Part shown: positions 1-44,242 of the stretch, piece after piece | Layout: every line of letters begins with the position of its first letter | How positions within the stretch are numbered: the first letter of the stretch is position 1 | Assembly: GCA_017475035.1 (NCBI GenBank) | Contig: JAFVGK010000014.1 | Location: 1-44,242, forward strand | DNA: 44,242 bases | From: Blautia sp. | GTDB taxonomy: Bacteria; Bacillota; Clostridia; Lachnospirales; Lachnospiraceae | Reading direction: 5' to 3' | The notes under the pieces: model-generated | Database searches by the model: none | What the model was told of the DNA's origin: nothing | Seen by the model: only the letters and a program-made list of their open reading frames with translations | Program-made: the position numbers and the translations under genes

Positions 1-1
1 C

Positions 2-49
2 TCGGATCAGGTCCCACCATTGGACGCAATCCTGAAAAAAGCTCTTTAA
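2..49 (+). CDS. possible 3' tail of an upstream gene
   Basis: A short reading frame enters from the left edge and ends at TAA 47-49 (tail reads SDQVPPLDAILKKAL). A hairpin with a T run follows at 106-135, which suits the end of a plus-strand gene. The residues faintly recall the PPxDAIL stretch near the end of NAD synthetases, but 15 residues cannot support a name. Frame 1 stays open to 159 but runs through the terminator, so it is less likely. Confidence 0.25.
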   Translation, partial: SDQVPPLDAILKKAL

Positions 50-105
50 CAATTCTGCTGATCGTATGCTGTATGCGCCACAGCTTCAAAGAGTACCTTG
101 CCGCT

Positions 106-135
106 AAGCCAGCCTCCTGCCCTGGCTTCGTTTTT
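106..135 (+). terminator. rho-independent terminator
   Basis: AAGCCAG (106-112) pairs with CTGGCTT (122-128) and is followed by CGTTTTTC. It would end a plus-strand transcript entering from the left edge. Confidence 0.5.
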
Positions 136-183
136 CTGATGGGGAAGAGTTTTTCTTAAAAGTTTTTTTCTTCCCACGGCTCC

Positions 184-229
184 CTTGCATGGTGCTATAG
201 TAGCACGGGAAATCCGGGGTGTCATTAAA
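184..229. repeat. dispersed repeat R1, copy A
   Basis: About 45 bp almost identical to 9388-9432, with one difference over the core (GGTGCTATAG here, GGTACTATAG there). Read on the minus strand it holds ATGACA, 17 nt, TACTAT, so it may be a promoter-like element. It stands next to repeat R2 here but 2 kb from R2 in the other copy. Confidence 0.6.
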
Positions 230-302
230 CCTATAGTTTACACTGAGCTTTGTTGTCTGAAAGATGTCATCAAAATACCGGGGGGGGTACTTACCAAACA
301 TT

Positions 303-497
303 AAAATCTCTTCATCCACCTCTAACAAGAGAAAACATAAAAATGCCCTGTGCAATGGTCTGAATCAAACCACCACACAGGGCTTTTTCCTTTAAGCTCT
401 TATAAAACCTCTTCCGCAAAACAGTCCGACGATCAAAATCGGAAGCCAGATACCGCTAAAACCGCCCAGCAGCATTGCCGCCAGGAAAAGCACAGGT
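303..497. repeat. dispersed repeat R2, copy A
   Basis: About 195 bp closely matching 7188-7383. It contains the last third of the small membrane-protein gene seen intact at 7274-7498, its terminator hairpin (341-383 here) and a shared sequence beyond it. The match stops abruptly near 490. Apart from this repeat and R1, I see no gene in 50-601. Confidence 0.75.
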
Positions 498-499
498 TT
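392..499 (-). pseudogene. 3' fragment of small membrane-protein gene
   Basis: On the minus strand this reads the C-terminal ~30 residues of the 7274-7498 protein (LLGGFSGIWLPILIVGLF region), still in frame and ending at the same stop. The 5' part, start codon and ribosome site are missing. It is a partial duplication whose terminator hairpin still follows. No function is expected. Confidence 0.7.
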
Positions 500-601
500 C
501 TTTTGTTTTTGATGAGCAGAGCATATCACGAGAACATAAAAAATAAGGCGAATTACATTAAAGGAAAATTTAAAAGAAGATGCAGGAGACGTGAGAACGG
601 A

Positions 602-1273
602 TCAACCAAACAGCAAATTCGCCGCCTTTTCAAGCTCCCTTCGTTCCTGAGAATCATCGTATCCGCTTTCCTTATCATCTATGCCTTTTACAGGATCAAT
701 TGAAAACAGGCCATCACGGTTGCAATAGAAAAAGATTCTTTTGACTCCCCTGATCTTGAACCTGGCTTCGGCATTTCCCTCCGGATAAAGCTTCACCATC
801 TGCATATCACCGGATGAAGCTGCCGCCACAAACGAAATGTAATGTTCCTTCGTCATGCTGTGATCAATCCGTACATAATACTCATCTTCTACACGCTCAA
901 TAAAAATCATGTGACGCTCCTCTGTCGATTCTGCCACTAATGGCGTAAGCTGAATGCCATGACAATGAATTGCCGCTTCTCCCATACTATGTATCAGATT
1001 CCCGCAAATCGGACAGACATAGAACTTCGACCGCAGCATATTTGCGGATACATTCGCGTTATGAATCGTATTCCCGGATATCAGCTCCGTTACCGAAATC
1101 CTGAACGCCTTCGCAATTGGCTCCAGCAGTGTAATATCCGGATAGCCTTTGGCATTTTCCCATTTTGAGACTGCCTTATCACTCACTCCAAGTTTTTCCG
1201 CCAGCTGCAGCTGGGTCATCCTGTTCTTTTCACGTAGTTCTTTAATAGCTGCGCCTGTAACATATTGGTTCAT
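602..1273 (-). CDS. XRE-type HTH regulator fused to a desulfoferrodoxin-like domain
   Basis: A 223-residue protein. Residues 5-65 are a Cro/C1-type helix-turn-helix (MTQLQLAEKLGVSDKAVSKW). Residues 84-190 resemble desulfoferrodoxin (superoxide reductase). There is a desulforedoxin-like knuckle C87-x2-C90 ... C104-H105, where the family has Cys-Cys. The SOR-like module shows E119-R120-H121, H138 and H144 (HSMTKEHYI) and C184 in YCNRDG. Classical superoxide reductase iron is held by four His and one Cys; the usual final His (CNxHG) is Asp187 here. I infer a redox- or metal-sensing transcription factor, not a working reductase. The start at 1273 was chosen because GGAGGTGA lies just upstream; an in-frame ATG at 1309 lacks a ribosome site. 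It stands alone, with repeat R3 over its promoter. Confidence 0.8.
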   Translation of the reverse strand: MNQYVTGAAIKELREKNRMTQLQLAEKLGVSDKAVSKWENAKGYPDITLLEPIAKAFRISVTELISGNTIHNANVSANMLRSKFYVCPICGNLIHSMGEAAIHCHGIQLTPLVAESTEERHMIFIERVEDEYYVRIDHSMTKEHYISFVAAASSGDMQMVKLYPEGNAEARFKIRGVKRIFFYCNRDGLFSIDPVKGIDDKESGYDDSQERRELEKAANLLFG

Positions 1274-1302
1274 GTTTATTCTCACCTCCATGTACAGATT
1301 GT

Positions 1303-1343
1303 AAACCAAAGGCTATGAATATGGTACCTACGGAAAGTAGAAT
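1303..1343. repeat. repeat R3 copy A, in HTH-gene promoter region
   Basis: About 41 bp matching 6526-6567 at most positions (shared core AACCAAAGGCTATGAATATG). In the minus-strand sense it ends at a possible -10 (TACAAT) about 35 nt before the HTH start. The other copy lies upstream of the WYL gene, also ending at a -10-like TATAGT, so this is probably a shared promoter-proximal element. Confidence 0.6.
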
Positions 1344-1367
1344 CCGAGCAGTCTCCTGACAATAGCT

Positions 1368-2246
1368 TTACAGATTAAAGATACTCATCTGCGTATACTT
1401 ATCCGGCAGTTCCCGCATAAATCTGAAACAATCGTCCGAGGTTGACAGGATTCCATTATCCTTACAGATTCTCCGGAATATCCCCGTCAATTCTTTTGCA
1501 TTCGGACTTGGCAGCTCATACGCATTCCCATATCGTTTTATATACTGCTCTTTCATCCCCGGAAAATGCCTGTCAAGTGCTGAATAATAATATTCCCGGT
1601 CCCCTTCCCGGAGTGTAAGTCCCATACCGAAATCCATAATGCCCTTCACACCGGTTCTGACACATTCGTTAAGAATTGCCGTGACGTTATCCTTCGTATC
1701 ATTGATAAACGGCAGAATCGGCGTAAGCCATACAACTGTAGGAATGCCTTTTTCCTGCATCCTTTCAAGCACCTCTATGCGGCGTTTTGTATTGCATACG
1801 TTCGGCTCCAATATCCGGCACAGATCGTCATCATAAGTCGTAAGCGTCATCTGCACTACGCATTTTGCAGACCGGTTAATCTCAGAGAGCAAATCGATAT
1901 CCTGAAGAATGCGGTCAGATTTTGTCTGAACCGCAGCACCGAATCCATATTTCAGAATAATCTCCAGGCATCTTCTTGTCAGCCGCAGTTCTTCCTCACA
2001 ATGCATATACGGATCCGACATCGCACCTGTTCCGATCATGCACTTTTTTCTTTTCGATTTCAGTGCCTTTTCCAGAAGCTCCGGCGCATTCAGCTTCACT
2101 TCAATATCTTCAAAGGGATGTGTGAACTGATAGCACCTGCTCCTGCTGTCACAGTAAATACAGCCGTGAGTACATCCCCGGTATATGTTCATTCCATAGT
2201 ATCCGCCGCTGCCGGTCAGAATCCCCTTTGCATCCACAAAATGCAT
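1368..2246 (-). CDS. radical SAM protein, spore photoproduct lyase/Rv2578c type
   Basis: A 292-residue radical SAM enzyme. C25-x3-C29-x2-C32 (RGCTHGCIYC) supplies the [4Fe-4S] cluster that cleaves S-adenosylmethionine. The opening (GYYGMNIYRGC), the FGAAVQTKSDRIL strand and the VVWLTPILPFINDT stretch are typical of the group annotated as SPL-family or 'DNA repair photolyase' radical SAM proteins. The true substrate of this short version is not known, and it lacks features that would prove photoproduct lyase activity. The start is supported by AAAGGAG 10 nt upstream. It follows the Sel1-pyrophosphatase gene on the same strand, with repeat L2 between them, so cotranscription is possible. Confidence 0.85.
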   Translation of the reverse strand: MHFVDAKGILTGSGGYYGMNIYRGCTHGCIYCDSRSRCYQFTHPFEDIEVKLNAPELLEKALKSKRKKCMIGTGAMSDPYMHCEEELRLTRRCLEIILKYGFGAAVQTKSDRILQDIDLLSEINRSAKCVVQMTLTTYDDDLCRILEPNVCNTKRRIEVLERMQEKGIPTVVWLTPILPFINDTKDNVTAILNECVRTGVKGIMDFGMGLTLREGDREYYYSALDRHFPGMKEQYIKRYGNAYELPSPNAKELTGIFRRICKDNGILSTSDDCFRFMRELPDKYTQMSIFNL

Positions 2247-2285
2247 TTTCCGGTCTCCTTTGTTTTAATCGGAGTTTTTCTGCTG

Positions 2286-2356
2286 TAAGGATCTGCGCAC
2301 AAATAACCTTTACATCTGCCGCGTCTGAATCCGCCCAGACTGCATTGTTGTCAGTC
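2286..2356 (-). repeat. leader repeat L2, copy A
   Basis: About 70 bp that in minus-strand sense reads GGGCGGATTCAGACG then GATGTAAAGGTTAT and CAGATCCT. It matches 24210-24282 at roughly four of five positions. In both places it lies in the gap before a gene, in that gene's sense: here about 40 nt before the radical SAM start, there about 25 nt before dctQ. Its role is unknown. Confidence 0.65.
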
Positions 2357-2402
2357 GCCGCAGAGAGCTTTGCTTCTTTCACACCTCGTAATCAACAGCG
2401 CG

Positions 2403-4112
2403 TCATTCATGAGGATGGGCGTTCAGGTACTCTGTCAATCCGGGCACAAATTTGCTTTTTCTGCCCAGCCCCCCATTTCTGAATATATACGAGGTGCCGT
2501 CATACTCATCATAGCCCGGGAATGCCACTTCAAAGACATCTCTGGACAGCCCGTCGCAGGAGACGATAAAGTCAGTTTTCACATCGTCCTCCCGTATCCC
2601 GACTCCGGCATACAAAAGATCCACCTGTACCGACTCAAAGCCCTGGGGAAGCGCCTCCTTCATGCGTTCCGCCATCTCCCTGGCATGATCCTCATCAATC
2701 ACGCTGACCATTCCGATACCGAATTTTACGCCGGAAACCTCATATTCCTTGTAATCGGAAAAGAGTATCTCCTCACTGGTCATGCCATCATAGGACAATG
2801 CTTCGGAATGAAGACCCTGATAGAAATTCTTCACATCCGTTATTCCGGCGAGCCCGGCAAGCCTGACGACCGCCTGCCGATCCGCTTCCGTAACGGTTGT
2901 CCCGGTCAGATTCGCAGTATCGGACAATATCGCGCCAAGGAGCAGTGTCGCGGTTGTCTTGTCGATTTCAATACCGTAATTCAGATAATCTAACCAGATG
3001 ATGGTGGCGGTAGCGCCAATCGGCTTTGCCTCATAAACCAGCTGATGACCGGTTGTGACGCTTCCGACCCCATGGTGGTCGATGATTCCGACGATATGCG
3101 CATCCTCCATACCCTTCACGGCCTGGGCGTATTCACTGTGGTCCACGAGGAATATGGACTTGCCCGCAGCATCCTCCATTACCGGCGGCGCTTCAACGCC
3201 TGCCGTTTCCAGGATGTACGCGGTCTCCCTGTTCACAGGCGCAGTGACTGCCGCATTTGCTGTATAGCCCAGCATGGTCAGCAGGCGGGCATATGCGATG
3301 GCGCTGCATACAGTATCCGAATCCGGGCTGCAGTGTCCGATGACATAGGCTGGGCTGTTCTCGATACTCATATTGGCGATGCTCTCCCGATTCAACGCAT
3401 ACAGCCACTCCCTGTCCTCTTCTTCGTCATGGGGAACCACATAGGCAATTATTTTCCCTTCATCAACCAATCTGTTCAGCTGTTCATCGGCAGCCTCCTC
3501 ACCATTGTCCGCCGCTTCGTGATAGTACTCCACTGCCTTGTCCAGGGATTGCTCCACTGCCCATCCGTTTTCATACATATATCCGATGCAGATCCGGGCA
3601 TAATCTGATCCTTTGTCAAGCGCTGCCTGATAGTACTCCATCGCCTTCTCATAGTCCTGTTTTACGCCGGAGCCTTTTTCATACATCTGCCCGATTTTAT
3701 TGAGCGCCATTGCGTGACCCTGATCCGCTGCCAGCTGATAGTATTCCAATGCCATCTCGCAGGACTGTTCAACACCATGGCCTTCTTCATATTCCAGGCC
3801 AAGATTATATTGGGCTGATGCCAGTCCCTGGTCCGCCGCCAGTTGATAATACAAAATTGCCTTTTCATATGACTGCTCGACGCCCAGTCCTTCTTCATAC
3901 AGATAAGCCAGGCTGTTCTGCGCTTTTGCAAGCCCCCGCTCTGCAGCCAGTTCAAAGTACGCTGCCGCCCCGGCGTAATCCATCGCATCAGAAGCGGTCA
4001 CACCTGCATTGTAGATTTCTTCCACGGTGAAGCCCATAGAATTCTCTTCTGCCGCGGCTGGCTCGGTAAAAGTGACGATCAGGGAAATGAGAAGGATCCG
4101 GATCAGAAACAT
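2403..4112 (-). CDS. exported Sel1-repeat protein fused to family II (Mn-dependent) inorganic pyrophosphatase
   Basis: A 569-residue fusion. Residues 1-21 look like a signal peptide (hydrophobic FLIRILLISLIVTF, then AAA-E). Residues ~28-205 form five Sel1/TPR-like repeats (A..YY..AADQG.A.AQ..LG..YE.G.GV.Q). Residues ~253-565 are a DHH-family Mn pyrophosphatase with GHCSPDSD (259-266), DHSE (324-327), DHH (345-347), SDT (397-399) and, in the DHHA2 part, GRKSKFVP (550-557). All the usual metal ligands are present, so activity hydrolysing PPi to phosphate is likely. Family II enzymes are normally cytoplasmic and about 310 residues, so a secreted Sel1 fusion is odd. The ribosome site AAGGAG is 20 nt from this ATG but well placed for an out-of-frame ATG at 4129, so the start is uncertain. 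It lies downstream of the two WYL genes. Confidence 0.85.
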   Translation of the reverse strand: MFLIRILLISLIVTFTEPAAAEENSMGFTVEEIYNAGVTASDAMDYAGAAAYFELAAERGLAKAQNSLAYLYEEGLGVEQSYEKAILYYQLAADQGLASAQYNLGLEYEEGHGVEQSCEMALEYYQLAADQGHAMALNKIGQMYEKGSGVKQDYEKAMEYYQAALDKGSDYARICIGYMYENGWAVEQSLDKAVEYYHEAADNGEEAADEQLNRLVDEGKIIAYVVPHDEEEDREWLYALNRESIANMSIENSPAYVIGHCSPDSDTVCSAIAYARLLTMLGYTANAAVTAPVNRETAYILETAGVEAPPVMEDAAGKSIFLVDHSEYAQAVKGMEDAHIVGIIDHHGVGSVTTGHQLVYEAKPIGATATIIWLDYLNYGIEIDKTTATLLLGAILSDTANLTGTTVTEADRQAVVRLAGLAGITDVKNFYQGLHSEALSYDGMTSEEILFSDYKEYEVSGVKFGIGMVSVIDEDHAREMAERMKEALPQGFESVQVDLLYAGVGIREDDVKTDFIVSCDGLSRDVFEVAFPGYDEYDGTSYIFRNGGLGRKSKFVPGLTEYLNAHPHE

Positions 4113-4129
4113 TGAGAACTGTTTTTCAT
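4103..4129 (-). other. short reading frame overlapping the Sel1-PPase start
   Basis: ATG at 4129 is well placed behind AAGGAG and reads eight codons (MKNSSQCF) to a TGA that overlaps the start region of the next frame. It is either a leader peptide coupled to translation of the fusion, or a sign of a 1-base frameshift that split the natural signal-peptide start (MKNSS followed by FLIRILLIS). Confidence 0.4.
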
Positions 4130-4168
4130 GTTGCTTTTCTCCTTTTTCATTATTTTTATCATCGGTTA

Positions 4169-5122
4169 TTATTTCTTTTCGCGATCAGGTACACTGTCCG
4201 CATCCGATTCTCCCGGCAAAAATGCCGCAAGTTGTTTCTGTCTGTCGATCCGCTCACACAACAGACTGATAAAACTCTCCGGCTCTGTCACTCTGATTAC
4301 TGAACCAAAGGAAAGGATGCGGATCACCATCTCGGTTTCATCCTGCCTGTCATATTTGATCGTAACCCGATATCTGCGGCCATCCAATCTCTTCGTTTCC
4401 TTCTCCAGATGGGAAAAATGAAGCAGTACCCGATCAAGGGCATTGCGACGGTCTTCCAGTTCAAAAGTAACCGTATCCGTCGTTGCCGCCGAGAGCGGCA
4501 TCGGCTCATCTCTGTGAGCAAACCTGCATTCCGTAATCCGCGACAGATTGATAACCCAGCGTCGCTTCCAGCCTGCCGCAACCAGCCTGAACCGGTCATC
4601 CTTTTCGGAATACTCCAGATAATATGGAGTCACAACCAGTTTCGGCTGCGCATGCAGTCTTGATTCAAAAGAAATGTACAGATTGCGGTTTTCCCGGAGG
4701 GCCTGCAGGATGGTCTGAAAATGGCGGACATAATCGGGGTTTTGGTAATCATCGCCGTCAGAATAGCGGTCATAATAAACTGTCATATCCGGCGTGAACA
4801 GGGGAGCGACATCCTCAAGCCCGGTCATATCCGGATTGAAAAGCCGGATCCGCGGGTCAAGCAGCACTGCTTTCATCCAACGCTTCTCCAGAACCGTAAG
4901 AGGCATGGCCGGCTCTTGTTCCAGAGGAGTAGAGAGATCCTTGTGGAGCAGCCGCCATTTTTCCCCCTTCAGCCCATCCGGGATCGTCAGCAGGCTTTCT
5001 CCGAATGCGTGCTCCTGCACAAGGGAATTCAGCTCTTTCCCTGTCAGATTGCCGCGCACAGCTACCCTCAGAACAGAGGCGGCGGTATGATAATAGCTGC
5101 TGTAGATTTCATGAAACAGCAT
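4169..5122 (-). CDS. WYL-domain regulator, short partner
   Basis: A 317-residue protein whose middle part (~130-215) is a WYL domain: LRENRNLYISFES, then VTPYYLEYSEKDDRFRLVAAG, then RRWVINLSRITECRF. WYL domains sense ligands, often nucleic-acid or nucleotide-like, in bacterial regulators. No clear N-terminal DNA-binding helix-turn-helix is seen; the first ~120 residues are unassigned. The start at 5122 follows GGAGGTGA; the longer frame from 5215 has no ribosome site. It overlaps the end of the longer WYL gene by 14 nt, so the two are translationally coupled and may act as a heteromer, as PafB/PafC do (inference). Confidence 0.8.
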   Translation of the reverse strand: MLFHEIYSSYYHTAASVLRVAVRGNLTGKELNSLVQEHAFGESLLTIPDGLKGEKWRLLHKDLSTPLEQEPAMPLTVLEKRWMKAVLLDPRIRLFNPDMTGLEDVAPLFTPDMTVYYDRYSDGDDYQNPDYVRHFQTILQALRENRNLYISFESRLHAQPKLVVTPYYLEYSEKDDRFRLVAAGWKRRWVINLSRITECRFAHRDEPMPLSAATTDTVTFELEDRRNALDRVLLHFSHLEKETKRLDGRRYRVTIKYDRQDETEMVIRILSFGSVIRVTEPESFISLLCERIDRQKQLAAFLPGESDADSVPDREKK

Positions 5123-6410
5123 CGCTTTCACCTCCATTTCCGCCCCCGATCTCTGATTGGGAGAGCCGCGCGGCTTTGAGCGCTTCAGAGCCTCTCTGCA
5201 AGGAGAAGCTGCCATACATTTGCGTCAGCTCGTCAAAATCCTTCCAGAAACGGGTAATAACGCGCTTGTCTGTACATTGCAGCTCTGTCACCCGGCCTGT
5301 AAACGTCCGAAGCCACGGAACCATCTCAAGCGCATCATAAACATCTGCCGAAAACCGCCAGTGATTCTCATCAACCTGCTCCACAGATCCGCATCGTTTT
5401 TCCCGCTCAAGCCTGTCGATGATGTGCCCTTCATCCGGCCCGACAAAAACAGTCATATCGACATGCTCCAGATGGGTGCAGTTATTTCCGGTCACCCCCC
5501 AGACATGGGAGCAAAAATCATCCAGACGCAAGGTCATATCTGCGGGATAATCGAAAACGTCTCCCGTTTTCACATGGTCAATCAGATCTGCCCGGTAAAA
5601 AGCAAACCGTTCGTTTGCAGGAGACCAGGCCAGAAGATATTGCCGTCCTGTCTGCGTACCGATATAGACCTTCAGCGGCAGAACCGCGGCAGATTGCTTT
5701 CCGGCAGAAAAGGTAAGCAGGCGGTGCTCTCCGATCGCAGAAAACAGTTCATACAGCACTTCACTGTCAAGCGCGTTCAGAATATAATGGTGCTTGAAGC
5801 GGAACTGCCCGAATTTCTCCGGCAGACGATCCTGCATAAAGGAACCGATCACCCCCAGCGGTGAGGCTTCGGAGAAAAACGCTGCGGCAGCATCCCAGGT
5901 GGAGAGGTCAACGTGATCCTCGCTGAGCATATAGATTGTTTCGCGTCCTTTTTTTTCCGCGAGGACCAGGCCCAGGGCAGAATACTCCCTGAGCTTTTTT
6001 CGTACCGTGGACTCGTCCGGGAGGTCATCCGTTTCAAACTCAGAGAGCCGATCCGCCAGTTCATCCATAATCCCGGTAATGGACAGACCATCGGTGACTT
6101 TCAGAATATCCAGAATATGAAAATGCAGGGTGATGTCCCTGTCCGTGAAGCTTTTCGTCCGGAACGCCCGGTACAAAGGATTTTCCGGAATAGACCGGCT
6201 GTCCACCGAGAGGAATACACGCCGCCCGTCTTCATCCTGTCCGAACGACATGTATTCGCCCAGCCAGCTTTCCACCCGCCGCCTCTCATTGTCATAGCTT
6301 CTGGCGCTTTTCTGGGTAAACTCATCCCGGTGCCGGAAGCCGTATACATAGAAAGAGCGAAGGTATGTCCGGATTCGGCTGAAGTTTTTAATCAGTTCAC
6401 TGTATGCCAT
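5109..6410 (-). CDS. WYL-domain regulator with winged helix, long partner
   Basis: A 433-residue protein. Residues ~85-170 look like a winged helix (ITLHFHILDILKVTDGLSITGIMDEL, then STVRKKLREYSALGLV and the wing). Residues ~215-300 form a WYL core (LYELFSAIGEHRLLTFSAG, then VLPLKVYIGTQTGRQYLLAW, then FYRADLIDHV), followed by a C-terminal extension (TVFVGPDEGHIIDRLERE, the WCX-like part). It is probably the DNA-binding member of the WYL pair. The start at 6410 has GGGAGGTGA upstream. Its promoter region holds nested palindromes and repeat R3, which suggests autoregulation. The pair precedes the Sel1-PPase, a possible target or operon member. Confidence 0.8.
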   Translation of the reverse strand: MAYSELIKNFSRIRTYLRSFYVYGFRHRDEFTQKSARSYDNERRRVESWLGEYMSFGQDEDGRRVFLSVDSRSIPENPLYRAFRTKSFTDRDITLHFHILDILKVTDGLSITGIMDELADRLSEFETDDLPDESTVRKKLREYSALGLVLAEKKGRETIYMLSEDHVDLSTWDAAAAFFSEASPLGVIGSFMQDRLPEKFGQFRFKHHYILNALDSEVLYELFSAIGEHRLLTFSAGKQSAAVLPLKVYIGTQTGRQYLLAWSPANERFAFYRADLIDHVKTGDVFDYPADMTLRLDDFCSHVWGVTGNNCTHLEHVDMTVFVGPDEGHIIDRLEREKRCGSVEQVDENHWRFSADVYDALEMVPWLRTFTGRVTELQCTDKRVITRFWKDFDELTQMYGSFSLQRGSEALKAARLSQSEIGGGNGGESDAVS

Positions 6411-6457
6411 GCACGGTTCACCTCCCAAAACGAACAGAATACCTGCATTTTGATTCG

Positions 6458-6522
6458 TTTACTGCGCCGAATTTGCGCAGCATAAGCCACATATTTCCGC
6501 AGTAAATATATACGCGCGTATA
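6458..6522. promoter_or_regulatory. nested palindromes upstream of the WYL operon
   Basis: TTTACTGCG (6458-6466) pairs with CGCAGTAAA (6498-6506). TGCGC/GCGCA lie inside it, and a perfect 14-bp palindrome TATACGCGCGTATA lies at 6509-6522 next to a -10-like TATAGT on the minus strand. These are candidate operators for the WYL regulators. Confidence 0.5.
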
Positions 6523-6525
6523 CTA

Positions 6526-6567
6526 TAACCAAAGGCTATGAATATGATACCTGCGGAAAGCAGAACT
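6526..6567. repeat. repeat R3 copy B, WYL promoter region
   Basis: Partner of 1303-1343, same orientation. It ends against the TATACGCG palindrome and covers the likely -35 side of the WYL promoter. Confidence 0.6.
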
Positions 6568-6619
6568 TGTGCATGACTATCCGCAGAACGTTGGCATTGC
6601 TTTCTTCAGCCGTCTGTAC

Positions 6620-7072
6620 CTACAACTTATACTGCATAAAATTACCGTTTTTCACAAAACCAAAGTCCGTATACAACAGGACTCCCATATCTGAAGCTGT
6701 GATCTGCACTGTCCCGCAGCCATAGGTTCGTGCTTCATCCACCACACGACGCAGCAGCTCTTTCGCGATTCCCTGCCGACGATACTCCGGGTGAGTATAC
6801 ATGCTTGACAGCAAACCGATCCTGCCGTTTGGGCATCCGTAGTACGGCGGTTTTTCAACAAACGACATTCCGCTCGTACCGATGATTCTATCTCCATCCA
6901 CAGCAAGCCAGGATACAAAGGTTCCGTCAGCCATGTGACGTTCGTAGTACTCTTTCAATGCCGGAGTCAAATTGATTTTCTCCGTCGCTCCTTCTTCCCT
7001 GAGCTGGCTGATCCGCATCTGAATGAAAGTATCAAGATCTCCTTCATTCATTTTTCTGTATTTTATCTTCAT
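6620..7072 (-). CDS. GNAT-family N-acetyltransferase
   Basis: A 150-residue protein with a complete single GNAT fold: a first strand (MKIKYRKMNEGDLDTF), the central strand IIGTSGMSF, and motif A, MYTHPEYRRQGIAKELLRR (91-109), with the R-R-x-G-x-A acetyl-CoA pyrophosphate loop. It ends in YTDFGFVKNGNFMQYKL. The substrate cannot be read from the sequence. The start at residue 20 of the longer frame was chosen because the upstream part is not family-like; the ribosome site GGGGAA is only fair. It is transcribed after the small membrane protein but beyond that gene's terminator, so it is probably expressed from its own promoter. Confidence 0.8.
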   Translation of the reverse strand: MKIKYRKMNEGDLDTFIQMRISQLREEGATEKINLTPALKEYYERHMADGTFVSWLAVDGDRIIGTSGMSFVEKPPYYGCPNGRIGLLSSMYTHPEYRRQGIAKELLRRVVDEARTYGCGTVQITASDMGVLLYTDFGFVKNGNFMQYKL

Positions 7073-7187
7073 ACCAGTTCCCCATAGATTACAGAATTGT
7101 ATAAAAAGCCTCGTGCTTACATACTCCATAAATTGTTTTCATTGTTCTTTCTCTCATCAAAATGCCGGTTTTGCTTACTGACATTAT

Positions 7188-7383
7188 AATCTCTTCATCC
7201 ACCTCTAACAAGAAAAAACGCAAAAAAACCTGTGCAATGGTTTGAACAAAACCACCACACAGGGCTTTTTCCTTTAAGCTCTTATAAAACCTCTTCCGCA
7301 AAACAGGCCGACGATCAAAATCGGAAGCCAGATACCACTAAAGCCACCCAGAAGCACTGCCACCAGGAAAAGTACCGGACACA
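7188..7383. repeat. dispersed repeat R2, copy B (source copy)
   Basis: Matches 303-497. This copy includes the intact gene end and its terminator, so it is probably the donor of the fragment at 392-499. Confidence 0.75.
7222..7263 (-). terminator. rho-independent terminator of small membrane-protein gene
   Basis: In minus-strand sense CCTGTGTGGTGGTTT and AAACCATTGCACAGG form a hairpin followed by TTTTTTT, 11 nt after the stop codon. Confidence 0.8.
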
Positions 7384-7498
7384 GGCAGAACAGCCCAAGG
7401 CCGAAAACAAACTTTGCAGTTCCCCAGGCCAGGCGGATGCCAAGGCTTATAATGCCGGTTACCAGCATAATGGTCATTATGATTAAACCCATCAACAT
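7274..7498 (-). CDS. small hydrophobic membrane protein
   Basis: A 74-residue protein with two or three hydrophobic stretches: 2-24 (LMGLIIMTIMLVTGIISLGI), 28-52 and 52-68 (GIWLPILIVGLFCG). I do not recognise the family. The start is supported by AGGAGGG 7 nt upstream and a strong terminator follows, so it is likely a real monocistronic gene. Its 3' third is duplicated at 392-499. Confidence 0.65.
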   Translation of the reverse strand: MLMGLIIMTIMLVTGIISLGIRLAWGTAKFVFGLGLFCLCPVLFLVAVLLGGFSGIWLPILIVGLFCGRGFIRA

Positions 7499-7685
7499 GA
7501 TTGTTTCCCTCCTTTAAAATATTTCTGATTTATTAGAAAAAGAGGACCGAAGCCCCCTTTCATCCGGATCAATCCTGTGGTACCGTGTACCTTTAATATG
7601 CCTCTTCGTAAATTGGCATCCCTACATAAACAAAGTCAATCAGAGGACCGTCCTCTGGTTGTTGACTTTTCGCAACTTTTTTTCC

Positions 7686-7714
7686 ATGAAGTATTTGTTT
7701 CTATCTGGTATAAT
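7686..7714 (+). promoter_or_regulatory. promoter for the tRNA-like RNA
   Basis: A consensus -10, TATAAT (7709-7714), with TGG before it and a weak -35 (ATGAAG) 17 nt upstream. Transcription would begin near 7721, about 10 nt before the outer stem of the tRNA-like RNA. Confidence 0.5.
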
Positions 7715-7720
7715 ACGACC

Positions 7721-7857
7721 ATCAAAAGAAAAGCACGTACAGCAAATATCAGTTCCACTCACGGCGCTATTGCAGGTTCGATTCCTGCCGGGGATGTCGT
7801 TCCCGTATCCCCGTAGTTAAATGGTAATAACAGCGAAACAACGACAAAACGTGCTTT
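7721..7857 (+). ncRNA. circularly permuted tRNA-like RNA
   Basis: The order along the strand is: outer stem AAAGCACGT (7730-7738); CGCT (7765-7768); a perfect T-arm GCAGG-TTCGATT-CCTGC (7772-7788); 3' acceptor strand CGGGGAT (7789-7795); an 11-nt linker; 5' acceptor strand ATCCCCG (7807-7813); TA at tRNA positions 8-9; D-arm GTTA-AATGGTAA-TAAC (7816-7831) with the conserved GG; AGCG (7832-7835), which can pair with CGCT; and closing stem ACGTGCTTT (7849-7857). Joined in tRNA order, the elbow and acceptor fit tRNA rules, while the anticodon arm is replaced by an extended stem. A competing stem GTCGTT/AACGAC (7796-7801/7840-7845) is possible. The alternative is two truncated tandem tRNA copies left by decay. 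No CCA or protein product is evident. Confidence 0.5.
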
Positions 7858-7889
7858 GTAAATGAATGTTATTCTGCAGCTTATAATCC

Positions 7890-7958
7890 GGCCTTGCAGC
7901 TCAATGGCGAAGCGCCTGACTGTCTATCAGGAGGCATTGGATTCGTTCTGATCTTGTA
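7890..7958 (+). pseudogene. tRNA-Asp(GTC)-like sequence with decayed 3' end
   Basis: GGCCTTG acceptor strand (7890-7896), D-arm AGCTCAATGG..AAGC, and a perfect anticodon arm CCTGA-CTGTCTA-TCAGG (7915-7931) with anticodon GTC (7922-7924) are all there. The T-arm is disrupted (GGATTCGTTC instead of GGTTCGANTCC) and no CAAGGCC follows to close the acceptor stem. It is probably a tRNA broken near its 3' end, as happens at element integration sites, or a tRNA-like part of the RNA just upstream. Confidence 0.5.
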
Positions 7959-7995
7959 ATACCGCTTAACAACAGACCACAGATGGAGTCTGATT

Positions 7996-8073
7996 ATCAA
8001 GCTCAAGAGAGGTCGCCCAAAAGGATCATTGAATAAGAAAACCATTGACCGGAAAAAACTGGCAAAGATATAA
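7996..8073 (+). pseudogene. remnant encoding an AT-hook-like basic tail
   Basis: An open stretch reads KLKRGRPKGSLNKKTIDRKK and ends at TAA 8071-8073. RGRPKGSLNKKT is typical of short basic tails of DNA-binding or mobile-element proteins. No start or ribosome site is visible, and an in-frame stop lies about 40 nt before it, so it is treated as a fragment. Confidence 0.35.
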
Positions 8074-8113
8074 TTTTCATAATAATATGCATATGTATTC
8101 AGGCAGTTTCATT

Positions 8114-8153
8114 ATTGCAAAAATCAGTCATCATTCTGACTGATTTTTGCAAT
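8114..8153. terminator. bidirectional hairpin terminator
   Basis: A perfect 17-bp inverted repeat, ATTGCAAAAATCAGTCA / TGACTGATTTTTGCAAT, with a 6-nt loop. It lies 48 nt beyond the end of the GG-leader gene at 8201 and downstream of the tRNA-like locus on the other strand. Confidence 0.6.
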
Positions 8154-8200
8154 TGCATGTGTACCAATTCCGGAAATTCAGGTTTATAAATTAAAAGTAT

Positions 8201-8512
8201 TCATCTCAGGTATCTTCCATTCACCCATCCATAAAAACCGTTACGATAAGCCCATCGCCATACGGCATCCCTCCCATTCATCGTGTAATAGGGATGTACA
8301 CGAACCTGTTCACCGTTTCCCCATCCACCAACATTATGATTGATCGCTCCATCTGGTGCATAACGAATTGTCAGATAAGAATCCGGCCCGGTAGTTACTC
8401 CGTGGGAAACAGCAATTGCAAATTTTGTCCAGTCATAAAGTGGCACACCATTAAAAGAATCCTGAGCACCACCTACCACTTTTTCCAAATTTTCGATGTT
8501 AATCCTTTCCAT
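8201..8512 (-). CDS. double-glycine-leader SH3-like small secreted protein (type 2)
   Basis: A 103-residue protein. Residues 1-15 (MERINIENLEKVVGG) have the form of a double-glycine leader, cut after GG by C39-peptidase ABC exporters. The remaining ~88 residues are a small aromatic-rich module with no extra cysteines. It shares the pattern of bacterial SH3 domains: LTIRYAPDG (N-terminal strand), GEQVRVHPYY (middle), and FYGWVNGRYLR (the final GWVN strand). The tandem genes at 14258 and 14721 have the same design but a different sequence. Likely role (inference): an exported peptide or wall-binding protein; no exporter is in the window. GGAGG 8 nt upstream fixes the start, a -10 TATAAT lies at 8539-8544, and a hairpin terminator follows. 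Confidence 0.75.
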   Translation of the reverse strand: MERINIENLEKVVGGAQDSFNGVPLYDWTKFAIAVSHGVTTGPDSYLTIRYAPDGAINHNVGGWGNGEQVRVHPYYTMNGRDAVWRWAYRNGFYGWVNGRYLR

Positions 8513-8538
8513 TGATTTTCCTCCGTATTCTGCACGTG

Positions 8539-8544
8539 ATTATA
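8539..8544 (-). promoter_or_regulatory. -10 element for the GG-leader gene at 8201
   Basis: TATAAT on the minus strand, 26 nt upstream of the start codon, in AT-rich DNA. The -35 is weak. Confidence 0.45.
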
Positions 8545-9387
8545 TAAAATTTACGGTATGATAATATTATCCAGCATCACGCCTGTTATCCCTCTATATT
8601 TTTCATGTTCCGTCTTTGGATATTCCAACTGAAATAAGAAAATGATACCATAGTCCCACAGTCAGGGCATTTAAGATTGCATCGACAAAACCCAAGAAAA
8701 AAAGGTGTTCTTTAAGGTCTAAATTGCTCCCATGAGCTTTGATTATTAAATGATCAGTAACTTAAATTGCCTTTTAAATTATAGTAAACGTCAAAAATAT
8801 CTTTACTTTGTTGTTTATATATTACAGGAAAAATTAATCATCATTGTAGATCAAAGTAAGAATTTCCATGTCGTTTACTATAGATATTTAATTATACGTA
8901 GATTATGCTCGATGTCCACAGTTTTTTACTGTCACCCGAGAAATTCCTCATTTGCCAAAGTAAATTCCAGTCTGAGGTAGAATTTACTTTGGCAAATGAG
9001 ACTTCACAAAGTCTTCACACCAAAATGCGTCCTGACTGATCCACCCTCTTCGGGATTTTTCCGGCTGTCCTGAGATCGCCGGCTTTTCGCGTATCCAAAG
9101 CCGGTCATCCCAAGGCAGTATTCTTGCAAGGCAATGGGCAGGAGTATCCTGCCATACGGTCGCGTCCCCGCGAACCGAGTCGGAAAAGCTGCTTTGAAGC
9201 TTTATGGTCTGTAACCAGCCGGATACACAAAAGTTCTTCTTCGCCGCCCAATAACGCCGCCCCATTCCGTAGCTCGTTAAAGGCCTTTTCCTGTCGGTTC
9301 TCAGTTCTGTTTCCACATGGCAATCCCTATCCGCCATGAGCGAAATACCCCGCAGGCTGCGCCTGCACGGCAAGGCTGAAAAAAAAG
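8545..9387. other. gene-poor stretch
   Basis: Apart from the perfect inverted repeat at 8947-9000 I see no supported gene. An open minus-strand frame (8984-9394) of 136 codons has no ribosome site, and its first codons lie inside repeat R1. Its composition is rich in Trp, Arg and Ser, as expected of a chance frame. GATTGCATCGACAAAA at 8675 recurs at 22254. Confidence 0.4.
8947..9000. repeat. perfect 20-bp inverted repeat
   Basis: CTCATTTGCCAAAGTAAATT (8947-8966) and its exact complement (8981-9000), separated by 14 nt. No T run follows on either strand, so it is not a typical terminator. It could be a protein-binding site or the end of a vanished element. Confidence 0.7.
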
Positions 9388-9432
9388 CTTGCATGGTACT
9401 ATAGTAGCACGGGAAATCCGGGGTGTCATTAA
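9388..9432. repeat. dispersed repeat R1, copy B
   Basis: Partner of 184-229 with one difference over 45 bp. Confidence 0.6.
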
Positions 9433-9486
9433 CCCTGTGGTTTATATTTCCTTAGAAAAGGAACCATCCTCTTGTCTTCTTCCTTA

Positions 9487-10224
9487 TCAGGCATCTGTTC
9501 GTGCTGCAGCTTCTCCCTCTGCTATCGGTGAATGCAATCTGCTCAGATAGATACAATAGACAATCGCCACTACTATCGTCGATCCGATATATATCCAGTC
9601 AAACATCTCATTATCTGCCGCAAACACGGAAAATACATCGATCATAGCATGGGCAATGATACATGGGATAATGCTGCCGCTCTTATAGCAAACCATAGTA
9701 AAGATGAAGCCCCAGCTGACAGCAAATAAAATCTGCATCATTGTCTCAAAGCTTGCGTGTCCTGTAAAAAGATTTATGATATGGCCGATTCCAAACGTTA
9801 CGGCTGAAACAATGATCGCTGAAGCTGTTTTATTCTCCCTCAGCATCGCCCTCAAAAGGAATCCCCTGAAGATCATTTCTTCAACATAACCCACAAGGAT
9901 CATGGAAAAAGCCGCTGTTACCTGAGCCGCGCCCCGATAATATGGATTAATTCCGCCCCAGATGTTACCGGTAGCCAGGATCCACATCGGAATGAAGAAG
10001 AGATACTTCCGGATATCCTTCGGCCATCCGGCAAGTCCGTATTTTTCTTCCAGATGCTCTGACTTTACAAATACTGTGACAGCTGCCGCAAAAACAAGCA
10101 GCGCCAGCAGCATACAGACACTCTCATCCCCGAAATTTCCTCTTATCGTACCTAAAACCACGCAGTAGGCAACGATCCAAAGTACGGCGAAAAGCGTTTC
10201 TTTCTCTTCATACAGTTTACGCAT
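9487..10224 (-). CDS. CPBP-family intramembrane metalloprotease
   Basis: A 245-residue integral membrane protein with about seven or eight hydrophobic helices. It carries the three CPBP/Abi signature motifs: E115-E116-x3-R120 (VEEMIFRG), FGIGH148 and the H192xxxD196 box (IIAHAMIDVFS). These glutamyl-type membrane proteases process prenylated proteins in eukaryotes; in Firmicutes they are linked to bacteriocin self-immunity and leader processing. Its start overlaps the end of the tetR gene by 8 nt, so the two form one operon under the TetR-type repressor. A link to the GG-leader gene 1 kb away is only a possibility. Confidence 0.85.
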   Translation of the reverse strand: MRKLYEEKETLFAVLWIVAYCVVLGTIRGNFGDESVCMLLALLVFAAAVTVFVKSEHLEEKYGLAGWPKDIRKYLFFIPMWILATGNIWGGINPYYRGAAQVTAAFSMILVGYVEEMIFRGFLLRAMLRENKTASAIIVSAVTFGIGHIINLFTGHASFETMMQILFAVSWGFIFTMVCYKSGSIIPCIIAHAMIDVFSVFAADNEMFDWIYIGSTIVVAIVYCIYLSRLHSPIAEGEAAARTDA

Positions 10225-10789
10225 TACAAATCTCCTTTCCGGCAGCGATCATTCCAAAGAAAACATTTTCCAACATCTTCTCGCACTGTCCCTCATCATA
10301 TTCCATCGAGTTGTTTGCCAGCAGGCTCGCCATACCATGAGCCACGCAAAAGAACGTCAGAAACAGCTCTCTTGCCTGATCCTTATCAACGCATAGTCCT
10401 GCTGCCATAATCTCTAAAATACCGGATAAACCCGGGTCAGACATGAGGACTCCTACGTCCTTCCCTCCGAATTTGTCTGTCTGGAAAAGGAAACGGAACA
10501 GGTTCTTTTCTTCCTGACCGAATCTGACGTAGTTAAGCCCCAGAGCCAGCATCGGATTTTCATCCGTTTCCTTTGGCATAATGAAATCCGTATGATATCT
10601 GTCCGCAATGTCATAAGCGGCTTCCCGGATTTCATCCATCGTTTTATAGTTGTACAGCACAGGCTGTGTGGAACATCCGAGATACTCCGCAATCGTCCTT
10701 GCATTAAGATTCTCATGTCCGTTTGCTCTGATTACTTCAAACGAAGCATCTTCAACCATCTTTTTTGTAACTTTCACCTTTGGCGGCAT
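10217..10789 (-). CDS. TetR-family transcriptional regulator
   Basis: A 190-residue protein with an N-terminal TetR helix-turn-helix (MVEDASFEVIRANGHENLNA, then RTIAEYLGCSTQPVLYNY, residues 11-48) and a helical ligand domain of the WHG type (MLALGLNYVRFGQEEKNLFRF). First gene of the tetR-CPBP operon. The start at 10789 is set by GGAAGTGA just upstream; the extra ATG at 10804 lies inside that site. A perfect palindrome in its own leader is the likely operator, so it probably represses itself and the protease gene. Confidence 0.85.
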   Translation of the reverse strand: MPPKVKVTKKMVEDASFEVIRANGHENLNARTIAEYLGCSTQPVLYNYKTMDEIREAAYDIADRYHTDFIMPKETDENPMLALGLNYVRFGQEEKNLFRFLFQTDKFGGKDVGVLMSDPGLSGILEIMAAGLCVDKDQARELFLTFFCVAHGMASLLANNSMEYDEGQCEKMLENVFFGMIAAGKEICNA

Positions 10790-10807
10790 GATACTCACTT
10801 CCATTTC

Positions 10808-10858
10808 ATAACATCTGTTATATAATCTTAATTATACATCAGCTCATGTATTTGTCAA
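10808..10858 (-). promoter_or_regulatory. tetR-CPBP promoter with palindromic operator
   Basis: On the minus strand TTGACA (10853-10858), 16 nt, TATAAT (10831-10836) is a near-consensus sigma-A promoter. ATAACA-TC-TGTTAT (10808-10821) is a perfect palindrome between the -10 and the ribosome site, fitting a TetR operator; ACAT..ATGT also flanks the spacer. Confidence 0.75.
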
Positions 10859-10947
10859 GAGCCATTTTCCCGTTTTGAATATAAATCGGAACGTTCTTTG
10901 TGAAGGCATGGATTGGAAGCCTTCTGAAAATAACGATTATAAAATGA

Positions 10948-10990
10948 GGGAGCATCCGACCAACTCTGGCCAGAGCTCCCTTCTTTTATT
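10948..10990. terminator. hairpin between kinase gene and tetR
   Basis: GGGAGC (10948-10953) pairs with GCTCCC (10975-10980), enclosing the palindrome CTCTGGCCAGAG. T-rich DNA follows on both strands. It probably ends the kinase transcript. Confidence 0.45.
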
Positions 10991-11083
10991 TCATATGGAT
11001 TGCTTTTCGATTTGCTTCGGAGAGAAAACCTCATTATATCAGATATCCGTTTGGTTTCATATCCGGACAAAACAGTTTGCCAA

Positions 11084-13921
11084 TCACCTGGCGTTTCTTT
11101 TCTGATCATCTGTCTTCAGAAGCACCGATGTCAGCGTCTTCATCAGTAATTTAATGTCCACCGGCTTTGCAATATGCGCCTGCATGCCTGCTTCCAGAGC
11201 CGCGAGCTCATCTTCTTTAAAGGCATTCGCTGTCATCGCCAGGATAGGTATATTTGCGAGTTCTTTGTTATCTAGCGCACGGATTTCCCTGGTCGCTTCA
11301 TATCCGTCCATTACCGGCATCTGGATATCCATCAGGACAGCGTCATAGTAGCCCGGCTCAGATGAGGAAACCTTATCCAGCGCGATTTTCCCATTCTCGG
11401 CAGTTTCCACCGTGAAACCGGCCTCTGAGAGGATCACATTGGCAATTTCCATGTTTACCATGTTGTCCTCAACCAGCAGCAGCCTTCTGCCTGTGAAATC
11501 GATTGTCGTGTTTGCCTGTACCTCTTCAGTACTGTCTGTTGTTTCCTGCTGATCCTTCCTTACGTCCTTCTCTTCGGCAATTTTCAGCTTCAGGCGGATG
11601 ACAATGGTCGTACCGGTACCCGGTGCCGTGATTACTTCAATCGTGCCTCCCATCAGGTCGACAATACTCTTGGTGATCGACATCCCCAGTCCGGTTCCTT
11701 CCACACCGCTGACGGTAGAAGTACGCTCCCGTTCAAAGGCAGTAAAAATTTTTTCTGCAAATTCCCTGGACATGCCGATGCCGCTGTCCTGTACCCTGAT
11801 CTCATAGGAACCGTATCCGTTTTCCCCACTGCCGGCTTCACAAAGCGAAGTAGTAATATGTCCCCCTTCCGGTGTGAACTTATACGCATTACTGAGGATA
11901 TTCAGCAGCACGCGATTCAGGTTTTTCCTGTCGCACCATACATATTGGTTCTGAACCTGGCTGGTATGTACCTCGAAATCCAGTTTCTTCTGTCTCATCT
12001 GTTCTGAAAACAGGTCACGGATACCCTCAAATAATTCCCGAAGATCTAAAGGTAAGAATTCCAGCTCAATCGTTCCGCTTTCAATGCGGCTCATTTCAAG
12101 AATATCGTTAATCAGCGCAAGCAGATGCTGGCTGGAGCTTTCAATCTTGTCGAGGTATTCATGGGTCTTTGTGATATCCTTTTCTTTTTGCGCCAGGTTT
12201 GTGTAGCCGATAATTGCGTTCATCGGAGTTCGGATATCGTGAGACATATTAAAAAGAAACCGGCTTTTTGCAAGACTGCTCTCTACCGCATGAATCTTTT
12301 CCCGTTCCGTTGCTTCATGCTTCTGCCTTACGACGTTCTGTATATACAGCATAACGGCAAGGCCAACAAGTATAATCACGATCAGGATGACTCCATCCCA
12401 GACAACCATCTGTTTCACATGCAGGATATCATCCACCGCAGAAATGCGCTTTACAAACCACAAAAGAGCAGAATACACCAGCAAGGCAAACATAGCGATT
12501 CCCGAAGTGGAAATCCCGCTGTACTCCGTGAGAGTGCTCCTGATCACTGTCCTCCAATAAAAGACAAAGCCAAGCAGGCACCAGAATGCCAGCATCAGAA
12601 AAGCTTCGCTTTCCATAGCATCCAGCGCTGCAATTCCCGGAACAAGCTGCACAATGAGAAATATCACCGAAATGAACGCGCCAATCAACCCGGTTACTGT
12701 CGTTTTCCTGTTTCCCTCTGCCTTAGCCAGCTTGTAAGCTGCCGCCGAGCAATACCCGAATCCGATAATTGCCCCCAGGGATGTCAGGTCGACAAACCAG
12801 ACCAGTATGTTCCTTCCAAGCAGAGAAAGGAGTATGGACAAAACCAGGATAAATACAATGCTATAGGTGGTGTTCTGAAACTTTTCTGACAGAATCCTGT
12901 CCTCCGCCATTGTTGCCAGCACACGGGTTGTCGCCCGATAGCCACCGATGATCCCGGTCAGTATGGCCGCAACAGCCGTTATCGTCATAATAACCAGGCC
13001 AGCGGTTCCCATGACGGATTTTGCCACAAAGAATGTCGGTACCGAAGCAAGGCCTCTCAATCCGTCAAGTCCTTCTATATACGCCTGCCAGGTCGGAAAA
13101 CCATCGGGCATGCAGCTGACGCTGACGAAGGTCATAACAACATAAGCAAATGTTGCCGCCAGGATTGAACCAAATACGATGCTTCTGGATCTCTTGATTG
13201 GGAAACGAAAATGAGCTGTATCAAGCGCCGTTACTTCAAATCCGACGAAGGCCCAGGGTGCCATAATAACCAGACTAAGAACAGCGTATCCCTTGTTCAG
13301 TCCTTGCGTACCGAAGGAACTCAGAGCACCGCTGGTGATCGCTCCCGGAAGGCAAAAGGCACCGGTAACCACAATACCACCAAACAGAATAAATGCCAGA
13401 ACTGTATGAAGGTGCTGAAGCATCGGTTTAGCCAGCACGAACAGAATCGCTACCGCTGTCAGCACCAGAACGGATACCAACGTCTCTCCCAGATATATGG
13501 TATTCCCTGCTACGGAATAATGGAAGCCGCTCTGCGCAACATCGGCAAACAGTGTCCGTACAATAAAAAACAATGCCGTACCGTTCAGAAACACAATGGT
13601 CAGGTAGGACAGGCATAGAAACCACGAAGAGAGGAAAGCATGATCCCTGCCAAAGGCCTCCTTCGTATACGAATAAACGCCGCCGGTCATGGCAGAGCGT
13701 CCCATCAGACAAGAGAAGTTGTCTCCGATGATCAGCATGAACGCCATCCCCAGCAGCATGGCGATCAGCGTTCCCCCCGGGCCTGCAACCGGGAGGAAGG
13801 TCGTTCCCGGCATGGCAAACACGCCCCAGCCAACCATGCACCCAAAAGCAAGCGCCCAGACATCCGTATAGTTCAGATATCGATCAAATGGTTTTACCAC
13901 GCCTGCAGTTTGTTCTTTCAT
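11084..13921 (-). CDS. APC-permease/hybrid histidine kinase fusion with receiver domain
   Basis: A 945-residue protein. Residues ~10-470 are an amino acid/polyamine (APC) permease-like domain with about 12 membrane helices (GCMVGWGVFAMPG near the start, TGGVYSYTKEAFG). One or two further helices are at ~475-528, then a short coiled linker. HisKA follows with H561 in FNMSHDIRTPMNAIIGYT, then an HATPase with N678 (NILSNAYKF), DSGIG and GTGLGMSI. A C-terminal receiver has phospho-acceptor D865 (LMDIQMPVMDGYEATREIR) and K919. The permease part would act as the sensor, as in CbrA-type transporter-kinases, possibly for an amino acid. No output domain or partner regulator is adjacent. The start at 13921 follows GGGAGGA; a TTG 18 nt earlier overlaps that site. 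Leader element L1 lies immediately upstream. Confidence 0.9.
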   Translation of the reverse strand: MKEQTAGVVKPFDRYLNYTDVWALAFGCMVGWGVFAMPGTTFLPVAGPGGTLIAMLLGMAFMLIIGDNFSCLMGRSAMTGGVYSYTKEAFGRDHAFLSSWFLCLSYLTIVFLNGTALFFIVRTLFADVAQSGFHYSVAGNTIYLGETLVSVLVLTAVAILFVLAKPMLQHLHTVLAFILFGGIVVTGAFCLPGAITSGALSSFGTQGLNKGYAVLSLVIMAPWAFVGFEVTALDTAHFRFPIKRSRSIVFGSILAATFAYVVMTFVSVSCMPDGFPTWQAYIEGLDGLRGLASVPTFFVAKSVMGTAGLVIMTITAVAAILTGIIGGYRATTRVLATMAEDRILSEKFQNTTYSIVFILVLSILLSLLGRNILVWFVDLTSLGAIIGFGYCSAAAYKLAKAEGNRKTTVTGLIGAFISVIFLIVQLVPGIAALDAMESEAFLMLAFWCLLGFVFYWRTVIRSTLTEYSGISTSGIAMFALLVYSALLWFVKRISAVDDILHVKQMVVWDGVILIVIILVGLAVMLYIQNVVRQKHEATEREKIHAVESSLAKSRFLFNMSHDIRTPMNAIIGYTNLAQKEKDITKTHEYLDKIESSSQHLLALINDILEMSRIESGTIELEFLPLDLRELFEGIRDLFSEQMRQKKLDFEVHTSQVQNQYVWCDRKNLNRVLLNILSNAYKFTPEGGHITTSLCEAGSGENGYGSYEIRVQDSGIGMSREFAEKIFTAFERERTSTVSGVEGTGLGMSITKSIVDLMGGTIEVITAPGTGTTIVIRLKLKIAEEKDVRKDQQETTDSTEEVQANTTIDFTGRRLLLVEDNMVNMEIANVILSEAGFTVETAENGKIALDKVSSSEPGYYDAVLMDIQMPVMDGYEATREIRALDNKELANIPILAMTANAFKEDELAALEAGMQAHIAKPVDIKLLMKTLTSVLLKTDDQKRNAR

Positions 13922-13931
13922 ATCCCACAGT

Positions 13932-13994
13932 CCTCCCAAAGCGAAGATTTGTACGTTGACTCAATGTCTTCGGATGAAGATTTTGTTGTTTCGG
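13932..13994 (-). repeat. leader element L1, copy A (upstream of kinase gene)
   Basis: In minus-strand sense: CCGAAGACATTGAGTCAACG then TACAAATCTTCGCTTTGGGAGGA, ending in the ribosome site. It matches copies before uxaB (16822) and pyrH (39786). The upstream hairpin part is degenerate here. Confidence 0.7.
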
Positions 13995-14023
13995 TTTATT
14001 CAGATGCTCGTTTATTCGGCAAT

Positions 14024-14065
14024 AAAAAAGGCATAGGGTACGGAACTACCGAATCCTAATGCCTT
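14024..14065 (-). terminator. rho-independent terminator
   Basis: AAGGCATTAGG and CCCTATGCCTT pair on the minus strand, followed by TTTTTATT. It is the second stop signal after the GG-leader genes and insulates the kinase gene. Confidence 0.7.
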
Positions 14066-14183
14066 AAGAATACAATTGACTTTTAGAATTGTTCCTTGAC
14101 AGTTTCACAGTATAAACCACCAAAGACTTTTTTTCAATATATTTGAAACAATGGTTTTCTTCCTTAATTAATGAACTCCACAT

Positions 14184-14234
14184 AAAAAAACTCCACATCT
14201 GGTCTCTCAATCCCCGAGAAACCCGATGCGGAGT
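14184..14234 (-). terminator. rho-independent terminator of GG-leader gene A
   Basis: A long hairpin on the minus strand: ACTCCGCATC..GGTTTCTC pairs with GAGAGACC..GATGTGGAGT and is followed by TTTTTTT, 24 nt after the stop of the gene at 14258. Confidence 0.85.
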
Positions 14235-14257
14235 CTGATTCAGATCATTATGATTTT

Positions 14258-14554
14258 TTAATCCAACAGGGTCAGAAAATTGGTGTTGACCCAGCCCCAG
14301 ATTCCATTATAGTTTGCCCAGAAGTAAGTGTAGCCGGAGCCGTCCGCCGTTCTCTTAACATCTACATAGAACCTGTTTCCCGGATAGATCTGCGCGATCT
14401 CATTGGAGTCATTCCAGGATGGCTGGCTGCGGAGCGCAAGATAGGTACCTGCTTTGACATTCGGCTCTGCGAGATGAAGCTCGCCCTGCGGATATCCGTT
14501 GCCGCCTGTAACGTTCTCAAGGTTGTTATTGTCGATATTCTTCATTTCACTCAT
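14258..14554 (-). CDS. double-glycine-leader SH3-like small secreted protein, tandem copy A
   Basis: A 98-residue protein. Leader MSEMKNIDNNNLENVTGG (1-18) has the ExxNxxGG form cut by C39-peptidase ABC exporters. The predicted mature 80 residues form an SH3b-like module: GTYLALRSQPSW (RT-loop strand), EIAQIYPGNRFYVD, then YTYFWANYNGIWGWVNTNFL (final strands with GWVN). It differs from the upstream copy at three residues (L/V, I/T, F/Y). There are no cysteines, so it is not lanthionine-like. Expected role (inference): an exported wall-binding or signalling peptide. The start at 14554 is set by GGAGG; an ATG 15 nt earlier overlaps that site. Its leader contains hairpin 14624-14648, shared with copy B, and terminators follow. 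Confidence 0.8.
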   Translation of the reverse strand: MSEMKNIDNNNLENVTGGNGYPQGELHLAEPNVKAGTYLALRSQPSWNDSNEIAQIYPGNRFYVDVKRTADGSGYTYFWANYNGIWGWVNTNFLTLLD

Positions 14555-14623
14555 TGTTTTTTCCTCCATTTTTTCTTTTTCATCTTAGCGCCTGTATTCA
14601 TCAGGCTTGTATCTTTATTGAAG

Positions 14624-14648
14624 ATGTCATGATGTTTTCATCTGACAT
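14624..14648 (-). promoter_or_regulatory. conserved leader hairpin/operator of GG-leader gene A
   Basis: In minus-strand sense ATGTCAGATG-AAAA-CATCATGACAT is a near-perfect hairpin about 70 nt before the start. The same structure is kept at 15086-15111 although the flanks differ, so it is likely functional (operator or mRNA structure). Confidence 0.55.
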
Positions 14649-14720
14649 AGCTATGAAACGCGGGAGAAAATCTTTGCTCCTGCCGGGGAATTTCTATTTA
14701 GAAACTATGGTATGATTTAT

Positions 14721-15017
14721 TTAATCCAACAGAGTCAGATAGTTGGTGTTGACCCAGCCCCAGGTTCCATTATAATTTGCCCAGAAGTAAGTGTAGCCGG
14801 AACCGTCCGCCGTTCTCTTAACATCTACATAGAACCTGTTTCCCGGATAGATCTGCGCGATCTCATTGGAGTCATTCCAGGATGGCTGGCTGCGGAGCGC
14901 AAGATAGGTACCTGCTTTGACATTCGGCTCTGCGACATGAAGCTCGCCCTGCGGATATCCGTTGCCGCCTGTAACATTCTCAAGGTTGTTGTTGTCGATA
15001 TTCTTCATTTCACTCAT
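14721..15017 (-). CDS. double-glycine-leader SH3-like small secreted protein, tandem copy B
   Basis: A 98-residue protein with the same leader (LENVTGG, cut after residue 18) and SH3-like module as copy A; only three residues differ. Genes and ribosome sites are nearly identical in DNA as well, so the duplication is recent or kept alike by conversion. The start at 15017 follows GGAGG 8 nt upstream. It is upstream of copy A on the same strand. There is no clear terminator between them, and each copy has its own hairpin leader. No transporter, immunity or modification gene is adjacent; the next gene downstream is the permease-kinase. Confidence 0.8.
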   Translation of the reverse strand: MSEMKNIDNNNLENVTGGNGYPQGELHVAEPNVKAGTYLALRSQPSWNDSNEIAQIYPGNRFYVDVKRTADGSGYTYFWANYNGTWGWVNTNYLTLLD

Positions 15018-15085
15018 TGTTTTTTCCTCCATTTTTCTTTTTTATTCTCAGTATCTGTATTTTTCTGATTTGTTCTTTTTATTTA

Positions 15086-15111
15086 ATGTCTTGATGTTTT
15101 TCATCTGACAT
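15086..15111 (-). promoter_or_regulatory. conserved leader hairpin/operator of GG-leader gene B
   Basis: ATGTCAGATG-AAAAA-CATCAAGACAT in minus-strand sense, the counterpart of 14624-14648. A possible promoter (TTGTGG ... TATATA) lies about 20 nt upstream. Confidence 0.55.
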
Positions 15112-15217
15112 AGATATATACGAGAGAGGGATAGGGCATCCACAAAAAAAATAAAAAATCGCAAAATCGCAAAATATCGAAAAACAAGCAAAAAACAAAA
15201 GAACGAGTCGTTGTCAT

Positions 15218-15266
15218 AAAAGCATCGGCCCCGTCGCAGGTATTCCTGCAGCGGAGCCGATGCTTT
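15218..15266 (-). terminator. terminator of the hexuronate operon
   Basis: AAAGCATCGGC and GCCGATGCTTT pair on the minus strand 30 nt after the uxaB stop, with an inner CTGCAG/CTGC stem and TTTTATG following. Confidence 0.75.
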
Positions 15267-15295
15267 CCGGTCCGTCTCTATACGGACAGAATTAC

Positions 15296-16783
15296 TTACA
15301 GACAAGCCTTGTAAGCAGCGAGTGCGCCTTCCTTGCGGATCGTGCCGAGAATGTCAGTGACAGCGGCTTCAAAGCCTTCAATCCTGGTCAGATCCTGTCC
15401 CCACATCTCTTCGTTGGTCATAACGGCATGCACTAACGCTGCGTCATCATCCCCTTTATGAGCATTGTAGAACTCGAGTACATAGCGGTCATCGGATACC
15501 GTATAGGTATTGCCCTTCGGCCGGCGGCAGACGAGTCCCTGCTCGGTCAGCTCCTGAATATCGCTGGAGTAGAAAGCGATATAGGCTGCAAAGCTTGCGG
15601 TCAGGCATTTCGGAAGAGCCTTGTTTGTTTCCACATAATCCAGGAACGTCGGCATGTTGCGGGCACGCCATTTGGATGTAGAATTCAGGGAAATGCTCAT
15701 CAGCTCATGGTTGACGAACGGGTTATTGAAACGGTCCTGAACAGCCTCGGCAAATTCCGTCAGATCTTTTTTGTCCAGCGGAAGGGTCGGGATCACTTCA
15801 TCGTAGAGCATCTTGTTCATGAAGCCGCGGACAGTATCGTCATGCATGCAGTCACGTACAATGTCAAAGCCTGCCAGATATGCGCCAAGGACAAAGCCGG
15901 TATGTGCTCCGTTCAGAATGCGTACCTTTCTCTTCTTATATGGCGTAACATCCGGAACTACAATGACAGGTGTACCTGCTGCCTTGAAGGGCAGACGGTC
16001 CTCGAGGCCTTCAGGTCCTTCGATTACCCAGATGCCAAAGACTTCGCCGACATCCGTCAGAGGATCCGCGTAACCATTTTTCTCATCAAGCGCCTTTACT
16101 TCCTCAGGATCGCGGATACGTCCCGGTACGATACGGTCAACCAGTGTTGAACAGAAGACGTTTTCTTCGTTTACCCAGCGGCGGAAGTCATCGCTGAGCT
16201 TCCAGTCATCAATATACTGGTTTACGCATTTGAGAAGCTCTTTACCGTTGTTGTCGATCAGCTCGCAGCTGAGCATAATGATGCCCTTCTTGCCTGCGGA
16301 AAAACGTTCAAAGAGAACGCGGGTGAGCTTGGCCGGGAAGCTGGTCGGCGGAACCTGGTCAAAGGTGCTCTCATTGTCATGGACAATACCAGCTTCTGTG
16401 GTATTGGAAACAATGATTTCCAGATCATCGCTCTTCGCGAACTCCAGAACCTTGTCCCAGTCACCATAAGGATTCAGGCAGCGGCTTACGCAGGAGATGA
16501 CACGTTTGTCATCAACTTTTACGCCCTTTTCACTGCCGCGCAGATACAGGGTATACAGACCCTCCTGCTTATTGATCAGCTCTGCCAGGCCCGGCGCGAT
16601 CGGCTGTACCAGAACCACTTTTCCGTTATAGCCAACCTTTTCATTTGCAATATCAAAGAAATCGTCAACGAAGGCGCGAAGGAAATTTCCTTCGCCGAAC
16701 TGCATGACCTTCTCAACGCCATCCTTCTGGATAAATCCGTCATAACCGGACTGCTTCAACACTTCATAATTCAGCTGTTCCAT
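15296..16783 (-). CDS. uxaB: tagaturonate reductase (altronate oxidoreductase)
   Basis: A 495-residue NAD-dependent member of the polyol-specific long-chain dehydrogenase family. It reduces D-tagaturonate to D-altronate in galacturonate breakdown. The N-terminal block QFGEGNFLRAFVDDFFDIAN is characteristic of UxaB; IVSNTTEAGI and the KVRILNGAHT region (catalytic Lys, substrate pocket) follow. MEQL at 16783 was taken as the start because of GAAGGAG upstream; the frame runs open a further 64 codons through leader element L1. Last gene of the minus-strand hexuronate set. UxuB (fructuronate reductase) is a related family, but the neighbouring uxaA and uxaC favour UxaB. Confidence 0.9.
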   Translation of the reverse strand: MEQLNYEVLKQSGYDGFIQKDGVEKVMQFGEGNFLRAFVDDFFDIANEKVGYNGKVVLVQPIAPGLAELINKQEGLYTLYLRGSEKGVKVDDKRVISCVSRCLNPYGDWDKVLEFAKSDDLEIIVSNTTEAGIVHDNESTFDQVPPTSFPAKLTRVLFERFSAGKKGIIMLSCELIDNNGKELLKCVNQYIDDWKLSDDFRRWVNEENVFCSTLVDRIVPGRIRDPEEVKALDEKNGYADPLTDVGEVFGIWVIEGPEGLEDRLPFKAAGTPVIVVPDVTPYKKRKVRILNGAHTGFVLGAYLAGFDIVRDCMHDDTVRGFMNKMLYDEVIPTLPLDKKDLTEFAEAVQDRFNNPFVNHELMSISLNSTSKWRARNMPTFLDYVETNKALPKCLTASFAAYIAFYSSDIQELTEQGLVCRRPKGNTYTVSDDRYVLEFYNAHKGDDDAALVHAVMTNEEMWGQDLTRIEGFEAAVTDILGTIRKEGALAAYKACL

Positions 16784-16821
16784 AAAAAAACACTCCTTCA
16801 CGAAACCTTTCTTATCCTTGC

Positions 16822-16917
16822 TCCTCCCATAACGAAGTTTTGTACGTTGACTCAATGTCTTCGGATGATGATTTTGCCGCTTCGGCAGTTGGGCTGCCGA
16901 AGCAGCAAAATCAGTCT
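16822..16917 (-). repeat. leader element L1, copy B (upstream of uxaB)
   Basis: Full-length copy. In minus-strand sense it begins with a hairpin, GATTTTGCTGCTTCGGCAG / CTGCCGAAGCGGCAAAATC with a 5-nt loop. CATCCGAAGACATTGAGTCA and ACGTACAAAACTTCGTTATGG follow, then a GGAGGAG. It sits between kdgK and uxaB and could adjust uxaB expression. Confidence 0.75.
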
Positions 16918-16987
16918 CCTGTCCACGCGCGATGGTTAAAGAGGAAATTATGAAAGACTTATGGTATGCGCACAAATTTACTATATC

Positions 16988-18085
16988 TTATCTCTTAACT
17001 CTGGCGCCTGCGCCGCTCATGATAGCCTCGACCTCTGCCTTGCTGGCCATCGTGGTATCACCAGGTGTCGTCATTGCCAGCGCGCCATGGGCTGCGCCAT
17101 AGTTGACAGCCTTTTCCGGATCACCGGTAGCCATCAGGCCGTATACAAGACCGGAAGCAAAGGAATCACCGCCGCCGACACGGTCCATAATCTCCAGTCC
17201 CTGATAATCGCTTGCTTTATAGATCTCGCCGTCTGCCCAGCAGAGCGCGCTCCAGTCATTGACAGTAGCGGTCTTTACGGTACGAAGGGTGGTTGCTACG
17301 ACCTTAAAGTTCGGATAGGTCTTTGCGGCTTCGTTGATCATCTTCTTGTAGCCTTCCAGGTTGAGGCTCTTCAGATTCTCATCATTGCCTTCAATCGCAA
17401 AGCCAAGGCAGGCTGTAAAGTCTTCCTCATTGCCGATCATGACATCGACATACTGAGCGATTTCCTTATTGACGGCCTGTGCCTTCTCGATTCCGCCGAT
17501 GGCGCTCCACATGGACGGACGATAGTTCAGGTCATAGGATACGATCGTGCCGTACTTCTTTGCAGCCTTGATAGCAGCGATGACGGTCTCGCAGGACTGC
17601 TCGGAAAGAGCTGCATAGATGCCTCCGGTATGCATCCAGCGTACGCCGCACTCACCGAAGATATAGTCAAAATCAAAATCTTCCGGTCTGGCTTTGGAGA
17701 TGGCGGTATTCGCACGGTCAGAGCAGCCGATCGCGCCGCGGATGCCGAAGCCTCTCTCGGTGAAGTTCAGGCCGTTCCTGCAGGTTCTGCCCATGCCGTC
17801 TGTCTTCATCCACTTGATGAAACGGGTGTCTACGCCGCCCTGAAGGATAAAGTCTTCCATCAGCTTGCCGACTTCATTGTCCGCAAAAGCGGTCAGGACA
17901 GCCGTTCTCATGCCAAAGCATCTGCGAAGACCGCGTACAACATTGTACTCTCCGCCGCCTTCCCAGGCACGGAACTGTCTTGCAGTGCGGATTCTTCCCT
18001 CACCCGGATCCAGACGAAGCATTACTTCTCCTAAGCTCACTGCATCATATGCGCACTCATTTGCCGGTCTAAGATTTAATTCCAT
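16988..18085 (-). CDS. kdgK: 2-dehydro-3-deoxygluconate kinase (PfkB family)
   Basis: A 365-residue sugar kinase. SLGEVMLRLDPG is the first strand, GGGEYNVVRGLRRCFG the substrate-binding glycine motif, and RVGGGDSFASGLVYG the catalytic anion-hole motif with its Asp base. It phosphorylates KDG to KDPG between UxaA and Eda. Longer than some PfkB kinases because of an insert near TDGMGRTCRNGLNFTERGFG. The start at 18085 (MELNL) was preferred over 18094, which lies inside the GGGGGATG ribosome site. It is 175 nt after eda, a gap with an extended stem, so it may have separate control. Confidence 0.85.
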   Translation of the reverse strand: MELNLRPANECAYDAVSLGEVMLRLDPGEGRIRTARQFRAWEGGGEYNVVRGLRRCFGMRTAVLTAFADNEVGKLMEDFILQGGVDTRFIKWMKTDGMGRTCRNGLNFTERGFGIRGAIGCSDRANTAISKARPEDFDFDYIFGECGVRWMHTGGIYAALSEQSCETVIAAIKAAKKYGTIVSYDLNYRPSMWSAIGGIEKAQAVNKEIAQYVDVMIGNEEDFTACLGFAIEGNDENLKSLNLEGYKKMINEAAKTYPNFKVVATTLRTVKTATVNDWSALCWADGEIYKASDYQGLEIMDRVGGGDSFASGLVYGLMATGDPEKAVNYGAAHGALAMTTPGDTTMASKAEVEAIMSGAGARVKR

Positions 18086-18120
18086 GGTAATCATCCCCCT
18101 GATAAATTCGTAAACTGATA

Positions 18121-18211
18121 CTCGAGAACGTAATTATCTGCCGAAAAAACCGTTTCACGAATGAACGCATCCATCTTCCGGTCTGAACCGACAGTTAAGT
18201 GCATTCTCGAG
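18121..18211 (-). promoter_or_regulatory. structured gap between eda and kdgK
   Basis: CTCGAGAA (18121-18128) pairs with TTCTCGAG (18204-18211) and encloses a small CGGT-CTGA-ACCG hairpin (18179-18190). It may be an mRNA structure setting the eda/kdgK ratio. No -10/-35 pair is convincing. Confidence 0.4.
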
Positions 18212-18260
18212 TGTATCTATGATTCTGGCATCAAAACCTGTATCGTTTTTATCTGAGAAA

Positions 18261-18899
18261 TCAGCCTCTGATTTCCTTCACGATTGCCGCTGCCTCAGCT
18301 ACCATTTCCTGAATCTTGTCAAATTCGCCTGCCTTTACAAGGTCGTTCTTGACCATCCAGCTGCCGCCGCAGGCTACGATGCGGTTGTATGCAAGATAAT
18401 CCCTGACATTCTTTGCGCTGATGCCGCCGGTGGGCATGAAGGAAACATTGACATACGGGGCAGCGATCGCTTTGATCATAGCCAGGCCGCCTGCAGGCTC
18501 AGCCGGGAAGAACTTCACGGTGTCAAGGCCAAGGCCCAGAGCGGCCTCAATTTCGGTCGGGGTCTGTACGCCAGGGGTGATCGGCATATTCTTGCTCTGG
18601 CAATGACGGACAACATCCGGATTTAAGCCGGGGCTTACGATGAATTTCGCACCTGCCGCGATCGCACGGTCTGCCTGCTCAACGGTAAGGACTGTTCCTG
18701 CGCCGACCAGCATATCCGGGAACTCCTGGCTCATGATGCGGATCGTCTCTTCTGCTGCCGCTGTACGGAATGTCACCTCTGCACAGGGAAGACCGCCCTC
18801 GCAGAGAGCCTTGCCCAGAGCTTTTGCGTCCTTTGCATCGTCAAGAACGACTACCGGAATGATACCAATCTTACGGAACTGCTCAATAATGTTGCTCAT
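18261..18899 (-). CDS. eda: KDPG/KHG aldolase
   Basis: A 212-residue class I aldolase that splits 2-keto-3-deoxy-6-phosphogluconate to pyruvate and glyceraldehyde 3-phosphate. AEVTFRT carries the catalytic Glu and Arg, GAGTVLTVEQ and IVSPGLN the central barrel strands, and DTVKFFPAE the Schiff-base Lys. The length is normal for the family. Its ATG overlaps the end of kdgF by 4 nt (ATGA), showing translational coupling; GGGAGGA precedes it. Confidence 0.92.
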   Translation of the reverse strand: MSNIIEQFRKIGIIPVVVLDDAKDAKALGKALCEGGLPCAEVTFRTAAAEETIRIMSQEFPDMLVGAGTVLTVEQADRAIAAGAKFIVSPGLNPDVVRHCQSKNMPITPGVQTPTEIEAALGLGLDTVKFFPAEPAGGLAMIKAIAAPYVNVSFMPTGGISAKNVRDYLAYNRIVACGGSWMVKNDLVKAGEFDKIQEMVAEAAAIVKEIRG

Positions 18900-19219
18900 G
18901 ATAAAAAATCCTCCCTTTTTGGTGTAAATACGTCCACAAGCTTGCCCGCCTCTAAGCAGGTTACGCCGTGAACTACATTTGGTGGCATAAGAACGCTGTC
19001 GCCCTTATTAACAATTTTGGTTTCATCGCCGATGGTAAAGGAAAAGCTTCCTTCGGCAATGTAAGTGACCTGCTCATGTCTATGGCTGTGGAAATTTCCC
19101 TTTGCGCCTTTCTCAAAGGTAATCTCGCACATCATCACCTGGTCTGAGTAGGACAGTATTTTTCTGGAAACCCCGGGCTCGCAAGGAGTCGGAGCAGCAT
19201 CTTTATTATATACAAACAT
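18896..19219 (-). CDS. kdgF: KdgF-like cupin
   Basis: A 107-residue single-domain cupin with the metal site HSHRHEQVTYIAEG (motif 1: His, His, Glu) and a distal His in PPNVVHGV (motif 2). Length, motifs and placement in a uronate operon match KdgF, which speeds linearisation of cyclic unsaturated or keto-uronates. The EC step is inferred, as small cupins are easily misassigned. Coupled to eda by a 4-nt overlap. Confidence 0.75.
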   Translation of the reverse strand: MFVYNKDAAPTPCEPGVSRKILSYSDQVMMCEITFEKGAKGNFHSHRHEQVTYIAEGSFSFTIGDETKIVNKGDSVLMPPNVVHGVTCLEAGKLVDVFTPKREDFLS

Positions 19220-19278
19220 GATGACTTCCTCTGGCTGTCTTATAGCACGCGCACGAATTTACCATATCTCTTTCAGTA

Positions 19279-20757
19279 TTAAAGTACTACGCCGTCTTTA
19301 AAAATGGAGATATCTCTGTAGCCCTTCTGTTCTGTTTTGGTCTTCTTTCCGCTTGCAACCTCGATGACGAAGTCCAGAAGGCGGTCGCCTGCCGCGTCGA
19401 GAGGTTCTCCTTCGGCGACTGTTCCGGCGTTGAAATCAATCCAGCCCCCCTTCTTTTCAAAGAGCGGAGTGTTGGTGGAAATCTTGACTGTCGGAGCCGG
19501 CGCTCCAAACGGGGTGCCGCGGCCTGTGGTGAAGAGGATCATATGGCAGCCGGCGGCTGTCAGATCCGTGCAGGATACCAGATCATTTCCGGGACCTGAC
19601 AGAAGGTTAAGGCCTTTCGTATGGATCGGATCCGCATAACCAAGGACATCACAGATCTGCGCGCTGCCGCCTTTCTGTACGCAGCCGCATGACTTGTCTT
19701 CCAATGTGGTAATTCCGCCTGCTTTGTTTCCCGGGCTCGGGTTCTCGTAGACAACCTGTCCGTGAGCGGTAAAGTAGCTCTTGAAATCATTGACCATCTT
19801 GACCGCTTTATCAAAGACGGCTTCATCCTTGCAGCGATTGAACAGGATCTTTTCCGCGCCGAACATCTCCGGAACCTCTGTCAGCACCGTAGTGCCTCCG
19901 AGGGCAATCAGCCTGTCGGAAAAACGGCCGACAGTCGGATTTGCGGTGATGCCGCTCAAACCGTCGGAACCGCCGCACTTCATTCCTACGATCAGCTCGC
20001 TTGCCGGAATCGGCTCCCTTTTAAACTGCGCGGCATACGCGGCCAGCTCTGCGAGAAGACTGCTGCCTGCTTCGATCTCATCCGGGACCTCCTGGCATAC
20101 CAGGAATTTTACCCGTTCCGGATCATATTCGCCCAGTTCCTGCTTGAACTGCTCCTGGGTCAGGTTTTCGCAGCCGAGAGAGAGAACCAGGACGGCGCCC
20201 GCATTGGGATGCCGGACCAGATCCGCCAGAACCTTTCTGGTCTGCGCATGATCATCGCCCATCTGGCTGCAGCCAAATGGATGGGAGAAGGTATAAATGC
20301 CTTCCACGCTGCCGGCAGCCAGATGCTGATTTTCACGAACCAGCTGCTGCGCGATCGAATTGACACAGCCTACCGTAGGGATAATCCACACTTCATTGCG
20401 GATCGCGGCGCGGCCGTCCTTCCTGCGGAAGCCCTGGAAGGTTCTGTCCGGAACCTTGGGAAGCTCGAACACCTGGTGGTCATATACATACTCCCCGCCC
20501 TCGGAGAGTCCCGTTTTGACATTGTGGGTATGAACCCAGCTGCCCGGCTTGATATCTTCTTTTGCAATACCGATCACATTGCCGTATTTTACCACCTCAC
20601 CGCCTGCGGGAATCTCAGCCAGGGCAATTTTATGCCCTCTGGTGATCTCCTGCGCGGCTGTCACCTCGCAGCCGCCGACGCTAAGGGCTGTACCCGCCGG
20701 CAATGTCTCAAGGGCGACCGCCACATTGTCTCTGGGATGGATCTGAATCAGCTTCAT
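19279..20757 (-). CDS. uxaA: altronate dehydratase
   Basis: 492 residues. An N-terminal SAF domain (~1-95, with GHKIALAEIPAGGEVVKYG) is followed by the large UxaA/GarD C-terminal domain (GFRRKDGRAAIRNEVWIIPT, HPFGCSQMGDD, GMKCGGSDGLSGITANP). It dehydrates D-altronate to 2-keto-3-deoxygluconate using iron. Two adjacent ATGs follow GGAGGG; the second gives better spacing. It lies 24 nt after uxaC in the same operon. The related galactarate dehydratase is unlikely given uxaB and uxaC. Confidence 0.9.
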   Translation of the reverse strand: MKLIQIHPRDNVAVALETLPAGTALSVGGCEVTAAQEITRGHKIALAEIPAGGEVVKYGNVIGIAKEDIKPGSWVHTHNVKTGLSEGGEYVYDHQVFELPKVPDRTFQGFRRKDGRAAIRNEVWIIPTVGCVNSIAQQLVRENQHLAAGSVEGIYTFSHPFGCSQMGDDHAQTRKVLADLVRHPNAGAVLVLSLGCENLTQEQFKQELGEYDPERVKFLVCQEVPDEIEAGSSLLAELAAYAAQFKREPIPASELIVGMKCGGSDGLSGITANPTVGRFSDRLIALGGTTVLTEVPEMFGAEKILFNRCKDEAVFDKAVKMVNDFKSYFTAHGQVVYENPSPGNKAGGITTLEDKSCGCVQKGGSAQICDVLGYADPIHTKGLNLLSGPGNDLVSCTDLTAAGCHMILFTTGRGTPFGAPAPTVKISTNTPLFEKKGGWIDFNAGTVAEGEPLDAAGDRLLDFVIEVASGKKTKTEQKGYRDISIFKDGVVL

Positions 20758-20781
20758 CATTTTCCCTCCGATACGAAATAA

Positions 20782-22215
20782 TTACAGGCCAAAATATCTC
20801 TTTGCGTTATAGTAGCTGATGCCTTCGACGATGCGGCACAGCGCTTCTTCATCGTTGGGATACTCGCCGTTTTCCACCCATTTGCCGACCATATTGCACA
20901 TAATGCGGCGGAAGTAGTCGTGGCGGGTATAGGAAAGGAAGGAACGGGAGTCTGTCAGCATGCCGATGAAGTTGCCCAGCACGCCCAGATTTGCCAGAGA
21001 GCGCATCTGATCTTCCATGCCGCTCTTTGTATCGTTGAACCACCATGCCGGTCCCTGCTGGATCTTTCCCGGAACCTCGTCGGACTGGAAGGCGCCGAGG
21101 ATCGTGCCGATCTGCTCGTTGTCAGCAGGATTTAAGGAGAAGAGGACAATCTTCGGAAGCTCACCCGTCTTTTCGAGTTCGCTCATAAACGCCGCGATAT
21201 TGCCTCCGCAGGTATTCTGCGCGATCATGTCAAAGCCGGTATCAGGGCCTTCCTTTGCGAACATGCGCTCATTGACATTGCGCAGGCAGGAGTAATGGAT
21301 CTCCATCACGATATCATATTTATGATACGCTCTGCCAAGGGTAAGCATCAGGGCTGTCTGGAACTTTTCCGCTTCCTCTACGGTAAGGGTCTCGCCGCGC
21401 ATCGCCTTCTGGAAGGCTGCGTCGACCTCCTCCATAGGAGCCGGACGGAACATTACATAATCAATGCCATGATCGGAAGCGACGCAACCATGGTCTTTAA
21501 AGAAGCGGATCCTCTCTTCGATCGCGTCCAGAACCTCCTGCGCATGGGCAAAGCCCGTCTTGCCGACGCATGCGGCAAGCTTTTCTATATATTCTTTCCA
21601 GCCTGCTTTGGTAATATTGATGGCCTTGTCCGGGCGGAAGGAAGGACGGACCATTGTGGTGAAGCTTTCATCCGCGGCGAGCTTTTCGTGCCATTCCAGC
21701 GTGTCCACCGGATCATCCGTGGTACCGATGTAGGCTACGTTAGACTGACGGATCAATCCTCTGACGGAGCAGTCCGGATCATGCTGCAGCTTGTCATTGC
21801 ACTGATCCCAGATCTGCTTTGCGGTCTTCTTTCCCAGCGGGACCGTAACGCCGAAATATTTGCGCAGCTCAAGATTGCACCAATGATACATCGGATTTCC
21901 GATACACAGCTCCAGTGCCTCGGCAAACTTCTCAAAACGTCCGAAAGGATCCGCTGTCCCGGTGACAGACTCTTCGGAAACGCCGTTGGAACGCATAATT
22001 CTCCATTTGTAATGATCTCCGAAGTAAGAGCCGTCCGGATTCTTCCCGCCAAGCCAGACTTCACCGATATCGTTGAATCTGCGGTCCTCATAGATCTCCT
22101 GCGGATTCAGATGGCAATGGTAGTCAATCAGGGGTAAGTTCTCAGCGTAGTCATGAAAAAGATGCTTTGCGGTCTCGGTTTCCAGCACAAAATCCTTGTC
22201 CATAAATGCTTTCAT
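20782..22215 (-). CDS. uxaC: glucuronate/galacturonate isomerase
   Basis: A 477-residue UxaC of the amidohydrolase-like superfamily. LIDYHCHLNPQEI holds the HxH metal motif, and PSFRPDKAINI, MEIHYSCLRN and TDSRSFLSYTRHDYFRR are UxaC hallmarks. It converts D-galacturonate to D-tagaturonate and D-glucuronate to D-fructuronate. First gene of the minus-strand operon. AAGGAGG lies 11 nt upstream. Transcription probably starts at the promoter 22745-22772, leaving an unusually long leader of about 520 nt that carries palindromic repeats. Confidence 0.93.
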   Translation of the reverse strand: MKAFMDKDFVLETETAKHLFHDYAENLPLIDYHCHLNPQEIYEDRRFNDIGEVWLGGKNPDGSYFGDHYKWRIMRSNGVSEESVTGTADPFGRFEKFAEALELCIGNPMYHWCNLELRKYFGVTVPLGKKTAKQIWDQCNDKLQHDPDCSVRGLIRQSNVAYIGTTDDPVDTLEWHEKLAADESFTTMVRPSFRPDKAINITKAGWKEYIEKLAACVGKTGFAHAQEVLDAIEERIRFFKDHGCVASDHGIDYVMFRPAPMEEVDAAFQKAMRGETLTVEEAEKFQTALMLTLGRAYHKYDIVMEIHYSCLRNVNERMFAKEGPDTGFDMIAQNTCGGNIAAFMSELEKTGELPKIVLFSLNPADNEQIGTILGAFQSDEVPGKIQQGPAWWFNDTKSGMEDQMRSLANLGVLGNFIGMLTDSRSFLSYTRHDYFRRIMCNMVGKWVENGEYPNDEEALCRIVEGISYYNAKRYFGL

Positions 22216-22337
22216 TTCAGATCAGTTCCTCCTTATCCTCTTTTATAATCTTATGATTGCATCGACAAAAGCCTGATTCTACGGATCGCTTCGCAGCGGA
22301 GCTGCTCTCGCGATCCTACAGCCACTCGGAATCCGCT

Positions 22338-22387
22338 CATTTTGCACAGAAAGATTTGCAAAAGTCAAGTATAAATAGTGCAAAATG
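22338..22387. repeat. inverted repeat in the uxaC leader
   Basis: CATTTTGCAC (22338-22347) and GTGCAAAATG (22378-22387) are perfect complements, 30 nt apart. TGCACAA-type words recur near 22780, 22805, 22855 and 22942, so this could be another regulator's site or an mRNA stem. Confidence 0.5.
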
Positions 22388-22420
22388 GCTGCTTCCTCGT
22401 GTCTGTGGGCGACCCAATCT

Positions 22421-22452
22421 CATGCAAAAATGAGCGAGCTCATTTTTGCATG
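22421..22452. repeat. palindromic intergenic repeat (P family), copy 1
   Basis: CATGCAAAAATGAGC and GCTCATTTTTGCATG are perfect 15-bp arms with a 2-nt loop, followed by ACCTTTTGTCGCCTGA. It matches the hairpin at 33965-34012 (then ACCTTTTGTTGTCTGA), so it belongs to a dispersed family. Confidence 0.7.
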
Positions 22453-22744
22453 ACCTTTTGTCGCCTGAATCATAATCTTATTTACATTTCATCAAAATCA
22501 ACCCGATGCTGTGAACCGCCTCGCAGCCCTTCCGGCAGATCAGGATGCAGCTGTTTCTGTCACCGCGCCACGGTGCAGGCCTTTTTGTCCGGTTCTTTTT
22601 ATTGTATTTTCTGGTTCTTTTTTACTGCATTTCCTACTTATAATTTGATACTTTTTCCTACGTTATGTCAAGTCTTTTTTCTTTTGTTCTGTAAAGAATT
22701 TCAAATCCGCAGACTTAGTCTTTATCCTGATAATCTATTTTTAT

Positions 22745-22772
22745 ATTATACAACTTGTATACTAGGATGCAA
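22745..22772 (-). promoter_or_regulatory. uxaC operon promoter with operator in the spacer
   Basis: On the minus strand TTGCAT (22767-22772), 16 nt, TATAAT (22745-22750). The spacer contains CTAGTATACAAG (22754-22765), a near copy of the palindrome at 22883. Binding there would block the promoter, as expected for a GntR-type hexuronate repressor. Confidence 0.7.
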
Positions 22773-22882
22773 GACCCAATATTGCACAATTTTTCACGTC
22801 TGTTTTTGTGCATCCTGTGGGATTGAGCAAAGCTTTTGATACTTTTTGTGAAAACTGCACAATTTTGAAGTTGTTTTTTTTG

Positions 22883-22923
22883 CTAGTATACTAGTGGACA
22901 AACAATTTGATCCGTGATACAGT
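22883..22923 (+). promoter_or_regulatory. dctPQM promoter with palindromic operator
   Basis: A perfect palindrome CTAGTATACTAG (22883-22894) abuts a -35-like TGGACA (22895-22900); 17 nt later is TACAGT (22918-22923). The sequence suits GntR/FCD regulators (compare the GTATAC core of ExuR/UxuR sites). The likely binder is the gntR product at 26358. Confidence 0.65.
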
Positions 22924-23037
22924 ATCAATTGCCAGTGAATCGCACATAATTGTGCATTCATCTGACAAAGAGTACTGTTTCCATTCTTTTCTGCACAGAT
23001 GATCTGATGCAGAGCATTTTTAACAAGGAGGATTTCC

Positions 23038-24051
23038 ATGAAGAAAGGACTTGCACTTATTCTCGCTTCCGTACTTGCTGTCTCCGCAATGGGTTCCATG
23101 ACGGTTATGGCAGCCGACGCTTCCGGGGATCCGGAAGTTACCCTGGTTATGGCAGAGGTTAACCCGCTCGACACGATCGTCGGCATGACCGATACTTTCT
23201 TTGCTGAGAAGGTAGAGGAGCTCTCCGGCGGTTCCGTAAAGATTGACCTCCAGGCATCAGGCGTTCTTGGTTCTGAAAATGATGTTCTGGACCTTATGCT
23301 TGCCGGCGACAACTCCATCGACATCTCTCGTATCTCCGCATTCGCCCTGACCAGCTATGGCTGCAGCAAGGCCATGCTTCTTTCCATCCCGTTCACATGG
23401 GAGAGCCGCGCTCACTACTGGAATTTCGTAGACAGCGACCTTGCTGCCGAATTCCTCGCAGAGCCGTCTGAGGTTGGTCTCGGTGTTACCGGTGTGTTCT
23501 ATGGTGAGGAAGGCTTCCGTCATTTCTTCTTTACCAAGGATGTTGCTGGTCTTGATGACCTTAAGGGCATGAAGCTTCGCGTTTCCAACGATCCGGTTAT
23601 GAACGGCATGGTCAACGGCCTTGGCGCCAGCCCGACAGTCGTTTCCTTCGGCGAGCTGTACAGCGCACTGCAGACCGGTGTTGTAGACGGTGCTGAGCAG
23701 CCGATCGCAAACTACAAGTCCAACTCCTTCCAGGAAGTTGCTCCCTGCCTCCTTCTGGACGGCCATACCCTTGGCGCAATCCAGGTTATCATCTCTGAGG
23801 AGGCATTAAATGGCCTGACCGAAGCACAGCAGGCTGCTATTTTTGAGGCAGGCAAGCAGGCTGAGGCTTACAACCGTGAGATCTCCGAAGAAAAAGAGGC
23901 TGAGGTTCTCGAGGAGCTGAAGGCCGGCGGCACAAACGTTGTCGAGGTTGAGGATCTTGCTCCGTGGAGAGAAGCCTGCGCAGGCGTTATCGCTGACAAC
24001 ACCTCCAGCCAGGCTGATCTGTATCAGCAGCTGCTGGATCTCGCAGAATAA
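23038..24051 (+). CDS. dctP: TRAP transporter solute-binding protein (DctP family)
   Basis: A 337-residue exported protein with signal peptide 1-25 (MKKGLALILASVLAVSAMGS, then VMA before AD). The DctP/TAXI-type fold is shown by VLGSENDVLDLMLAG, the GMKLR181V motif whose Arg binds the substrate carboxylate, and GELYSALQTGVVDGAEQP. It delivers an acid to DctQM. The catabolic operon opposite points to galacturonate/glucuronate (inference). No lipobox Cys follows the signal region, unusual for a Gram-positive binding protein, so its anchoring is unclear. AAGGAGG upstream. Confidence 0.92.
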   Translation: MKKGLALILASVLAVSAMGSMTVMAADASGDPEVTLVMAEVNPLDTIVGMTDTFFAEKVEELSGGSVKIDLQASGVLGSENDVLDLMLAGDNSIDISRISAFALTSYGCSKAMLLSIPFTWESRAHYWNFVDSDLAAEFLAEPSEVGLGVTGVFYGEEGFRHFFFTKDVAGLDDLKGMKLRVSNDPVMNGMVNGLGASPTVVSFGELYSALQTGVVDGAEQPIANYKSNSFQEVAPCLLLDGHTLGAIQVIISEEALNGLTEAQQAAIFEAGKQAEAYNREISEEKEAEVLEELKAGGTNVVEVEDLAPWREACAGVIADNTSSQADLYQQLLDLAE

Positions 24052-24085
24052 TGCAGGTTTTCACCATTTAAAGAATCACCATGCA

Positions 24086-24146
24086 GGCGGCTGTCCCGGC
24101 AGGAGCTTCCCTATGGGGTACCTTCTGAAGGGCAGCCGCCCTTTTG
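24086..24146 (+). terminator. attenuating terminator between dctP and dctQ
   Basis: GGCGGCTG (24086-24093) and CAGCCGCC (24133-24140) pair and are followed by CTTTTGTTCT. Partial termination would give more binding protein than membrane subunits. A second stem (CTGCGC/GCGCAG, 24156-24188) follows. Confidence 0.65.
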
Positions 24147-24209
24147 TTCTAAGGAGCTGCGCAAAAACAGCCTATACAGGCGGCGCAGGATAAATCCGTC
24201 CAGGCAAGG

Positions 24210-24282
24210 GGGCTGACAGCAACGCAGCCCGGGCGGATTCAGACGTGCCGGATGTAAAGGTTATCTATGCACAGATCCTAAA
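24210..24282 (+). repeat. leader repeat L2, copy B (upstream of dctQ)
   Basis: Partner of 2286-2356 in gene sense: GGGCGGATTCAGACG, GATGTAAAGGTTAT and CAGATCCT are shared. It ends about 25 nt before the dctQ start. Confidence 0.65.
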
Positions 24283-24306
24283 CGTCATTTTTAAGGAGGC
24301 AACAGT

Positions 24307-24876
24307 ATGCCAGCGATATTTGAACGGCTTGACAAGTTTAAGCCTGTCTATGATTTCATCTATAAAGTACTGCTCTTTCTGTGCAAGCTTTTCCTGATCG
24401 CGGATATCATTATCACCTCGATGTCTGTAGCAGGACGCTACATTTCCTTTATCCCGGATCCTGCCTGGACCGAGGAGGTTGTACTTTCCTGCATGAGCTA
24501 TATGGCCGTGCTTTCCGCCGCCCTGGCGATCCGCCGCAAGGCTCATATCCGCATGACCGCCTTTGACCGTTATCTCTCGGCAGGTCTGCTGAAGTTTCTG
24601 GATCTTCTTGCTGATATCGGCGTCATCATCCTTGGTGTCGTCATGCTGGTCGTAGGCTGGAAATACGCTTCAACGATCGGATCCCGCGGCACATATATTT
24701 CCATGCCGACCGTCTCCAAGTTCTGGATGTACTTCCCGATCCCGCTTGCAGGTTTCTTCATGATTGTCTTTGAACTGGAAACCATCGTGAATGATATCAA
24801 GGCTTTCTGGCTCAAGGATACCGAATATGATCTTAAGAACCAGGCAGAAAGATTTATAAAGGAGGCACAGTCATAA
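24307..24876 (+). CDS. dctQ: TRAP transporter small membrane subunit
   Basis: A 189-residue protein with four hydrophobic helices (about 18-40, 55-75, 92-118, 132-155), the usual DctQ layout. It contains WTEEVVLSCMSYMAVLSAAL and RRKAHIRM, typical of the family. It couples the binding protein to the DctM channel. AAGGAGG precedes the start; its stop overlaps the dctM start by 1 nt. Confidence 0.9.
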   Translation: MPAIFERLDKFKPVYDFIYKVLLFLCKLFLIADIIITSMSVAGRYISFIPDPAWTEEVVLSCMSYMAVLSAALAIRRKAHIRMTAFDRYLSAGLLKFLDLLADIGVIILGVVMLVVGWKYASTIGSRGTYISMPTVSKFWMYFPIPLAGFFMIVFELETIVNDIKAFWLKDTEYDLKNQAERFIKEAQS

Positions 24877-26168
24877 TGGAAGCAAATACGACAGCTATCC
24901 TGATCCTTATCGTAGGTTTTCTCGTTTTGATCATCCTGCGTTTCCCGGTCGCCTATGCGGTGGCCATTGCCTCCCTCGCCTGCATGGTATATCAGGGTAA
25001 TTCCCTGAATGCCCTGTGTATGCAGATGGTGAAGGGCATCAGCTCCTTCTCCCTGATGGCGGTTCCTTTCTTCATTACAATGGGTATCCTGATGGGATCC
25101 GGAGGTATTTCCGAAAAACTGATTGCCCTGGCCAACGCCTGTGTCGGCTGGATGCGCGGCGGCATGGCTATGGTAAACATCGTTGCGTCTTATTTCTTTG
25201 GCGGTATTTCCGGATCCGCATCCGCGGATACGGCTTCCCTTGGATCCATCCTGATCCCGATGATGGTTGACCAGGGTTACGACGCAGATTTCTCTACTGC
25301 CGTTACCATTACCTCTTCCTGTGAAGGGCTTCTGGTTCCTCCTTCCCACAACATGGTTATCTATGCCATGGCTGCCGGCGGGGTTTCTGTAGGAAAGCTG
25401 TTCCTGGCAGGCTATATTCCGGGCGCTATTCTTGCTGTCTCTCTTATGGTCGGTTCGTATATGATCTCCGTTAAGAGAGGATATCCGAAGGGTGCTCCGT
25501 TCTCCCTCAAGGTTTTGTTAAAGCAGCTGGCAACATCCATCTGGGCTCTTGCGGCAATCCTGATCGTAGTCGTCGGCGTGGTCGCCGGTGTGTTTACCGC
25601 TACGGAATCTGCCGCCATCGCAGTTATCTACTCCCTGCTTGTATCGCTGTTCGTTTACCGCGGCCTTACCTTAAAGGGCGTATGGCATGCTCTGGATAAC
25701 TGTATCGATACGCTCTCGATCGTATTGATCCTGATCTCCACATCCAGTATCTTCGGCGACTGCCTCACCAAGCTGCATGTGCCGGATCTGGCTTCCAAAG
25801 CAATCCTGGGGCTGACCGACAACAAGATCATCATCGCTCTTCTGATCGACCTGATCATCCTTGTGCTGGGCTGCATCATGGATATGTCCCCGATCATCCT
25901 GATCACGACTCCGATCCTTCTGCCCATTGCCATTCAGATCGGCATGGATCCGATCCAGTTCGGTATCATCATGGTTCTGAACTGCGGCATCGGCCTTCTG
26001 ACCCCGCCTGTCGGCGCGGTGCTCTTTATCGGTTCCGCTGTCGCCAAATTAAAGATGGAGAAGGTTGTCAAAGCAACGCTTCCCTTCTATCTGTGCATGC
26101 TGGTCGCTTTGATCCTGATCACTTTCATTCCGCAGATCAGCCTGTTCCTGCCGAACCTGCTGATGTAA
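24876..26168 (+). CDS. dctM: TRAP transporter large permease subunit
   Basis: A 430-residue sodium-driven permease of the DctM/SiaM type with about 12 helices. MAVPFFITMGILMGSGGI, FGGISGSASADTASLGSIL and TPPVGAVLFIGSAVA are the two symmetric hairpin/sodium-site signatures of the family. Transport of hexuronate is inferred from the neighbouring uxa genes. GGAGGCACAGTC lies before the start, within dctQ. Confidence 0.93.
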   Translation: MEANTTAILILIVGFLVLIILRFPVAYAVAIASLACMVYQGNSLNALCMQMVKGISSFSLMAVPFFITMGILMGSGGISEKLIALANACVGWMRGGMAMVNIVASYFFGGISGSASADTASLGSILIPMMVDQGYDADFSTAVTITSSCEGLLVPPSHNMVIYAMAAGGVSVGKLFLAGYIPGAILAVSLMVGSYMISVKRGYPKGAPFSLKVLLKQLATSIWALAAILIVVVGVVAGVFTATESAAIAVIYSLLVSLFVYRGLTLKGVWHALDNCIDTLSIVLILISTSSIFGDCLTKLHVPDLASKAILGLTDNKIIIALLIDLIILVLGCIMDMSPIILITTPILLPIAIQIGMDPIQFGIIMVLNCGIGLLTPPVGAVLFIGSAVAKLKMEKVVKATLPFYLCMLVALILITFIPQISLFLPNLLM

Positions 26169-26357
26169 GAATTTTCGATGCCTTTTCTACCCGCCGTTTT
26201 CCTGTGCGTAAGTTTTGCCGATGCTTTCTTTTGCTCAGGGAAGCGGCTGCAGAACAGAGGCCGGCCTCCGTCTGACATTTCGTCTGCCGTAAGTCACGCG
26301 CGCCTCTTTCTCTGCGTGGTTTTGTCTTTTTTTTCAGTTATTCCGGGAGTTTCTGTC

Positions 26358-27059
26358 ATGAGGGTTAAACAGCGAAAGCCACGAGAGACAGGGCGGGATT
26401 ACGCCCTTCGTATGTTAAAAGAAAACATCATACACCTGGATCTGGCTCCGGGAAGCCTGGTCAGCGAAAACGAGCTTGCAGCTGAACTGGGGCTTTCCCG
26501 CACTCCCGTACGCGAGGCTTTGATAGAACTTTCTAAAGTCCACATCGTAGAAATCATGCCTCAACGTGGGAGCCGGATCGCATTGATCGATGACCGGCTT
26601 GTACAGGAAGCCCTGTTTCTTCGGGAGACTTTGGAGAAAGAAATTGTCGCCCTTTGCTGCCGCCGCGTCACGCCGGCGCAGCTTTCAGAACTGGAAGCGA
26701 TCATTTTTCGTCAGGAACAATATCAGGATGACGATACTTCGGCGGAAGATAAGCATTTCATTGAGCTGGACAACCTTTTTCACCAAAAGCTCTTTGAAAT
26801 CGCGGACAAATCTCTGATCTACTCGATCATCCAGGATGTTGTCATCCATTTCGACCGGGTGCGGACGCTTACGATTGATTATATGCGTCCCTCTGTCATT
26901 ACGGAACAGCACAGGAAGATTTTTGAAGCAATCAAAAGCGGGAGCATTACCTCAGCAACGGAACTGACCCAGCAGCATCTCGGGAAGTTTTTAGGCATCG
27001 AGAAGGAGCTTCGGGAAAAATATCCGATGTACTTCGTCTCAGAGTCCACTGCCGCATAA
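26358..27059 (+). CDS. GntR/FadR-type regulator with FCD domain
   Basis: A 233-residue protein with an N-terminal winged helix (DLAPGSLVSENELAAELGLS, RTPVREALIELS) and a C-terminal FCD domain with the metal/ligand set D138, H142 (LDNLFHQ), H185 (EQHRKIFEAI) and H207 (QQHLGKF). FCD regulators bind carboxylic acids. Beside a hexuronate locus this is most likely the repressor that senses a uronate or KDG and binds the CTAGTATACTAG palindromes at 22754 and 22883. The start at 26358 has GGGAG upstream; 60 earlier in-frame codons lack a ribosome site. It lies 189 nt after dctM. Confidence 0.88.
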   Translation: MRVKQRKPRETGRDYALRMLKENIIHLDLAPGSLVSENELAAELGLSRTPVREALIELSKVHIVEIMPQRGSRIALIDDRLVQEALFLRETLEKEIVALCCRRVTPAQLSELEAIIFRQEQYQDDDTSAEDKHFIELDNLFHQKLFEIADKSLIYSIIQDVVIHFDRVRTLTIDYMRPSVITEQHRKIFEAIKSGSITSATELTQQHLGKFLGIEKELREKYPMYFVSESTAA

Positions 27060-27162
27060 ACATAACGGCCGAAGCAAACCATAAATCCGATGCTGAATGT
27101 TAAACCCGTGGTCTTAATTGCTTTGCATTGTTTTGCTTTCGGGCAAAGAATATGGATAAACC

Positions 27163-27196
27163 AAGAAGGAGGTGGGGAAAACCCCACCTCCTTCTT
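27163..27196 (+). promoter_or_regulatory. perfect hairpin upstream of the Nudix gene
   Basis: AAGAAGGAGGTGGGG (27163-27177), AAAA, then its exact complement (27182-27196). Its arms mimic a Shine-Dalgarno and the 16S anti-Shine-Dalgarno (CACCTCCTT). No T run follows, so termination is doubtful. It ends 14 nt before the gene's own AAAGGAG. Confidence 0.55.
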
Positions 27197-27220
27197 AAAT
27201 GTGCATGTAAAGGAGTTTGT

Positions 27221-27685
27221 ATGAATCAGATGTTTAAGCTTACCACTCTGTGTTATATCATCAAAGACGGAAAAGTTCTTTTGCTGTATCGCAATAAAAA
27301 AAAGAATGATCTGAATGAAGGAAAATGGGTCGGGATCGGCGGAAAGTTTCTGGATGGAGAAACGCCGGATGAATGCCTGCTTCGCGAAGTATACGAAGAA
27401 ACCCGTCTGCGCTTAACCGATTTCCACCTGCACGGCGTCGTCACCTTTGTATCAGACCGTTGGGATAATGAATACATGTTTCTGTACAGCAGCCGGGATT
27501 TTGAAGGAGAACTGATTTCGGACTGCCGGGAAGGCACTCTTTCCTGGATTCCCCTTGACCAGGTGATGACCCTTCCTATGTGGGAAGGCGACCGGTATTT
27601 CCTTGAGCCCCTCTTAGCCGGGGAGGAGCATATCAACCTGAAAGTGGTATATGAGGGCGATACCCTTGTGGAAATAAAAAACTGA
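27221..27685 (+). CDS. Nudix hydrolase, MutT/8-oxo-dGTPase-like
   Basis: A 154-residue protein with the Nudix box GGKFLDGETPDECLLREVYEETRLRL. The catalytic REVYEE core is intact; the last Gly position of the box is Arg. It hydrolyses a nucleoside diphosphate linked to another moiety; members with this TTLCYIIKDGKVLLLYRNKKKNDLNEGKW opening are usually annotated as 8-oxo-dGTP diphosphatases, though true substrates vary. The start at 27221 has AAAGGAG upstream. The neighbouring kinase gene is convergent. Confidence 0.85.
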   Translation: MNQMFKLTTLCYIIKDGKVLLLYRNKKKNDLNEGKWVGIGGKFLDGETPDECLLREVYEETRLRLTDFHLHGVVTFVSDRWDNEYMFLYSSRDFEGELISDCREGTLSWIPLDQVMTLPMWEGDRYFLEPLLAGEEHINLKVVYEGDTLVEIKN

Positions 27686-27694
27686 AAAACTTTT

Positions 27695-28615
27695 TTATTT
27701 CCCTACGAACTCTCTTAAGAGGGAATCCTCAGGGATGTCTTCCAACGGGACTCTCCCCTCAAACGAGTCAAGCAGCCGGATCAGGCGCTCGCTGGTCCGG
27801 TATGCCTCTTCATCATCAGACTTTATGGCTGTCAGGCAGGGCAGCAGATATGGTTTCAGCGCATGTATCTCATAAGCAAGAGAGGTATCTGCCTGGGCAT
27901 CCACCCCGAAGATATAAGGGAAGATATATTTTTTCTCGCCTCTGCGAACACTCTTCCACATATCGATGGTTCTTGCGGCACTTGTCCCGCGGGTACGGTC
28001 GTCCCGGATAATGCGCCGCATCAGCCGGACATCTGTGCCGTTCAGAATATCTTCGCCTGTGTTTACGGAAAGCTGCGGGCACAGGAAAATCTTGAACTTG
28101 TTCTGAACCGGCAGGGACTCGCTCAGTTTATCAATCAGTCCGTGGATTCCTTCAATAATCAATAATTCTTTTTTGCGTAATCGCAGCGTCTTTCCTGAAT
28201 CCTCCCTGTGTCCGGTAATGAAATTCAGTCTGGGGATACGAATCTCTTTCCCGTTCATCAGCGACAGCATGTCCCGGTTGAAGAGAACGGAATCAATTGC
28301 CTCCGGGCACTCGAAATCCCGGTTTCCCTCTTCGTCAAGCGGTACGTCCTGCCTGTCAAAATAATAATCATCGATGCCGATGTGATGCGCATGAATGCCG
28401 AAAGTATTCAGTTCCTCCGACAGCAGGCGTGCGAAGGTTGTTTTTCCGGATGAGGAGGGACCCGCTATCATCAAAAACCGTATTTCCGGATTCCGGGCAA
28501 TTCGCGCCGCCAGGTTTTTGCGGTTGAGCCTTGCTTCCGCTTCAACCTGGGAGATCCACATCCTGCTGTCCTGATCCTGTACCCTTTGATTCAGGTCTTT
28601 CACATTCCAGACCAT
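27695..28615 (-). CDS. uridine kinase/phosphoribulokinase-family nucleoside kinase
   Basis: A 306-residue P-loop kinase: Walker A GPSSSGKTT (52-60), HHIGIDDYYFDRQDVPLDEEG (Walker B-like and substrate Asp), LIIEGIHGL and RRIIRDDRTRG (lid). The core matches the kinase half of the larger clostridial nucleoside kinases, which carry a TGS/threonyl-tRNA-synthetase-like N-terminus; that part is absent here. The substrate is probably uridine or another nucleoside. The start at 28615 follows AGAGGTGAT. It is 49 nt after trmK and may be the last gene of the rpoD operon. Confidence 0.82.
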   Translation of the reverse strand: MVWNVKDLNQRVQDQDSRMWISQVEAEARLNRKNLAARIARNPEIRFLMIAGPSSSGKTTFARLLSEELNTFGIHAHHIGIDDYYFDRQDVPLDEEGNRDFECPEAIDSVLFNRDMLSLMNGKEIRIPRLNFITGHREDSGKTLRLRKKELLIIEGIHGLIDKLSESLPVQNKFKIFLCPQLSVNTGEDILNGTDVRLMRRIIRDDRTRGTSAARTIDMWKSVRRGEKKYIFPYIFGVDAQADTSLAYEIHALKPYLLPCLTAIKSDDEEAYRTSERLIRLLDSFEGRVPLEDIPEDSLLREFVGK

Positions 28616-28664
28616 TTCATCACCTCTTTTCTTTCTGTTTATGATAATTGACCGCCAAAAAGCC

Positions 28665-29399
28665 TCACGGCTTTTTTCCGTCTGAATCATATAACTGCAA
28701 TGCCTCATACAGAAGACGCTGTTCTCTTTGTACTGCCTCCAGTCTTTGCAGTGATTTTTCGGTAGACGCTTCCTGCAGCTGTACCTGAATTCTCTTCATG
28801 AGGGTTTCCTGATGAAGGAGCCATTGATGCAGGACCGGATTTTTTTCTTTGAGAAGGATCTCTCCATACTCTTCCCCAAGCTCTTCGGATATTTCTGCGG
28901 ACTCAGTAATTTTGTCCTTTTTTATGGCCCGCATCATCGGATAGTATTTTCCGTCTTCAAAAACCATATCTTCTGCCGCAATCTCGTAACCGGCTTCCTT
29001 CAGAAAATGTCGGAATCCCGGTATGTCGGACTGGGGTTGAAGGATCAGCTCATGAAAGCCGTTCAGCAAGGCAGGAGACCGCGAGAGGATCTCCTGCATC
29101 AAAGGACCACCCATACCGGATAGAACCAGGCTTTCTCCCTCTCCCGGTTCCAGAGCGTCCAGGCCGTCAGAAAGCCTGGTCCTGATCTTATCTTCCAGTC
29201 TGTGCAGGCGGATGTTGGCGCGCGCCTTCGAAAGGGGGCCGGGGCGTACATCCATGGCAATGGCGCCAGGACAGATCCCTTTTTCTACCAGGTATATAGG
29301 CAGGTAGCCATGATCCGTTCCGACATCCACTACCACATATCCCGGCGTCACCAGATCAGCAACAGCCTGCAGCCGGACTGATAAACCTTTTTCAGCCAT
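28665..29399 (-). CDS. trmK: tRNA (adenine(22)-N1)-methyltransferase
   Basis: A 244-residue class I SAM methyltransferase. VVVDVGTDHGYLPIYL binds SAM, AMDVRPGPL follows, and SGMGGPLMQEIL is the TrmK catalytic motif. A C-terminal coiled coil (~175-240) is typical. It makes m1A22 in tRNA. It starts 1 nt after the rpoD stop, the usual Firmicutes order sigA-trmK. Confidence 0.9.
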   Translation of the reverse strand: MAEKGLSVRLQAVADLVTPGYVVVDVGTDHGYLPIYLVEKGICPGAIAMDVRPGPLSKARANIRLHRLEDKIRTRLSDGLDALEPGEGESLVLSGMGGPLMQEILSRSPALLNGFHELILQPQSDIPGFRHFLKEAGYEIAAEDMVFEDGKYYPMMRAIKKDKITESAEISEELGEEYGEILLKEKNPVLHQWLLHQETLMKRIQVQLQEASTEKSLQRLEAVQREQRLLYEALQLYDSDGKKP

Positions 29400-29400
29400 A

Positions 29401-30528
29401 TCAGTCGAGATAATCTTTCAGCTTGCGGCTGCGGCTGGGATGACGGAGCTTGCGCAGCGCTTTCGCTTCAATCTGACGGATGCGCTCTCTCGTCACATTG
29501 AACTCCTTGCCTACCTCTTCAAGGGTTCTTGCACGGCCGTCATCCAGGCCAAAGCGAAGCCGGAGCACCTTCTGTTCTCTGTCGGTCAAAGTCTTGAGTA
29601 CTTCGTCCAGCTGATCCTGCAGCAGAGTAAAGGCTGCGGCCTCGGCGGGAACCGGAACATTATCGTCCTGAATGAAGTCGCCCAGGTGGCTGTCTTCTTC
29701 TTCTCCGATAGGAGTCTCAAGGGATACCGGTTCCTGGGAAATCTTCAGAATTTCCCTGACGCGTTCCACCGGCATCTCCATCTCCTGTGCAATTTCTTCC
29801 GGGGTGGGTTCCCGTCCCAGCTCCTGAAGAAGCTGTCTCTGAACGCGGATCAGCTTATTGATTGTTTCCACCATATGGACAGGAATCCTGATCGTCCTGG
29901 CCTGATCCGCAATCGCTCTCGTAATCGCCTGACGGATCCACCAGGTCGCGTAAGTGCTGAACTTGTATCCTTTACGATAGTCAAACTTTTCTACAGCCTT
30001 GATCAGGCCGAGATTTCCTTCCTGAATCAGGTCAAGGAAAAGCATTCCACGTCCTACATAACGCTTGGCGATGCTGACAACGAGGCGGAGATTGGCTTCC
30101 GCAAGGCGTTTTTTTGCATCTTCATCGCCTTCCTCCATACGCTTGGCCAATTCAATCTCTTCATCCGCAGTCAAAAGCTGAACTTTACCGATTTCCTTCA
30201 GATACATACGGACAGGATCTTCGATCGAAACGCCGTCCGGCACCGAAAGATCGATCTTATCCAGTTCAACCTCTTCCTCATCATCCAGGTTTTCGATGTC
30301 GATATCATCGTCCAGCAAAAGATCTTCACCCGGATTAACATCCATCCTCAGTACATCGACCCCATTCGCTTCCAGAAAATCAAATGTTTTTTCCAGAATA
30401 TCAGAGTTGATCGCCATGTCCTTAAAGAAATCATTAATCTCCTGATACTCCAGCACGTTTTTTTTCTTTTTTGCGAGTTCCAAAAGCTGAACCAATCTTT
30501 CGCTGAATTTACCCATGCTTGCATCCAT
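29401..30528 (-). CDS. rpoD: primary sigma factor SigA/RpoD
   Basis: A 375-residue primary sigma factor with a short region 1.1, region 1.2 ([21 protein letters not shown]), region 2 ([20 protein letters not shown], then [20 protein letters not shown]), region 3 and region 4.2 ([20 protein letters not shown]). It recognises the TTGACA/TATAAT promoters noted in this window. GAGGAGGGGGGA lies upstream. Operon dgt-dnaG-rpoD-trmK. Confidence 0.97.
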
Positions 30529-30581
30529 AGGTATCCCCCCTCCTCAAAAAGACAATAAAAGGTTTGGTTAGACTGCTTCTT

Positions 30582-32435
30582 TTATGTAGACAGGCTGTTC
30601 GCCTGAGCTTTTGCCCTTGCGAAATCCAGCCTGATTTTTTGTTTATTTTTCTTCAGATTCTGCAATTTCACCCGCTCTGTCAAAAGATTCTGCTGCATTG
30701 CCAGATCCGAGGAAGCCGCCTCTTTCTGCTTTCCGTCCAGCTTCTCCTGCAGCAGGAGGCAGACGGAATCCGCAAGGGCTATATAAAGCTGTTCCTCGTT
30801 CTCCAGAACGAGTGTGGAGTGAAAGATCTCAGCCACATGGAACTGCTCCTCAGTCTGGGCAAAATGGTTGATGATTTTTGCAGGCTGCACATCGTTCAGG
30901 CGGCACTGTTCAAAAAGGAGCCCTGCCACTTCCCGGTACAGCGGATCGATAAAATCCTCTTCTTTTATATACGTTGTCAGAGGCTCCAGCATCCATGGAT
31001 TGGAGGCAAGCTGGGTCAATAAGAATCTTTGTGCCTGTCTGTCTGCGCTGTCTGATTTTCCGGTTTTGTTTTCCGGAGTCTTTGCTTCAGACATCTGAAC
31101 AGACTGAGCACGTTCTTTCGCAGAAATGCTGCTCTGCCCTTTCAGCGCAAGGGTGTTTACTCTCCTTCGCAGATCCTTCGCCGTTACCGAAAACTGTTGA
31201 TATTCTTTGACAATGGCGTCGATATAAAGATTCCGTTCCAGTTCATCATCCAATTCTATCAGCAGGGAAGAGCAACGGTCAAAAAACGCGTTTTGTCCCT
31301 GCGGATCATCCAGGCTGCTTTTACGTGCTTCCTGGTCAATGCGGAATAAAAAACTGTCTCTGGCCTGATCCAGACGTTCCTGAAATGCTTCCTTGCCATA
31401 GGTTTTGATGAATTCATCGGGATCCTTGCATGGTTTTAATGAAACCACCCTGGTTTCTATTCCGCTTTCCTTCAGAATGGGAATGGCTCTCAGCGCTGCC
31501 CTCACGCCGGCATCGTCGCTGTCATACAAAAGCAGCGCTTTACTTGCATATCTTTTCAGGAGGCTTGCATGGCCGCTTGTAAAAGCCGTGCCCAGCGAGG
31601 CGACGGCATTTGTAAAGCCTGCCTGGTGCATGGAAATCACGTCCATATAGCCTTCGCAAAGAAGCATCGACTGCTGCCTGCTGGTTTTTGCGATATGAAG
31701 CCCATAAAGGTTCCTGCCTTTATCGAAGATCATTGTCTCCGGGGAATTCAGATACTTGGGCTCTCCATCCCCCAGGACGCGGCCTCCAAAGCCGATTACC
31801 CGGCTGGATACATCCATGATCGGATACATCACCCTGTCACGGAATCTGTCATACATTCCTCGTCGGTCATCATAGCCAAATAATCCGGCTTCCATAAGCA
31901 ATTCATCTGTGTATCCCTGCTGCTTCATATATTGATGCAGCATGTTTCCTGCTTTCGGCGCGTATCCGAGACCAAAATGGCGGATGATCTCAGGGGAAAG
32001 CTGTCTGCCCTGCAGGTATGCCAGACCGGCCTTTCCCGCTTCTGATTTCAGGTGATAATAATAAAATTTCGCTGCCTGTTTCTGGATTTCCAGCAACTGA
32101 TCCCGCTTTTGCGCCATTTCTCTCGCCTGGGAACTGTATTCTATCCTGGGAAGCGTCACGCCGGCGCGCTCCGCCAGAACCTGCACCGCTTCGGAAAAAG
32201 AAATATTCTCGTACTGCATCAGGAACTGGAACACGCCTCCGCCATTCCCACAGCCGAAGCAGTAGTACATCTGCTTGGAAGGCGTTACGGAAAAGGAAGG
32301 AGTCTTTTCATTATGAAAAGGGCAAAGACCAAAATATGACGAGCCTCGCCTGGTCAGCCTGACATACTGTCCCACTACCGTAAGAATATCGCTCCTGGAT
32401 CTGACCTCTTCGATAATCTCTTCCGAATAGAACAT
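30582..32435 (-). CDS. dnaG: DNA primase
   Basis: A 617-residue primase. The N-terminal zinc ribbon is CPFHNEKTPSFSV ... YYCFGCG (Cys/His set). The catalytic core has EGYMDVISMHQAG (TOPRIM Glu) and LLYDSDDAG (metal Asp). The C-terminal ~180 residues form the helicase-binding region. It makes RNA primers for replication. It starts 1 nt after the dgt stop, with rpoD 53 nt downstream: the classical macromolecular synthesis operon. Confidence 0.96.
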   Translation of the reverse strand: MFYSEEIIEEVRSRSDILTVVGQYVRLTRRGSSYFGLCPFHNEKTPSFSVTPSKQMYYCFGCGNGGGVFQFLMQYENISFSEAVQVLAERAGVTLPRIEYSSQAREMAQKRDQLLEIQKQAAKFYYYHLKSEAGKAGLAYLQGRQLSPEIIRHFGLGYAPKAGNMLHQYMKQQGYTDELLMEAGLFGYDDRRGMYDRFRDRVMYPIMDVSSRVIGFGGRVLGDGEPKYLNSPETMIFDKGRNLYGLHIAKTSRQQSMLLCEGYMDVISMHQAGFTNAVASLGTAFTSGHASLLKRYASKALLLYDSDDAGVRAALRAIPILKESGIETRVVSLKPCKDPDEFIKTYGKEAFQERLDQARDSFLFRIDQEARKSSLDDPQGQNAFFDRCSSLLIELDDELERNLYIDAIVKEYQQFSVTAKDLRRRVNTLALKGQSSISAKERAQSVQMSEAKTPENKTGKSDSADRQAQRFLLTQLASNPWMLEPLTTYIKEEDFIDPLYREVAGLLFEQCRLNDVQPAKIINHFAQTEEQFHVAEIFHSTLVLENEEQLYIALADSVCLLLQEKLDGKQKEAASSDLAMQQNLLTERVKLQNLKKNKQKIRLDFARAKAQANSLST

Positions 32436-32436
32436 C

Positions 32437-33444
32437 TCAGCCCTCCCATGCCCTGGGAACGAAGATCTCCCTGAACTTCTTAATCGAATACTGATCCGTC
32501 ATACCGGAAAGATAATCTACCACTGCCTGTGAACAGGATTCACCTTTTTTTTCGATCAGATCAAAATACTCTCTGGACATCTTTTCCGGATACATCAGAT
32601 AAAACCGGTAAAGCTCCTTAAGCATATGCATGGCTTCTCCTTCTTCTCCTTTTGCGAGCGGGTTTTCATAGACACATCGAAACATCAGGCTTCTCATCTG
32701 AAACAATCCTTCTTCAACGGATTCTGACATGCAGATCTCATCCCGGTCAATGCTGTTTTCAATTATATCATGGACAAAGGTATTCAGCCGTTCCCGTGTT
32801 GTGTAGCCTAAAAGCATCCTCAGGGTTATCGGGATCACATCCTCTGTTACAATCCCTGCTCTCTGGGCGTCATCCATATCATGATGAATATAGGCAATTT
32901 TATCGGAAAGCCGGACGATATGACCTTCCAGAGTGGAAGGATTGCCGCTGGAACGGTGATTCATAATCCCGTCCAGTGTCTCGGCAGTGAGATTCAGTCC
33001 CTTGCCTCCTTTTTCCAGTATCTGGACCACACGGATGCTCTGTTTATAATGTGCAAAACCGTCAGGATGTACTTCGTTCAAGGCGCGCTCTCCGGCGTGG
33101 CCAAAGGGAGTATGTCCCAGATCATGGCCAAGGGCGATGGCTTCCACAAGGTCTTCATTCAGGCGCAGCGCCTTCGCAATCGTCCTGGCGATCTGTGATA
33201 CCTCCAGGGTATGTGTCAGCCGGGTCCGGTAGTGGTCTCCCATCGGAGCAAGAAAAACCTGGGTTTTGTCTTTGAGTCTGCGAAATGCCTTGCAATGCAG
33301 AATTCTGTCTCTGTCCCTCTGATAGCAGGTGCGGACGTCGCATTCCTCTTCATACCGCTCTCTCCCCTTGCTTTGGCTGCTGAAGGATGCGGCAGGGTTC
33401 AAGGTTTCCAGCTCTCTTCTTTCCATCTCTTCGCGAATATTCAT
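32437..33444 (-). CDS. dgt: dGTP triphosphohydrolase-like HD protein
   Basis: A 335-residue HD-domain protein: YRTRLTHTLEVSQIARTIA (first metal His), IALGHDLGHTPFGHAGE (HD pair), and SDKIAYIHHDMDDA (final Asp). It hydrolyses deoxynucleoside triphosphates to nucleosides and triphosphate and so adjusts dNTP pools. The start at 33444 has GGGAGG 12 nt upstream; 21 earlier codons lack a ribosome site. First gene of the dnaG-rpoD operon. Confidence 0.92.
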   Translation of the reverse strand: MNIREEMERRELETLNPAASFSSQSKGRERYEEECDVRTCYQRDRDRILHCKAFRRLKDKTQVFLAPMGDHYRTRLTHTLEVSQIARTIAKALRLNEDLVEAIALGHDLGHTPFGHAGERALNEVHPDGFAHYKQSIRVVQILEKGGKGLNLTAETLDGIMNHRSSGNPSTLEGHIVRLSDKIAYIHHDMDDAQRAGIVTEDVIPITLRMLLGYTTRERLNTFVHDIIENSIDRDEICMSESVEEGLFQMRSLMFRCVYENPLAKGEEGEAMHMLKELYRFYLMYPEKMSREYFDLIEKKGESCSQAVVDYLSGMTDQYSIKKFREIFVPRAWEG

Positions 33445-33613
33445 CCTGTGCCTCGCCTCCCTTTTTCGACACACACCTAAAACTCGCACATTTTTATTAT
33501 TCTTCACGAATGAGCAAAATCCCTTTTTTTCAAATGAGGTTTTTTATCAGCTATACCCGTAAACGCATTTCACACCCGCTTTCAAAAACTTCAAAATTTT
33601 TTTTAATTTGTGC

Positions 33614-33642
33614 TTGACTTTCCCTACCCACTTTGATATACT
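33614..33642 (+). promoter_or_regulatory. tRNA-Leu promoter
   Basis: TTGACT (33614-33619), 17 nt, TATACT (33637-33642), about 45 nt before the mature tRNA. Confidence 0.8.
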
Positions 33643-33686
33643 ACCACTTGTCGCGAGGGAGCGGATAAGACTTCTCCCAGGGATAT

Positions 33687-33771
33687 GCGGAAGTGTCGGA
33701 ACTGGCAGACGAGCTAGACTAAGGATCTAGTGACTATTGCAGTCGTGTGGGTTCAAGTCCCATCTTCCGCA
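33687..33771 (+). tRNA. tRNA-Leu(AAG)
   Basis: Acceptor GCGGAAG/CTTCCGC (33687-33693/33764-33770), anticodon arm CTAGA-CTAAGGA-TCTAG with anticodon AAG (33721-33723), a long class II variable arm, and T-arm GTGGGTTCAAGTCCCAT. CCA is not encoded. It has its own promoter and terminator. Confidence 0.93.
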
Positions 33772-33775
33772 TGAA

Positions 33776-33809
33776 AGAGGTTCATCTGATGATGAACCTC
33801 TTTTTTTTT
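33776..33809 (+). terminator. tRNA-Leu terminator
   Basis: AGAGGTTCATC-TGAT-GATGAACCTCT followed by a run of T. Confidence 0.92.
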
Positions 33810-33815
33810 ATGGCA

Positions 33816-34012
33816 GGGGCGCCGAAAGGAATCTTGTCACCTGAAGGTGACCGGCGCCCCGCCGGGGGTAGAGGGTACGGCTTCGCCTCCCTCTACCCTA
33901 TTCTCCCGGAGCCGCCCCGGGGAAGATGTCACCTGTCGGTGACGGGCGGTCCGCTGACAGGAAGCAAAAGGTCATGCAGAAATGAGCGCGTTCATTTCTG
34001 CATGACCTTTTG
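33816..34012. repeat. cluster of intergenic palindromes (includes P family copy 2)
   Basis: Successive hairpins: GGGGCGCC/GGCGCCCC (33816-33860) enclosing GTCACC-TGAA-GGTGAC; GTAGAGGG/CCCTCTAC (33868-33896); GTCACC-TGTC-GGTGAC (33928-33943); and a perfect 21-bp hairpin 33965-33985/33992-34012 related to 22421-22452. The part 33901-33943 recurs in reverse at 41552-41594. No gene lies here. It is probably a structured repeat mosaic at the ends of convergent transcripts (tRNA-Leu and rseP). Confidence 0.7.
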
Positions 34013-34114
34013 TTGTCTGATCAAAATCTCTGAGATTACTATGTGACTGATTTTTGAGGTTTGCTCCCGGACAAAAAGACAAGTAATCCGGGACAAAAAT
34101 TACTGACTCAATCC

Positions 34115-35413
34115 TTATATCAGTTTAATAACATCATTAAACATCACAAACACCATCAGAATCATCAACAGGATAAAACCGGCGAAATGGATTCTTCCTT
34201 CGATCTCCTGATTTAATGGTTTGCGTCTTATCGCTTCCACGATCAGCAGTACCAGGCGCCCTCCGTCTAAGGCGGGAATCGGGAGCAGGTTCATAACTCC
34301 GAGATTCGCGGACAGAAGCACAGCCATATTTAACAGATTAATGATAATCGCAACAATTCCAAGGCTCTTGCTTTCCTGATATGTATCGTCAATGGCACTG
34401 ACCACGCCGATCGGACCTGATAATTCTTCGACCCCGACTTTTCCTCGTACAAGCTCTTTCAGACTGAGAAGCGTGGATCGGATCATGTATTTTACTTCAA
34501 TCAGGGCGTGAGGAACGACAGACAGAGCAGCTGCTTTCTGGTAAGCCATACTGTATGAAAAACCTCTGCTGACCTGGCGATACTGTTTCGGAATAATCTC
34601 AGTCTCGTATTCCAGACCATTTCTTTCATAAATGATCTCGAGCGGTTCATCAGTCAGAGGATGATCCTTGAGGTATTCATCATATGCGTATCCGTCCTCT
34701 ATACGGACACCGCCGACTGCCACAATACGGTCTCCCGGAAGCACACCGGCATCCTCTAAGGGCAGACCGGGTATCAGGGATTCTACTGTCATCGAATCTG
34801 TCCCGGTTCTGTTAAACCCGAGCAGATAACGATAGGAAACATCCGGCATATACGAGATCTTTACTTTTTCCCCATCCCGAAGTACCGTCATATTGATCTG
34901 TTGATCCACTTTGGGAGGATTTAAATAAAGATAGATGTAAAGGTCCCGGGAAACGTCAATGGCGTAACCATCATAGCGGATAATCCGGTCACCGGCCTGC
35001 AATCCCGCTTCGTACACCGCACTGTCTTCCGGTACATCCGTCACGATCGGCTCGTCATATCCCGCGGCTCCGACAATAATCAGGGAAAGGAGAAACGCAA
35101 GGATAAAATTAAAAACAGGGCCAGCGGCAACAACCGCAATCTTGCTCCACACGGAAGCTGACGCAAAGGAACCCTTTTCCCCACTGTCTTCTCCCAGCTC
35201 ATCCAGCATCATACAGGAGCCTCCCAGGGGGAAGCATTTCACGGAATACCGTGTTTCCCCTTTTACTACGGAAAAAACCCTGGGACCCATCCCCAATGAA
35301 AATTCTACAACTTTAATACCGTTTCGTCTCGCTAAAAGATAATGCCCAAACTCATGAAATAAAATAATCGCACTAAATATGAGCACTGCAAGAATAATAC
35401 TCAAACTGGTCAC
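34115..35413 (-). CDS. rseP: site-2 intramembrane metalloprotease RseP
   Basis: A 432-residue membrane protease. HEFGH (residues 20-24) in the first helix binds zinc, PDZ-type regions occupy ~120-290, and NLLPIPALDGGRL in a C-terminal helix gives the third zinc ligand. It cleaves membrane anti-sigma factors or signal-peptide remnants. The likely start is GTG at 35413 with GGAGG very close; a TTG three codons on is possible. Last gene of the uppS-cdsA-dxr-rseP group, after a 246-nt structured gap. Confidence 0.9.
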   Translation of the reverse strand: MTSLSIILAVLIFSAIILFHEFGHYLLARRNGIKVVEFSLGMGPRVFSVVKGETRYSVKCFPLGGSCMMLDELGEDSGEKGSFASASVWSKIAVVAAGPVFNFILAFLLSLIIVGAAGYDEPIVTDVPEDSAVYEAGLQAGDRIIRYDGYAIDVSRDLYIYLYLNPPKVDQQINMTVLRDGEKVKISYMPDVSYRYLLGFNRTGTDSMTVESLIPGLPLEDAGVLPGDRIVAVGGVRIEDGYAYDEYLKDHPLTDEPLEIIYERNGLEYETEIIPKQYRQVSRGFSYSMAYQKAAALSVVPHALIEVKYMIRSTLLSLKELVRGKVGVEELSGPIGVVSAIDDTYQESKSLGIVAIIINLLNMAVLLSANLGVMNLLPIPALDGGRLVLLIVEAIRRKPLNQEIEGRIHFAGFILLMILMVFVMFNDVIKLI

Positions 35414-35440
35414 CGCCTCCTTCCAAAATGCAATTTTTTC

Positions 35441-35623
35441 GACCTGTGCGGTGACCGTAAGTATGCGATGTTATGACTGGATTTATCCAGGCAGAACATC
35501 GCATACTTACGAGGCACCCACCAACGGAATGAGCAAAATGCGGATGCGAAGCAGCCGCAGGGGCGCGCAGCGCGGATTTTGCGAATGCCGTTGGTATCGG
35601 TCACTTTAGTGACCGCACAGGTC
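35441..35623 (-). promoter_or_regulatory. multi-stem palindromic structure between dxr and rseP
   Basis: Outer arms GACCTGTGCGGT (35441-35452) and ACCGCACAGGTC (35612-35623) enclose two further stems: a perfect 16-bp GTAAGTATGCGATGTT / AACATCGCATACTTAC (35457-35472/35495-35510), and CCAACGG.. / ..CCGTTGG (35521-35594) with interrupted pairing inward. Short GGTCAC-TTTA-GTGACC pairing lies at the edge. The arrangement is a three-way-junction-like fold in the dxr-rseP mRNA, or a repeat element. Confidence 0.65.
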
Positions 35624-35659
35624 GGATTTTTTTACGCTGATTCCATGTTGCCGCCTTTC

Positions 35660-36796
35660 TCAGGCGGTCAGATACTGATATGTTTCCTGTTCCGCTGCCA
35701 GAACCTCATCCAGATCAGGATTTGCTATGACCTGATGATGCGCCATGGCTTTCTCGATCCAGTCATAGATCGACAGGAAACCTATATTTCCTTGCAGGAA
35801 TTCCCGAACGGCCAGCTCATTCGCCGCATTAAACACTGTCGGCATACTTCCCCCGGCTTTTGCGGCGTCCAAGGCTAAAGGCAGGCCTTTAAAGGTCTTG
35901 ACGTCCGGCTCCTCAAAAGTGATCCTGGCAAGGGATGCAAAGTCAAGCCTGTCTCCGGACAGTACTCTTCTTTGCGGATAATACAGGGCGTACTGGATCG
36001 GAAGCCTCATGTCAGGGGTTCCCAGCTGAGCGATCACCGCGCCGTCAATAAATTCCACCATGGAATGTATCACACTTTGCGGCTGAACGACGACCTGAAT
36101 CCGGTCATAGTCCATATCAAAAAGATGATGGGCTTCGATGACCTCCAGTCCTTTATTGACCAGGCTGGCGGAATCGATCGTGATCTTTTGCCCCATCACC
36201 CAATTGGGATGCTTCAGTGCGTCCTTCACCGTTACGGCCGCAAGCTCTGCTTTCGTTTTTCCCCGGAACGGACCTCCCGACGCAGTAATCAGAAGCTTTG
36301 AAACCGCTTTGTGTTCTTCGGCGTGCAGCGCCTGAAATACCGCGCTGTGCTCCGAATCCACCGGCAGGATTTTTACATGGCATTCCTTTGCCAGGGGCAT
36401 GATCAGGTGCCCGGCAGTTACAAGAGTCTCTTTATTTGCCAGCGCAATATCCTTCCCTGCGCGAATGGCTTCCATCGTTGGCCGGATTCCGATCATGCCT
36501 ACGATAGCAGTCACAAGAAGCCCGGATTCCTCCATTCGTGAAAGCTCTAAAAGACCTTCCATCCCGTCCGCCACTTTTGTATCGGTATCGGCAATCCTGA
36601 TCCGCAGCTCTTTCGCCGCTTCCCTGTCATAGACGGCGGCAAGCTTCGGATGAAACTCACGGATCTGTTTTTCCAGCAGATTCACGTTATGTCCCGCGGC
36701 CAGCCCGACCACTTCAAGATCCCCGTTTGCTCTTGCCACCTCCAGAGTCTGGGTACCGATCGAGCCTGTGGAACCGAGAATCGCGATTCTCTTCAT
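35660..36796 (-). CDS. dxr: 1-deoxy-D-xylulose 5-phosphate reductoisomerase
   Basis: 378 residues. ILGSTGSIGTQTLEV binds NADPH; LANKETLVTAG, PVDSEHSAVFQ (metal and substrate) and ITASGGPFRGK are DXR signatures. It makes MEP, the committed step of non-mevalonate isoprenoid synthesis. The start at 36796 follows AAAGGAG; nine earlier codons lack a ribosome site. It lies 19 nt after cdsA in the operon. Confidence 0.95.
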   Translation of the reverse strand: MKRIAILGSTGSIGTQTLEVARANGDLEVVGLAAGHNVNLLEKQIREFHPKLAAVYDREAAKELRIRIADTDTKVADGMEGLLELSRMEESGLLVTAIVGMIGIRPTMEAIRAGKDIALANKETLVTAGHLIMPLAKECHVKILPVDSEHSAVFQALHAEEHKAVSKLLITASGGPFRGKTKAELAAVTVKDALKHPNWVMGQKITIDSASLVNKGLEVIEAHHLFDMDYDRIQVVVQPQSVIHSMVEFIDGAVIAQLGTPDMRLPIQYALYYPQRRVLSGDRLDFASLARITFEEPDVKTFKGLPLALDAAKAGGSMPTVFNAANELAVREFLQGNIGFLSIYDWIEKAMAHHQVIANPDLDEVLAAEQETYQYLTA

Positions 36797-36815
36797 CGGA
36801 ATTCTCCTTTCACAA

Positions 36816-37622
36816 TCACGCAAACAGTTTCACGAAGAAATAGATGATCGGCGCGACAAAGATCATACTGTCCATGCGGTCCATGATTCCTCCGTGACCG
36901 GGAATCAGATCGCTGAAATCCTTAATGCCCTGATTGCGTTTGATCGCAGAGGCCGCCAAATCACCGATCATGGAAGCTGCTGCCCCCAGAATACAGATCA
37001 GTCCTGTAAACATGACTTTGCCGCCGGTCAGAAGGGATAGGATCATTCCGAGTATGCCGGCTCCGATGAGTCCGCCCGCGGCACCTTCCCATGTTTTTTT
37101 AGGGCTGAGCTGCGGCGTCATATGATGTTCGCCAAATTTCTGTCCCGCGAAATAAGCACAGGTGTCACAGCCCCAAGAGGATGCCAGAATCAACCAGACA
37201 TATACATTTCCTTTCGGCAGCATCCTTGTCAGATAAAAGAACGAAAGCATAACCGGAACATAGGCAAAGCCAAAATAGGAAACGACAACTTCGGCTATTG
37301 TTATCCGCGGGTAAGCGAATACATAAGCGCAAAGGCAGGCGAGAAGCACGACGATCATAGCGAGCAGTCCATACTTATCCGCATTCTGCCGGATACATAC
37401 ATAATAAAAGACTGTGGAAAGATATCCGCAATATGCCATAATCGGGGTTCCTGCGGCATCCGTATCTGATTTTAAGGCAGAATACACTTCATAAAGCCCG
37501 TTGAGGGAAACAAAAAGCATAAGAAAATACAGAACGTCTCCGCCCAGCAGCAAAGCTATCAACGCGATAGCCACCAAAACTATTCCACTGATCACTCTTG
37601 TGGATAACATCGAATCATTCAT
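36816..37622 (-). CDS. cdsA: phosphatidate cytidylyltransferase
   Basis: A 268-residue integral membrane enzyme with seven to eight helices and the CDP-alcohol synthase signature SAIKRNQGIKDFSDLIPGHG followed by GIMDRMDSM. It makes CDP-diacylglycerol for phospholipids. Its first codons overlap the end of uppS by 8 nt, indicating coupled translation. Confidence 0.94.
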   Translation of the reverse strand: MNDSMLSTRVISGIVLVAIALIALLLGGDVLYFLMLFVSLNGLYEVYSALKSDTDAAGTPIMAYCGYLSTVFYYVCIRQNADKYGLLAMIVVLLACLCAYVFAYPRITIAEVVVSYFGFAYVPVMLSFFYLTRMLPKGNVYVWLILASSWGCDTCAYFAGQKFGEHHMTPQLSPKKTWEGAAGGLIGAGILGMILSLLTGGKVMFTGLICILGAAASMIGDLAASAIKRNQGIKDFSDLIPGHGGIMDRMDSMIFVAPIIYFFVKLFA

Positions 37623-38328
37623 CTTTTTTCTTTACTCCACCAAATCTCCGATCTCTGTTATTATAGTGTTCAATTGCGCAAATCAACTGCTCCCGGTCAA
37701 ATTCCGGCCATGGAACGTCTGTAAAATACAATTCTGTATAAGCCAGCTGCCAAAGCAGAAAATTAGAAATCCGTTTCTCACCGCTCGTCCGGATCAGCAG
37801 ATCCGGATCAGGAATGCCTCCGGTATCCAGATACCCGCTGATCTTTGTCTCATCGATTTCTTCGGGAGAAAGCGTGCCTGCCGCAGCCTCCCTGGCCATC
37901 TGGCGCATGGCGCGGGTCAGTTCATCCCTGCCGCCATAGTTCAAGGCGATCTGAAATACCATTCTGTCATAGTCCTTTGAAACTTCTTCGAGTTCTGCTA
38001 TGTTTTGCTGTATTTCCTTTGAAAAAGCAGTCGTTTCGCCTATGACCCGTATCCGGATCTGATTATGGACCGCGACACGGATACACTTTTTCAGATAGGA
38101 TCGAAACAGCTTCATCAACGCCTCTACTTCATCCTTCGATCGTTTCCAGTTTTCTGTCGAAAAGGCATATACCGTCAGATACTTCACTCCCAGATCCAGG
38201 GCTTCGTCTACAACCGTCTCCAGATTTGCGCAGCCCCGAATATGCCCATATGTCCGCGGCATCCCGTGTGACTGTGCCCAACGGCCGTTTCCGTCCAGGA
38301 TGATGGCTATATGTCTCGGAATATTCAT
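37615..38328 (-). CDS. uppS: undecaprenyl pyrophosphate synthase (isoprenyl transferase)
   Basis: A 237-residue cis-prenyltransferase. ILDGNGRWA holds the metal Asp, followed by YLTVYAFSTENWKR and the signature LLIRTSGEKRISNFLLWQ. It makes the lipid carrier for the cell wall. AAAGGAG upstream. First gene of the uppS-cdsA-dxr-rseP run; a terminator separates it from frr. Confidence 0.95.
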   Translation of the reverse strand: MNIPRHIAIILDGNGRWAQSHGMPRTYGHIRGCANLETVVDEALDLGVKYLTVYAFSTENWKRSKDEVEALMKLFRSYLKKCIRVAVHNQIRIRVIGETTAFSKEIQQNIAELEEVSKDYDRMVFQIALNYGGRDELTRAMRQMAREAAAGTLSPEEIDETKISGYLDTGGIPDPDLLIRTSGEKRISNFLLWQLAYTELYFTDVPWPEFDREQLICAIEHYNNRDRRFGGVKKKDE

Positions 38329-38361
38329 ATAATTTTAGGGAACTCCTTTCCTGGCTATATG

Positions 38362-38396
38362 AAAAAGGCCCAAGGCGTTCTGATAAGCGAACGCCT
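38362..38396 (-). terminator. terminator after frr
   Basis: AGGCGTTC and GAACGCCT-like arms pair on the minus strand (loop GCTTATCA), followed by TGGGCCTTTTTC, about 70 nt after the frr stop. Confidence 0.65.
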
Positions 38397-38464
38397 CGGA
38401 CGCTGCAAAATTACCGCTTTCTTATCTTTCTGAATAATATTCAGACATGGGCATCCCAATATCC

Positions 38465-39016
38465 TTATACTGTCAGAATTTCTTTTGACTTTCTTTCAAC
38501 AGCAGCATCGATTTCCTTGATATACTTATCCGTAAGTTTCTGCGCTGAATCCTGAAGCTCATCTACTTCGTCCTCTGACACATCCTGTTTTAAAAGCTTT
38601 TTAAAAGCTTCATTCGCATCCCTGCGGATATTTCGAACGGCAACCTTGGCGGCTTCGCCGCGTTTTTTCACGTCCTTCACCAGGTCTTTACGTCTCTCCT
38701 CGGTAAGCTCCGGAAAAATAAGGCGGATAATTTTTCCGTCATTGCTGGGATTCAGGCCAAGATCAGAGGCCAGAATCGCCTTTTCTATTTTTTTGATGAG
38801 GCTGGATTCCCATGGCTGAATCTGGATCATCCTTGCCTCAGGAACAGTGATATTCGCTACCTGCTGAAACGGGGTAGGGGTGCCGTAATAATCCACGGTA
38901 AGTCTGTCCAGGATATGCGGGTTTGCTCTTCCTGCACGGATGGTCTGGAAATCCGACTCCAGGCTCGCCAGAGTCTTCTGCATTTTTTCTTCGTACTTCA
39001 CTACTCTTTCGTCCAT
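38465..39016 (-). CDS. frr: ribosome recycling factor
   Basis: A 183-residue protein, the normal size. [20 protein letters not shown] and the helical [27 protein letters not shown] are conserved RRF stretches. It splits post-termination ribosomes with EF-G. The start at 39016 fits AAAGG 9 nt upstream; the frame runs open to 39079, through the intercistronic hairpin. Cotranscribed with pyrH. Confidence 0.95.
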
Positions 39017-39038
39017 CTTTTTCATCCTTTCTGCCTGT

Positions 39039-39074
39039 AGGATCCACACGCAAAATATCTTGCGTATGGATCCT
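39039..39074 (-). other. stable hairpin between pyrH and frr
   Basis: A 15-bp inverted repeat (39039-39053/39060-39074, arms beginning AGGATCCA, one G-U) with a 6-nt loop, starting just after the pyrH stop. No T run follows. It may protect or process the pyrH-frr mRNA. Confidence 0.6.
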
Positions 39075-39079
39075 GACAT

Positions 39080-39775
39080 TTATACAGTAACCCTTGTCCC
39101 ATGGAAATCTCCATCCACAGCATGAATAATGCTGTCCTTTTCCTCCAGGGCAAACACAAGCATCGGGATCCGCTGCTCCATACACATAATCGAAGCGGTG
39201 AGATCCATCGCCTGAAGTTTCTTTTCAATCACTTCATCAATACTGATTTCATCATATCTCTTCGCCTGGGGATTCAGCTTTGGATCGCTGTCGTAAATCC
39301 CATCCACTGCTTTCGCCAGAAGAATGGCTTCCGCTTTCATCTCTGTCGCGCGAAGTACCGTGCCTGTATCCGTTGAAAAATAGGGATGACCTGTCCCACC
39401 GGCAAAAAAGACGACTTTTCCCTGCCGGAAGCTTTCTTCCACATCGTCCACGGAATACAGTTTCGTGAATCCGCCACATGCAAACGGGGTATAAACCGCT
39501 GTCTTTAATCCCACGTGTCTGCAGATCTCAGAAACATAAAGCGCATTCATCACGGTAGCAAGCATCCCGATCTGATCTGCCTGTACTCTCTGAATCGTCT
39601 CGGAGGTCCTGCCTCTCCAGAAGTTCCCTCCGCCTATCACAATGCCAAGAGAAATCCCTTTTGAGACTACCTCGCTGATCTGGCCGGCTACTCCCAGCAC
39701 CGTAGCTTCGTCAAATCCGGTGCCTTTTCCTCCGGACAGCGCTTCACCGCTAAGTTTCAGCAATACTCTTTTCAT
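39080..39775 (-). CDS. pyrH: UMP kinase
   Basis: A 231-residue amino-acid-kinase-fold enzyme. LLKLSGEAL, VIGGGNFWRG, TDTGTVLRATEM and VDGIYDSDPK are PyrH motifs. It phosphorylates UMP to UDP. GGGGAGGAG upstream. Leader element L1 copy C lies directly before it. Part of pyrH-frr. Confidence 0.95.
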   Translation of the reverse strand: MKRVLLKLSGEALSGGKGTGFDEATVLGVAGQISEVVSKGISLGIVIGGGNFWRGRTSETIQRVQADQIGMLATVMNALYVSEICRHVGLKTAVYTPFACGGFTKLYSVDDVEESFRQGKVVFFAGGTGHPYFSTDTGTVLRATEMKAEAILLAKAVDGIYDSDPKLNPQAKRYDEISIDEVIEKKLQAMDLTASIMCMEQRIPMLVFALEEKDSIIHAVDGDFHGTRVTV

Positions 39776-39785
39776 AACAAAAGTC

Positions 39786-39890
39786 TCCTCCCCTTACCAA
39801 AACGCTGTTTTGTACCTTGACTCAATGTCTTCGGATGACGACGATTTCGCTGCTTCGTCAGTTGGACTGCCGAAGACAGACTCAGTCTTC
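39786..39890 (-). repeat. leader element L1, copy C (upstream of pyrH)
   Basis: In gene sense: a hairpin CTTCGGCAG-TCCAA-CTGACGAAG, then CCGAAGACATTGAGTCAAGG, TACAAAACAGCGTTTTGG and the ribosome site. The final CAAAAC-AGC-GTTTTG is a perfect small hairpin. Confidence 0.75.
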
Positions 39891-39903
39891 CTGATCGTAC
39901 AAA

Positions 39904-40899
39904 TCACCAGATCGAAACAACGATTTCATTTCCGTTCTCGTCTACGCTTGTCATGACTGTGTAGGAATTATAATAATGGTATCCCGTTTCTCCCAGCTCC
40001 GGCTCATCTACATAATCAACACTGTTGGAAGCTCCAAGCGCGCCTTCCAGTGCGTCGACAGACTGCCCGATATAGCTCCGGGCTGTATCCATATCTGCAT
40101 TCGAAGCATTACTGTTGCCTTCTATAATACCGGGATCAACAAGCTCCTCTTCTTCCTCCGTTTCATCAATATACTCCGGCTCTTCCTCCGGCTCTTCATA
40201 CTCTTCTTCCTCTAAGTATTCTTCCTGCCCGTCTTCCTCTTCTTCATCCATCTCCGATTCGTCCGATTCATCATCATCTGATAATCCGACTCTCCGTTTC
40301 ACTTCTTCAAGCGTAGAAATCTCGGCATTGCTCCCGTTTGTATTTACATACGTTGCATAAGGAAGCGCGTCATAGCCTGTCCCATCCATTCTCAGAGTAA
40401 TCCGGGAAATCGATTCCAGCGGAATATAACGGAAATACAGCTCTTCATTGTCCTCATTTGCGAGGTTTACACGAAGATCATAGCGGTTTGCGGAACCTGA
40501 ACCTGTAGATTTCTCATAATAGCAAAGCATCTTATCTCCGTTGTCCAGTCTGAATGAATTAGTGATTAATTCATTCCCCCAATCTTCATCGTCATCATCG
40601 TCCGGCGTATAACGCAGATAAAAGTCCTCAACAGGAGTTCCGATACGATTCTCTACAATGACGCTCAAAGCCGTCGGCGTATTCGTCCCCACAACATTTT
40701 TATATTCACTCTCCGGACTTGCCTGCATCTCCAGAAGCTCCCCCTGGGTCGGCTCCGGTGTGATCAGCAATGCCGGGTCAGGTGTCGGCGTATATGTAGG
40801 CTCTACCGGGGTAACGGGAGACGCGCTCTTTAAGCCACAGGACGACAGAGTAAGCATCGCTGCGCATAGCCAGATCAGACTGATCATCCTTTTTTTCAT
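39904..40899 (-). CDS. acidic lipoprotein
   Basis: A 331-residue protein with a lipoprotein signal (MKKRMISLIWLCAAMLTLSS, Cys21). A Pro/Thr-rich spacer (22-50) follows, then a ~120-residue folded region (VIVENRIGTPVEDFYLRYTP). A very acidic low-complexity stretch with many Glu and Asp spans ~205-258, and a C-terminal ~70-residue domain begins DMDTARSYIGQSVDALEGAL, suggesting a SmpA/BamE-like small fold. I do not recognise a function. Its gene lies upstream of pyrH with L1 copy C between. Confidence 0.8.
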   Translation of the reverse strand: MKKRMISLIWLCAAMLTLSSCGLKSASPVTPVEPTYTPTPDPALLITPEPTQGELLEMQASPESEYKNVVGTNTPTALSVIVENRIGTPVEDFYLRYTPDDDDDEDWGNELITNSFRLDNGDKMLCYYEKSTGSGSANRYDLRVNLANEDNEELYFRYIPLESISRITLRMDGTGYDALPYATYVNTNGSNAEISTLEEVKRRVGLSDDDESDESEMDEEEEDGQEEYLEEEEYEEPEEEPEYIDETEEEEELVDPGIIEGNSNASNADMDTARSYIGQSVDALEGALGASNSVDYVDEPELGETGYHYYNSYTVMTSVDENGNEIVVSIW

Positions 40900-41028
40900 A
40901 AACCCTCCATCTCAGGGCTCAGCCCTTATTCCATTAAAAACTCAGCTTCTCTTATTATGCCCAAGTTCGCCCATATTGTCAAGAGTTGGGTGAAACAGCG
41001 GGCAATAGTCAGGCAGCAATCCTGACGC

Positions 41029-41496
41029 TCACATATGCTGTACTTTAAAGTCTCGTTCCGCTTCCCTGCGCATATCTTTTTTCGCAATATCTGCCCGTTT
41101 GTCATAGAGCTTCTTACCTCTGGCCAGACCGATCTCGATCTTAACCAGGCTGTTTTTGAAATAAATCTGCAGAGGTACCAGCGTCATACCCTTTTCTTTC
41201 AGTTTTGCGTCCAGTTTCCGGATCTCATGCCTGTGCAGCAATAGTTTTCGGACACGCAGGGGATCCTTGTTAAAAATATTACCTTTCTCATAAGGGCTGA
41301 TATTCATCCCATGAACATATACTTCACCCTTCTCAATCCGAACATAACTCTCTTTGATGCTGCATTTCCCCATACGCAGGGATTTTACCTCTGTTCCGGC
41401 CAAAGCGATGCCAGCCTCCAGGGTATCCTCTATAAAATAATCATGCCTCGCCTTTTTATTATTAGCGATCAGCTTCACACCGGTTTTTTTGGGCAT
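41029..41496 (-). CDS. smpB: SsrA-binding protein
   Basis: A 155-residue protein. [20 protein letters not shown], then [19 protein letters not shown] and [14 protein letters not shown] are SmpB hallmarks. It delivers tmRNA to stalled ribosomes. ssrA itself is not visible nearby. The start follows GAGGAGGGGG, preceded by partial L1. Confidence 0.95.
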
Positions 41497-41504
41497 TCCA
41501 TATC

Positions 41505-41540
41505 CCCCCTCCTCAAAGCACAGTTCTGTACGTTAACTCC
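41505..41540 (-). repeat. leader element L1, partial copy D (upstream of smpB)
   Basis: Only the promoter-distal end is kept: GTTAACGTACAGAACTGTGC then TTTGAGGAG in gene sense. The part before it is replaced by the repeat at 41552. Confidence 0.5.
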
Positions 41541-41551
41541 GCGGGCCGTAT

Positions 41552-41594
41552 GTCACCGACTTGTGACGCCTTTCCTCGTGCGGCTCCGGGATAA
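41552..41594. repeat. intergenic repeat matching the tRNA-Leu palindrome cluster
   Basis: GTCACCGAC..GTGACG followed by GCGGCTCCGGGATAA. It matches the reverse complement of 33901-33943 at about four of five positions. Confidence 0.6.
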
Positions 41595-41596
41595 TG

Positions 41597-41636
41597 AAAA
41601 AAGCACCCATGAGGTACGTTGTGCCTCATAGGTGCC
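41597..41636 (-). terminator. terminator upstream of smpB
   Basis: GGCACCTATGAGG and CCTCATGGGTGC pair on the minus strand, then TTTTTTC. It ends the secG transcript. Confidence 0.8.
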
Positions 41637-41665
41637 TCATGATATGATTTTCTTTCATTTCATAC

Positions 41666-41724
41666 CGACACAGAAATCCATCATGACTTCCTTACCTGAG
41701 TGAGTATCGTCCATTTCTGTGCCG
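41666..41724 (-). other. hairpin in the secG 3' region
   Basis: CGACACAGAAAT (41666-41677) pairs with ATTTCTGTGCCG (41713-41724), one G-U. No T run follows. I see no gene in the 285 nt between secG and smpB. Confidence 0.45.
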
Positions 41725-41781
41725 AATGCTGTCAGACGCCAATTTCTTATGGCTGTTGTTCTCTTACACAATGCCTGCTTA

Positions 41782-42018
41782 TCAGGGCAGCATGTTCAGT
41801 ACAAGTGAGAATACAAAGAAGAGAACTCCCATAATCGTGGTGAGCTTCACCAGCCCGCCTTCCATTGTACGGCCTTTATTTTTGCCCCAATAAGACTCCG
41901 CGGCACCTGCAAGAGCGCCAAGTCCTGTTGACTTTCCTTCCTGCAGAAGGACAGCTGCCGTCAGTCCGATACAGTCAATAACAAATAAAATCGTCAAGAT
42001 GACTTTCAATACACCCAC
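41782..42018 (-). CDS. secG: preprotein translocase subunit SecG
   Basis: A 78-residue protein with two hydrophobic helices (3-22 and 55-75), a conserved glycine-rich linker (QEGKSTGLGALAGAAE) and LTTIMGVLFFVFSLVL. It aids SecYE translocation. The start is GTG at 42018, fixed by AGGAGGT; the frame is open further upstream without support. The rnr gene that often sits between secG and smpB is absent. Confidence 0.9.
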   Translation of the reverse strand: MGVLKVILTILFVIDCIGLTAAVLLQEGKSTGLGALAGAAESYWGKNKGRTMEGGLVKLTTIMGVLFFVFSLVLNMLP

Positions 42019-42085
42019 TAATCTTACCTCCTGTTTTCTGATGACCGCATCTCTTTTGCGGTCATATACGCTGTTTGTTAGTGTA

Positions 42086-42943
42086 TCATATGATATCATA
42101 ATCGTCAAGAAAAGAATGTCTGATTCCATCCTTTTTATATGCTATCACCGTACTGAGATTTACGTTTTCGGGGCTTCGAAAAATGTTCGCTTCCACAGAC
42201 GGATTGTTTTCTTTCAGTCTGGCAATCAGCTGCTTGATCTCCACACGCTTTGAATATACACGCCCTTCCTCATCGTGAACGGCACATTTCTCGGTAAAAC
42301 GGCAGGCACATTGCAGAAAACGGAGACCATTGTAATCTCTCCAATGCAGGATATCTTCCTCTCGGATCAGGTACATTGGACGAATCAATTCCATTCCTTC
42401 AAAATTCGTGCTGTGCAGCTTCGGCATCATTGTCTGCATCTGACCGCCATAAAGCATACCCATCAGAATTGTCTCAATCACATCGTCAAAATGATGTCCG
42501 AGAGCGATTTTATTACATCCAAGTTCTTTCGCCTTACTGTACAGATACCCTCTGCGCATTCTCGCACATAGATAGCAGGGGGATTTTTCAATCGTATATA
42601 CAGCGCCGAAAATATCCGAATCAAATATCGTAACCGGTATTTCCAATTGCGCGGTATTATACTCGATCATTTTTCTGTTCTCTTCACTGTATCCCGGATC
42701 CATGACCAGAAAAGTGAGCGAAAAAGGAAATTTGTCATGGCGCCTCAGTTCCTGAAAAAGCTTCGCCATCAAGATAGAATCCTTTCCCCCGGAAATACAT
42801 ACGGCAACATGATCGCCTTCCCTTAAGAGCTGATATGTGTTGATCGCTTTTGCAAATTTAGAAAAAAGCTGCCGGTGAAACTTTTTTCGGATACTTTCCT
42901 CAACCTTCTGCGCATATGTACCGCTTCTTTTTTCCATCTGCAT
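42086..42943 (-). CDS. TtcA-family tRNA thiolation (PP-loop) protein
   Basis: A 285-residue ATP pyrophosphatase. SGGKDS (51-56) binds ATP; PCYLCARMRRG holds a CxxC pair for the iron-sulphur cluster, GHHFDDVIET follows, and a further C-x-C region is at FLQCACRFTEKC. It resembles TtcA, which makes 2-thiocytidine in tRNA; several TtcA-like paralogues exist in Clostridia, so the tRNA target is uncertain. It lies 17 nt downstream of degV. Confidence 0.85.
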   Translation of the reverse strand: MQMEKRSGTYAQKVEESIRKKFHRQLFSKFAKAINTYQLLREGDHVAVCISGGKDSILMAKLFQELRRHDKFPFSLTFLVMDPGYSEENRKMIEYNTAQLEIPVTIFDSDIFGAVYTIEKSPCYLCARMRRGYLYSKAKELGCNKIALGHHFDDVIETILMGMLYGGQMQTMMPKLHSTNFEGMELIRPMYLIREEDILHWRDYNGLRFLQCACRFTEKCAVHDEEGRVYSKRVEIKQLIARLKENNPSVEANIFRSPENVNLSTVIAYKKDGIRHSFLDDYDII

Positions 42944-42960
42944 CAGAGCCCCGTTCCTTT

Positions 42961-43833
42961 TTATTTCCTGTTGCTTCCATAGTAAATCACTGACTGCACT
43001 CCCGGACCCGTATGTATGCTGATTACCGGGCTCATCGGACGTACAATCACGATGGCGCCAGGCTGGGCAGCCAGAATTTCATCACGCATCATATTTGCTT
43101 CCGGCTCCGCATCTCCATGGCATAGATAAACATACGGATAATCCGGATTAAATATGGATTCTTTAAATTTCCCCACAATCGTCTGACGGGCGATTTTTGA
43201 TCCTCTTACTTTTCCGGTTATTTCCAGAGTACCGTCTTCAACAATGCGCAGCACCGGTTTGATCTGAAGCTTACCTCCGATCCAGGCTGTCGCCGGTGAA
43301 ATCCTTCCGCCCCGTTTCAGAAAATCAAGATCGTCTACAGTAAACCAGTGGCAGATCTTCAGGCGATTGTTTTCGACCCATGCGGCATTCTCCTCTAAGG
43401 ACATGCCTTTTTCCTGATTCTGTAAAGCATACATAACCAACAGGCCCTGTCCGCCGGTGGCACAACGGGAATCGACACAGTAAACTTTCCGCTCCGGGTA
43501 AGTTGCTCTTACCATATTGGCTGCAAGATTCGCGCTGTCCAGGGTAGATGTCAGTCCAGAAGAAAGTGAAATATATAAAATATCCAATCCCCGGTCCAGA
43601 ACTTTGGAAAACTCTTCTACATAAACGCCGGGTACAATCTGAGAAGTTCTTCCTGTCGCTCCGTTACGAAGCTTATCAAAAAAAGTTTTGGAATCCCAGC
43701 CATCAGGATCCTGATGTCTGCATTCCTCATTTCCTACCTCAAAAACCATAGGGATAATCGCCGGATGATATCGGTCTAAAAAATCCTGTGGAATATCCGC
43801 TGAAGAATCTGTCATGATCAGATAATTATTCAA
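42961..43833 (-). CDS. DegV-family fatty-acid-binding protein
   Basis: About 290 residues. LIMTDSSADIP, then GATGRTSQIVPGVYVEEF, YISLSSGLTSTLDSA and VDDLDFLKRGGRISPATAWIG are DegV signatures; the fold binds a fatty acid and partners with FakA-type kinases. The start is probably TTG at 43833, just behind GGAGGAGG; ATG at 43815 is the alternative. The longer open frame runs into the tRNA-Trp gene and is not used. Confidence 0.9.
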   Translation of the reverse strand: MNNYLIMTDSSADIPQDFLDRYHPAIIPMVFEVGNEECRHQDPDGWDSKTFFDKLRNGATGRTSQIVPGVYVEEFSKVLDRGLDILYISLSSGLTSTLDSANLAANMVRATYPERKVYCVDSRCATGGQGLLVMYALQNQEKGMSLEENAAWVENNRLKICHWFTVDDLDFLKRGGRISPATAWIGGKLQIKPVLRIVEDGTLEITGKVRGSKIARQTIVGKFKESIFNPDYPYVYLCHGDAEPEANMMRDEILAAQPGAIVIVRPMSPVISIHTGPGVQSVIYYGSNRK

Positions 43834-43886
43834 TACGCCTCCTCCTTTTCTAATAAAATTTTTTTTCATGATGCCGCCTCTGCCAT

Positions 43887-43920
43887 AAAAAGAAAAGCCA
43901 CAGGAAAAACTCCCGTGGCT
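43887..43920 (-). terminator. terminator after tRNA-Trp
   Basis: AGCCACGGGA and TCCTGTGGCT pair on the minus strand, followed by TTTCTTTTTATG. It ends the rRNA-tRNA transcript. Confidence 0.8.
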
Positions 43921-43926
43921 CTTTAG

Positions 43927-43997
43927 CAGGGGATGAGAGAATCGAACTCCCACCAAAGGTTTTGGAGACCCCTATCATACCATTTGACCAATCCCCT
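43927..43997 (-). tRNA. tRNA-Trp(CCA)
   Basis: Acceptor AGGGGAT/ATCCCCT, D-arm GTCA-AATGGTA-TGAT, anticodon arm GGGGT-CTCCAAA-ACCTT with anticodon CCA (complement of 43963-43965) and two G-U pairs, T-arm GGGAGTTCGATTCTCTC. CCA is not encoded. It lies about 70 nt after the 23S gene end, as a distal rRNA-operon tRNA. Confidence 0.9.
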
Positions 43998-44065
43998 GTG
44001 CGAACATCGCATAGAAGGCTGCACCTTCAAAACTGCACACGTGTTGATTTCTAAAAGATTTCCTC

Positions 44066-44242
44066 GGACAAGCATTCACCCGATTAGTAGCAGTCAGCTG
44101 CGTGTGTTGCCACACTTCCACCTCTGCCCTATCTACCTCGTCGTCTTCAAGGGGGTTTACTCTTGCGAGCGGAAGTCTCATCTTGAGGGGGGCTTCGCGC
44201 TTAGATGCCTTCAGCGTTTATCCCTTCCCGGCTTGGCTACCC
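44066..44242 (-). rRNA. 23S ribosomal RNA, 3' end (partial)
   Basis: In minus-strand sense GGTAGCCAAGCCGGGAAGGG, AAGGCATCTAAGCG, GAAGACGACGAGGTAGATAG, then CAGCTGACTGCTACTAATCG. These are the highly conserved last ~175 nt of bacterial 23S rRNA. It runs off the right edge. No 5S gene lies between it and tRNA-Trp. Confidence 0.95.

What the first reader, a model, noticed from the sequence alone, without database searches (positions are those of the whole stretch)
14258..15017. Tandem double-glycine-leader SH3-like small proteins, with a distant third member at 8201-8512
Three short genes have an N-terminal GG leader (LENVTGG twice, LEKVVGG once) joined to a compact SH3-like module ending in GWVN. 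Bacteriocin-type leaders normally precede small peptides; a leader on a folded wall-binding-like domain suggests a C39-exporter cargo class for cell-surface function or competition. The first two copies differ at three residues. No exporter lies in the window, so they must rely on one in trans.
Basis: partly seen in the sequence, partly recalled or inferred. Interest (0 to 1): 0.8.

Follow-up and report, generated by a model that had tools for sequence, protein, structure and literature searches.

The report
Small exported SH3 proteins and regulon
Three small genes in a Blautia-like bacterium encode single SH3 domains carrying a bacteriocin-type export tag, and they look like scattered members of a co-regulated set of cell-surface proteins that leave through a peptidase-containing ABC exporter encoded elsewhere in the genome, not like ordinary bacteriocins.

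Summary
Three 103-codon ORFs exist (14258-14569, 14721-15032, 8201-8512, all minus). W1 and W2 probably start five codons later and differ at 3 of 98 residues. The mature parts are SH3-like by profile: a 13-member family profile hits both SH3b copies of PDB 4krt (E 6e-10). In 33 distinct members the leader has I, L or M at -12 in 33 of 33 and V or I at -4 in 32, as C39 peptidases like (PMC6363468, PMC6959990, passages). The genome has three C39 exporters; one NHLP-type set lies downstream of a family member. Within the genus, 10 of 10 listed carriers match this exporter against 12 of 54 others. New here: a promoter-like motif, GTGGAT-N15-CGTATA, 10 times in this genome (reversed control 0), before five GG-leader genes, W2 among them, and three Sec-signal proteins with SH3-type domains. 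In some relatives an ECF sigma gene is linked, but none close in this genome. I read this as a dispersed, co-regulated envelope set exported by PCAT and Sec. Cleavage, wall binding and the sigma factor are inferred.

The parts
14721..15032 (-). W2, GG-leader SH3b protein (probable CDS 14721-15017, 98 aa)
   Evidence: RBS GGAGG before the second ATG
14964..15017 (-). W2 leader MSEMKNIDNNNLENVTGG (I-12, L-7, V-4, GG)
   Evidence: C39 contact positions from PMC6363468 and PMC6959990 (passages)
14736..14906 (-). W2 SH3_3-like domain (residues 38-94 of 98)
   Evidence: E 0.005, sub-threshold; family profile to PDB 4krt E 6e-10
14258..14569 (-). W1, second tandem copy (probable CDS 14258-14554, 98 aa)
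14501..14554 (-). W1 leader, same 18 aa as W2
14273..14443 (-). W1 SH3_3-like domain
   Evidence: E 0.021, sub-threshold
8201..8512 (-). W3, distant member (103 aa; leader MERINIENLEKVVGG, I-12 L-7 V-4)
   Evidence: matches family profile A1 (98.9 bits; W3 is one of the 13 rows of A1)
15117..15143 (-). promoter-like motif GTGGAT-N15-CGTATA, 99 nt before the W2 start
8893..8919 (-). one-mismatch copy of the motif about 380 nt before W3 (tentative)
   Evidence: the window holds 4 matches at up to 2 mismatches, 1.96 expected by chance
15086..15111 (-). dyad ATGTCAGATG-AAAAA-CATCAAGACAT in the W2 5' region
   Evidence: folds at -6.5 kcal/mol
14624..14648 (-). same dyad before W1, where the GTGGAT/CGTATA motif is absent
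14188..14236 (-). intrinsic terminator after W1 (long hairpin then T run)
   Evidence: centroid -31.5 kcal/mol, z -5.3; not found by the simple scan

Best explanation
W1, W2 and W3 belong to a dispersed family of single-SH3b proteins that carry a short double-glycine leader. They are probably recognised by the C39 peptidase domain of an NHLP-type PCAT (TIGR03796), cut after GG and exported in trans. Outside, the 9-10 kDa SH3b modules most likely bind the producer's own cell wall and form part of its envelope coat. A dedicated promoter (GTGGAT-N15-CGTATA) switches on part of this set together with Sec-exported proteins with SH3-type domains; in several relatives a linked ECF sigma factor is the candidate reader of that promoter. 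Shown by computation: genes, leader pattern, SH3 relationship by profile, exporter presence, co-occurrence, shared motif. Inferred: cleavage, export, wall binding, and which sigma reads the motif.
For: Leader: 33 of 33 distinct members have I/L/M at -12, a position outside the selecting text pattern, though inside the profile, which was built from 12 of the 33; -4 is V or I in 32 and -7 is L, M or I in 32. SH3: A1 profile to both SH3b copies of 4krt, E 6e-10; SH3_3 matches 9 of 13 members at E<=1, best 9e-9. Exporter: TIGR03796 at 899 and 900 bits (cut-off 853) in the own genome, one set downstream of a family member; in G416 a cargo fragment 52% identical to that member precedes the exporter at the contig edge. 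Co-occurrence in the genus: 10 of 10 carriers match TIGR03796 (E<=1e-140; G448 and G454 under the cut-off) against 12 of 54, Fisher 4e-6; over the cut-off only, 8 of 10 against 11 of 54, 5e-4. Motif: 10 exact sites in the own genome, reversed control 0; 29 sites in 10 carriers, 17 in 54 non-carriers; control 8 in 64 genomes, none in a carrier; exact in 8 of 24 cargo upstreams (21 of them were in the set where it was noticed) and 2 of 189 other genes, both the Sec-signal C184 pair. The motif led to a GG-leader SH3-like gene in G416 C39, not among the hits listed (30 bits to A1). A C6-type Sec protein, about 40-45% identical, has it in three genomes.
Against: No structure prediction. Window proteins score below the Pfam SH3_3 cut-off, and W3 alone hits nothing. 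Bacteriocin_IIc, a leader-bearing bacteriocin model, matches 8 of 13 members at E<=1, best 6e-4. G010 carries a member but no TIGR03796 over cut-off. The motif is absent from 3 of 10 carriers (G413, G443, G452); 12 of 24 cargo upstreams, those of G081 and G010 among them, lack it even at two mismatches. W1 lacks it, W3 has only a one-mismatch copy. Seven of 29 carrier sites have no fitting gene. The nearest ECF homologue in the own genome is 27% identical, and G454 has motif and cargo without an orthologue. A strong terminator separates the C171 cargo from the exporter genes, so co-transcription is doubtful. The co-occurrence test ignores relatedness. The genome is a 93.6% complete, 5% contaminated assembly.
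Confidence: 0.62

Rival explanations
1. They are bacteriocins: the SH3 domain docks on the wall of competitors and the small protein inhibits growth or wall synthesis.
For: GG leaders and PCATs are best known from bacteriocins; the NCBIfam bacteriocin_sig model matches the W1/W2 leader weakly (11.9 bits, cut-off 15.7); Pfam Bacteriocin_IIc matches 8 of 13 members at E<=1, best 6e-4; copies are divergent and multiple.
Against: No immunity gene recognised by eye beside W1, W2 or W3 or the C53, C90 and C171 copies (gene lists); the same motif precedes Sec-signal SH3-type proteins; purifying selection, not diversification, between W2 and L005; no toxin domain in the family scans of W1-W3.
Confidence: 0.18
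2. They are released or surface signals or host-directed effectors, as proposed for MAM of Faecalibacterium.
For: MAM is a GG-leader protein with a co-occurring PCAT, abundant in the envelope of a human gut Faecalibacterium, with anti-inflammatory activity (PMC12184118, abstract and passages).
Against: No sequence link to MAM was tested; SH3b is typically a wall-binding module (background knowledge); the motif also precedes Sec-signal SH3-type proteins.
Confidence: 0.12
3. The GG motif is incidental and the proteins stay in the cytoplasm or are relics.
For: No exporter in the window; the window's members stand apart from export genes.
Against: The full leader pattern is conserved in 33 members from five genera; purifying selection; exporter co-occurrence.
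Confidence: 0.04

Closest known systems
MAM of Faecalibacterium (PMC12184118, abstract, outline and passages; PMC8836110, passages)
   Same: Small protein of a gut Faecalibacterium with a GG leader carrying I/V-12, M-7, V-4, linked to a PCAT and found in the envelope; in some strains the PCAT gene lies elsewhere.
   Different: The paper speaks of an absence of structural homologues for MAM, proposes a hexameric S-layer-like lattice, and its main text has no 'SH3'; no shared promoter set was described in the passages I saw.
EbfG1-4 / PteB of Synechococcus elongatus (PMC4997328, passages)
   Same: Small GG-motif proteins exported with a C39 peptidase transporter and serving biofilm formation.
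   Different: Mature EbfG proteins show no domain of known function; genes are clustered; cyanobacterial.
NHLP / Nif11 leader peptides with the TIGR03794/6/7 exporter (PMC2887384, passages)
   Same: The exporter belongs to the same family; precursors may lie far from export genes.
   Different: NHLP/N11P leaders end on average at residue 83 and 70 and cores are short and variable, many carrying modifiable residues; here leaders are mostly 15-24 aa (38 in the C171 copy) and the cargo is a conserved SH3b domain; the HlyD-like gene here matches only part of TIGR03794.
SH3b cell-wall-binding domains, e.g. autolytic lysozyme PDB 4krt
   Same: Sequence profile match over profile positions 29-94 of 95.
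   Different: There SH3b is attached to a lysozyme; here it stands alone and carries a GG leader.
PCAT1 / CtA of Clostridium thermocellum (PMC6959990, passages)
   Same: 90-residue GG-leader substrate (24-residue leader, 66-residue cargo) with L-12 and L-7.
   Different: CtA cargo is described as flexible inside the transporter and its position -4 is M.

Membership tests
C39/PCAT substrates (double-glycine leaders) | GG at -2/-1 with hydrophobic -12, -7, -4 | tested here: met
   W1-W3, and 33 of 33 distinct members at -12; GG, -4 and -7 were partly imposed by the selecting pattern, and the profile itself spans the leader
C39/PCAT substrates (double-glycine leaders) | A C39 exporter in the same genome | tested here: met
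   in trans
C39/PCAT substrates (double-glycine leaders) | Cleavage after GG and export | not testable with these tools
   needs mass spectrometry or in vitro cleavage
Bacterial SH3 (SH3_3 / SH3b) | Significant sequence-profile similarity | tested here: met
   Family profile to 4krt E 6e-10; SH3_3 matches in 9 of 13 members, best 9e-9; W1/W2 alone sub-threshold, W3 none
Bacterial SH3 (SH3_3 / SH3b) | SH3 fold | not testable with these tools
   structure prediction switched off
Class II bacteriocins | Curated leader or bacteriocin model over cut-off | tested here: not met
   W1/W2: bacteriocin_sig 11.9 v 15.7 bits, Bacteriocin_IIc 11.7-11.8 v 27.1; W3 no match. Other members reach E 6e-4 to Bacteriocin_IIc (their bits were not shown)
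Class II bacteriocins | Adjacent immunity gene | tested here: inconclusive
   none recognised by eye next to W1, W2, W3 or the C53, C90, C171 copies; no immunity models were searched
Class II bacteriocins | Growth inhibition | not testable with these tools
   bench test
NHLP/N11P precursors | Nitrile-hydratase- or Nif11-like long leader | tested here: not met
   15-18 aa leaders in W1-W3; no such NCBIfam match at E up to 10
ECF-sigma regulon | Dedicated sigma reads the motif | tested here: inconclusive
   ECF gene linked to system genes in five genomes but no orthologue in the own genome

The most novel reading that the evidence does not exclude
A dedicated sigma factor and the NHLP exporter form an envelope-coating system: scattered genes each carry the same promoter, and their SH3b products, some sent through the PCAT and some through Sec, build an adjustable wall coat in Blautia-like bacteria. 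This would be a PCAT used as a general secretion route for folded wall-binding proteins rather than for one peptide.
Probability: 0.4. Interest if true: 0.8.

Novelty: new variant of a known kind. Interest (0 to 1): 0.62.

Why it matters
NHLP-type exporters recur in this bacterial family (over the curated cut-off in 35 of 397 genomes) and genus (19 of 64), and several of the sets read here have no cargo beside them that my simple gene lists recognised. A cargo class made of wall-binding SH3b domains, found again through a shared promoter, would give such exporters a testable role in envelope biology and a way to find their cargo by promoter. It also warns against calling every GG-leader gene a bacteriocin.

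Tried and rejected
Bacteriocin filing: curated leader models below cut-off for W1-W3, no immunity gene recognised. Mobile origin: no relatives of W2 in plasmids or phages, none of W2 or W3 in viral contigs. Co-transcription of the C171 cargo with its exporter: a 16-pair terminator lies between, so I do not claim an operon. The W1/W2 dyad as a family-wide element: seen only in that pair among the 21 upstreams scanned. Assigning the ECF factor to the own genome: best hit 27%. Gathering more relatives for a model: genome contigs gave one, alignment search of viral contigs not possible. Not followed: SpoIIE phosphatase genes beside exporters in G414, G415 and G411, with HATPase_c_2 genes in G414 and G411.

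Counting rules: stand-alone carriers in the genus (10 of 64) were taken from a listing that stops near E 3.5e-12, so weaker carriers may be among the 54. Family-wide: 64 of 397 genomes match the profile (at most 12 candidates scored per genome), but most matches are in longer, often repeated SH3 frames; 5 genomes (six with weak G154) have stand-alone members, of which 4 (5) have TIGR03796 over cut-off against 35 of 397 in all. The 29 motif sites in carriers were all looked at: 9 before GG-leader SH3 genes, 2 before other GG-leader genes, 6 before Sec-signal proteins (signals read by eye; five with an SH3-type match to A1), 2 before a small unknown family, 3 cut by a contig end, 7 with nothing fitting. 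Of the 17 in non-carriers 16 were looked at: 11 lie inside an open frame of 120 codons or more, though two carrier sites before GG-leader genes do so too (G454 C10, G416 C39); one (G417) stands before a Sec-like thioredoxin-type protein and one (G442) before the small unknown family. The upstream test covered 24 cargo genes, not all 33; its 189 control genes come partly from loci fetched for their motif, and 4 more of them match within two mismatches.

Full report
Observation. Three ORFs of 103 codons are present at the stated places on the minus strand. For W1 and W2 the ribosome-binding site GGAGG overlaps the first ATG and serves the next one, giving 98-aa proteins with an 18-aa leader and an 80-aa mature part, no cysteine, pI about 5.1; W3 has a 15-aa leader and an 88-aa mature part, pI about 9.1. 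W1 and W2 differ in 9 codons, 6 of them silent. Against the 76% identical L005 copy from a Blautia sp. MAG of sheep duodenum, dN/dS is about 0.06, with dS near saturation. The genes are under purifying selection. That MAG's contig has the same length (59,823) as contig C27 of G416, a same-genus genome, which is my ground for 'Blautia-like'; the genome's own name was not given.

Surroundings. W1/W2 lie between a 951-aa amino-acid-permease/histidine-kinase/receiver fusion (11084-13939) and a mannitol-dehydrogenase-type gene (15296-16975); a Type II CAAX protease-like gene lies at 9487-10224, between W3 and that fusion. A strong terminator follows W1. No immunity-like or modification gene was recognised by eye beside them.

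Fold. Pfam SH3_3 hits W1 and W2 weakly (E 0.021 and 0.006, below cut-off) and W3 not at all. A family alignment A1 of 13 members, spanning several genera and down to 26% identity to W2, matches the SH3b domains of the autolytic lysozyme 4krt at E 6e-10 over profile positions 29-94, twice in that chain, and ABL-type SH3 at E 0.002. Nine of the 13 members hit SH3_3 at E<=1, best 9e-9; eight hit Bacteriocin_IIc, best 6e-4.

Leader. In 33 distinct full-length members found among 3360 short ORFs of the fetched loci, GG is universal (imposed by the selecting pattern), -4 is V 28, I 4, A 1 and -7 is L 29, M 2, A 1, I 1 (both partly imposed); -12, outside that pattern, is I 18, L 9, M 6. The search profile itself spans the leader and was built from 12 of the 33. 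LahT holds V-4, L-7, L-12 in a groove (PMC6363468, passages), and PCAT1 needs L-7 and L-12 (PMC6959990, passages).

Exporter. The own genome (5.08 Mb, 200 contigs, 93.6% complete, 5% contaminated) has four C39 matches, three of them in full-length exporter frames. Two score 899 and 900 bits to TIGR03796 (cut-off 853) and are followed by TIGR03797-like subunits (704 and 680 bits, cut-off 709); both are preceded by a short gene like the start of TIGR03794, far below its cut-off. On C171 a 134-aa member of the family lies upstream on the same strand, in the order cargo, HlyD-like, ABC1, ABC2, with a terminator between cargo and HlyD. In G416 an exporter is likewise preceded by a cargo fragment at the contig edge, 52% identical over 67 residues to the C171 member.

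Co-occurrence. In the genus, 10 of 64 genomes carry stand-alone members in the listing, and all 10 match TIGR03796 at E<=1e-140 (G448 by a fragment, G454 under the cut-off), against 12 of 54 others (Fisher 4e-6, and 5e-4 if only matches over the cut-off count). In 397 family genomes, 4 of 5 carriers have it over the cut-off against 31 of 392 others; G010 does not. Relatedness was not modelled.

Shared promoter-like motif. Reading 21 upstream regions side by side showed GTGGAT-N15-CGTATA. It is exact in 8 of 24 cargo upstreams and within two mismatches in 12, against 2 exact and 6 within two mismatches of 189 other genes in the same loci; both exact ones are the Sec-signal C184 pair. This test is partly circular, since the motif was noticed there; the genome counts are not. 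The own genome has 10 exact sites, the reversed pattern none. They precede W2, the C171 cargo, the C90 cargo, two GG-leader small proteins without SH3 (C24, C53), two copies of a 183-aa Sec-signal protein with two SH3-type repeats (C184; 46-50 bits to A1; no Pfam hit) and a 486-aa Sec-signal protein with a Pfam SH3_3 domain over cut-off (C6); one site has no ORF and one lies inside a large gene. Signal peptides were recognised by eye. Across the genus there are 29 sites in the 10 carriers (0 in three of them), 17 in the 54 others, and 8 reversed-control sites in all 64, none in a carrier. The motif led to a further GG-leader SH3-like protein in G416 that was not among the listed profile hits (30 bits to A1), and a C6-type protein has it in G000, G414 and G454 (about 40-45% identical). 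The motif also scores as a poor sigma-70 site (9 of 12), so its reader is open.

Candidate regulator. An ECF sigma gene (Pfam Sigma70_r2 and r4_2 in G416 and G374) lies close after the exporter genes in G416 (about 0.5 kb) and G374 (about 0.1 kb), and beside a HlyD-like gene (about 30-37% identical to those of the own genome) in G414, G444 and G448; in G414 a secreted-looking protein, the motif and a cargo follow. Orthologues at 64% identity or more, the query's own included, occur in 6 of 64 genus genomes; all 6 match TIGR03796 (Fisher 0.001) and 4 are carriers (0.004). The own genome lacks one (27%). I therefore offer this factor only as a candidate.

What it does. A stand-alone SH3b domain, delivered outside and apparently controlled together with Sec-exported SH3-type proteins, is best explained as an envelope component bound to the producer's own wall. 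Precedents for non-bacteriocin GG proteins are MAM (envelope lattice, PMC12184118, abstract and passages) and EbfG (biofilm, PMC4997328, passages). Bacteriocin action remains possible.

Novelty. Seven literature searches listed no paper whose title or abstract opening concerns GG-leader SH3 proteins or such a promoter set; only the top rows were shown (9, 8, 20 of 27, 20 of 33, 1, 20 of 54, 20 of 86) and the library is open-access only. I file it as a new variant of PCAT substrates: known leader and exporter, new kind of cargo and a shared promoter.

Noticed in passing
window 11084-13939 (-): One 951-aa protein joins an amino acid permease to a histidine kinase and a receiver domain, a transporter-type sensor kinase.
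   Followed up: partly
G000 C132:41354-41380 (L180): An exact copy of the promoter motif is followed within about 250 nt by what looks like a terminator hairpin, with no ORF of 50 codons or more with a ribosome-binding site found: an orphan RNA or a lost cargo.
   Followed up: partly
G000 C24 (L178:5967-6200) and C53 (L179, motif at 7597): Two motif-preceded GG-leader proteins of 77 and 79 aa without a recognisable SH3 domain, similar to each other by eye: a second cargo type.
   Followed up: partly
L190, L213, L202: Small proteins of 50-79 aa with a shared stretch like DFSKYTDLK..LA..LF follow the promoter motif in G416, G448 and G442; in G416 beside exporter and sigma gene.
   Followed up: no
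L156, L154, L166: SpoIIE-type phosphatase genes, with HATPase_c_2 anti-sigma-like genes in G414 and G411, lie beside NHLP exporters in G414, G415 and G411, suggesting partner-switching control.
   Followed up: no
G000 C171 (L045:2850-7555): A third, different NHLP-like exporter (807 bits, under the cut-off) with a HlyD-like gene and a 626-aa gene that by eye resembles a B12-binding radical SAM enzyme, a possible separate RiPP system.
   Followed up: no
G414 C57 (L059:1501-1794): A close relative of W1/W2 with six cysteines in the mature part, where W1/W2 have none.
   Followed up: no
G000 C118:546-1502: A 353-aa protein with a Sec-like signal (by eye) and four SH3b repeats of the W1/W2 type: the same module by another export route.
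   Followed up: partly
window 22274-22472 (-): Clostridiales-1 RNA (Rfam RF01699, 100.6 bits).
   Followed up: no
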